From Bacteroidota bacterium (GTDB taxonomy: Bacteria > Bacteroidota > Bacteroidia > Bacteroidales > B18-G4), in the NCBI GenBank assembly GCA_013202965.1, contig JABMQZ010000127.1, positions 1-39,800 on the forward strand: DNA of 39,800 nt, in the 5' to 3' direction. The notes under the pieces are model-generated. The model was not told where the DNA came from, did not search any database, and saw only the letters and a list, made by a program, of their open reading frames with translations. This document shows, one piece after another, positions 1 to 39,800 of this stretch. The number at the start of each line of letters is the position of its first letter. The stretch's first letter is position 1. The position numbers and the translations under genes are program-made.

Positions 1-1
1 A

Positions 2-166
2 ATTCATTCAACCAAAGATCAAGTGGAGCATGATGAAAACCGGACTGCCGAGCTGGAAAGATTCGATATACGCGTAATCAGGTTTACAAATAAGCAAATT
101 ATCGATTCCATTGATGATGTACTGAAAGCAATAAGTAATTTTGTGAAAGAACAGCCCTTCCAATAA
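2..166 (+). CDS. DUF559-family endonuclease-like protein, C-terminal fragment cut by the window edge
   Basis: An open frame enters from the left edge and stops with TAA at 164-166, giving the last 54 residues of a protein. The visible part contains RTAELERFDIRVIRF followed by TNKQIIDSIDDVLKAI. This matches the conserved end of DUF559 proteins, which are Vsr-like restriction-endonuclease-fold proteins whose C-terminus typically reads as an ERTaeLe...kviRFtN..v block. The catalytic part would lie outside the window. Function of DUF559 proteins is generally unproven, and a DNA nuclease role is inferred from fold only. The next gene is on the opposite strand, so the two genes are convergent and separated by about 160 bp containing short repeats. 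Confidence 0.72.
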   Translation: MHSTKDQVEHDENRTAELERFDIRVIRFTNKQIIDSIDDVLKAISNFVKEQPFQ

Positions 167-208
167 CAACTGCAGATACCTCCAAAAGCCCCTTCTCCAG
201 TATACTTC

Positions 209-230
209 TGCAATCTGCAATCTGCAATCT
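209..230. repeat. Heptamer tandem repeat (TGCAATC x3)
   Basis: Three head-to-tail copies of TGCAATC lie at 209-229 in the convergent space between the DUF559 fragment and ppk2. Similar 7-8 bp tandem repeats occur in other 3' intergenic spaces of this window. Confidence 0.8.
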
Positions 231-249
231 TTAGGCACCTCATCCCCGA

Positions 250-271
250 CCCTTCTCCTCAAGGAGAAGGG
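250..271. repeat. Inverted repeat, 9-bp perfect stem
   Basis: CCCTTCTCC (250-258) and GGAGAAGGG (263-271) are exact reverse complements around a TCAA loop. The hairpin sits downstream of both convergent genes. It could act as a bidirectional terminator, although no T-tract follows it on either strand, or it could be a dispersed repeat relic. Confidence 0.6.
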
Positions 272-325
272 AGAAAAGAGCGTGTGGTTGAATTAATTTA
301 AAACCCAACATCCACCTTCGGTGGA

Positions 326-1135
326 CTAATAAACCTCCGGCACATACGTCTGCTCATCCATGGGAGGCCTGACATAACCTTTGGTGATCACCCTGTCAGG
401 GAGATCGAGGACTTCCTTGGTGAGGGCTTCATACGGGATCTTTGACAGGAGGTGATGAATGCAATTCAGACGGGCGCGCTTCTTATCATCTGCTTCTACA
501 ACATACCAGGGTGAGTTTTTGGTATCCGTATAGAAAAACATTTCATCTTTGGCTTTTGAGTATTCTACCCATTTGTTCAGACTGGCAATATCCACTGGAC
601 TGATTTTCCAGCGGCGGGTCGGATCCTTTAATCTTTTCCTGAACCTGTCCTCCTGTTCTTCAGCACTCACCGAAAACCAGTATTTGATCAGAATAATTCC
701 CGAGTGGATGATCATTTGCTCAAAATGCGGACATGTACGCAGGAACTCCCAGTATTCATCTCCTGTACAATATCCCATGACCTTTTCAACCCCTGCACGG
801 TTATACCAGCTCCTGTCGAAAAGAACCATCTCCCCTTCTGCAGGAAGATGTGGCACATAGCGCTGAAAATACCATTGCGACCTTTCTCTTTCAGTTGGAA
901 TACCAAGGGCAACCACCCTGCAAATCCTGGGATTCAGGGTTTGGGTGATCCGTTTTATGGTACCACCTTTGCCGGCTGCGTCCCTGCCTTCAAAAACCAC
1001 CACAACTTTCAGTTTCTTATGTTTAATCCACTCCTGCAATTTGACGAGTTCGATCTGCATCTTAAGGAGTTCTTCCTCGTAGAAGTTATTCGATAAATGT
1101 TTCGATTTCCCGTTTTTTTCTTTATGATCTGCCAT
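326..1135 (-). CDS. ppk2: Polyphosphate kinase 2 (PPK2 family)
   Basis: This 269-residue cytosolic enzyme belongs to the PPK2 family, which transfers phosphate between polyphosphate and nucleotides, mostly in the direction of making NTP or NDP from polyphosphate. The Walker A motif GRDAAGKGG is at residues 50-58 and the Walker B region VLFDRSWYNR at 104-113, both essentially consensus. The length matches a single-domain PPK2. The ATG at 1133-1135 is preceded by a TAnnTTTG box 23 bp upstream, which supports this start. It lies a few kilobases from a phosphate transporter and porin, consistent with a phosphate-storage role. Whether it prefers GDP, ADP or AMP cannot be told from sequence inspection. 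Confidence 0.95.
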   Translation of the reverse strand: MADHKEKNGKSKHLSNNFYEEELLKMQIELVKLQEWIKHKKLKVVVVFEGRDAAGKGGTIKRITQTLNPRICRVVALGIPTERERSQWYFQRYVPHLPAEGEMVLFDRSWYNRAGVEKVMGYCTGDEYWEFLRTCPHFEQMIIHSGIILIKYWFSVSAEEQEDRFRKRLKDPTRRWKISPVDIASLNKWVEYSKAKDEMFFYTDTKNSPWYVVEADDKKRARLNCIHHLLSKIPYEALTKEVLDLPDRVITKGYVRPPMDEQTYVPEVY

Positions 1136-1157
1136 GGTTTATTTTTTGTAGAATGGT

Positions 1158-1189
1158 CAAAAATAGAAAATTATCTGCTAAGTGTGAAA
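1158..1189 (-). promoter_or_regulatory. Putative Bacteroidetes-type promoter of ppk2
   Basis: On the minus strand TATTTTTG (1158-1165) fits the TAnnTTTG -7 element. TTTC (1186-1189) lies 20 bp upstream, one mismatch from the TTTG -33 element. The 5' leader would be about 16 nt. Confidence 0.45.
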
Positions 1190-1245
1190 TACTGCTAATA
1201 AATAGCTGAGAAGTTAAAAAAGTGGCTTGAACCTATTAAGTTAAA

Positions 1246-1300
1246 TTTCAAAATTCAAATTTTAAAAAACTTAAAACTCAAAACTCAAAATTTAAAACTT
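1246..1300. repeat. A-rich imperfect direct repeats (AAAACTC / AAATTC units)
   Basis: The stretch is built from AAAATTC, AAATTTTAAAA and two exact AAAACTC copies at 1273-1286. It is a low-complexity short-unit repeat in the 272-bp divergent region between ppk2 and the DUF3298-like gene. No gene is visible in it. Confidence 0.6.
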
Positions 1301-1327
1301 AACCCAAAAGCCACCGCGTCCACAGTA

Positions 1328-1345
1328 GTCCCGAGGACTCGGGAC
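1328..1345. repeat. Inverted repeat GTCCCGAG-GA-CTCGGGAC
   Basis: This is a perfect 8-bp stem with a 2-bp loop, next to an ACCGCGTCC sequence and an AACACCCAAC sequence that recurs elsewhere in the window. It is probably a dispersed intergenic element rather than a terminator, because it lies upstream of both flanking genes. Confidence 0.65.
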
Positions 1346-1380
1346 GAAGGAGGAACACCCAACACTTTAAAAAAAAACCG

Positions 1381-1388
1381 TATTTTTG
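1381..1388 (+). promoter_or_regulatory. Putative -7 promoter element (TATTTTTG)
   Basis: An exact TAnnTTTG match lies 20 bp before the ATG at 1408. No good -33 element is visible. Confidence 0.35.
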
Positions 1389-1407
1389 ACTATCCAAACC
1401 CTTTCCC

Positions 1408-2508
1408 ATGAGCCCGTCAAAACCTTTCGTTTTATCAATCTTCCTGCTATTCGCTCTCTTTTCACAAGCCCAGGAATATAGCTGCAATTTCCAATACATG
1501 CATATGAGCGGGAAACTTGGAAAGGAAAAATCAATTATCGCAAATCTTATCATTTCCGGAAGTCAGATAAATGGCTCCTATATCTTCAAACAAGCTGACA
1601 CCATTGTGACTCCACGTTTGGAAGGCACAATTGACGAGCATGGCATAGCAAATATTACAGAGTATACCGGAAATATTGAGACAGCTACATTCACAGGATT
1701 GATCTCATCTTCCTTTGCAGGGACATGGAGAAGCTCAGGTGGTGGAAAAGTATTATCCTTCAAGCTCGAAGAAAGCTATCCCGAAGGAAGTATTGCCCTG
1801 AAAGGATATTGCATGTATGCAGATTCTACTCTACTTGATACTGCTGATACTCCCTTTGCCCATCTGGATCTGTCATTATTATTGCCACTTGATGCTGAAC
1901 CACCCTCTCCTTTACGCCATATGATAATTAAATCATTTTTCGGGAAGGATATGCCCGGGACTGATCAGGATTCATTGCTCTTTTCTTTCAGCAAACAATA
2001 TTTTAACGATTATTACAATTCCAATATCGACATTTACGACGGTGGCTATTCCTTTAACTGGGAAAAAATCGTCAGTTCAAAGGTGAGCATGAACAGGGAT
2101 GGCATCCTGGTTTACTGCATTGATAGCTACGCATATACCGGTGGTGCACACGGAATTGGTATCTCCAGGTTCCTGGTTTTCGACTTAATTGAAATGAGAC
2201 AACTCAGCTTGAATGATATGTTTATTCCTGGTTTTGAAGATGAGTTAAGCAAATTGCTGGAAAGAAAATTCAGGATGAATTATTTTCTCGGAGCTGATCA
2301 ATCCTTAACTGAAGCCGGACTCTGGGAAAACAGCATCCACCCTTCCGAAAATTTTTACCTGGCCAATAAAGGGATTGGCTTTGTTTATAATCCATATGAA
2401 CTTGCTCCATATAGCATGGGGGGAATATACATTTTCCTCGTCTATGAAGACATTGAACACATTTTGAAGGAAAATTCGCCTCTGCAAAGAATACAATCCA
2501 GGGATTAG
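1408..2508 (+). CDS. Secreted DUF3298-domain protein
   Basis: This 366-residue exported protein has a clear signal peptide: a hydrophobic run FVLSIFLLFALF, then SQA and a likely cleavage before QEY near residue 22. The C-terminal part (roughly residues 205-355) contains YAYTGGAHG and FLVFDL...LSLNDMFIPG, which are typical of DUF3298 domains such as those in RsiV-like proteins. The N-terminal 200 residues look like a beta-rich region I do not recognise. Function is unknown. RsiV binds lysozyme, but nothing here places this protein next to a sigma factor. The last bases overlap the stop of the convergent beta-helix gene by 4 bp. Confidence 0.8.
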   Translation: MSPSKPFVLSIFLLFALFSQAQEYSCNFQYMHMSGKLGKEKSIIANLIISGSQINGSYIFKQADTIVTPRLEGTIDEHGIANITEYTGNIETATFTGLISSSFAGTWRSSGGGKVLSFKLEESYPEGSIALKGYCMYADSTLLDTADTPFAHLDLSLLLPLDAEPPSPLRHMIIKSFFGKDMPGTDQDSLLFSFSKQYFNDYYNSNIDIYDGGYSFNWEKIVSSKVSMNRDGILVYCIDSYAYTGGAHGIGISRFLVFDLIEMRQLSLNDMFIPGFEDELSKLLERKFRMNYFLGADQSLTEAGLWENSIHPSENFYLANKGIGFVYNPYELAPYSMGGIYIFLVYEDIEHILKENSPLQRIQSRD

Positions 2509-3866
2509 TCTTGCAGGAATCCGGCCTGGTGGAGCAAAGTCCAGGCAGAAGTCCAGTTATAAGTGTAAAAGGCCCCCTTATAAGTCACATTCTCAAACCA
2601 CTCTTCAGGGTATGGAGCCAGGTTATCAAAAACATGGGCTGTCGGTATCACATTATATTGTCCATTATCCCTTGCAATTCCAGGGTCGGCAATGATATTG
2701 CCGGCAGACGTAAAATATTCCCTGAAAATTACATTCTGTTGTGAAACATCAACTCCTTCATAAGAGAACACCGAAAAAATCCCTTCGGGAGTTTGATTCC
2801 CAATCCCAAAGAACACGTTATTATTAATGTTCAGATTGCCATTCTCAAACTGACGGTATGAATCATGGCTACCTTCCACATATTCAACAAAACATCCTTT
2901 ATCCTGAAACACCAATACCGAGTTGGCAAGCACTCCTGCAGCGTTAAAGGAAAACTCAAGAAGTTTATTTCCATGGCCTTGCCCCCTGCCAATAAGCGTT
3001 GCATTATAGATCAAGGGCATCGAATAAGGCTGGCCATTTACCGGGTCAATGCCGCCATTGAATTCCAGTATCTTATCTCCCTCCCCGGGATCCTGAATGG
3101 CCAGCCAAAACTGTCCTTTACCCTGATAGCCAATATCGCAGTCGAAAGCATCATCTCCGCAAAAAGCAACGACCATATATTTGCAGCTAACGCTTCCTCC
3201 AAAAAATTCTATGCCATCATCAGCGCAGGAGATCACCTCAATATGATCAATAGTGGTATTACTTCCGACACCGCCCAGGGTAAGGCCATTGATCTCATTG
3301 CCCTCCCCTATATTCGTACCGGCATGCCGGATTGAAACATATTGCAGGATGCCGGAATCATCGTCAGCTATCTCTCCACCATAAACACCACGTGGTTCAG
3401 TTAAAGGGATCCCTTCGATATGTGATTCGCCATTGGACAGGTTCAGTGGTGCGTTTCCAAGAATGATCAGCCCACCCCATAAACCTTTTGCTTCAGGAGG
3501 AACCGAGCCTTCAAGATCATCTCCTTCTACGGTAAAAATGATTGGTTCTGAAGAAGTTCCCTTTGCAAGGATACTGCCACCCCTGGCCACAATTAGTGCA
3601 CTTGCTCCGCTTCCCTGTCCTGTCTTTGACCTGACCACAGTACCCGGCTCTATGGTAAGGACCTGGCCATCGTTAACGAAAACAAAACCTTCGAGCAAAT
3701 ATGACTTATTTTTCGCCCAGGTAACTGTGCCTGTACCTTCACCATTATCGCTTATGTTTACCCCATTATCTACTATATCATAATTGCTTTTACGACAGGA
3801 AACAGACCAGAAGAATATTAATGTCAGCAGGAAAATTATTATTGGAAAGGATTTTGCCGTATGCAT
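2505..3866 (-). CDS. Beta-helix lipoprotein of the phosphate-porin locus
   Basis: The product (453 residues from the ATG at 3864-3866) starts with a signal sequence ending in SVSC, a lipobox, so it should be a lipoprotein. The body repeats beta-helix-like turns, including LTIEPGTVV, GLWGGLIILGNAPLN, EGNEINGLTLGGVGS and DDGIEFFGGS. The family is widespread in Bacteroidota and largely uncharacterised; as I recall some members are misannotated as multidrug transporters. An upstream TTG at 3902 could give 12 more residues, but the ATG puts the signal peptide in normal register and leaves a 19-bp gap to the porin stop. The gene probably shares the porin transcript. A role at the cell surface in binding or using phosphate compounds is inferred only from context. 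Confidence 0.8.
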   Translation of the reverse strand: MHTAKSFPIIIFLLTLIFFWSVSCRKSNYDIVDNGVNISDNGEGTGTVTWAKNKSYLLEGFVFVNDGQVLTIEPGTVVRSKTGQGSGASALIVARGGSILAKGTSSEPIIFTVEGDDLEGSVPPEAKGLWGGLIILGNAPLNLSNGESHIEGIPLTEPRGVYGGEIADDDSGILQYVSIRHAGTNIGEGNEINGLTLGGVGSNTTIDHIEVISCADDGIEFFGGSVSCKYMVVAFCGDDAFDCDIGYQGKGQFWLAIQDPGEGDKILEFNGGIDPVNGQPYSMPLIYNATLIGRGQGHGNKLLEFSFNAAGVLANSVLVFQDKGCFVEYVEGSHDSYRQFENGNLNINNNVFFGIGNQTPEGIFSVFSYEGVDVSQQNVIFREYFTSAGNIIADPGIARDNGQYNVIPTAHVFDNLAPYPEEWFENVTYKGAFYTYNWTSAWTLLHQAGFLQD

Positions 3867-3885
3867 GCTTGATAAAGTATATAAT

Positions 3886-4896
3886 CTATAATTTGAATTC
3901 AAAGTTCAGGTAAATGTATGCTTCATTCTTCATATTCTGGGCATAGGGCACCCAGTCCTGGTAATTCAGTGCAATGTTGATCTGCGGTATGGGTGAAAAT
4001 TGCAGTCCACCGATAATGGCACTGCCGTCGGTAAGCAGGCTCCAGGGTTGCTCCTCCCCTTCCGGGAGATTTGAATAAACCTGGTCGAACCTCCCGAACA
4101 ACTGCCATTTTTCGGTGAAGTTGTAGGAAGCATAAACGGAATAGCCATATTTATCCTGGCCATCATTGTATCTGAAGTTCATCTGGTAATTGTATTCCAC
4201 TCCGCCAATAAATTTATCCTTATACTTATAACCTATAAACCCGGACAGTGTTGATTGAACTACACCCTTTTTAATATAATCTCCATATAGTCTCAGGATA
4301 AACCCCTTATATGGAAACAAGGAGATTCCCAAACTAGATTTAAATGCATTATCAGCCTGAAGTTTCGTATATCCTTCTCCATTATATATACCAAAATCGG
4401 CACTGATCTTCTCATGAAACTTATAGATAATGTTCCAGCCCAGGTCAGCCTTTGACCCAAAACGGAATTCATCCATGAAGGATTTTTCGATATACCTGTG
4501 TGCCCAGTATTTTTCCTGAATAACGAATTGCTGAACATCAATGATCCCAAATTGCGTGCTGAGCTTAGCATGTGTATATTTCAGGTAAGCATTCTTAAAA
4601 TAGGCAAATCGCCGCAGCAGTGAATATTCCGAAGCATCGTTCGGACTTCCGATATCCAGCTTTATGGAAATTTCATATTTTGGTGTTAAAAAATACTTAT
4701 ATCCAAAGTAGGCTCGCCTGATCTCAAAACCTCCGTCATCGATCCCTTCAGAGACACTGGTATGAAAATTAGTAAATACCTTTAAAATGGGTTTGCCGAA
4801 TGACTTGAATGAATCAGTTGTATCCTCCTGGGCATATCCGCTCAAAGATATTAACAATACAAGCAAGATTGTGAATAACAAATACTTCTTTTTCAT
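3886..4896 (-). CDS. Outer-membrane porin, phosphate-selective OprO/OprP-like
   Basis: This 336-residue protein has a signal peptide (hydrophobic residues 6-18, ending SGYAQ) followed by alternating beta-strand sequence and a C-terminus ending in NFEFKL, as outer-membrane barrels often do. The early segment SFGKPILKVFTNFHTSVS, then GFEIRRAYFGYKYFLTPKYE, matches the phosphate-selective porin O/P family. The protein is shorter than Pseudomonas OprP but in the usual range for Bacteroidota members. It diverges from the PiT transporter across a 167-bp region with a Pho-box-like repeat, which supports a phosphate role. Ion specificity is inferred from family and context. Confidence 0.82.
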   Translation of the reverse strand: MKKKYLLFTILLVLLISLSGYAQEDTTDSFKSFGKPILKVFTNFHTSVSEGIDDGGFEIRRAYFGYKYFLTPKYEISIKLDIGSPNDASEYSLLRRFAYFKNAYLKYTHAKLSTQFGIIDVQQFVIQEKYWAHRYIEKSFMDEFRFGSKADLGWNIIYKFHEKISADFGIYNGEGYTKLQADNAFKSSLGISLFPYKGFILRLYGDYIKKGVVQSTLSGFIGYKYKDKFIGGVEYNYQMNFRYNDGQDKYGYSVYASYNFTEKWQLFGRFDQVYSNLPEGEEQPWSLLTDGSAIIGGLQFSPIPQINIALNYQDWVPYAQNMKNEAYIYLNFEFKL

Positions 4897-4980
4897 TCCT
4901 TGTCACTTTGGAATATATATTTTTATCTTTCTTTGCCAAAGATGTACATTTTTAATCATCGATGGTCAAGATTCCGGAAT

Positions 4981-5003
4981 AATAAATTAACAATAAATTA
5001 ACA
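4981..5003 (+). promoter_or_regulatory. Pho-box-like 11-bp tandem repeat, TTAACA-N5-TTAACA
   Basis: AATAAATTAAC is repeated exactly at 4981-4991 and 4992-5002. This yields TTAACA at 4987-4992 and 4998-5003, separated by 5 bp. The arrangement equals the known Bacillus PhoP half-site pattern (TTAACA-like hexamers, 11-bp period) and the 11-bp period of the E. coli pho box. It lies about 61 bp upstream of the PiT start and about 91 bp upstream of the porin start, so one site could control both. Use by a Bacteroidota PhoB-type regulator is inferred. Confidence 0.5.
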
Positions 5004-5063
5004 TTGGACGTGAAGTCATATTCATATGTGTAATTATTTTTACCACATCTTATTTTTATATCA

Positions 5064-7340
5064 ATGGAGACAGACAGTTTTTACCTGATCCTTGTAATCG
5101 TTTTGTTCGGATTAGCCATTTCGGACCTTATTGTTGGTGTAAGTAACGATGCAGTTAATTTTCTTAACTCTGCCATTGGGGCGAAAGCGGCCCCCTTTAA
5201 GGTAATTATGCTTGTCGCTGCACTCGGGGTAATCGTCGGCGCAACATTCTCAAGCGGCCTGATGGAAGTGGCCAGGAAAGGAATTTTTCATCCGGGACAA
5301 TTTTATTTTTCCGAGATCATGATCATCTTTCTTGCAGTGATGATCACCGATGTAATCTTGCTTGATGCATTCAATACCTTCGGACTCCCAACCTCCACCA
5401 CAGTATCCATTGTTTTTGAATTGCTTGGTGCTGCTGTTGTCATTTCTCTTCTGAAAATATATGCCTCAACCGAAACTATAGCAGATCTGGGCAATTATAT
5501 CAACTCCTCTAATGCCTTGATGATCATCTTTGGGATATTGCTTTCGGTGGGCGTCGCCTTTACGATAGGGGCGATCGTACAATATATTGCAAGACTGGCA
5601 TTTACCTTTAACTATAAGAAAAACCTTAAATATTTTGGCGCCCTCTGGGGTGGAATAGCCATTACTGTTATTACATATTTTATGCTGATAAAGGGTGCAA
5701 AGGGTGCATCATTTATGGACCAGGCTGTCAAAGAATGGATCGCTACAAATGCCTGGATGATCGTGTTGGCCAGTTTCATAGGATGGACGCTAATACTCCA
5801 AATACTTACCATAATATATAAACGGCTTGATGTCCTGAAGATCATCGTTCTTGTCGGCACATTCGCACTTGCCATGGCATTTGCCGGCAATGACCTCGTT
5901 AACTTTATTGGTGTTCCACTTGCCGGATATGAATCCTTTCTCGCTTTCCAGGAAAATCCCGGTGCAGATCCGAACTTGCTTGCAATGACTAAACTTTCAG
6001 GACCGATAAGGACCAACACCTATATGCTGCTGATTGCCGGCCTGATCATGGTGATCACCTTATATAAATCCAGGAAAGCCCGTTCCGTTGTTAAAACATC
6101 CCTTGATCTTAGCCGGCAGGATGAAGGAAGTGAAAGATTTAGCTCAACCATGTTTTCACGGGTTCTGGTCAGGCAAACCAGGACAATGGCCATGGGAGTC
6201 GGGTTTATCATCCCAGACAAAGTAAAAAGAGGAATAGAATCCAGGTTCGACCTTGAAAAGTTCAAGGACAGCAATATAGAGCAGCAAAAAAAAGATGCTA
6301 CATCCTTTGATATGATCAGGGCTTCGGTAAACCTTGTAGTGGCAAGTATCCTGATCGCTTTTGGGACCTCTCTTAAACTGCCCCTTTCAACCACTTATGT
6401 AACTTTTATGGTGGTTATGGGAACATCGCTGGCGGATGGTGCATGGGGAAGGGAAAGTGCTGTTTACAGGGTTACCGGTGTACTGTCAGTGATCGGAGGC
6501 TGGTTCCTTACTGCCTTATCGGCTTTTACCGTATCTTTCATCCTGGCCATGATCATTTACTTCGGGGGACAGCCGGCCATCATTTTCCTTATCCTGCTCG
6601 CAGCTTTTGTTGTGTTCCGCACACATCTTTTCCATAAAAAAAGGGAAGCAAAAAAGACGGCCAGGGAAAAAAGCATAAATATTGAGGATAAGATCAATGG
6701 AAAGAACATTGTTGATAAATGTTCAATCACTGTAAGCGAGATCCTGGAAGAGGTGCCAAAAACATTCATCTCAGTGATCAAAGGCCTTGCCAATGAAGAC
6801 TTGAAGAAACTACGTAAGCAGAGTCGTGAAGCTTCAATACTGAACAAAAAAGCCAAATTCCTTAAAGACAACTTACACTTGACAATCGACAAGCTTGAAG
6901 AGGACTCTATCGAAACCGGGCATTTTTACGTACAGGTACTTGATTTCCTCCGTGAAATAACCAGGTCTGTGTATTTTATTTCCAAATCAGCCCTAACGCA
7001 TATTGATAACAACCATAAGGGCCTGCTTCCTGATCAGGTGGAAGAATTAAACCAACTTAACACAAGGATTGCAAAGCTATACGAAGAAATCCTCCTGTAC
7101 ATCAGGGAGCACAGGTATAGTGAGATCGATAGTATTATTGAGAAGCAAAGCGAACTGCTGTCCATGATCGATCAGGTGAATAAAAAACAGATCAAGAGGA
7201 TCAAGAATCATGAAGCAGGAACAAAAAACAGCCTGATGTATCTCGGTATGCTTGCTGAAATGAAGAACATCCTCTTTTACACCATCAATCTTGTGAAATC
7301 GCAACGGGATTTTATCCTGGAGCAGAATAAGGATGATTAA
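5064..7340 (+). CDS. PiT-family inorganic phosphate transporter with C-terminal PhoU-like domain
   Basis: This 758-residue inner-membrane transporter contains the two inverted PiT repeats: GVSNDAVNFLNSAIGAKAAP near the N-terminus, and GNDLVNFIGVPLAG near residue 275. A further conserved segment LPLSTTYVTFMVVMGTSLADGAWG precedes the last membrane spans. About ten to eleven hydrophobic segments lie between residues 5 and about 525, with a charged cytoplasmic loop around 350-420. From about residue 540 to the end the sequence is helical and charged, resembling a PhoU-like regulatory domain. PiT proteins couple phosphate uptake to H+ or Na+. The fused PhoU-like domain suggests built-in regulation (inference). 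The stop overlaps the next gene by 8 bp. Confidence 0.93.
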   Translation: METDSFYLILVIVLFGLAISDLIVGVSNDAVNFLNSAIGAKAAPFKVIMLVAALGVIVGATFSSGLMEVARKGIFHPGQFYFSEIMIIFLAVMITDVILLDAFNTFGLPTSTTVSIVFELLGAAVVISLLKIYASTETIADLGNYINSSNALMIIFGILLSVGVAFTIGAIVQYIARLAFTFNYKKNLKYFGALWGGIAITVITYFMLIKGAKGASFMDQAVKEWIATNAWMIVLASFIGWTLILQILTIIYKRLDVLKIIVLVGTFALAMAFAGNDLVNFIGVPLAGYESFLAFQENPGADPNLLAMTKLSGPIRTNTYMLLIAGLIMVITLYKSRKARSVVKTSLDLSRQDEGSERFSSTMFSRVLVRQTRTMAMGVGFIIPDKVKRGIESRFDLEKFKDSNIEQQKKDATSFDMIRASVNLVVASILIAFGTSLKLPLSTTYVTFMVVMGTSLADGAWGRESAVYRVTGVLSVIGGWFLTALSAFTVSFILAMIIYFGGQPAIIFLILLAAFVVFRTHLFHKKREAKKTAREKSINIEDKINGKNIVDKCSITVSEILEEVPKTFISVIKGLANEDLKKLRKQSREASILNKKAKFLKDNLHLTIDKLEEDSIETGHFYVQVLDFLREITRSVYFISKSALTHIDNNHKGLLPDQVEELNQLNTRIAKLYEEILLYIREHRYSEIDSIIEKQSELLSMIDQVNKKQIKRIKNHEAGTKNSLMYLGMLAEMKNILFYTINLVKSQRDFILEQNKDD

Positions 7341-7815
7341 AACTGATGCAGGACTAAAATTGATATCCGGAGGGCAAAGTGGTACTGACAGGGCCACCCT
7401 TGATTTTGCCCTGAAGAATAATTTCCCCTGTGGAGGATGGTGCCCTCTCGGCAGAAAGGCCGAAGATGGTGTTATTCCCATCCATTATCCCCTGAAAGAA
7501 ACAAAAACATCCGACTATGCTGAGCGTAGCCTGCTGAACGTAAAAGACAGTGAGGGAACATTGATTATCACATTGAGAGAAATGGATGAAGGTACCCGGC
7601 TCACATATGAATTCGCTCAAGAACATGGAAAGCCGGTCTTCCTGTGCAATGATAGCAAGCCGGCAGACGCGATTAGTTTCAAGAACTGGATGACAGAAAA
7701 TAACATCCGGGTTTTAAATGTCGCCGGACCAAGAGAAGGCAGCACAAAGGGAATGTATGCCTTTGCGTTTCAGATATTAGAGCGCTTGTTTCCACTGGGA
7801 GTTCCGAGTGCCTAG
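7333..7815 (+). CDS. Circularly permuted YpsA (SLOG superfamily) protein, often named putative molybdenum carrier
   Basis: The 160-residue product begins LKLISGGQSGTDRATLDFA, then FPCGGWCPLGRKAEDG, with LIIT and FLCNDS later. These are signatures of the cpYpsA family within SLOG nucleotide/ligand-binding Rossmann-like proteins. The older label molybdenum carrier is weakly grounded, and the biochemical role is unknown. Its ATG lies inside the end of the PiT-PhoU gene (8-bp overlap), implying translational coupling and a job linked to phosphate transport. The last four codons and the stop lie in a 14-bp direct repeat, so the C-terminus (VPSA) may be recent. Confidence 0.88.
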   Translation: MIKTDAGLKLISGGQSGTDRATLDFALKNNFPCGGWCPLGRKAEDGVIPIHYPLKETKTSDYAERSLLNVKDSEGTLIITLREMDEGTRLTYEFAQEHGKPVFLCNDSKPADAISFKNWMTENNIRVLNVAGPREGSTKGMYAFAFQILERLFPLGVPSA

Positions 7816-7831
7816 TGCCGAGTGCCTAATA
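7804..7831. repeat. 14-bp direct repeat (CCGAGTGCCTAGTG / CCGAGTGCCTAATA)
   Basis: Two adjacent copies differ in the last three bases. The first copy contains the TAG stop of the cpYpsA gene. Confidence 0.75.
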
Positions 7832-7850
7832 CCCAGCCTCACAGTCTTAC

Positions 7851-7881
7851 AGTCTCAAAGTCTCAAAGTCTCAAAGTCTCC
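7851..7881. repeat. Octamer tandem repeat (AGTCTCAA x3 plus a partial copy)
   Basis: Exact AGTCTCAA copies at 7851, 7859 and 7867 are followed by AGTCTCC. The prmC stop codon (7871-7873) is inside the array, so the repeat occupies the convergent 3' ends of two genes. Confidence 0.85.
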
Positions 7882-8740
7882 CCCTCACCATCCTCTCCTT
7901 CCCCCTCATATCCAGCCGAAGTTCAATATCCTTGAATCCATACTTTTTCAGTAGTTCCACAACTTCAAGGGCATTGCTCTCGTTACATTCAAAGTATAAA
8001 TGTCCGCCATGGACCAGGTGCTTCGTTGAAAACACAATGATCTCACGGTAAAAGATCAGCGGGTCCTTTTCTTCAACAAACAGGGCAAGAGGTGGCTCAT
8101 GTGCTGTGACATTTTTTCGCATCTTTTTCAGGTCAGATGGAGTAACATAGGGTGGATTACTCACAATCATATTAAACTCGGGTAGCCTGGCACGGAAATG
8201 CGGATCCAGGATATCCATCTCCTCAAAAATTATCGAAGTTTTTAGCCTCTCTGCATTATCAGCAGCAAGTACAATTGCTTCACCCGATACATCAACAGCC
8301 CAAACTTCTGCATCCGGAAAAGTTTTCTTCAAAGTAATGGCAATGCATCCGCTGCCGGTGCCAATATCCAATAACTTCAAATGATTTCCTGCCTTCGCAT
8401 AATCCTTGATGATCCAGTCAAGCAGCTCCTCAGTTTCAGGCCTGGGGATCAATACTGAGGGATCAACTTCAAACTCAAAGCCGTAAAAATGTGCAAGCCC
8501 GGTGATATACTGCAGTGGTTCATGATTTTTCAGCCGTTTCAAAGATTGCTGAAAAAACAATATTTCAGATTCTGTCAAGGCACTGTCTTTCTCAAGTATC
8601 GATTCTGCTGCCGTTTTCCCTGTCTTGTGCAAAATCAAGCCATTGACGATGGACTTCGCCTCCTCTTCAGGATATATTTTCCCTAGCTCATTTTTCATCA
8701 GAGCCTGTAACTCACCCAGTTTGCCTGTCCTGATATCCAT
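7871..8740 (-). CDS. prmC: Release factor glutamine N5-methyltransferase
   Basis: PrmC methylates the glutamine of the GGQ motif in peptide-chain release factors RF1 and RF2, using S-adenosylmethionine. The 289 residues match the family length. Seen in order are an N-terminal helical domain (1-95), RPETEEL at 100-106, the SAM-binding DIGTGSG at 125-131 and the catalytic NPPY at 195-198. The ATG at 8738-8740 is good. The gene is monocistronic, convergent with the cpYpsA gene and divergent from the kinase gene. Its last codons run into the AGTCTCAA repeat, so the C-terminal VRGRL is partly repeat-encoded. Confidence 0.96.
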   Translation of the reverse strand: MDIRTGKLGELQALMKNELGKIYPEEEAKSIVNGLILHKTGKTAAESILEKDSALTESEILFFQQSLKRLKNHEPLQYITGLAHFYGFEFEVDPSVLIPRPETEELLDWIIKDYAKAGNHLKLLDIGTGSGCIAITLKKTFPDAEVWAVDVSGEAIVLAADNAERLKTSIIFEEMDILDPHFRARLPEFNMIVSNPPYVTPSDLKKMRKNVTAHEPPLALFVEEKDPLIFYREIIVFSTKHLVHGGHLYFECNESNALEVVELLKKYGFKDIELRLDMRGKERMVRGRL

Positions 8741-8763
8741 CCACCGAAATTAATGATTTTCCT

Positions 8764-8771
8764 TATATTTG
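8764..8771 (+). promoter_or_regulatory. Putative -7 promoter element (TATATTTG)
   Basis: An exact TAnnTTTG match lies 25 bp before the kinase ATG, implying a leader of about 19 nt. The -33 element is weak. Confidence 0.35.
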
Positions 8772-8796
8772 AGCCTTATAACAATATATAAATACT

Positions 8797-9453
8797 ATGG
8801 AAGGTGATGTACTGATCATCAATAATTACCACAGAAAAGCGGCAAAACAAACTGTGGCCATCCTGCTCCCTGACATTGAAAATACAGCAGCTAAATTTTT
8901 CATTAGCGTTGCCGGGGAATCAGGGGCCGGAAAATCGGAGATCGCTGCTTCTATTGCCAAAGAGTTGGAACATGCCGGCTATGGATGTTTTATTTTTCAG
9001 CAGGACGATTACTTTGTCTATCCCCCGAAAAGCAATGCAGAAAAAAGAAAGGAAGACATAGGCTGGGTAGGCATGCAGGAAGTGAAACTATTTCTCCTTG
9101 ATGAAGAGATAGCAGCCATCCGCCAGGGAGTGAACGAAATTGAAAAGCCACTGATAATCTTTGACGAAGACAGGATTACAAATGAAAAAGTAGATATTTC
9201 TCCTTTCAAGGTCATCATTGCAGAGGGGACTTATACCACTGCTTTGAAAAATATAGATAAACGGATCTTCATTGACAGGGATATGAATGATACGAAGAAG
9301 GCCAGAAAGAAACGGGCCAGGGAAAAGCAGGATGAGTTCCTGGAGCAGATACTGGCCATTGAGCACCGTATCATCAGTGCACAGAAGAAAGAGGCCGACA
9401 TCATCATAAGCAGGGGATATGACGCAATTAAAAGAGAAGATTATGAGTCATAA
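8797..9453 (+). CDS. Uridine-kinase-like P-loop kinase
   Basis: This is a 218-residue cytosolic P-loop protein. The Walker A motif GESGAGKS spans residues 40-47, and a QQDDYF segment (68-73) matches the acidic site after the second strand in uridine kinase/phosphoribulokinase-type enzymes. IIAEGTY is a typical later strand, and a lysine/arginine-rich lid region (KKARKKRAREKQ) follows. An N-terminal extension of about 33 residues precedes the P-loop. The substrate is unknown. The gene overlaps the following glycosyltransferase by 11 bp, so a sugar or nucleotide in that pathway is plausible (inference). Adenylylsulfate or zeta-type kinases are alternatives, but the DDY signature favours the uridine-kinase group. 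Confidence 0.75.
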   Translation: MEGDVLIINNYHRKAAKQTVAILLPDIENTAAKFFISVAGESGAGKSEIAASIAKELEHAGYGCFIFQQDDYFVYPPKSNAEKRKEDIGWVGMQEVKLFLLDEEIAAIRQGVNEIEKPLIIFDEDRITNEKVDISPFKVIIAEGTYTTALKNIDKRIFIDRDMNDTKKARKKRAREKQDEFLEQILAIEHRIISAQKKEADIIISRGYDAIKREDYES

Positions 9454-10699
9454 AATAAAACGAATTGCCATGCTGAGCACCCACGGTTATTTTGACCCGA
9501 AACCACAACTGGGGCGCACAGATACCGGGGGACAGGTGGTTTATGTACTGGAACTCGCCAAAGCACTTAGCAGGGCTGGATACAAAACAGATATCTATAC
9601 ACGCTGGTTTGACCGCTCCCAACAACAGATAAATCCCGTTCCGGATAACCCGGATGTAAGAGTCATCAGGATACCGGCAGGCCCATGGGAGTTTATACCT
9701 AAAGAATTTATTTACGATGTTCTCCCGGAACTGGCTGACAATATGGTAGATTTCATCAGGAAGAATGATCTCGACTATGACCTTTTTCATAGTCATTATG
9801 TGGATGCAGGAATCGTGGCCCTTGATGTTGCAAAAGAAATGGCTAAGCCGGTTTACTTCACCGCACATTCGCTGGGGGCCTGGAAACGTGACCAGATGGG
9901 TGGTGATCCGGAGGAGATGGAGAAAAAATTCAATTTCAGGCACAGGATAAACGAAGAGATCAGGATATTTAAAAATGTGAATGCCCAGTCTCTGACCTCC
10001 ATTGTTCAGCATGAAAAACTGAATGAACTCTATAATTACGACGCGGAGAATATAATCATTATCCCACCGGGTGTAGATGTTCATCATTATTATCCACCGA
10101 AGGAGGAAGACGAAAAAGCAAAAACTTCCCTGCCTGAAAAATATGTTTTCTGCCTGAGCAGGATCGATACCAACAAAGGCCACGACCTCTTGCTGCATGC
10201 CTGGGACATTGTAAGGAAAGAAGTTCCTGATGTAGACCTGGTGATCGGTGGAGGATCTCCTAAGCCAAAAACCAGGGAACTCGGGGTTTTCGCCAGCATG
10301 GACAAGATCATCGAAGAAGCAGGTATGCAGGAGCGTGTTCAAAAGATCGGTTATGTGGCCAATGAGATGATGCGGCCTTATTACCAGCAAGCAGAACTGT
10401 TCGTGATGCCATCACTCTTCGAGCCTTTCGGGATGACCAGTCAGGAAGCGATGGCCTGTGGCACGCCCGTCATCGCATCAAAATTCGGCGGAATACGGAA
10501 TACCATCAGGGACGGGTATAACGGATACCTTGTAGATCCGTCCAAAGCGCAGGAATTTGCCAGGGCGATTATGAAGCTGCTCAAAGATGATACACAGCGT
10601 GCCATCATTGGAAAAAATGCCTATAAGGTCATCATGGAAAAATACAGCTGGGAAGCGATAGCCCGCAGGCATCTTAAATTCTACGAAACCTATATGTAA
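9443..10699 (+). CDS. GT4 glycosyltransferase, sucrose-phosphate / mannosylfructose-phosphate synthase-like
   Basis: A retaining glycosyltransferase of 418 residues from the ATG at 9443. It opens with STHGYFDPKPQLGRTDTGGQ then VVYVLELAKAL, close to mannosylfructose-phosphate synthase and sucrose-phosphate synthase. The conserved HSHYVDAG and TAHSLGAWKRDQM follow, and the C-terminal nucleotide-sugar site SLFEPFGMTSQEAMACGTP is near residues 324-342. An ATG at 9419 would add 8 residues, but AAAAGAGAAG just before 9443 and the smaller overlap favour 9443. The reaction is probably transfer from a UDP- or GDP-sugar to a sugar phosphate. Exact donor and acceptor cannot be assigned. No sucrose-phosphate phosphatase is adjacent. 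Confidence 0.82.
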   Translation: MSHKIKRIAMLSTHGYFDPKPQLGRTDTGGQVVYVLELAKALSRAGYKTDIYTRWFDRSQQQINPVPDNPDVRVIRIPAGPWEFIPKEFIYDVLPELADNMVDFIRKNDLDYDLFHSHYVDAGIVALDVAKEMAKPVYFTAHSLGAWKRDQMGGDPEEMEKKFNFRHRINEEIRIFKNVNAQSLTSIVQHEKLNELYNYDAENIIIIPPGVDVHHYYPPKEEDEKAKTSLPEKYVFCLSRIDTNKGHDLLLHAWDIVRKEVPDVDLVIGGGSPKPKTRELGVFASMDKIIEEAGMQERVQKIGYVANEMMRPYYQQAELFVMPSLFEPFGMTSQEAMACGTPVIASKFGGIRNTIRDGYNGYLVDPSKAQEFARAIMKLLKDDTQRAIIGKNAYKVIMEKYSWEAIARRHLKFYETYM

Positions 10700-10706
10700 G
10701 TAAAAG

Positions 10707-11471
10707 ATGGACATTTATAAGAAGTTCGGGGAACTGGCATCAGAAGGCATTGCTGCAGCACTCTGCAGCATCATCGAGACCAAGGGCTCGACACCACGGA
10801 AGGCCGGAAGTAAGATGATCGTCACCGCTGAGGGCATCACCTATGGCAGTGTCGGAGGCGGGAAACTTGAATTACAGGTAATTGCTGACGCTTTAAGAGT
10901 AATAGAAGACGGACATCCTTTTTTGGAGACATATTCTGCCGGTGAAGAAAACGATATGCATTGCTACGGGGAATGCCGGATTTTCATCGACCCCCTTCCC
11001 GGTAACAATACATTATACATTTTCGGTGCCGGGCATGTCGGAAAAGAAATAGCAGGCATTGCGGGTTCTTATGGGTTTCGTGTTACCCTCATCGATCACC
11101 GTCAGGAACTCCTGGATAAGCTCAGCATAGCTGGTGTAACAAATATATGCCGTGATTATATTGGGGCAACAGCGGAGCTCCCCTTCAGCAAGAATACTTA
11201 TATCATTGTCACCACGCCATCACATGTCAGCGATGAAGAAGTTACACTGCTTTGTGCACCTCAGCCGCATGCATACCTGGGTATGATCGGCAGTAAGAAA
11301 AAGGTAGCACTTGCCAGGAAACTTTTCGCAAAAAAAGGGCTGGAGGAAGATCTGATCAACAGCATCGACATGCCGATCGGCATCCCGATGAACTGCGAAA
11401 CACCTGGCGAAATAGCCATCAGCATTCTGGCACGATTGATTGATATAAAAAACAGCAAACAAGCTGAATGA
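10707..11471 (+). CDS. xdhC: XdhC-family molybdenum cofactor maturation factor
   Basis: XdhC proteins bind molybdenum cofactor, promote its sulfuration and insert it into xanthine dehydrogenase. The 254 residues contain the XdhC/CoxI domain with GSTPR (27-31) and GSVGGGKLE (48-56), and the XdhC Rossmann domain with FGAGHVG (106-112), an acidic D130 after the second strand and MIGSKKK. A CETPGEIAISILAR end block is characteristic. It starts 7 bp after the glycosyltransferase stop, and its TGA overlaps the next gene as ATGA, so it is translationally coupled to the enzyme it should serve. Confidence 0.93.
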   Translation: MDIYKKFGELASEGIAAALCSIIETKGSTPRKAGSKMIVTAEGITYGSVGGGKLELQVIADALRVIEDGHPFLETYSAGEENDMHCYGECRIFIDPLPGNNTLYIFGAGHVGKEIAGIAGSYGFRVTLIDHRQELLDKLSIAGVTNICRDYIGATAELPFSKNTYIIVTTPSHVSDEEVTLLCAPQPHAYLGMIGSKKKVALARKLFAKKGLEEDLINSIDMPIGIPMNCETPGEIAISILARLIDIKNSKQAE

Positions 11472-12922
11472 GTAAACAAAAAAACATAATCAGGTTCATT
11501 CTGGACGGTAAAACCCTTGAAGTGGCCTTCGGTGAGAAAAGCGGAATTTCTCCGGATATCAGCTTATTGCATTATCTCCGGCAGGCAGGGCACAAAAGCG
11601 TAAAGGAAGGTTGTGGAGAAGGAGATTGCGGGGCCTGTACCGTGGTCATTGCGGAGACATGCGATGGAAAACCGGTATACAAAGCCATAAATTCATGCCT
11701 GGTCTTATTGCCCATGATCCATGGATGCCAGATCATTACTGCCGACAGCCTGTCTGAGGACAAAGACGGCCAGGCTGTCCTGCACCCTGTTCAGAAAGCC
11801 CTGGTCGACCATCATGGAAGCCAGTGCGGATATTGCACCCCTGGTATAGTGATGTCAATGTTTTCCCTATGGAAGTCAGTACAGCATCCTACTGAAAGCA
11901 TAATCAAAAGGAGGCTGGCAGGGAATCTGTGCAGATGTACGGGCTACCAGCCCATCATTGATGCATCAAAACAATTTCCGGCCACCCTCAGGCAGGATAA
12001 ATTCAGTGAGCAGGCAAAGGAGACCGTCAGGTCTCTGGAACTCATTTACAAAGAAATCCCTTCCCTTGACATTGAAGCTTCAGGCATCCGGTATTTCAGG
12101 CCCGCGAGCTTGAAAGAAGCCCTGAAAATCCGCAGGAACTTTTCCGAAGCGGTAGTCATCAACGGTGCCACAGACATAGCAGTACAATTAAATAAGCATA
12201 AGATCAAAATCAGTTCATATCTTGATCTTTCAGGGCTGATAGAATTGAAATACTCAAAACTTCAGGATCATTCTATTGAATTCGGTTCCTGTATCACAAT
12301 TGAAGAAATGGGTGTTGCAGTAAAAAGCAAATTTCCCGCCCTTTACGAAATGATCAGTGTTTTCGGCTCACACCAGATCCGTAACCTGGCAACTCCCGGG
12401 GGGAATATCGGGAGTGCTTCACCTATCGGGGATCTGCTTCCGCTAATGATCGCAGCATCTGCCAGGATAGAGTTACAGAATGAAACTAAGAAAAGAAGCA
12501 TGTTATTGGAAGAATTCATCACGGGATATCATGAAACCCGGATGAAGCCGGACGAACTGATCACAAAAATCATCATACCCTTGCCTACGAATGCTACACT
12601 GATCCGTTCCTATAAGATATCCAGGCGCAAAGATGTAGACATTTCAACTGTTTCTGCCGGTTTCTGCTTCGAACTCGATCAGGAGGGCAAGCTCCAGTCT
12701 GCCAAACTTGTATTTGGAGGAATGGCAGCTATGCCTGTAAGGGCATCTGCCGCTGAAAAGCATCTGTTACATAAATCCCTGACAAGACAAAACATAAGGG
12801 AAGCCGCTGAAATGGTCTATGCTGAATTCAATCCCATTTCTGATGCCCGGGCAAGTGCGGAGAGCCGCAGACTTCTGGCAAGGAATTTACTGATCAGCTT
12901 CGGGGAGGACCATAATAAGTGA
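11468..12922 (+). CDS. xdhA: Xanthine dehydrogenase small subunit, [2Fe-2S] plus FAD domains
   Basis: This is the electron-transfer subunit of xanthine dehydrogenase (484 residues). A plant-ferredoxin-type cluster is bound by C49, C54, C57 and C77 (in EGCGEGDCGACTVV and after). The second helical cluster uses C120, C123, C155 and C157 (CGYC and LCRC). The FAD domain starts near residue 208 with INGATDIAVQL (231-241) and NLATPGGNIGSASPIGDLLP. The fusion of Fe-S and FAD domains in one chain is the XdhA arrangement. It overlaps xdhC by 4 bp and precedes the Mo subunit by 14 bp, forming one operon. Cytosolic location is expected, since no signal peptide is present. Confidence 0.95.
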   Translation: MSKQKNIIRFILDGKTLEVAFGEKSGISPDISLLHYLRQAGHKSVKEGCGEGDCGACTVVIAETCDGKPVYKAINSCLVLLPMIHGCQIITADSLSEDKDGQAVLHPVQKALVDHHGSQCGYCTPGIVMSMFSLWKSVQHPTESIIKRRLAGNLCRCTGYQPIIDASKQFPATLRQDKFSEQAKETVRSLELIYKEIPSLDIEASGIRYFRPASLKEALKIRRNFSEAVVINGATDIAVQLNKHKIKISSYLDLSGLIELKYSKLQDHSIEFGSCITIEEMGVAVKSKFPALYEMISVFGSHQIRNLATPGGNIGSASPIGDLLPLMIAASARIELQNETKKRSMLLEEFITGYHETRMKPDELITKIIIPLPTNATLIRSYKISRRKDVDISTVSAGFCFELDQEGKLQSAKLVFGGMAAMPVRASAAEKHLLHKSLTRQNIREAAEMVYAEFNPISDARASAESRRLLARNLLISFGEDHNK

Positions 12923-12936
12923 TATGCTAAGTATTC

Positions 12937-15324
12937 ATGCCGGCTGAACCGGCTATAAAAATGGCAGAAAAAACAAATAAAATAAGGATGCCGGAAAAAA
13001 ATGGCATCGACAGCCTCCCGGCCCATGACAGTGCAGTCAGTCATGTGAGTGGTGAAGCCATATTTATTAACGATATGGATGAAGGCAGTAAGATGCTCTT
13101 TGGGCATATCGTAGGCAGTCCTCATGCTTCAGCCAGGATATTGTCTGTCGACACTTCAGATGCCATGAAAATCCCCGGCATTATTGCAATACTCACCGCA
13201 AAAGACATTCCAGGTGAAAATCAGTTAGGTCCGGTTGTAAAAGATGAAGTTTGTCTTGCCGCAGATAAAACAGAATTTATTGGCCAGGCCATTGCCCTTA
13301 TTGCTGCAGAAAGCCATGAAGCTGCATTTGAAGCTGAGCAAAAAATAATTATTAAATACAGCGTACTTGAACCTGTATTACAGCTGCAGGAAGCCATGGA
13401 GCAGGGAAAAATGATCTCAGCACCACGAAAGATAGAAACAGGTGATGTAGAAAAAGCACTTTCCGAGTCAGAGCATACGCTCAGTGGTGAGCTGATGACA
13501 GGGCCGCAGGAACACTGGTATCTGGAAACCCAGACCTGCCTGTGCGTACCGGTAGAAAGGAGCTCCTATTATGTATACAGTTCCACCCAACATCCTTCTG
13601 AAACACAAAGCATCATCGCCACTGTGCTTGGGGTTGAGGAAAACAGGGTCAGCGTAGAGGTAAAGAGGGTTGGCGGAGCATTCGGTGGCAAGGAAACCCA
13701 GGCCAACCACGTGGCTGCATGGGCCTCACTGCTTGCCAGAAATACCAACCGGCCTGTAAAGATCCACCTCAGCAGGGATACTGATCAGATCATGACCGGA
13801 AAAAGACATCCATTTTATTCAAAATACATTGTCGGGTTTACAAAGAGTGGCCTTATACAAGCCTTTGATGTTGAATTAAATGCTGATGCAGGCGCCACCA
13901 CTGATCTTACAAACGCTATCATGGAACGAGCCATATTCCATGTTGACAATGCATACTTTATTCCAAACCTGCGTGTATACGGAAAAGCATGGAAGACAAA
14001 CAAGCCTTCAAATACAGCTTTCCGGGGTTTTGGTGCCCCGCAGGGAATTGCTGTAATTGAACAGGCTATTGACAGAATCGCCAGATATCTTGGCAAAGAT
14101 GCAGCGGATATCAGAAAACTTAATTTTTACGGTGAAAGCAACAATAACATCACCCACTTTGGCGAAGTCGTAGAAAACAACCGGCTACATCTTTTATGGG
14201 ATAAACTAATAGCGCAATCCGCTTACTATGAGAGAAAAGAAAACGTCGATGAGTTCAATAAAAACAATACTTACACTAAAAGAGGCATCGCACTGACACC
14301 GGTAAAATTTGGAATTTCTTTTACCACTTCATTTCTCAACCAGGCCGGGGCACTCATCAATATATATACTGATGGCAGTGTACTCGTAAACCATGGCGGT
14401 GTTGAAATGGGACAGGGATTGCACAGCAAGATCAGGCGCATTGCTGCCCTTGAACTGGGCATCAGTGAAGACAGGGTCACACTAAGCCCCACCTGTACGG
14501 CAAGCGTACCGAACACCTCAGCAACTGCAGCTTCATCCGGCGCCGACCTGAATGGGATGGCAGTGAAGAATGCATGCGACAAGCTCAAGGAAAGACTCCG
14601 CGGAGTGTACATTAAAGAGATGGAAAAGACCGGGATCTTTGAAGAGCTTTGCCAGGAGAATATTATTTTTGAGAATGACAAGGTATATTGCAAAGAAAAG
14701 GCAGGCTTGCCTTTTTCGTTTAGGGATCTGGTGAAAACAGCATATACTTCCAGGGTCAGCCTGAGTGCCACAGGATTCTATAAAACACCCGATCTCTACT
14801 TTGATAAAAAAGATGGAAAAGGCAGGCCATTCCATTATTTTGCCTTCGGAATGGCCGTTTCAGAAGTTGAAATTGATACGCTGACAGCTTTTACAAAGAT
14901 ACTCCGGACCGACATTGTGCATGATGTCGGCGACAGCCTAAACCCACACATTGACATGGGACAGATACGGGGTGGTTTTGTACAGGGAAGCGGTTGGTGT
15001 ACGACGGAAGAGATCAAATATGATGAGATGGGGCATGTCCTGAACCATTCTCCCGACACATATAAGATCCCCACCATCATGGACATCCCGGAAATATTTA
15101 ATATCGTACTGCTTGAGAAAGTACCGAATCCCAATACCATAAGAAAAAGCAAAGCAGTAGGTGAACCACCATTCATGCTTGCATTCTCTGTTTGGCTTGC
15201 CATTAAAGATGCAATAAGTGCCACCGCCGGGCATAAAACAGAGCCGGGATTTTCACTGCCCGCAACCAATGAAGTTATATTGCACTCCATTGAAAAACTC
15301 CGGGCACAGGCAACAAACAAATAA
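12937..15324 (+). CDS. xdhB: Xanthine dehydrogenase molybdenum-binding subunit
   Basis: This catalytic subunit oxidises hypoxanthine/xanthine to urate. In a 795-residue chain, the residues that define xanthine oxidation align with the bovine enzyme by motif and spacing: E253 in GGKE (bovine E802), R331 in MERAIFH (R880), R363 and F365 in AFRGFG (R912, F914), F462 and F466 in SFTTSFLNQ (F1005, F1009), and E743 in AVGEPPF (E1261). GGVEMGQG at 487-494 binds the cofactor region. Retention of both E253 and R331 argues for xanthine rather than aldehyde as substrate. An alternative ATG at 12961 would remove 8 residues. No RBS decides between them. Confidence 0.95.
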   Translation: MPAEPAIKMAEKTNKIRMPEKNGIDSLPAHDSAVSHVSGEAIFINDMDEGSKMLFGHIVGSPHASARILSVDTSDAMKIPGIIAILTAKDIPGENQLGPVVKDEVCLAADKTEFIGQAIALIAAESHEAAFEAEQKIIIKYSVLEPVLQLQEAMEQGKMISAPRKIETGDVEKALSESEHTLSGELMTGPQEHWYLETQTCLCVPVERSSYYVYSSTQHPSETQSIIATVLGVEENRVSVEVKRVGGAFGGKETQANHVAAWASLLARNTNRPVKIHLSRDTDQIMTGKRHPFYSKYIVGFTKSGLIQAFDVELNADAGATTDLTNAIMERAIFHVDNAYFIPNLRVYGKAWKTNKPSNTAFRGFGAPQGIAVIEQAIDRIARYLGKDAADIRKLNFYGESNNNITHFGEVVENNRLHLLWDKLIAQSAYYERKENVDEFNKNNTYTKRGIALTPVKFGISFTTSFLNQAGALINIYTDGSVLVNHGGVEMGQGLHSKIRRIAALELGISEDRVTLSPTCTASVPNTSATAASSGADLNGMAVKNACDKLKERLRGVYIKEMEKTGIFEELCQENIIFENDKVYCKEKAGLPFSFRDLVKTAYTSRVSLSATGFYKTPDLYFDKKDGKGRPFHYFAFGMAVSEVEIDTLTAFTKILRTDIVHDVGDSLNPHIDMGQIRGGFVQGSGWCTTEEIKYDEMGHVLNHSPDTYKIPTIMDIPEIFNIVLLEKVPNPNTIRKSKAVGEPPFMLAFSVWLAIKDAISATAGHKTEPGFSLPATNEVILHSIEKLRAQATNK

Positions 15325-15336
15325 TAAGACGGAATT

Positions 15337-16197
15337 ATGATCTTCCTGATATTAACCATACTTCAGTCCACTGCCATTTTTGCTGTGATGAAACTGTTTG
15401 CCAGGTTTAGAGTTGACAACTGGCAAGCCATTACCGTGAACTATATTATTGCATGCTCATTTGGATTTATCATTTACGAGGGAGAGATCACCTCCAGCCT
15501 GATCATGGAAAAATCCTGGTTTATTTTTGCCATGGTCCTTGGCATGACCTTCATCTTTACTTTCTTCATTTTTGCACTTTCCTCTCAAAAGGTTGGTGTT
15601 GCCCTGACTTCTGTAGCCAGTAAGATGTCGGTAATCATACCTGTTATCGCAGGAATCATATTGCTGAATGAGCAGGTCAGCTTCCTTGCTATTACAGGAA
15701 TTATTGTTGCATTGATCGCTTTTTACCTGACCCTTGGAGGTGGAGTAAATAGTTCATTCCCGCGCAAATATCTGATACTACCAGTGCTTCTTTTTGCCGG
15801 TAACGGGATCAATGATACCATTATGAAATACACAGAGCATCATTTCATAGAAAACAGTAACGAGCTGACCCTGTTTCTCGCGGTGATCTTTTTAACCTCC
15901 CTGGCCATGGGTTCAATTATCAGTGCAACACGCTATGCTCAAAATAAACACCGAATTAATTTCAAGACTATAATAGCCGGAACCATCCTGGGTTTACTGA
16001 ACTTCGGATCTACATTTTATATTTTAAAATCTATGGGAGTGTACGAAAGTGCTGTTGTTTTTCCCGTTGCGAATGCCGGCATTGTCAGCCTGTCGGCCCT
16101 CACCGGGTATATATTGTTCCGCGAAAAACTAAGTCGCATGAACTGGGCAGGAATACTGCTTGCTATACTTGCCATCCTGTTAATTGCCAATGCCTGA
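15337..16197 (+). CDS. DMT-superfamily (EamA-like) membrane transporter
   Basis: A 286-residue very hydrophobic protein with about ten predicted membrane spans in two similar halves, the drug/metabolite transporter layout. The first half ends with VGVALTSVASKMSVIIPVIAG and LNEQVSFLAITGIIVALIAF. The second half mirrors it with ESAVVFPVANAGIVSLSALTG and FREKLSRMNWAGILLAILAI. It begins 12 bp after the Mo subunit and ends 6 bp before the YigZ gene, so it is probably in the xdh operon. Export or uptake of a purine-pathway compound is a contextual guess, because EamA substrates are very diverse. Confidence 0.85.
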   Translation: MIFLILTILQSTAIFAVMKLFARFRVDNWQAITVNYIIACSFGFIIYEGEITSSLIMEKSWFIFAMVLGMTFIFTFFIFALSSQKVGVALTSVASKMSVIIPVIAGIILLNEQVSFLAITGIIVALIAFYLTLGGGVNSSFPRKYLILPVLLFAGNGINDTIMKYTEHHFIENSNELTLFLAVIFLTSLAMGSIISATRYAQNKHRINFKTIIAGTILGLLNFGSTFYILKSMGVYESAVVFPVANAGIVSLSALTGYILFREKLSRMNWAGILLAILAILLIANA

Positions 16198-16203
16198 CCA
16201 CCA

Positions 16204-16818
16204 ATGATGTTTGAAGATGTATACCTAAGCATTGATTCACGCTCCGAAGGCCAGTATAAAGCCAAAGGCAGCAAGTTTATTGCCATAGCTTTCCCTGTCA
16301 AAACGGAAGCTGAGGTCAAGGCCAAACTGCAGGAAGTCAGGAAATCCTACCATGACGCCCGCCATCATTGCTATGCATATCGGCTTGGATTTGATAAATC
16401 AGCCTACAGGTTTAATGATGACGGAGAACCGTCAGGAACCGCCGGAAGGCCCATCTTCGGACAGATACAATCAAAGGATCTGACCAATATACTGATCATT
16501 GTTGTCAGGTATTTCGGAGGAACCAAATTGGGTGTTTCAGGATTGATCACTGCATACAAGACTGCAGCACATGAGGCTTTAGAAGAGTCAAGTATACGAA
16601 GCCATACAGTGAATGATGTGTATGAAGTTTCCTTCGAATACCCTTTAATGAATGAGGTTATGAGGATCGTTAAAGATGAACAACTTATTGTCACCAATCA
16701 GGACTTTCAAATTAGTTGTAAGCTCAGTTTTAAGGTCAGAAAAAAAGAAAGCAACCGGCTATACGATAAATTTAAAAAGCTTCATGGAATAAAAATACGT
16801 TATTTAAAAACGGTCTGA
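16204..16818 (+). CDS. yigZ: YigZ/IMPACT-family protein
   Basis: 204 residues with the UPF0029 signatures in order: KAKGSKFIAIAFPV (N-terminus), ARHHCYAYRLG, then DDGEPSGTAGRPI and IIVVRYFGGTKLGVSGLI, followed by a ferredoxin-fold C-terminal domain (about 135-204). Bacterial members are named YigZ. The eukaryotic homologue IMPACT regulates Gcn2, and the bacterial function is unclear. The start could be the first or second of two adjacent ATGs (16204 or 16207). Close spacing after the transporter suggests it is the last gene of the xdh transcript. Confidence 0.92.
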   Translation: MMFEDVYLSIDSRSEGQYKAKGSKFIAIAFPVKTEAEVKAKLQEVRKSYHDARHHCYAYRLGFDKSAYRFNDDGEPSGTAGRPIFGQIQSKDLTNILIIVVRYFGGTKLGVSGLITAYKTAAHEALEESSIRSHTVNDVYEVSFEYPLMNEVMRIVKDEQLIVTNQDFQISCKLSFKVRKKESNRLYDKFKKLHGIKIRYLKTV

Positions 16819-17176
16819 GTATAGATAGTCCATTTTGATAATAATAATAAAAAAAATATGATTTTTTTCTCCACAAAAATCGCATAAAAATCAGGATATT
16901 TTTTTAAGAATACATTAAAATGATCGTATTCAAAACAGTGTTTGTCAGCGGTATATCAACCAGAAAAACGAGGAGATGCCATATCGACCATCTAGATACG
17001 ACAATTATTTCAATAAGTCAAGAGCAAATAGTGTTTTTTTTAAACTTTTTTTAATTCATATTTGTTAGCTAATATTTGCATCACGACACAATACCGGAAG
17101 ACCTCGTGAAACTACTGACATAGTTGTACTTGCAAATAAATCTAATAAATGAATCTTTAATACTTTTTGTTTACGG
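16819..17176. other. AT-rich intergenic region upstream of dnaA
   Basis: 358 bp without a gene, with long A and T tracts. One near-match to a DnaA box (TTCTCCACA, 16867-16875, one mismatch from TTATCCACA) is visible, and no cluster of boxes. A dnaA promoter must lie here, but no clean TAnnTTTG was found at a sensible distance. TACTTTTTG at 17161-17169 has a 3-bp instead of 2-bp spacing and is too close to the start. I see no tRNA or clear small RNA. Confidence 0.5.
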
Positions 17177-18613
17177 ATGGAAAAGAAAGCCATTGAGGTA
17201 TGGGAAAACTGTCTTAAAATAATTAAGGACAATATCCATTACCAAAGTTATAAAACCTGGTTTGTTCCAATCCAACCAACTAAATTGGAAAACAACATTC
17301 TCACCATTCAGGTACCAAGTCAGTTTTTTTATGAATGGCTCGAAGAGCATTATATTAACCTTCTAAAGAAAACCATTAAAAATGAGTTGGGTCCGGAAGG
17401 CAGGCTGGAATACAGCATTATCATGGATAGCTCCTTCCAATCGGCAAACCCATATACCATTAATGTTCCTACATCAAATAAGGCAGCTGTCAAAAACCCG
17501 GCAGTTCCCATGCCCATTGACATTAACAAGAACGGCGCCAAGGAAATTCCCAACCCGTTTATCATCCCCGGACTGAAAAAGATCAAAGTAAATTCTCAGC
17601 TGGTCGATTCTTATTCCTTCGATAATTTCGTGGAGGGCGATTGCAACCGCCTTGCCAGATCTGCCGGATTTGCAGTTGCGGAAAACCCGGGAAAGACATC
17701 ATTCAACCCGCTGCTGATATATAGTGATGTCGGACTGGGAAAAACACACCTCGCCCATGCCATAGGCATTCAGGTAAAAACAAATTTCCCGGAAAAAACC
17801 GTACTGTATGTTCCCACAGAACAATTTATTGTACAGTATATCGATTCCGTCAGGAATAATAACCGGAATGATTTTGTACATTTCTATCAGATGATCGATG
17901 TACTCATCATAGACGACATACAGTTTCTCGCAGGAAAGGAAAAAACACAGGATGTCTTTTTCCATATCTTTAATCACCTGCATCAAAACAGTCAGCAAAT
18001 CGTGATCACCTCTGACAAGCCCCCGATAGAACTTAAGGGGATGGAACCGCGTCTGCTATCAAGGTTTAAATGGGGATTGGCAGCCGATCTGCAGGCACCC
18101 GACCTCGAAACCAGGATTGCCATCCTCCAGAAAAGACTTTACAATGACGGCATTGAGATGCCCGAGGAAGTCCTTGAATACCTGGCATACAGCATCAACA
18201 CCAATGTCAGGGAACTGGAAGGCGCAATGATCTCAATCCTTGCACAGTCATCCCTCAATAAAAAGGCCATTACCCTGGAACTTGCAAAACAGATGATCGA
18301 TAAGTTCGTTAAGAGCACAGCCAGGGAGATATCCATTGATTACATCCAAAAAGTTGTTTGCGACTATTTCAATATTTCACTGGATCTTATCAATTCCAAA
18401 ACCAGAAAGAGAGAGATCGTCCAGGCAAGGCAACTGGCCATGTTCTTTTCCAAAAAGCACACCAAAGCATCCCTGGCCACCATCGGACTCCATTGCGGCA
18501 ATAAAGACCATGCAACAGTGCTTCATGCATGCCGCACAGTAAATAATCTCATTGATACCGATAAGCAGTTCAGGATCTACGTGGAAGACCTTGATAAGAA
18601 GATCAAAATGTAG
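17177..18613 (+). CDS. dnaA: Chromosomal replication initiator DnaA
   Basis: DnaA binds oriC and melts DNA to start replication. The 478 residues show domain I (1-85, VWENCLKIIKDNI...YKTWFVPI), a linker (86-135), the AAA+ domain (about 140-355) with Walker B VLIIDDIQFL (242-251) and the arginine-containing EPRLLSRFKWG, and domain IV (about 370-478) with the DnaA signature GNKDHATVLHACRTV. The P-loop reads SDVGLGKT (183-190), so the first glycine of GxxxxGK[ST] is replaced by serine, while the essential GKT is intact. No dnaN follows, which fits many Bacteroidota where dnaA is not in a dnaA-dnaN operon. Confidence 0.97.
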   Translation: MEKKAIEVWENCLKIIKDNIHYQSYKTWFVPIQPTKLENNILTIQVPSQFFYEWLEEHYINLLKKTIKNELGPEGRLEYSIIMDSSFQSANPYTINVPTSNKAAVKNPAVPMPIDINKNGAKEIPNPFIIPGLKKIKVNSQLVDSYSFDNFVEGDCNRLARSAGFAVAENPGKTSFNPLLIYSDVGLGKTHLAHAIGIQVKTNFPEKTVLYVPTEQFIVQYIDSVRNNNRNDFVHFYQMIDVLIIDDIQFLAGKEKTQDVFFHIFNHLHQNSQQIVITSDKPPIELKGMEPRLLSRFKWGLAADLQAPDLETRIAILQKRLYNDGIEMPEEVLEYLAYSINTNVRELEGAMISILAQSSLNKKAITLELAKQMIDKFVKSTAREISIDYIQKVVCDYFNISLDLINSKTRKREIVQARQLAMFFSKKHTKASLATIGLHCGNKDHATVLHACRTVNNLIDTDKQFRIYVEDLDKKIKM

Positions 18614-18667
18614 AAGATTTCACACTGCTTTTAACAAAACTCTTCTGAACCACTCAAATCTTATCCC

Positions 18668-19123
18668 ATGAAAATCTTATTCGTTTGTCTTGGAAATATT
18701 TGTCGTTCCCCCCTGGCTGAAGGTATCTTAAGAAAAAAACTCAATGATCAGCAGATTGCAGGAATCATTCATTCCGCAGGATTTGAACCTTATCATGAAG
18801 GCCAGCATTCTGATCCGAGATCGATCACAACAGCACGCAAACATGATATTGACATCTCAAACAAGCTTGCCAGGCTGTTTAGCGTAAACGATTTTGATAT
18901 TTACGACAGGATCTTTGTGATGGATGCCAGGAACTATGCGGACGTAATGCATGTTGCACGCAATGAAGAAGACAGAAACAAGGTGGATTTCCTCCTGAAC
19001 CAGCTGAATGCAGGTTCAAACGATGAGGTACCTGATCCCTATTACGGTGGTGCCGATGGCTTCGACAAAGTATATACGATGATGGACGAAGCCTGTGATC
19101 GTATTGTCGGCTTATTTTCTTAA
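18668..19123 (+). CDS. Low-molecular-weight protein-tyrosine phosphatase
   Basis: 151 residues, the usual length of this family. The catalytic P-loop CLGNICRS (7-14; nucleophile C7, R13) is at the extreme N-terminus and the general-acid motif DPYYGG is near residue 121, both consensus. Such enzymes remove phosphate from phosphotyrosine and can reverse BY-kinase signalling in exopolysaccharide export. No BY-kinase is in the window. It starts 54 bp after dnaA and is followed 20 bp later by the PLP enzyme, so co-transcription is possible. Confidence 0.94.
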   Translation: MKILFVCLGNICRSPLAEGILRKKLNDQQIAGIIHSAGFEPYHEGQHSDPRSITTARKHDIDISNKLARLFSVNDFDIYDRIFVMDARNYADVMHVARNEEDRNKVDFLLNQLNAGSNDEVPDPYYGGADGFDKVYTMMDEACDRIVGLFS

Positions 19124-19143
19124 ATTCGTATTCAAATTACACC

Positions 19144-20100
19144 ATGCCAGTTCCTGATCTGCATACAATCATGGATGCTGCAGAACGCATCAAACCACTC
19201 ATTCACAGGACGCCACTCATGCGTAGTGCCGGGATCAATAAATTGCTGGGTACTGAAATTATATTCAAGTGTGAAAACCTGCAGAAAGCCGGTTCCTTCA
19301 AATCGAGGGGTGCCTGCAATGCCGTATTTTCACTGGATGCCGGGCAGATGAGAAAAGGTGTTGGAACACATTCTTCCGGCAACCATGCACAGGCACTGGC
19401 CAGGGCAGCATCCCTGAGAAACATGGATGCATATATTGTTATGCCCGAAACATCACCGCAGGTGAAAGTAAAGGGTGTCATGGGATATGGTGGCAGGATC
19501 ACCTTTTGCAAGCCTACTTTGCAGGCAAGAGAAGATGCCTTAAAGGAGATCATCAAGAGTACCGGAGCCCTTGAGGTCCATCCCTATAATGATTACAGGA
19601 TCATTGCCGGACAGGCTACTGCAGCCCTGGAGCTCATTGAAGAGGCAGGAGAAGTTGACATTATGATGGCTCCGGTAGGCGGTGGAGGATTACTCAGCGG
19701 CACGGCCCTGATCACTAAATATGTCAGCAGGAACTGCCTGGTTATTGCAGCTGAACCGGAGAAGGCAAATGATGCTTATCGCTCTTTTCATGAAGGAAGG
19801 TTCATCCCATCAGAAAATCCAAAAACCATTGCGGATGGCTTACTCACATCTTTGGGATCCCTGACATTTCCAATCATAACAGAATATGTTGACGATATTG
19901 TTACAGTGAGCGAAGAAGGGATCATAAGTGCCATGCGCCTGATATGGGAGAGGATGAAAATTATCATAGAACCATCGTCCGCAGTACCACTTGCAGCAAT
20001 TATTGAAAACAAGCTGGATGTAAAAAACAAGCGCATCGGCATCATACTTTCCGGAGGAAACATAGACCTGGACCGATTGCCCTGGTCTGCTCACGCCTAA
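19144..20100 (+). CDS. PLP-dependent threonine/serine dehydratase (catabolic IlvA-like) or serine racemase
   Basis: 318 residues of fold-type II PLP enzyme. The PLP lysine is K53 in GSFKSRGA, the substrate loop is SSGNHAQA (about 79-86), and the phosphate-binding glycine loop GGGGLLSG lies near 179-186. There is no C-terminal ACT regulatory domain, so it is not the feedback-regulated biosynthetic IlvA but a short catabolic type, which deaminates threonine or serine. Serine racemases share this architecture and cannot be excluded by eye. The gene lies between the phosphatase and an RsmI-like methylase in a tight run. Confidence 0.87.
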   Translation: MPVPDLHTIMDAAERIKPLIHRTPLMRSAGINKLLGTEIIFKCENLQKAGSFKSRGACNAVFSLDAGQMRKGVGTHSSGNHAQALARAASLRNMDAYIVMPETSPQVKVKGVMGYGGRITFCKPTLQAREDALKEIIKSTGALEVHPYNDYRIIAGQATAALELIEEAGEVDIMMAPVGGGGLLSGTALITKYVSRNCLVIAAEPEKANDAYRSFHEGRFIPSENPKTIADGLLTSLGSLTFPIITEYVDDIVTVSEEGIISAMRLIWERMKIIIEPSSAVPLAAIIENKLDVKNKRIGIILSGGNIDLDRLPWSAHA

Positions 20101-20110
20101 ACATCATGCT

Positions 20111-20824
20111 ATGAATCAAAAGAAAGGCAAGATCTATCTCATCCCAACACTGCTCGGTGATACACAGCTGACAGATGTTCTGCCGGACGGGATCAGGGGA
20201 ATCCTCGCCGGCATCAGACATTTTGCTGTGGAAGACCTGCGTTCCGCCAGGCGGTTTTTAAAGAAAATCGATAAGCAAACGGATATTGACAGCCTGCACT
20301 TTCAATTGCTAAATGAACACAGCAAACTGGAAGATATCTCCCTGTTATTACAGCCCCTGTTAAAAGGAAATGACCTTGGTGTCATGTCTGAAGCAGGCAC
20401 TCCCTGTATTGCTGATCCGGGATCCTTGCTGGTTTCCATGGCTCATGAGAAAGGGATCAGGATTGTACCCTTAACAGGGCCTTCCTCCCTCATCCTCGCC
20501 CTGATGGCATCCGGGTTTAACGGACAAAATTTTGTTTTTCACGGCTATCTTCCTGTGGAGAGGCGAAGCCGGTCAGCAGCGATCAGGCAGTTGGAGAATG
20601 CGGCTTACCGTAACGACCAAACTCAGATATTCATTGAAACACCATACAGAAACATGCAAATGTTCGATGCGATCATTGAAAGCTGCAGCCCGGAGACACG
20701 TCTGTGTATAGCCGCTAATCTTACCACTGATGATGAAATGATCCGTACACGGCAAATCTCCGGGTGGAAGAAAAAACCACCTGCCATTCATAAGCAGCCG
20801 GCGGTGTTTTTGATATACAAGTAG
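20111..20824 (+). CDS. RsmI-like SAM-dependent methyltransferase, short form
   Basis: A 237-residue tetrapyrrole-methylase-fold protein. It has SEAGTPCIADPG (93-104), LTGPSS (121-126) and GFNGQNFVFHGYLP (135-148), as in RsmI, the 16S rRNA C1402 2'-O-methyltransferase. The start, IYLIPTLLGDTQLTDVLP, differs from the usual LVPTPIGNL[E/G]D, and the chain is about 50 residues shorter, lacking the C-terminal extension of E. coli RsmI. It is therefore best called a paralogue of uncertain target. The start ATG follows the previous stop by 10 bp. Confidence 0.85.
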   Translation: MNQKKGKIYLIPTLLGDTQLTDVLPDGIRGILAGIRHFAVEDLRSARRFLKKIDKQTDIDSLHFQLLNEHSKLEDISLLLQPLLKGNDLGVMSEAGTPCIADPGSLLVSMAHEKGIRIVPLTGPSSLILALMASGFNGQNFVFHGYLPVERRSRSAAIRQLENAAYRNDQTQIFIETPYRNMQMFDAIIESCSPETRLCIAANLTTDDEMIRTRQISGWKKKPPAIHKQPAVFLIYK

Positions 20825-20932
20825 GCGGTGGGCGATGGGCTGTGGGCAAAAGGGTGTTGAAGTTGGTTTTGGAATTAGAAATCAGATATCAGAAATAAAT
20901 CAAAATTTCCCAATCTAAAATCCAACATCCTA

Positions 20933-20948
20933 TCGACAATCGACAATC
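20933..20948. repeat. Heptamer tandem repeat (TCGACAA x2)
   Basis: Two exact copies abut the stop codon of the SlyD-like gene, in the convergent space after the RsmI-like gene. This space also carries GGGCGATGGGCTGTGGGC at 20828-20845, another repetitive motif. Confidence 0.65.
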
Positions 20949-21446
20949 CTAATGTTCGCCATCATGCACATGCTCGTGCTCAATCTCTTCAGAAGTAGCT
21001 TTACGAACAGCAACTATTTCTCCTTTAAAAAAGAGATCCTTGCCTGCAAGCGGATGATTGAAATCCATCCTGACCTTATCATCAGTGATTTTCAGGACCT
21101 TGCCCATAAGTGTGTGTCCTTCATCGTTTTGCATAGGGATATCGTTCCCAATAAACAATATATTGTCATCAATCTTTCCATCGACCTCAAAGATATTCTT
21201 ATCAAGTTCCATTAAGGCGTCTTCGCGGGTCGGTCCGTAAGCATCATTGCTCTTTAGTTGAAAAGAATAATCAGCACCCATTTCCAGCCCTGTAATATGC
21301 TCTTCAAATTTCGGCAATAAAAATCCGGAACCAAACAGGAACACAAAAGGCTTGTCCTTATCCACTTCCTGTATCATTAATCCCTTCTCGTCATTCTCTG
21401 TCAATGTGTATGTCATAGAAACCACTGTACTATTTGCTATCTTCAT
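20949..21446 (-). CDS. slyD: FKBP-type peptidyl-prolyl isomerase, SlyD-like
   Basis: 165 residues with the SlyD layout: an FKBP half (1-70) starting VVSMTYTL, with FLFGSGFLLPKFEEHITGLE, an inserted insert-in-flap chaperone domain (about 72-128, YGPTREDALMEL and GNDIPMQNDEGH), and a return to the FKBP fold (MDFNHPLAGKDLFFKGEI). The C-terminal tail is histidine/acid rich (EHEHVHDGEH), suggesting metal binding as in SlyD. It catalyses proline cis-trans isomerisation in the cytosol and may support metalloenzyme assembly. It diverges from the ABC transporter genes across a 173-bp AT-rich spacer. Confidence 0.93.
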   Translation of the reverse strand: MKIANSTVVSMTYTLTENDEKGLMIQEVDKDKPFVFLFGSGFLLPKFEEHITGLEMGADYSFQLKSNDAYGPTREDALMELDKNIFEVDGKIDDNILFIGNDIPMQNDEGHTLMGKVLKITDDKVRMDFNHPLAGKDLFFKGEIVAVRKATSEEIEHEHVHDGEH

Positions 21447-21619
21447 ATGATTTTTTTTAATGTTTTAAACCTGATAACTATTTGGCACGAAATTAATATT
21501 ATTAGTAACAATGTTCATAATTTCATGAGGATTTTTGTAATTAATCACATGAATTTACGTCTTATATTTATATTATTGCAATAAACATTGAATATATCAT
21601 TCGTTAAAATACAGCAGTC

Positions 21620-22516
21620 TTGGAAGAAACTGTATTAAATATTCAACATCTGTCAAAGAATTATGGCAGGATCAGGGCTGTGGATGATCTGTCGCTGGAT
21701 GTGCATAAAGGCAATGTATACGGTGTTCTTGGGCCTAATGGGAGCGGGAAGACAACCACTTTAGGCATTATATTATCGGTGATCAATCCCAGCGCTGGAG
21801 AATTTTCATGGTTCGGTAAAACTCCATCCAAAGAAACCAGAAAGCACATCGGGGCCATTCTCGAAGTCCCCATATTTTACCCTTATCTGTCGGGGGAGAA
21901 GAATCTGAAGATCGTCGCAGATATCAAAAACTGCTCATACGATGGCATAGCTGAAGTACTTCAAACAGTTGATCTTACGGAAAGAAAAAATAGCAAATTC
22001 AGGACCTACTCACTGGGGATGAAGCAACGGCTGGCAATAGCAGCAGCACTTATCGGTGACCCGGAGGTACTTATCTTTGATGAACCCACCAATGGCCTTG
22101 ACCCACAGGGAATCGCCGAAATACGTGAACTTATTCTGAAGATTGCCGCGCTTGGCAAGACCATCATCCTCGCCAGCCATTTGCTGGACGAAGTTCAGAA
22201 AACATGCTCCCACCTTGTAATCCTGGATAAAGGAAAAGACCTCTTTGCAGGTAAGGTTACAGAACTGATTGCTGCCCCCATGCAGGTGGAAGTAGGAGCT
22301 GAAAATATGGAAGAACTGGAAAAGTACCTGAATGAAAATGAGAATGTAATCGGAATCGAAAAAGAAAACATGATTCTGGTAGTTAAACTGAAGGAAGGAT
22401 ATGAGGGCGCTGCATTGAATGAATTTCTTTTCTCAAAAGGAGTTCCCATTACCCATCTGAGTGCACGTAAAAAAAGCCTTGAAAAATACTTCCTTGAATT
22501 ATTGTCAGAAAAATGA
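21620..22516 (+). CDS. ABC transporter ATP-binding protein (ABC-2 type)
   Basis: 298 residues of ABC ATPase: Walker A GPNGSGKT (38-45), Q-loop region, signature YSLGMKQRL, Walker B VLIFDEPTNGLDP and an H-loop in ILASHLLDEV. A C-terminal extension of about 80 residues is typical of drug/lantibiotic-type ABC-2 ATPases. The start must be TTG at 21620: an in-frame TAA lies at 21605-21607, and the first internal ATG is beyond the Walker A. The ATGA overlap with the permease gene shows translational coupling. The transported substrate is unknown. Confidence 0.94.
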   Translation: MEETVLNIQHLSKNYGRIRAVDDLSLDVHKGNVYGVLGPNGSGKTTTLGIILSVINPSAGEFSWFGKTPSKETRKHIGAILEVPIFYPYLSGEKNLKIVADIKNCSYDGIAEVLQTVDLTERKNSKFRTYSLGMKQRLAIAAALIGDPEVLIFDEPTNGLDPQGIAEIRELILKIAALGKTIILASHLLDEVQKTCSHLVILDKGKDLFAGKVTELIAAPMQVEVGAENMEELEKYLNENENVIGIEKENMILVVKLKEGYEGAALNEFLFSKGVPITHLSARKKSLEKYFLELLSEK

Positions 22517-23316
22517 TCAGACTTTTAAAAATAGAATTCAAGAAAATTTCCGGCAACAGAACCTTCTGGATACTTTCAGGCTTGTACGCCCTGCTGATAA
22601 TATTATTTTTCTTCGGCATACAGAGTGTCATTGATGATCTTGCAGAAGAAGCCAATAAGAAAAGCCCCATACCTCTTCCGGGCCTAAGCGCCTATAGTTT
22701 GCCCGATATCTGGCATAACCTGACGTATATTGCCGGTTATTTCAAAATCTTTCTTGCTGTGATCGTGATCATCCTGATCACCAATGAATACTCCTATAAA
22801 ACAATACGACAGAATGTGATCAGCGGTTTTAGCCGTTGGGATTTTCTTAAGAGTAAATTATTAACTATTGGTGTAATTTCGATTGCGGCCACCATACTGG
22901 TATTCATCATTGGGCTTATCCTTGGCATGCTAAACACCGATGATATTACTGCGGCAAAGATGTTTGGAAAAACTGAATTTCTGCTTGCCTATTTCCTGGA
23001 GATCTACGCCTTTTTGACCTTTGCATTCTTTATCGGTTTCCTGGTAAAAAGATCCGGCTTAGCCATAGGCCTGTTGCTCTTGTATTACTACATCCTTGAG
23101 CCGGTTGCCAGGTATAAACTGCCTGATGAAGTTGGCAACTATTTCCCCAAAAAAGCCATCGGAACCCTCATTGACATTCCCAACACATCCATCATGCGGC
23201 TTTTCGGCGTTGAGTTTCAGGATTATATCAGCCCCCTTGATGCACTGGTGGTTGTTGCATATATTCTGCTGTTCGGTGGATTATCCTACTGGATATTAAT
23301 AAAACGGGATCTCTGA
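22513..23316 (+). CDS. ABC-2 type transporter permease
   Basis: 267 residues with about six hydrophobic spans. The opening MIRLLKIEFKKISGNRTFWI and the motif NEYSYKTIRQNVISGFSRWDF (a cytoplasmic loop) are characteristic of ABC-2 permeases. It partners the ATPase encoded immediately upstream (4-bp overlap). A single permease plus ATPase suggests a homodimeric or heteromeric exporter. Nothing indicates the substrate. Confidence 0.9.
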   Translation: MIRLLKIEFKKISGNRTFWILSGLYALLIILFFFGIQSVIDDLAEEANKKSPIPLPGLSAYSLPDIWHNLTYIAGYFKIFLAVIVIILITNEYSYKTIRQNVISGFSRWDFLKSKLLTIGVISIAATILVFIIGLILGMLNTDDITAAKMFGKTEFLLAYFLEIYAFLTFAFFIGFLVKRSGLAIGLLLLYYYILEPVARYKLPDEVGNYFPKKAIGTLIDIPNTSIMRLFGVEFQDYISPLDALVVVAYILLFGGLSYWILIKRDL

Positions 23317-23366
23317 TCTTTGTTTTTAGTATCTTTATAATCAATGAATCATATTAACATAAATGA

Positions 23367-23738
23367 ATGATTATGAACAAACGTCATGTCTACCTGCTTG
23401 GTATTTCGGCAGTGATCATTGCATCATCATTGCTATTGCTGGCTTTTAAGCCCGCATCAAACGGAGATGGAACCTATGCAACTATGCGGATATATGAAAA
23501 TTTTTCCGTTGTCAGCTCTAAGATTGTGATCACATATGCGAATGAGGAAAGTGAGATCATAGAGCTGGGGCCATTCAAATATAATGACCAATATATGACA
23601 GACAATAATCTTGTCATTAACAAAGCCATGAACAACATGGCAGATAAAGGTTACAGGCTTGTAAGTTCAAGCAGCAGCGGGAAGGTCAACTCGAACAAGT
23701 CGATGAAGATATCTACTCATATTTTCGAGAGACATTGA
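23367..23738 (+). CDS. Small exported or membrane-anchored protein, DUF4177-like
   Basis: A 123-residue protein with one N-terminal hydrophobic segment (YLLGISAVIIASSLLLLAF), then a soluble domain of about 95 residues. The pattern of LVINKAMNNMADKGYRLVSSSSS followed by ISTHIFER resembles DUF4177-type small domains, where a helix ending GWELVS precedes a final strand. This is a resemblance, not a firm assignment. The start may be the ATG at 23367 or the one at 23373. It follows the permease gene by 50 bp on the same strand. Function unknown. Confidence 0.65.
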   Translation: MIMNKRHVYLLGISAVIIASSLLLLAFKPASNGDGTYATMRIYENFSVVSSKIVITYANEESEIIELGPFKYNDQYMTDNNLVINKAMNNMADKGYRLVSSSSSGKVNSNKSMKISTHIFERH

Positions 23739-23778
23739 AACTGCTGAAAAAAATACGCATCCTTTAGGCGGAAATAAA

Positions 23779-25020
23779 TCAGGCAGCATGCATCCCTGTC
23801 AGCGCCTGCAATCGCTTCAGGAGTGGCGGATGGGAATAATAAAAGAATACATATACCGGATGTGGCCGCAGGTTACTGAGGTTATTCACCGACAGCTTTT
23901 TGAGTGCATCGGAAAGGGCAACAGGATCATAGTTCTCTCCTGAAAAACGATCAGCCGTAAATTCATTCTTCCGTGATATGGTGTTCATCACTAAACCAAG
24001 CAGGAGGGACAAAGGTGAATAGAGCAAGCCAAAGGCGATAAGGCCCATATGAAAACTTGCCTGGCTGGCCCCCAGCGCCTCAGAAAGAACAGGATTCCCA
24101 ATGAAACGGGAAAGGATAAACAGCATCAGGCCGGTTTGGAGTATCGAGAGTATCATCCCGCTTAACGTATGTTTCTTTTTATAGTGGCCTACTTCATGAG
24201 CCAACACGGAAACCAGTTCTTCTATTGTATGATCTTTGATCAGTGTATCATATAGGACGATCCGCTTTTTGGCACCCAAACCGGTAAAATATGCATTCGC
24301 CTTGCTGCTGCGTTTTGATCCGTCGATCACATATATGTTATTGAGTTTGAAACTGGTTTTCTTTGAAAAAGCCTCGATCGCATCTCTCAGTTCACCTTCT
24401 TCCAATGGTTTTTGTTTATTAAAGAGCGGAACGATCAGATTTGAATAGAACATGCTCATAAAGATCATAAATCCACTGATCAGGCCCCATGTAATCAGCC
24501 AGAAATACGCTCCTGAAACCATGTATATCCAGACCACCAGCGAAAGCAATCCACCACCGATGATTGCACCAAGAAGCAAGCCTTTGAGTTTATCTGAAAT
24601 ATATGTCTTTACCGTAGTCTTGTTAAATCCAAACTTCTCCTCAATGACAAATGTAGCATAGATAGAAAAAGGCAGCGACAGAAGATCAGAGGCAAGGGCA
24701 AGAACACCGAAAAACAGCAGCGACATCAGGATAGGATGTTCTGTCACGGACCATACTTCACGGTCGAGAAAGGCAAAACCACCCAGAAAAAGCATGAGCA
24801 TCATCGCCAAAAAGGAAAGCGTGTCAGCATATATTGAAAAACGCGTATTGGTACGTGTATACTCCTGTGATTTCTTGTATTTATCTGCATCGTAAATACC
24901 TTCCAGTTCTTCAGGAAGTTTGTTGCTCCACAACAGGCTATTGAGATAATCCAGAAGACGTTCGAGAAAATAATCAAACAACAGGATCGCAACAATAATA
25001 TAAAAGATCACTTCTGCCAT
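23779..25020 (-). CDS. M48-family metalloprotease, Ste24/CAAX-protease-like
   Basis: A 413-residue integral membrane zinc protease with the Ste24 (CAAX prenyl protease 1) layout. It has several membrane segments, NAYFTG at 242-247, the zinc motif HEVGH at 275-279 and a downstream EFTADRFS with the third zinc ligand. The start ATG at 25018-25020 shares one base with the upstream stop (TAATG), so translation is probably coupled to the vWA membrane protein. Bacterial homologues act in membrane protein quality control. The actual substrate is unknown, since bacteria lack CAAX prenylation. Confidence 0.93.
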   Translation of the reverse strand: MAEVIFYIIVAILLFDYFLERLLDYLNSLLWSNKLPEELEGIYDADKYKKSQEYTRTNTRFSIYADTLSFLAMMLMLFLGGFAFLDREVWSVTEHPILMSLLFFGVLALASDLLSLPFSIYATFVIEEKFGFNKTTVKTYISDKLKGLLLGAIIGGGLLSLVVWIYMVSGAYFWLITWGLISGFMIFMSMFYSNLIVPLFNKQKPLEEGELRDAIEAFSKKTSFKLNNIYVIDGSKRSSKANAYFTGLGAKKRIVLYDTLIKDHTIEELVSVLAHEVGHYKKKHTLSGMILSILQTGLMLFILSRFIGNPVLSEALGASQASFHMGLIAFGLLYSPLSLLLGLVMNTISRKNEFTADRFSGENYDPVALSDALKKLSVNNLSNLRPHPVYVFFYYSHPPLLKRLQALTGMHAA

Positions 25021-27125
25021 TAGTAACTCCCACTCCATTTTCTGAGGAACCATTCAAGTCCCAATAAAGCAAGGACTGTCAGGAGTATCCACCAGATGTC
25101 AATAAATTCAATAAATTTCTTTTCCGCATGCAAGACAGCTTTAATATCTCCCCTTTCTCTTAACAGTTCAGGCAGTTTGTCTAATTGTTCAATCGCCAGC
25201 ATGCTTCCATCGTTTTTTACTGCAAGCTCTTCAAGCACATCGTGAGCCGCCCTCAGCGAGGTCTGCTCCACAATAACAGGAGTTACTGTAAAACCGCCTT
25301 CATCTGTATACACATCTTCCCCTATACGGGTATTCGCCCTGAAAGAATATGTTCCTACTTGAAAATTACCCGCATTCAGGCTATATCCTTCTGCCGAACG
25401 GCCAAAAACAAAATCATAAGTATTCCCTGTATCATCTGTTATCTCCAGGCCTACATCAGGTTCATTGATTGGATCATAGCTGTCGTTATAAAGCTCAGCA
25501 TTTAATTCCACTGCGATATATTCCGGAATATTTGCAGGGACATTGACACGAAACTGTCGTTTGTCCTCTTTCACTGCAAGAAACCGGATGCTTTTGTTGA
25601 TGATCTCATTAAAGGCAGCATGATCTCCGGTAATAAGCCAGCTTTTCATGCGCCATCTCCATAGCCCGGTACCGGCAATGATCCCGGTTTTACGATCTCT
25701 GGCCTGATAAAATAAGCAGGCGGGCTCGTTGCTCACAATGCTTCCCGCTTTCTGATAAAATAATACACTGGCAGAATTAAACACATTATACCTTGCAAAA
25801 CGAACATGCAGGGGTGGTAGCTGAGGGATCAGGCTCATGGTTTCATCACTGATACTGAATAGTGTGAATTCATTATTCATTACCACAGTACGCTCATTCA
25901 TCCCAAGTCTGTTATAAGCATTGATCTGCATGCCTGCCTTCTGCGCATTAAAAGCACCCAGATCAGTCTGTGAGCCTATAATGAACAAGATCGGAACCCC
26001 GGCCCTCCTGGCTTCATTGAGCAATCTTCCGGATGCCGGACCTGATGAAGGCATCTGATGCATGATCAGCAAGCTGTATTCCTGTAGAGGACCATTGAAT
26101 TTATTGGCAAGATAATCCTCCACTTCATAATTCAGCTTACTCCCGATCGCATCTTTAATGGCTGTAATATCGGGATGAGGGGAATTTGCCAGGATAAGGA
26201 TCTTTTGTTTTGATTTGAGCACATCAATAAAGAGATCATAGCGATTGTTCTCTCTGGTGATCTCTTTCCTGTTTGATGTAATACGAACAATATAATGGTG
26301 GATTCCCGCTTCACCTGCAGTCAGCCTAATCCTCAGGGTTTTAGAAAAATTATTCACATTCACCTGAATTTGTCTGGAAAAAATGGTTTCTCCTTTTTCC
26401 GAAACGGACAATGTGAGCATAGAGCCTGCAAATTTACTCGCATTCACGATCAGCTCAAGCGGAAAATCATTCCCCTGATATGCGATCCTGTTATAATGTA
26501 CTCTTTTCAGGTAGACGTCCCTGCGAATCGCAGTATCTCCTAATGCAATGGTATATATGGGGTATGATGAACCGGAAGCTCTGTATACAGGATTTAAACC
26601 GTGATTGTATATCCCGTCGCCGGCAATGATCAGCGCAGCGGTATTCCTGTTGAAAAACCTTACATCCATTACGTCAAAAAGCGATGACATATCACTGAGC
26701 TTTTCACTGAAGCCCAGCGAATCATAACTGTATCCGGAAATTGCATTTACTTCTTCCCCGAAAGTGAACAAACTGAGTTCATAATCCGTATGCAATTCAT
26801 CAAGCATTGTGTTCAGGGCATCCCTGTATGCATCTTTGTAAAAGGATGAATCACTGCCAAGTACCACCGACAAACTGTTATCATGAGCAAAAACAATGAT
26901 TGGTTTTTCCGACTGAAAACTGACCAGCTTGAGCAAGGGTGAGAGCAGTAAAAACGCAATAATGGAAACCAACAAAAAGCGGTTTACACCAAGCAGTCTT
27001 TTTAACCAGGCGGGAAATTCATTATGCCGCTCACGAAAATAAAGAGCCATTGAAGCCAGTACGCCTGCCATCATGCAAAGCAAGAGATACCAGAGTGGAT
27101 ACGCGGTGATAATATTGATGTCCAA
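25020..27125 (-). CDS. Membrane-anchored von Willebrand A-like protein
   Basis: 701 residues with two N-terminal membrane segments (about 8-30 and 50-68), a large extracytoplasmic or cytoplasmic region and a C-terminal membrane span (about 675-693). Just after the second span PIIVFAHDNSLSV carries a DxSxS MIDAS motif (D82, S84, S86), followed by LFTFGEEV and ALIIAGDG, the vWA strand order. A later region (about 330-420, ILILANSPHPDITAI and LLIMHQMPSSGPASG) resembles a glutamine-amidotransferase-like Rossmann fold. The start is TTG at 27123-27125; an in-frame TGA lies just upstream, and the first ATG would delete half of the first span. Function unknown. Comparable proteins in Bacteroidota lie near Bat/MoxR genes, which are not seen here. 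Confidence 0.8.
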   Translation of the reverse strand: MDINIITAYPLWYLLLCMMAGVLASMALYFRERHNEFPAWLKRLLGVNRFLLVSIIAFLLLSPLLKLVSFQSEKPIIVFAHDNSLSVVLGSDSSFYKDAYRDALNTMLDELHTDYELSLFTFGEEVNAISGYSYDSLGFSEKLSDMSSLFDVMDVRFFNRNTAALIIAGDGIYNHGLNPVYRASGSSYPIYTIALGDTAIRRDVYLKRVHYNRIAYQGNDFPLELIVNASKFAGSMLTLSVSEKGETIFSRQIQVNVNNFSKTLRIRLTAGEAGIHHYIVRITSNRKEITRENNRYDLFIDVLKSKQKILILANSPHPDITAIKDAIGSKLNYEVEDYLANKFNGPLQEYSLLIMHQMPSSGPASGRLLNEARRAGVPILFIIGSQTDLGAFNAQKAGMQINAYNRLGMNERTVVMNNEFTLFSISDETMSLIPQLPPLHVRFARYNVFNSASVLFYQKAGSIVSNEPACLFYQARDRKTGIIAGTGLWRWRMKSWLITGDHAAFNEIINKSIRFLAVKEDKRQFRVNVPANIPEYIAVELNAELYNDSYDPINEPDVGLEITDDTGNTYDFVFGRSAEGYSLNAGNFQVGTYSFRANTRIGEDVYTDEGGFTVTPVIVEQTSLRAAHDVLEELAVKNDGSMLAIEQLDKLPELLRERGDIKAVLHAEKKFIEFIDIWWILLTVLALLGLEWFLRKWSGSY

Positions 27126-27165
27126 GGATCAGTTCGTTTAACAGGATAAATTAAAAAACGTTTGA

Positions 27166-27909
27166 TTAGCTTATCCCACCGCAAACACTGATCACCTGTC
27201 CTGTTACATAAGAGGAAAGATCACTGCCAAGAAACACACATACATCTGCGACATCTTCGGGTTGGCCTCCCCTGCGTAACGGAATGGTTTTAATCCAGTC
27301 TTCCCTGACCTTCTCATCGAGGGCGGCTGTCATTTCTGTTTCAATGAATCCGGGGGCAATGGCATTGCAGCGGATGCTTCTGGATCCCAATTCCTGGGCG
27401 ATAGATTTGGTAAAGCCAATGATACCGGCCTTGGATGCAGCATAGTTCGACTGCCCTGCATTTCCATTTACTCCAACCACAGAACTCATATTAATAATTG
27501 ATCCGTTTCTTTGTTTCAACATGGAACGTTGCACGGACTTTGTAAGATTGAACACTGATTTCAGGTTCACAGCCATAATGATGTCCCAGTCTTTTTCCTC
27601 CATGCGCATCAGCAAGCCATCACGGGTAATTCCGGCATTGTTCACGAGGATATCGACACTTCCGAATTCGGCGATCACATCCTCCACAAGCTGCTCACTT
27701 TGTTGGAGGGAAGAAGCATCTGAAGTGTATCCTTTGCCTTTTACTCCTATAGCAGAAAGTTCATTTTCCAGAATTTCCATATTCTCATCCCTGCTCAGAT
27801 CAGAAAAAGCAACATTTGCTCCTTCAGCAGCAAACCTGAGGGCAATTGCTTTTCCAATACCTCGTGATGCCCCGGTGATAAGCGCGTTTTTTCCTTCAAG
27901 TAGTTTCAT
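27166..27909 (-). CDS. fabG: 3-oxoacyl-[acyl-carrier-protein] reductase
   Basis: FabG reduces 3-oxoacyl-ACP with NADPH in fatty-acid synthesis. The 247 residues are typical. GASRGIG (13-19) binds NADPH, NNAG is at 90-93 and NLKSVF follows. The catalytic S143, Y156 and K160 are in SSVVGVNGNAGQSNYAASK, close to E. coli FabG. The C-terminus DVADVCVFLGSDLSSYVTGQ then VISVCGG is also standard. It is preceded by a TAnnTTTG element and followed 40 bp later by the vWA gene. Confidence 0.95.
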   Translation of the reverse strand: MKLLEGKNALITGASRGIGKAIALRFAAEGANVAFSDLSRDENMEILENELSAIGVKGKGYTSDASSLQQSEQLVEDVIAEFGSVDILVNNAGITRDGLLMRMEEKDWDIIMAVNLKSVFNLTKSVQRSMLKQRNGSIINMSSVVGVNGNAGQSNYAASKAGIIGFTKSIAQELGSRSIRCNAIAPGFIETEMTAALDEKVREDWIKTIPLRRGGQPEDVADVCVFLGSDLSSYVTGQVISVCGGIS

Positions 27910-27933
27910 AAGATTTATTTTTTATTCTGTGTT

Positions 27934-27941
27934 CAAAGATA
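27934..27941 (-). promoter_or_regulatory. Putative -7 promoter element of fabG (TATCTTTG)
   Basis: An exact TAnnTTTG match on the minus strand, 25 bp before the fabG ATG. The -33 element is not recognisable. Confidence 0.35.
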
Positions 27942-27997
27942 ACAAAACCTGACATCTTTGATTGCCCGGGAGATTTTCCTGAGCAGAGAATGCTCAG

Positions 27998-30900
27998 CTA
28001 TATCCATTTTACCATTCCGGTTTCCTGTTTGTGAGCAATCAGGGGATTTGCAGGATACATCCTTATTGCATAATCCAGAACTCCCGCATGGTCAATGCCA
28101 AATTCACTGCTAAAGGTGGCAATCCCATCATGTACCTCCCCGATACCAAGGGGTTTTGAAAAGAGAATATCCTCCATACGGTCATTCACTCTTTGCCCAA
28201 AAACAAGCTCCATGCCAATATCTTCAGGAGCAATTTCACCAAATGCCACTTTTACTTCTGCTTTGAACAAGTCTCCGAATCTAAGTGCCCGCTTTGAAGA
28301 GTCGGGAACTTTTACTGATTTGATCACAATCTCATGCCAGTGCCTGTTCAGCTTTTCTTTCCATTCAGAAATACTTCTTGCTTTGCTGCAATTATCTTTC
28401 ATCATGTCTGCAGCTCTTTCTGCAAGGGGCTCATAATATTTCGACTTATACTCATCCAGCATCCTCTTCATGGTAAACTCATGGCTGATCCCTGCTGTTG
28501 AGTTTTTAATATACCTCAGCCATTCCATGGGAATACCATCTTTGCCAGTAGCATAAAAACGTGGAATAATATCAGCTTCCAGTATATTGTAGATGGTTTC
28601 AGCATCCAGTTCGTCCTGAAATTGCTGATTTTCGTATGTCTTTTTTTCAGGGATGGCCCAACCGGCTTCAGGCTGATATCCTTCAGCCCACCAGCCATCA
28701 AGAACACTGAAGTTCAACACCCCATTCATCACGGCTTTCATCCCACTGGTGCCGGAGGCCTCAAGCGGGCGCATCGGTGTATTAAACCATACATCTACCC
28801 CCTGAACAAGTTTCCGGGCCACATGCATATCGTAATTCTCAATAAAAACGATCCTTCCTTCAAATTCAGCTTTTCTTGAAATTTCTATGATATGACGGAT
28901 CAGGTCCTGCCCTGCCTTATCATTGGGATGGGCCTTGCCTGCAAAGATGAACTGTACCGGCTGCCTGGCATGATTCACGATCCCGGCAAGCCTCTTTTCA
29001 TTCCTGAACAGCAAATGCGCCCTCTTATAAGTTGCAAAACGCCTGGCAAATCCAATCGTCAGGATATTTTCATCCAGGCGGTCTATGGTATTGAGAATAT
29101 GTTGCGGGGCTTCCTGGCGGGAAGTCATATTTTCCTTTAGGCGGTTTTTCAGAAAATCAAATAATTCTTTTTTTAATTCCTTGCGGATATTCCAGATCAC
29201 ATCAGCAGGTACATCCTGTATCTTTTCCCAGCGCTTTGCCTCCGACTGATGCTCATAAAAGTCTTCTCCAAACTCAGTTTCATACAATTTCCTCCAGATG
29301 CGGGAGGTCCATGTGCCATAATGAACCCCGTTGGTAACATGGCCAATATGCAGTTCGCCGGGAAAATAGCCAGGATACATCCCTGCAAACATTTTCCGTG
29401 ATTCACTTCCGTGAATTTTACTCACAGCGTTCACTTCCTGTGAAAGTCTGGCTGCAAGCACACTCATTGAGAATTGTTCCTGCGTATTGTTGGCGTGGGT
29501 CCTGCCCAGGTTCATAAACTCATCCCAGGAAATATTCAGTCTGGCGGCATAATGAGGGATATAGGTCCTGAGCAAGTCTTCACTGAATGCATCATGCCCT
29601 GCAGGCACCGGAGTATGTGTAGTAAACAGGGTAGAAGACCTGACAATCTCCTTTGCCATGGAGAAACTGATGACACGATCCCGTATCAGGTGATGTATCC
29701 TTTCTATTCCAATGAATGCAGCATGGCCTTCATTGCAGTGATAGACTTTGGGCTTGATGTTTATGGCATCCAAAAGCCTGATCCCTCCCACTCCAAGCAG
29801 CAGTTCCTGCTTCAGGCGGTGCTCATTGTCGCCACCATATAATTGATGTGTGATCGTCCTGTCTTTTCCCTGGTTTTCTTCAATATCCGTATCCAACAAA
29901 TAAAGAGGCACCCGGCCAACATCAAGCCTCCACGCTTTGGCTATCAATGCCCGTCCGGGAAGTGCAATACTGATCTTCACCCAGTCCCCATTTTCGTCTC
30001 TTACAGGCTTTATGGGCAGATGGGTAAACTTCTGCGGAAGGTAATCTGCAATTTGTTCTCCGTGTGGAGAAAGTGTTTGACGAAAATACCCATAACGATA
30101 TAGTAAGCCAAGTCCGACCAGGCCAAGGTTTGAGTCACTGGCCTGCTTCAGGTAATCGCCGGCAAGGATTCCCAGCCCTCCGGAGTATATTTTCACAGAT
30201 TCGTGTAAGCCATATTCCATACTGAAATAGGAAATCAGGGATTTTCCGTTGCCGGGCTTCTCAGCCATATACGCATGGAATTTCTTCAGAACAATTTTAA
30301 GCAATGCTGTAAAATCCCTATCCTCTTCCAATTCCCTGTATCGTTCCAATGACACCATCTCAAGAAGGGCAACCGGATTATGGACACATTGCTCCCACTG
30401 CTCAGGATCAATTTTTCTGAATAGTTCTTCTGCTTCGCAGTTCCATGTCCACCAAAGATTTCTCGACAACTCATACAGGCCCTTAAGCCTGGCCGGAATC
30501 TCTGCTTTTACCAGCACTTTTCCCCATATGGGGGAATTATCAGTCTGTTGAGCCGGAATATATTCCCTCAGTCTGAACTGCTGTTGTTTTCCACGGAACA
30601 ATTCTGAGCGGTATCCGACCTTTTCCAGTGCAACAGACCAGACTTGTCTGTAATTCTCAATAAATGAATCCCATAAAGCATTTCTGGATATTTCCCAGGC
30701 CTCGCGTCCCGATGCCTGATATTCTTTTTTATTCTTGTTCAGGAAGCGAAGCAGAACATTATGAATGTCTTTTACAACCTCCTCATCGTTATCATCCCTC
30801 CTTTCAGAAACGACCACGCCATCATGTTGCACCCGGTATCCGGCATTTACCCATGCCCCAAATCCTGCCAGAGAAGTTGTCAGTGTGGGAATACTGAATG

Positions 30901-32245
30901 CTATGCTCTCGAGAGGAGTATATCCCCAGGGCTCATAATAAGAGGGAAAGACCGAAAGATCGAAGCCGATCAGTGTATCATAATATGGCATATTAAAAAT
31001 TCCATCCCTGCCATCAAGATATGCCGGAACAAAAATAACAAACACATTGCTCCCGGCAGTATTGTTTAAGCCTTTCTCAACAAAACGTTTCACAGAAGGG
31101 TCTTCATCCTGGTCGAAAAGATAATGTGAAAGCCAGGGCTGCTCAACATGGCCATAGCTATGGTCTCTCAGCCGTTCGACAACATCCTGTCGTGGCCCGG
31201 CCTGGTTGGCAGGAACCGTAATAAATGCAATGACTTTCCGCGGAAGTTTTTGATTCTTATTCAGGATCGCCAGTCCGTCAATAAACAGATCTATGCCTTT
31301 ATTCCTGAACTCGTAACGCCCGCTATTGATAACGAGCAGGCTATCCTCCGGCAGTTCCAGTCCACACACTGCTTCAGCAACCTCAATAATTTTCTTCCTG
31401 GCATCTGCTCTTTTTTGCTGAAACGCTTCTTTTTCCGGCACAAAGGTATCTTCAAAGCCGTTCACGGTAATCACATCCGGGTCCTTATCAAGAAAATGCC
31501 TGCATTCGGCTGCCGTGATCTCACTCACTGTTGCAAAGCTGTCTGCCTCATTGGCCGAGATGCTTTCAAGTGATTGCTTGGCTGTAACACCAAAGTTTTT
31601 TGCCGTCTGTACAGGTTCATAGCTTTCCAGCTTAGCGTAAAGTGGAAGACCGTTACCGGCAACAGACCTTCCCAGGGCAGTGGCATGGGTTGTAAATACG
31701 GTCCCAACCTGTGGTACATTTTCTTTGAGGTACAATACTCCTGTACCTGTCATCCACTCATGAAATTGCGCGACGATCCTGTCTGATGCCGAAAGGTTGA
31801 ACTCATAAAAGCTTTCAATAACTTTAGCAGCGGCATAGCCAAACATTGCCGGCTCTATGTAGTCCCATTGCCCGGACAGGGAATCCAGTTTAAACTGCTC
31901 CCAGAGGTCGAAGAATATCTGATCCTTCTCGCTAAATAATGGTGTAAAGTCAAGAAGGATGACAATTGGACGGCCACTTACATTCCATCTTCCTGTCCTG
32001 ATGTTCAATCCCTCGGCTGCCGCCTTTTCGCGCCATGAAGCGAAAATATTCTGATCTTCAATAAAATCGGGATGCTCACGTGTTTCCATCCATACGTCGG
32101 GGCCGATAAGTATATATTTATCGTGGTACTCCTCCACTATGGTTCTGGCCTTGGTTGACAGGACGGTATATATGCCACCAACTTTGTTGCAGATTTCCCA
32201 GCTGGTTTCAAAAATATAATCAGGTTTTATGATCTGGTCGTTCAT
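27998..32245 (-). CDS. Glycogen synthase (GT3-like) - alpha-glucan phosphorylase (GT35) fusion
   Basis: A 1415-residue bifunctional protein. Residues 1 to about 555 resemble the eukaryotic-type glycogen synthase (FETSWEICNKVGGIYTVLST, K21-VGG; later PSYYEPWGYTPLESIAFSIPT at the nucleotide-sugar site). From about 570 the chain is an alpha-glucan phosphorylase: a DUF3417-like start (LYELSRNLWWTWNCEAEELF), FSMEYGLHESVKIYSGGLG, and the PLP site EASGTSGMKAVMNGVLNFS near residue 1170 with its lysine. The two halves catalyse opposite processes, chain elongation from nucleotide-glucose and phosphorolysis to glucose-1-phosphate. The reading frame is continuous, with no sign of a split or frameshift. 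It lies 118 bp downstream of the GDE-GT4-GH57-SDR run and has its own candidate promoter. Confidence 0.93.
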   Translation of the reverse strand: MNDQIIKPDYIFETSWEICNKVGGIYTVLSTKARTIVEEYHDKYILIGPDVWMETREHPDFIEDQNIFASWREKAAAEGLNIRTGRWNVSGRPIVILLDFTPLFSEKDQIFFDLWEQFKLDSLSGQWDYIEPAMFGYAAAKVIESFYEFNLSASDRIVAQFHEWMTGTGVLYLKENVPQVGTVFTTHATALGRSVAGNGLPLYAKLESYEPVQTAKNFGVTAKQSLESISANEADSFATVSEITAAECRHFLDKDPDVITVNGFEDTFVPEKEAFQQKRADARKKIIEVAEAVCGLELPEDSLLVINSGRYEFRNKGIDLFIDGLAILNKNQKLPRKVIAFITVPANQAGPRQDVVERLRDHSYGHVEQPWLSHYLFDQDEDPSVKRFVEKGLNNTAGSNVFVIFVPAYLDGRDGIFNMPYYDTLIGFDLSVFPSYYEPWGYTPLESIAFSIPTLTTSLAGFGAWVNAGYRVQHDGVVVSERRDDNDEEVVKDIHNVLLRFLNKNKKEYQASGREAWEISRNALWDSFIENYRQVWSVALEKVGYRSELFRGKQQQFRLREYIPAQQTDNSPIWGKVLVKAEIPARLKGLYELSRNLWWTWNCEAEELFRKIDPEQWEQCVHNPVALLEMVSLERYRELEEDRDFTALLKIVLKKFHAYMAEKPGNGKSLISYFSMEYGLHESVKIYSGGLGILAGDYLKQASDSNLGLVGLGLLYRYGYFRQTLSPHGEQIADYLPQKFTHLPIKPVRDENGDWVKISIALPGRALIAKAWRLDVGRVPLYLLDTDIEENQGKDRTITHQLYGGDNEHRLKQELLLGVGGIRLLDAINIKPKVYHCNEGHAAFIGIERIHHLIRDRVISFSMAKEIVRSSTLFTTHTPVPAGHDAFSEDLLRTYIPHYAARLNISWDEFMNLGRTHANNTQEQFSMSVLAARLSQEVNAVSKIHGSESRKMFAGMYPGYFPGELHIGHVTNGVHYGTWTSRIWRKLYETEFGEDFYEHQSEAKRWEKIQDVPADVIWNIRKELKKELFDFLKNRLKENMTSRQEAPQHILNTIDRLDENILTIGFARRFATYKRAHLLFRNEKRLAGIVNHARQPVQFIFAGKAHPNDKAGQDLIRHIIEISRKAEFEGRIVFIENYDMHVARKLVQGVDVWFNTPMRPLEASGTSGMKAVMNGVLNFSVLDGWWAEGYQPEAGWAIPEKKTYENQQFQDELDAETIYNILEADIIPRFYATGKDGIPMEWLRYIKNSTAGISHEFTMKRMLDEYKSKYYEPLAERAADMMKDNCSKARSISEWKEKLNRHWHEIVIKSVKVPDSSKRALRFGDLFKAEVKVAFGEIAPEDIGMELVFGQRVNDRMEDILFSKPLGIGEVHDGIATFSSEFGIDHAGVLDYAIRMYPANPLIAHKQETGMVKWI

Positions 32246-32266
32246 TGAGTGCTTTTAAAATTCCTG

Positions 32267-32274
32267 CAAAAATA
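32267..32274 (-). promoter_or_regulatory. Putative -7 promoter element of the synthase-phosphorylase gene (TATTTTTG)
   Basis: An exact TAnnTTTG match on the minus strand, 22 bp before the ATG at 32245, within the 118-bp gap after the SDR gene. Confidence 0.35.
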
Positions 32275-32363
32275 TACTTAATTCATCCTCCATCTGCGAT
32301 AAATTTTCCACAATGGGCTGCGCAGGCTTAACAGCCTCAATTATAATTAAAATTATTTTTTGA

Positions 32364-33140
32364 TCATCCCAGGGAATAGCGGCTTGCGCCTCCATCAACG
32401 GAGAAAACCTGCCCGGTCACAAATCCGGACAATGGAGAAAGAAGCCATGCGGCAAGAGATGCAAAATCATCCGGATTGCCGATTCTGCCTGCCGGGATCT
32501 GGCCAATGGTCTGTTCTCTTGCTTGTCCGAAAGTGATTCTCTCCAGCGCACTTTTCTTTTTAAACAACCTGTCGATGGCAGAAGTTTCATGATAACCGGG
32601 AGCTATCAGGTTCACGCCAATGCCATCGCCTGCCACTTCAAGTGAGAGGGTTTTTGCCATTCCGGCCACAGCCATTCTTATTGAATTACTCAGCACCAGG
32701 TTTTCAATGGGTTGTTTCACTGTTGAGCTTTCGCTGAACAGGATTCTGCCATATGCCTGTTCTTTAAAGACGGGAATAAGTTTTTTTATCAGCAAAACCT
32801 TCCATCTCAGCAATAAGCCATAGGCATCATCCCAGTCCTCCATACTACTCTCCTCAAATGAACTTGCCGGTGGGCCTCCTGCATTCACGAACACCCCTGA
32901 AAGACTACGATTATTGAGTTTTTGAATGATCTCATCAATGGTTTGAGTATTACGGACATCGCCGTAGACACCTTCTGCTTTATCCGGATATTCAGCCAGG
33001 AGTTCCTGCAGTTTATCTTCTCTTCTTGCCACAGCGATCACAAAGGCATCATTTTCCAGCAGCGTTTTGGCAACAGCATGTCCCAGGCCGGAGCTTGCCC
33101 CTGTGACAACAAATAATTGTCCTTCAATTTTCAAATCCAT
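32364..33140 (-). CDS. Atypical short-chain dehydrogenase/reductase lacking the YxxxK motif
   Basis: 258 residues with an SDR Rossmann fold: TGASSGLG (13-20) and VNAGGPP (85-91). The C-terminal half, FASLAAWLLSPLSGFVTGQ then VFSVDGG, is normal. At the catalytic position, however, the sequence is NLVLSNSIRMAVAGMAKTL: aligned on the following glycine, the tyrosine is S151 and the lysine R155. Such SDRs exist as a recognisable subgroup and may be non-catalytic or use another mechanism. The gene starts 2 bp after the GH57 stop, so it is part of the glycogen operon. Substrate unknown. Confidence 0.88.
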   Translation of the reverse strand: MDLKIEGQLFVVTGASSGLGHAVAKTLLENDAFVIAVARREDKLQELLAEYPDKAEGVYGDVRNTQTIDEIIQKLNNRSLSGVFVNAGGPPASSFEESSMEDWDDAYGLLLRWKVLLIKKLIPVFKEQAYGRILFSESSTVKQPIENLVLSNSIRMAVAGMAKTLSLEVAGDGIGVNLIAPGYHETSAIDRLFKKKSALERITFGQAREQTIGQIPAGRIGNPDDFASLAAWLLSPLSGFVTGQVFSVDGGASRYSLG

Positions 33141-33142
33141 AA

Positions 33143-34342
33143 TTAATCTTTCGATGATGTATCCTGCTCAAGCCTGATCATGAAGTCGGAAAGGATATTC
33201 ATATAATTAATGAATGCTTCATAAGGTGTTCCGTATGGGTTGAAATACTTGTGAACATCGCCATCGGAGAACCATTTTGTACACATATAATAGAAATGGT
33301 CACTGGTTTGAAGGTATCTCCAATCGCGTAATATTTCCGGATCCTGACATTTTTTTACTTTTTCCCGAATGGAATACAGCTTATCAAAAGCCTCATCCTG
33401 CAGCTCATTGCCAAGCCAGGCCGTCAAATCCCTTTCTTCATCAGCCCAGGAAATGGGATAGGGTACATGTATGGCAGATACCGGTTGCAGCTTCTCTCCA
33501 AGTTCAGAAGGAGTATTAAATGTAAAGTCAGAATGTGAAAACACCCTTGCCGGCAAGGCTCTCATAAATTCAAAGATACCTGTTTCCGGCCATTGGTGTT
33601 CGCCAAAGGTTTCGTAATCCATGAAGAGATTCACGACCTCCTCACGCGGATCTATCTCATTCAGCCAACCCACGAATTTTTCAGTTGTCAATGGCCAATC
33701 CCCCCAACTTTGCTCCGAAAAGCGGAACGCGATATCATCACTCAGCCTGAAATTTTTCAGCAAAAGTTTAAGTTTCGGATTAATGGCGTTGGCATACATG
33801 TAGTTCGGGCTTTTCCAGCCAAGAACATGTTTGGCGCCTTCTGTAAGCATCAGCTTGAAGCCCATCTCTGCCACCATTTCTCCAATTTCATCAGAATAGA
33901 TCAGCTCGGTATTTCTGAAAGTTGTGGGCGTTTTCCCGAACAATTCTTCAATCTTTTTCCTATGAACACCCACCTGTTCTATGAATTCTTCCGTGCTTTT
34001 CAGAGATGGCAGCGCATGCGCATATGTTTCTGCAAGAAACTCCACATTACCGGTATCCGCCAATGCCCGAAAGCTGTCGAGCACATCCGGAGCATAGGCC
34101 TGAAACTGATCAAGGGCAGTACCTGAAATAGAAAAACTCACCTTAAAAGCAGAGCCGTATTCATTGATCATATCCAGTAACAGCCGGTTCATGGGCAGAT
34201 AACACTTATCAGCAACCCTTCGCATGATAAATCGGTTTTGCTGTTCATCATAATACTGATGGTTCGCACCAATATCGAAAAAACGATAAGTTCGCAGCCT
34301 GTATGGCTGATGTACCTGAAAATAAAAGCAAATTGACTTCAT
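33143..34342 (-). CDS. Glycoside hydrolase family 57 alpha-glucan enzyme
   Basis: 399 residues with GH57 hallmarks: CFYFQVHQPYRLR at the N-terminus, the probable nucleophile E146 in FRNTEL, and the probable acid/base D242 in FMDYETFGEHQ. GH57 includes alpha-amylases, 4-alpha-glucanotransferases and branching enzymes. The length and the QSWGDWPLTTEKF block fit the alpha-amylase-type members found with GT4 and debranching genes in Bacteroidota. No signal peptide is seen, so it acts on intracellular glycogen. It is the third gene of a four-gene run. Confidence 0.92.
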   Translation of the reverse strand: MKSICFYFQVHQPYRLRTYRFFDIGANHQYYDEQQNRFIMRRVADKCYLPMNRLLLDMINEYGSAFKVSFSISGTALDQFQAYAPDVLDSFRALADTGNVEFLAETYAHALPSLKSTEEFIEQVGVHRKKIEELFGKTPTTFRNTELIYSDEIGEMVAEMGFKLMLTEGAKHVLGWKSPNYMYANAINPKLKLLLKNFRLSDDIAFRFSEQSWGDWPLTTEKFVGWLNEIDPREEVVNLFMDYETFGEHQWPETGIFEFMRALPARVFSHSDFTFNTPSELGEKLQPVSAIHVPYPISWADEERDLTAWLGNELQDEAFDKLYSIREKVKKCQDPEILRDWRYLQTSDHFYYMCTKWFSDGDVHKYFNPYGTPYEAFINYMNILSDFMIRLEQDTSSKD

Positions 34343-34366
34343 ATATTTTTGTTTGCCGGTTTAATC

Positions 34367-35644
34367 TTATAAAACACTTTCATATACTTCTTTAACTTTG
34401 ATGGCTGCATTCTCCCACTTCAGGTTATCCACTTCTACTTTGCCATACTGTTTGAACATTTTCGAAAGGCCTTCATAATGCAAAAGCCCGTATATTGAAT
34501 CTGCCAGCGCATCAACATCCCAGAAATCCACTTTCAGGGCATGCACCAGTATTTCAGCAACCCCCGATTGTTTGGAGATCACCACCGGAACATTTGAACG
34601 CATAGCTTCGAGGGGAACAATTCCAAATGGCTCTGACACGGATGGCATCACAAACACATCACTGAGACCGAACATCCTGTCAACATCATCTCCCTTCAGG
34701 AATCCCGCAAAGTGAAAACGCTCACCCATTTTTAATTCGGCAATACGTTTTATGATCTTGTTGAGCATGTCTCCGCTGCCGGCCATAACAAAGCGGACAT
34801 TGGAATCCTTATCCAGGACTTTTCTCGCTGCTTCAACAAAATAATCAGGGCCTTTCTGAAAAGTGACCCTTCCGAGAAAAGTCACTACCTTTTCCCTGAC
34901 ACTACGTGGGTATTGCAAATTCGGCTTATCACTTGGCTCTACTGCATTGTATACAGTAAAAACCTTATCCGGGTTGATGCCGTATTTTTCAATGACAATA
35001 TTCCGGGTGAGGTTACTCACAGCCATTACCCTGTCGGCTACTTCCATGCCGTGCCTTTCAATGTCATAAACATTCTGGTTTACATTCTCTCCCGAGCGAT
35101 CGAATTCAGTGGCATGCATATGTACCACCAGCGGTTTCCCACTCACACTCTTTGCTGCAATTCCTGCAGAATATGTCAGCCAGTCGTGGGCATGGATTAC
35201 ATCAAAATCATTGGTAGCAGCAACGGCTGAAGCAACCAGTGCATAGCGTTTCACCTCATCCATCAGGTCGGCACCGTACTTTCCGGAGAATTCAAAGTTT
35301 TTTGATAATATGGCATCCTCACCGGACAAGGCCTCCATTTCACTGGCCTCTATCATCCTTTTAAATTCTTCCGGGCCCACATAAGGGATAAGGTTGGAAC
35401 CTATTTCCATATAGGTGATGCGGCGCCAGTATTCCTCATATTTGGAGTCCTTGAAATCAATACTGATATCGCTGGCATTGATAAGCCTGACAGCCTCCTG
35501 GTTTTCATCACCATAAGCTTTAGGCACCACAAACAGCACTTCCACATCATGCTTCATAAGGCCTTTGGTAAGGCCAAAGCATGCTGTACCAAGTCCTCCT
35601 GAGATATGCGGAGGGAATTCCCACCCAAACATTAAAACTTTCAT
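34367..35644 (-). CDS. GT4 glycosyltransferase, glycogen-locus type
   Basis: 425 residues from the ATG at 35642-35644 (a TTG two codons upstream is less likely). The start MKVLMFGWEFPPHISGGLG is the classic glycogen/starch-synthase-like opening that binds nucleotide sugar. VIHAHDWLTYSAGIAAK, then the C-terminal FLGRVTFQKGPDYFVEAA and SVSEPFGIVPLEAMRSNVPV, complete the GT-B fold. It probably elongates or primes alpha-glucan in the same pathway as its operon partners. Donor specificity cannot be read from sequence. It begins 18 bp after the debranching-enzyme stop. Confidence 0.9.
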   Translation of the reverse strand: MKVLMFGWEFPPHISGGLGTACFGLTKGLMKHDVEVLFVVPKAYGDENQEAVRLINASDISIDFKDSKYEEYWRRITYMEIGSNLIPYVGPEEFKRMIEASEMEALSGEDAILSKNFEFSGKYGADLMDEVKRYALVASAVAATNDFDVIHAHDWLTYSAGIAAKSVSGKPLVVHMHATEFDRSGENVNQNVYDIERHGMEVADRVMAVSNLTRNIVIEKYGINPDKVFTVYNAVEPSDKPNLQYPRSVREKVVTFLGRVTFQKGPDYFVEAARKVLDKDSNVRFVMAGSGDMLNKIIKRIAELKMGERFHFAGFLKGDDVDRMFGLSDVFVMPSVSEPFGIVPLEAMRSNVPVVISKQSGVAEILVHALKVDFWDVDALADSIYGLLHYEGLSKMFKQYGKVEVDNLKWENAAIKVKEVYESVL

Positions 35645-35662
35645 TGGCAATCTGCTATACTA

Positions 35663-37624
35663 TTAATTATCTTTTGTTTCTTTTTCATACTTTTCCAGCA
35701 ATTTATTCGTCCGCAACAATTCCGACACGCTCCAGGCCTGTGATATTGTTCCTCCCGGAAGGTGTGGCGGATCACCGTCATATACTTCAGATATGGAAGC
35801 GATACCTGCTTCCGTCATGACCTCTTCAAAGCCCTTATATAAATTCCTGATATACTCCACCCCTTCTTTCCCATGGATCCTCAGGTAGGCTTCAGCAAAA
35901 TGGCCGAAAAGCCAGGGCCATACCGTTCCCTGGTGATATGCCCTGTCGCGTTCAGGCTGGCTGCCGAAATAGACCCCTTTGTAATGAATATTTTTAGGAG
36001 AAAGTGTTCTCAACCCCCTTGCGGTCAAGAGTTCTTTCCTCACAACATTCACAATCGACATCCGCATGCCCTCGTCCACAAGCTGGTAAGGCAGGGAAGC
36101 GGCTATGATTTGATTTGGCCTTACAGACCAGTCTTTTGTATCTCCGTTTACATAATCGGCAAGATATCCTTTGCTTTCCTGCCAGAATACCTCCTGAAAG
36201 GAAGAAGGGATTTTCCCGGCCACAGTTTCCCATTTAGCGACAAACTTTTTATCACCGGCGGCAGCGGCCAGTTCCAGACTGAACATGATGGCATTATACC
36301 ACAGGGCGTTGATCTCTACAGCCAGTCCAATGCGGGGTGTAACGGCTTTTCCATCCACAACAGCATCCATCCACGTCAGGGCATGGCCTGCTTCGCCGGC
36401 CCAGATCAGGCCGTCATCCTGCATGTGAATATTAAAGTCGGTTCCTTTGCGGTAGCCGTCAAGGATCATTTTCATCTTTCGCCCGTATCTTTTCCATACC
36501 GCATCTTTTTCAGCGGTGTATTCTGTATATTGCTGCAAAGCCCAGAAAAACCATAATGGTGCATCCACCGAATTGTAAGCAGAATCACTCCCCTCCCCTA
36601 TATTCGGGAAAAGCGGCCCTTTCAGGTCGGCGAGCATCGAATCCAGAACTGCTTTACATGTTTTTGGGTCATCATTGGCAAGTGTTAAACCCGGCAGGGC
36701 AATGAATGTATCCCTTCCCCATCTTCCAAACCATGGAAAGCCCGCAATCACCCAGGTTTTTCCATCCCTTTTTATAATAAACTGTTGGGCGGAATTTCTG
36801 AGGCAATTCTCAAAATTGTCGCGTGGGGTCCTCTTTTTAACTTCTGCAGCAAATGAACGTTTTATTGCAGAAGGATTCACTTCGGAGGTAGCCGCACAAA
36901 ACACAATACTTTCTCCCTTTTTTATATCCACCTCATAGAAACCCGGCACAAACAGGTCTTCCTGGTAATCATAGCCGCGATCCATCTCTTCCTGGTATTC
37001 GATGTTGTAATACCAATCGGGGACATGTGTATATTCGGGTTCTTTGGAGAACTGCATAAACAGGGGAGTGTATCCATTGTACAGGCGCATCATCGTGCCA
37101 TTTGGTACTTTTGTAAACTTATCCTTGACATCAAAATTGGCTTTTGAAAGCCTGTGCACATTCCTGAATGCCAGGAATGGGGTAAGCCTCAGCCTGGTGG
37201 GCGAATTCGCCTCTTCCAGGGTATACCTGATAAAGACCCTGTCATGGGATTCGGCAAATATCATCTCCTTGCGAAGCACAACACCACCTACACGGTAAAC
37301 TGTATTTGGAATGGGTTCAGTATTGAAGTCGCGAATGTATTTATGCCCTCCCGGATTGTAAACACCACCGGCATATTTGTGGATACCCAGATTGAATTGG
37401 GCATCACGCTGAATGACCGTTTCATCGAGGTTAGACAAAAGAAGATGGTTCTCCTTGTCGATACCCGGCTGAGGAGTGATCAGCAAGCCGTGATATTTCC
37501 TGGTATTACAGCCTATAATGGTCCGGCTGGCATAAGCTCCTGCCCTGTTAGAGCGGATCAACTCCCTCTTGAGGGAATAGCCCAGGTTTATCAACTGCTT
37601 CTTATCAAATTCTATGTAGCTCAT
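35663..37624 (-). CDS. Glycogen debranching enzyme (GDE, GH133-type amylo-alpha-1,6-glucosidase)
   Basis: 653 residues with a GDE N-terminal domain (about 18-240: NRAGAYASRTIIGCNTRKYHGLL, LLLSNLDETV) and a C-terminal alpha/alpha-barrel GDE domain (about 275-650). The latter contains WFGRWGRDTFIALPG (near 298-312), DAPLWFFWALQQY and PNQIIAASLPY. It hydrolyses alpha-1,6 branch linkages in glycogen. The gene heads the GDE-GT4-GH57-SDR run, with spacings of 18, 24 and 2 bp, and is preceded by a TAnnTTTG element 39 bp upstream. Confidence 0.95.
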   Translation of the reverse strand: MSYIEFDKKQLINLGYSLKRELIRSNRAGAYASRTIIGCNTRKYHGLLITPQPGIDKENHLLLSNLDETVIQRDAQFNLGIHKYAGGVYNPGGHKYIRDFNTEPIPNTVYRVGGVVLRKEMIFAESHDRVFIRYTLEEANSPTRLRLTPFLAFRNVHRLSKANFDVKDKFTKVPNGTMMRLYNGYTPLFMQFSKEPEYTHVPDWYYNIEYQEEMDRGYDYQEDLFVPGFYEVDIKKGESIVFCAATSEVNPSAIKRSFAAEVKKRTPRDNFENCLRNSAQQFIIKRDGKTWVIAGFPWFGRWGRDTFIALPGLTLANDDPKTCKAVLDSMLADLKGPLFPNIGEGSDSAYNSVDAPLWFFWALQQYTEYTAEKDAVWKRYGRKMKMILDGYRKGTDFNIHMQDDGLIWAGEAGHALTWMDAVVDGKAVTPRIGLAVEINALWYNAIMFSLELAAAAGDKKFVAKWETVAGKIPSSFQEVFWQESKGYLADYVNGDTKDWSVRPNQIIAASLPYQLVDEGMRMSIVNVVRKELLTARGLRTLSPKNIHYKGVYFGSQPERDRAYHQGTVWPWLFGHFAEAYLRIHGKEGVEYIRNLYKGFEEVMTEAGIASISEVYDGDPPHLPGGTISQAWSVSELLRTNKLLEKYEKETKDN

Positions 37625-37662
37625 TATCTTATCGTTTGGCTTGATCTCTGATGATCAGGCTG

Positions 37663-37670
37663 CAAAATTA
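37663..37670 (-). promoter_or_regulatory. Putative -7 promoter element of the GDE operon (TAATTTTG)
   Basis: An exact TAnnTTTG match on the minus strand, 39 bp before the GDE ATG. It would drive the four-gene glycogen operon. Confidence 0.35.
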
Positions 37671-37749
37671 TTCCTTTTTATCTGGTATAAATAATAATTG
37701 TGATTAATTAACATAAAGGTAGTGATTAATTGTGAGCGAGGAGGCTTAA

Positions 37750-37816
37750 AAAAGTTGGGTGTTGGGGGTGGGTAAAGAAGATTGCAGATTACAGAAGGGG
37801 ATAGAAGATTGAAGAA
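37750..37816. repeat. Short-unit repeat region (GTTGGGTGTTGGG; AGAAGATTG x2)
   Basis: GTTGGGTGTTGGGGG lies at 37754-37768 and AGAAGATTG is repeated at 37776-37784 and 37803-37811. The block sits just past the stop of the AlbA_2 gene. A reverse-orientation relative of GTTGGGTGTT occurs near 1355. Confidence 0.6.
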
Positions 37817-37818
37817 GT

Positions 37819-39117
37819 TTAAGCAAACCTCTCAGCTATATATTTCAACGCCTCCCTTATCTCCAGGCTGGCTGAACTTGGCCCGACACGAATATAAAAT
37901 TCTTCATCAAAGCCCTTTTGTTTAAGAAATACAGGCATCGGGCTGCGCATGCACCTCACCAGGCAAACGGTTCCACCGTTAATCTTTTCCAGCTCAGTCC
38001 GGATATAGGGTGTAAGCTCCTGTCCCATGGATGACTTGATCATATTCCAGAAGTGCAAGAGAAACTTATCGTCATTATCGAACTTATCAATTTCAATACC
38101 CTCTACCCTGCCATCGTCTTCCACACCGATCAGCAGCTGGCCTCCGCTTGAGTTCAGGAAGGCTGAAATTGTTTTCAGGCTGGCATGTTCAATGGCCGGG
38201 TTTTTCTTTTCCTGGCGGATGTCCCAGCGAAATGAAGTCTTGAATTCCAGGTTATAGCTCTCCCCTGCCCTGATGAGATCACTGATCCCTGCTTGCTGTT
38301 CGGGAGCATCACCCGTGTAGAAAGACAGATGTTCCATGGCTTTGATGGCCTGTTCGTGGAACAATTGGTAAGCATCTCCTATCCGGTCACGGTCAATCTC
38401 AGTAAATACAGCCTTTCCTTCAAAAATATCAAAGGGAGGATAAGGGCGATTTCCCAGCTCATAGTTCAGCTTGATGGTCAGTGCAGCATTGGCATATTCT
38501 GAAGGGGTAATCTTTCGTAATACCAGCATGAGCGGAAGCATTATGCCAGCCCTGTGCATACAGCTCAGCATATTCACAGCGGCTTTTTGTGAGGCCATGA
38601 GGCCTTCATAGACTTCTTTGATCAGTGAAAGCAATTCATCCACAGCAGGAGTATCTTCGAAGCGGCCTTCACTGATCTCATCAAGAAAGGCTGTCAGGCG
38701 GCGCCCAAGCTCCGGCATCCCCCAGAAAAGAAGGTTTAAAACCGCAGGATGATCTTCAAGGTATGTCAATGCTTTATCGGCATCCAGTAATGACTGCTTC
38801 GCCGCGGATTTCGTCTTCAATATGACGAGGGGGTCATGCATAAATGTCTGATCGAAAATCCTGTCAAGCGGGTCATCATCCTGTGCAATATGATCCTTTT
38901 GAAAACAGAAGATCGCAAAGCTGTTCACGCTGTACGGATCGATCTTTCCGTATATGGTCAATTTCACTAGAATATGCTTTAATAAACGAATATCCGGATC
39001 GGCGATCTCATTTCCTCCTGGACTTAAGAGTGGTTTCTCTTCATAATAGATCACGTGGTCATGATCGCGCATGACGAGGTCGAGTTTGCCGGGGTCTATG
39101 GGGTCGGGGTATTTCAT
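37819..39117 (-). CDS. AlbA_2 (Schlafen-type) nucleic-acid-binding domain protein with novel N-terminal region
   Basis: 432 residues from the ATG at 39115-39117; a TTG at 39177 would add 20. The C-terminal 150 residues (about 285-432) are an AlbA_2 domain: YNLEFKTSFRWD, LKTISAFLNSSGGQLLIGVE, DDGRVEGIEID, KFLLHFWNMIKSSMG and FYIRVGPSSASL. Such domains bind or cut nucleic acids in some Schlafen-like proteins. The N-terminal 280 residues are mostly helical and not recognised. There is no ATPase domain. The gene stands alone at the end of the glycogen region and diverges from a zinc-ribbon-like gene. A stress or defence role is only a guess. Confidence 0.8.
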   Translation of the reverse strand: MKYPDPIDPGKLDLVMRDHDHVIYYEEKPLLSPGGNEIADPDIRLLKHILVKLTIYGKIDPYSVNSFAIFCFQKDHIAQDDDPLDRIFDQTFMHDPLVILKTKSAAKQSLLDADKALTYLEDHPAVLNLLFWGMPELGRRLTAFLDEISEGRFEDTPAVDELLSLIKEVYEGLMASQKAAVNMLSCMHRAGIMLPLMLVLRKITPSEYANAALTIKLNYELGNRPYPPFDIFEGKAVFTEIDRDRIGDAYQLFHEQAIKAMEHLSFYTGDAPEQQAGISDLIRAGESYNLEFKTSFRWDIRQEKKNPAIEHASLKTISAFLNSSGGQLLIGVEDDGRVEGIEIDKFDNDDKFLLHFWNMIKSSMGQELTPYIRTELEKINGGTVCLVRCMRSPMPVFLKQKGFDEEFYIRVGPSSASLEIREALKYIAERFA

Positions 39118-39258
39118 GTTTTGCTTGTTTTGATCCGATAAAAATAACCTTAAATGCTGACATGCTTGTTCTATCAATCGAATATATTAATAAATTAGCA
39201 TACTTAATGTTTGCCCTTGCCCGAATTCGACCAAAAAAACAATTTTATCGAAAATCTT

Positions 39259-39800
39259 ATGACATCAAAAGCTAAATTTTTTATTTGCCGCAACGAACAA
39301 TGTGAAGAGAAAAACAAGAAAAAAAATCCTTTAAAAAAAATTATATTTCCATATAAACCCAAGAAGGGAGGGTCTTTTCATTGTTCTTATTGTAAAAGTG
39401 AATATAAAGAAGAAAATGGAAACATTTATTATAAAGCAGCAAATGAAATCGTCATCGATAACATAAAAGCCTACGAGGACTTCAACACCCAATATGAGAC
39501 TGTCAGGATATATTTTCCTAAACTGGTATTGAAGAATATCAAAGAACTTTCATATGAAGGTCGCATAATTTCGTTCAGTAAATGCATTATCGATGATCTT
39601 ATCATAGAGGATGTTGAAATTATCTCGGCATATTACCCCATGTCTTTTTCTGAATGCGAGATTAAAAATATCAGTATCATCAACACCAGGGTCATACAGG
39701 CAAAAATTAAAGATTACTACAGCGCCTGGAGCTTTTTCGGAATCAACTTTTTCAGGACAAAGATTAAGGATAGTTTTAAGATTAAGGAACTTGAAACTAG
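39259..39800 (+). CDS. Zinc-ribbon-like protein of unknown function, 3' end beyond the window
   Basis: An open frame from ATG 39259 continues to the window edge without a stop, giving at least 180 residues. The N-terminus FICRNEQCEEK, a lysine-rich stretch, then FHCSYCKSEYK gives a C-x4-C ... C-x2-C arrangement typical of a zinc ribbon. The following part (about 80-180; ISFSKCIIDDLIIEDVEI, FSECEIKNISIINTRV) is rich in Ile/Phe/Cys at roughly regular spacing, reminiscent of a pentapeptide-repeat or beta-helix fold. I cannot name a family. The frame is AT-rich. It is divergent from the AlbA_2 gene, 141 bp from its chosen start. Confidence 0.7.
   Translation, partial: MTSKAKFFICRNEQCEEKNKKKNPLKKIIFPYKPKKGGSFHCSYCKSEYKEENGNIYYKAANEIVIDNIKAYEDFNTQYETVRIYFPKLVLKNIKELSYEGRIISFSKCIIDDLIIEDVEIISAYYPMSFSECEIKNISIINTRVIQAKIKDYYSAWSFFGINFFRTKIKDSFKIKELET

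Follow-up and report, generated by a model that had tools for sequence, protein, structure and literature searches.

A glycogen synthase and an alpha-glucan phosphorylase joined in one gene of Bacteroidales

In the textbook view, glycogen synthesis and glycogen breakdown oppose each other, and regulation separates them. The window analysed here, a stretch of 39,800 nucleotides from a Bacteroidota bacterium (assembly GCA_013202965.1, contig JABMQZ010000127.1), carries one gene in which an enzyme of each kind is encoded in a single frame. This raises the question of whether both halves are working enzymes, how the joining arose, and whether the covalent link itself controls the direction of glycogen metabolism. 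The features of the locus are collected in Table 1.

Table 1. Features of the fused gene and of its neighbours in the window
Feature	Position	Strand	Remarks
Fused GT3 glycogen synthase-DUF3417/GT35 alpha-glucan phosphorylase gene	27998..32245	minus	1415 codons; domain matches
GT3 synthase half, residues 1-550	30596..32245	minus	R310, K316, E438, E446, H187 kept
Linker, residues 554-577	30515..30586	minus	22-26 residues, variable sequence, pLDDT <50 in both models
Phosphorylase half, about residues 576-1415	28001..30520	minus	DUF3417, TIGR02094, C-terminal beta domain; K1170, R1069, K1074, H877
SDR oxidoreductase	32364..33140	minus	between GH57 and fusion in the window
GH57 glycoside hydrolase	33143..34342	minus	conserved neighbour
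GT4 glycosyltransferase	34367..35650	minus	best NCBIfam match glgA_Coryne, below cut-off; conserved neighbour
Glycogen debranching enzyme (GDE), archaeal type	35663..37624	minus	TIGR01561, 392 bits, over cut-off; conserved neighbour

Domains and catalytic residues of the fused protein

The frame opens with an ATG on the minus strand and, as the preliminary description had it, runs without interruption through 1415 codons, with zero internal stops; in the domain search proposed there each half scored over its curated cut-off. PF05693 (Pfam) matched the GT3 half with 312 bits and an E-value of 9e-93 against a cut-off of 27, and TIGR02094 (NCBIfam) matched residues 671-1273 with 852.6 bits against a cut-off of 191.7, the whole model being covered. 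DUF3417 was found at residues 583-683 and a C-terminal beta domain at about residues 1305-1415; the protein consists of two complete halves, GT3 at about residues 10-550 and DUF3417/GT35 at about residues 575-1415. The model of classical glycogen phosphorylase, TIGR02093, reached 88 bits on the fusion, below its cut-off of 552.9. By these matches the phosphorylase half is a member of the DUF3417/TIGR02094 subfamily and only distantly kin to the muscle enzyme and to E. coli GlgP. The earlier assignment of a GT3-like synthase and a GT35 phosphorylase with its PLP-lysine motif was borne out by PF05693, TIGR02094 and the motif EASGTSGMK1170, and the completeness suggested for the synthase half by the motifs K21-VGG and E438...TPLE446. 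The fusion is a well-conserved joining of two known enzyme families.

Catalytic positions were compared after aligning 121 fused proteins. E438, E446, K316 and H187 of the synthase half were invariant and R310 was present in 120 of the 121; in the phosphorylase half K1170, E1162, R1069, K1074 and H877 were all invariant, and the same residues of both halves were retained in 20 split pairs, where the halves are separate genes. We take K1170 to be the PLP lysine, E438 and E446 to be the catalytic E-x7-E pair, R310 and K316 to be the arginine and lysine at the donor site, and R1069, K1074 and H877 to belong to the phosphate site; these roles are assigned from what is established for the GT3 and GT35 families. 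With the catalytic residues tested in either half almost fully conserved across the 121 fused proteins, two working enzymes are the best reading of the fusion. Loss of catalytic residues in one half, a possibility raised in the preliminary description, was looked for in these proteins and is ruled out. The lysine of the KVGG motif, K21, was replaced by methionine in 23 of the 121. These loci are L100, L104, L109, L113, L114 and 18 others, several of them rumen or horse-faeces records.

AlphaFold2 models were obtained for residues 1-1200 and 300-1415, with a mean pLDDT of 85-86 within the halves. The first resembled the GT3 structures 4qlb, 5suk and 8z0a, which were among its top matches (TM by target 0.70-0.79), and the second resembled 9l6i (TM by target 0.95), which the fold search lists as a Segatella copri glycogen phosphorylase.

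Gene neighbourhood and distribution of the fusion

The fusion closes a cassette with the order GDE-GT4-GH57-fusion; this holds for most of 80 named loci and for additional fused genomes that were inspected. The GT4 of the cassette was highly conserved in the loci inspected (57-79% identity), and none of its best 25 NCBIfam matches (0/25) reached the curated cut-off. The SDR gene of the window is probably an insertion into the cassette, because it is missing from this place in most relatives and occurs there only in near relatives of the window (2 of the 80 named loci). Directly upstream of the cassette, at 37819-39177 of the window, lies a 452-codon ORF with a Schlafen/AlbA_2 domain.

The window's assembly holds a single copy of the fusion, and the fusion was present in 9 of 9 genomes of the same family, two of them interrupted by contig ends. 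Across the order Bacteroidales a match was found in 267 of 295 sampled genomes, and at least 155 of the 295 carried the fused single frame. A sample of 296 genomes of the phylum gave no fusion besides the window's own among the matches listed, the best others being stand-alone phosphorylases. A scan of named genomes returned 80 loci, including the isolate Perlabentimonas gracilis; almost all bear the label Bacteroidales or Bacteroidota, and the order sampled is taken to be Bacteroidales by these labels. The census across Bacteroidota that had been suggested was thus carried out, and the earlier statement that similar fusions exist in the phylum holds, with a refinement: they are concentrated in one order and not phylum-wide in the sample, and a large clade of that order has adjacent genes instead. 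Relatives share this architecture over its full length, with identities of about 50-91%, and the frame is therefore far beyond chance.

A false merger of two genes through faulty sequencing or assembly, which the preliminary description had considered, is a negligible prospect. The window's genome is broken into 284 contigs, which could invite such an error; the same fusion was nevertheless found in many independent assemblies, including that of the isolate P. gracilis and the single-contig genomes G434, G523 and G513, by which an artefact is ruled out. Five genomes had been flagged for inner stops in otherwise fused frames. None of the five (0/5) has a stop at the linker, and in four of the five the coding region covered by the alignment is either free of stops or has one right at the beginning, at residue 4. 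At locus L231 (G487:C72) the fused gene contains one in-frame TGA at residue 463, either a sequencing error or the mark of a young pseudogene. A full fusion was also seen in a record filed as Candidatus Heimdallarchaeota (L118, NJBF01000091.1); its neighbour in the tree is the Bacteroidota record L119, and the contig is probably mis-binned.

Fused and split forms

At 33 loci the halves are encoded by neighbouring genes, arranged as in the fusion, and in nearly all of these the start codon of the second gene lies 170 bases or less from the stop of the first. In trees of either half the split loci group together, next to or nested within the fused forms; the phosphorylase tree places two stand-alone rows without synthase inside the split clade. 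Several independent fissions were considered and rejected because all two-gene loci fall in one clade; most of the "fused" hits in seemingly mixed families turned out to be adjacent genes read through stops.

The phosphorylase of Segatella copri also falls in the split clade, being 72% identical to L003. Its structure (PDB 9l6i, 20yr; released February 2026) aligns end to end with residues 569-1415 of the fusion at 887 bits; the fold alignment shows 47% identity, and the TM of the model is 0.95. Unlike the fusion, it is a separate protein without a synthase half. The TIGR02094/DUF3417 phosphorylases of other bacteria and archaea belong to the same family as the fusion's half (853 bits), and among the matches listed for the phylum sample they are stand-alone, again unlike the fusion.

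The fusion is old in Bacteroidales. Most likely it underwent a single fission, in the ancestor of a large clade to which Segatella copri belongs by its phosphorylase sequence, a history with moderate support. In the LG+F+R5 tree the fused rows L184, L185 and L193 stand beside the split clade with a bootstrap of 100, and the outgroup falls among other fused rows, its exact place being weakly supported. A tree that sets the fused forms against the split forms plus outgroup was worse by 39.9 lnL and was rejected at an AU p of 0.041. The split pair also lay outside the GDE-GT4-GH57 cassette in 5 of 5 regions checked. These observations speak against the opposite order of events, in which adjacent genes would be ancestral and fused once, with fused and split forms as sister groups. 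We consider that history rather doubtful, with some room left for it: the split genes keep the order of the fused halves, and a quick-tree test under LG+G4, on a poorly searched tree, did not reject the alternative rooting. It concerns history only and would be compatible with the mechanism preferred below. One old fusion followed by one fission is the tentatively favoured history.

Two families, f55 and f122, retained GDE-GT4-GH57-phosphorylase without the fused synthase half. The synthase would therefore be the more dispensable half, as these families lost it and kept the phosphorylase in the same operon. Together with the variation of K21, this is what can be said for only one half being at work, the synthase half having turned into a module that binds glycogen or acts as a scaffold for the phosphorylase, or the other way round. 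The (near-)invariance of the catalytic residues of both halves, in the 121 fused proteins as in the 20 split pairs, makes such a division of roles quite improbable. A lone, distant GT3 synthase (29% identity) was noticed in one f122 genome, G374, far from the cassette (L220:6035-7879); it is possibly a replacement.

Divergence of the two halves was compared in disjoint closest pairs at matched phosphorylase divergence. The median ratio of synthase to phosphorylase divergence was 1.61 in fused forms (51 disjoint pairs) versus 2.64 in split forms (15 pairs; Mann-Whitney p=3e-6, a value that overstates independence because the split form is one clade and the shift a single evolutionary contrast). 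The higher divergence of the synthase after the split fits a looser coupling, or a lineage effect.

Since one large clade carries the halves as adjacent genes, the covalent link is useful but dispensable. Bacteroidales have kept both opposing enzymes in one chain over a long evolution, and the clade with separate genes inside the same order allows linked and unlinked enzymes to be compared in nature. Through this contrast the general question of what advantage a covalent link between opposing enzymes brings becomes testable, and the solved split phosphorylase from Segatella copri is a starting point.

Linker, regulatory sites and proposed mechanism

Between fixed anchor points the linker measured 22-26 residues in all 111 of the 111 fused proteins measured. 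It is also the least conserved stretch of the fused protein, with a mean majority-residue frequency of 0.39 in the 121-protein alignment. Both AlphaFold2 models gave a pLDDT below 50 for about residues 554-577, and their pTM of 0.73-0.74 came without a settled arrangement of the halves. From these models the linker is read as a flexible tether of limited length.

Residues 10-545 of the fusion align with eukaryotic glycogen synthases (yeast Gsy2, human GYS1, 4qlb), with which the GT-B fold and the motifs KVGG, GRYEF..NKG and E-x7-E are held in common; the fusion differs from them by the attached phosphorylase and at two regulatory regions. In the alignment, the eukaryotic synthases have an arginine-rich regulatory helix (SRRQR in human, SRRQRIILRN in 4qlb), whereas the fused family showed no conserved basic cluster at the aligned positions 505-521, where the glucose-6-phosphate arginine cluster of the eukaryotic enzymes would lie. 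The eukaryotic insert, which serves tetramer contacts, is absent as well: the region at 345-371 has 27-28 residues in most fused proteins versus about 70 in human GYS1. With no basic cluster and a short insert region, activation by glucose-6-phosphate of the eukaryotic type is not expected from the sequence, and other effectors could still act. Known sites of reciprocal control are, by the same alignment, not supported in the fusion.

We propose that the fusion is probably bifunctional and acts in both directions of glycogen metabolism. Its N-terminal GT3 half would add glucose from a nucleotide sugar onto glycogen, UDP-glucose being the donor in this family, and the C-terminal DUF3417/GT35 half would release glucose as glucose-1-phosphate using PLP and phosphate. 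The halves may work independently of each other in catalysis, joined by a tether of about 24 residues whose length is constrained, and would be made as the last product of the GDE-GT4-GH57-fusion cassette. The covalent link would fix a 1:1 dose and hold both enzymes on the same granule, and the net direction would be set by substrate levels (nucleotide-glucose versus phosphate) and not by a switch of the eukaryotic type. Co-location, 1:1 dosage and substrate-driven direction are the most likely mechanism, for an old fusion that was most likely split once.

The preliminary description had raised the question of reciprocal control. Such control could be built into the link: binding or catalysis in one half would alter the other through an interdomain contact, and the link itself would act as the switch between synthesis and breakdown. 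We regard this as unlikely. The near-constant linker length in the 111 fused proteins could be explained in this way, and so could the smaller divergence of the synthase in fused than in split lineages (1.61 vs 2.64), as if fusion restrained the synthase. However, the rate shift comes from a single clade and could be an effect of that lineage, the linker is variable and predicted to be disordered with no settled arrangement of the halves (pTM 0.73-0.74), and f55 and f122 retain the phosphorylase but lack the synthase half fused to it. A reciprocal control residing in the link is so far unsupported: the eukaryotic regulatory sites are missing, the linker is predicted to be flexible, and one whole clade split the gene and dropped the link yet kept both enzymes. 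A self-contained reciprocal switch, in which the activity at one site would follow the state of the other by way of the tether or of a transient contact, and which would be lost where the gene is split, we hold to be improbable likewise. We know of no bacterium in which glycogen is controlled by such a switch. Direct reciprocal control is unsupported, and substrate-driven direction remains our preferred reading.

As far as we found, the fusion is without laboratory study: a search of open-licence papers yielded no paper describing the fusion and none on the structure of the Segatella copri phosphorylase. Other fused alpha-glucan enzymes, TreS-Mak/Pep2, MalQ-GlgB and GlgA-GlgB, have been reviewed (PMC11046441). 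Like the present fusion, they hold two glycogen-pathway enzymes per chain; none of them pairs a synthase with a phosphorylase, and passages of the review on GT3 in Bacteroidetes do not mention a synthase-phosphorylase fusion.

The surrounding pathway was also searched by profiles in the window's genome. None of glgC, galU and glgB was found over its curated cut-off in this assembly, which is 93% complete; this result, like the methionine at K21 in 23 of the 121 fused proteins, counts against the proposed bifunctional enzyme. A search with the PF01704 profile was uninformative, because no control gave a match. The nearest nucleotidyltransferases in the genome include RmlA, and the GH13 protein that comes closest to glgB has a T9SS sorting domain.
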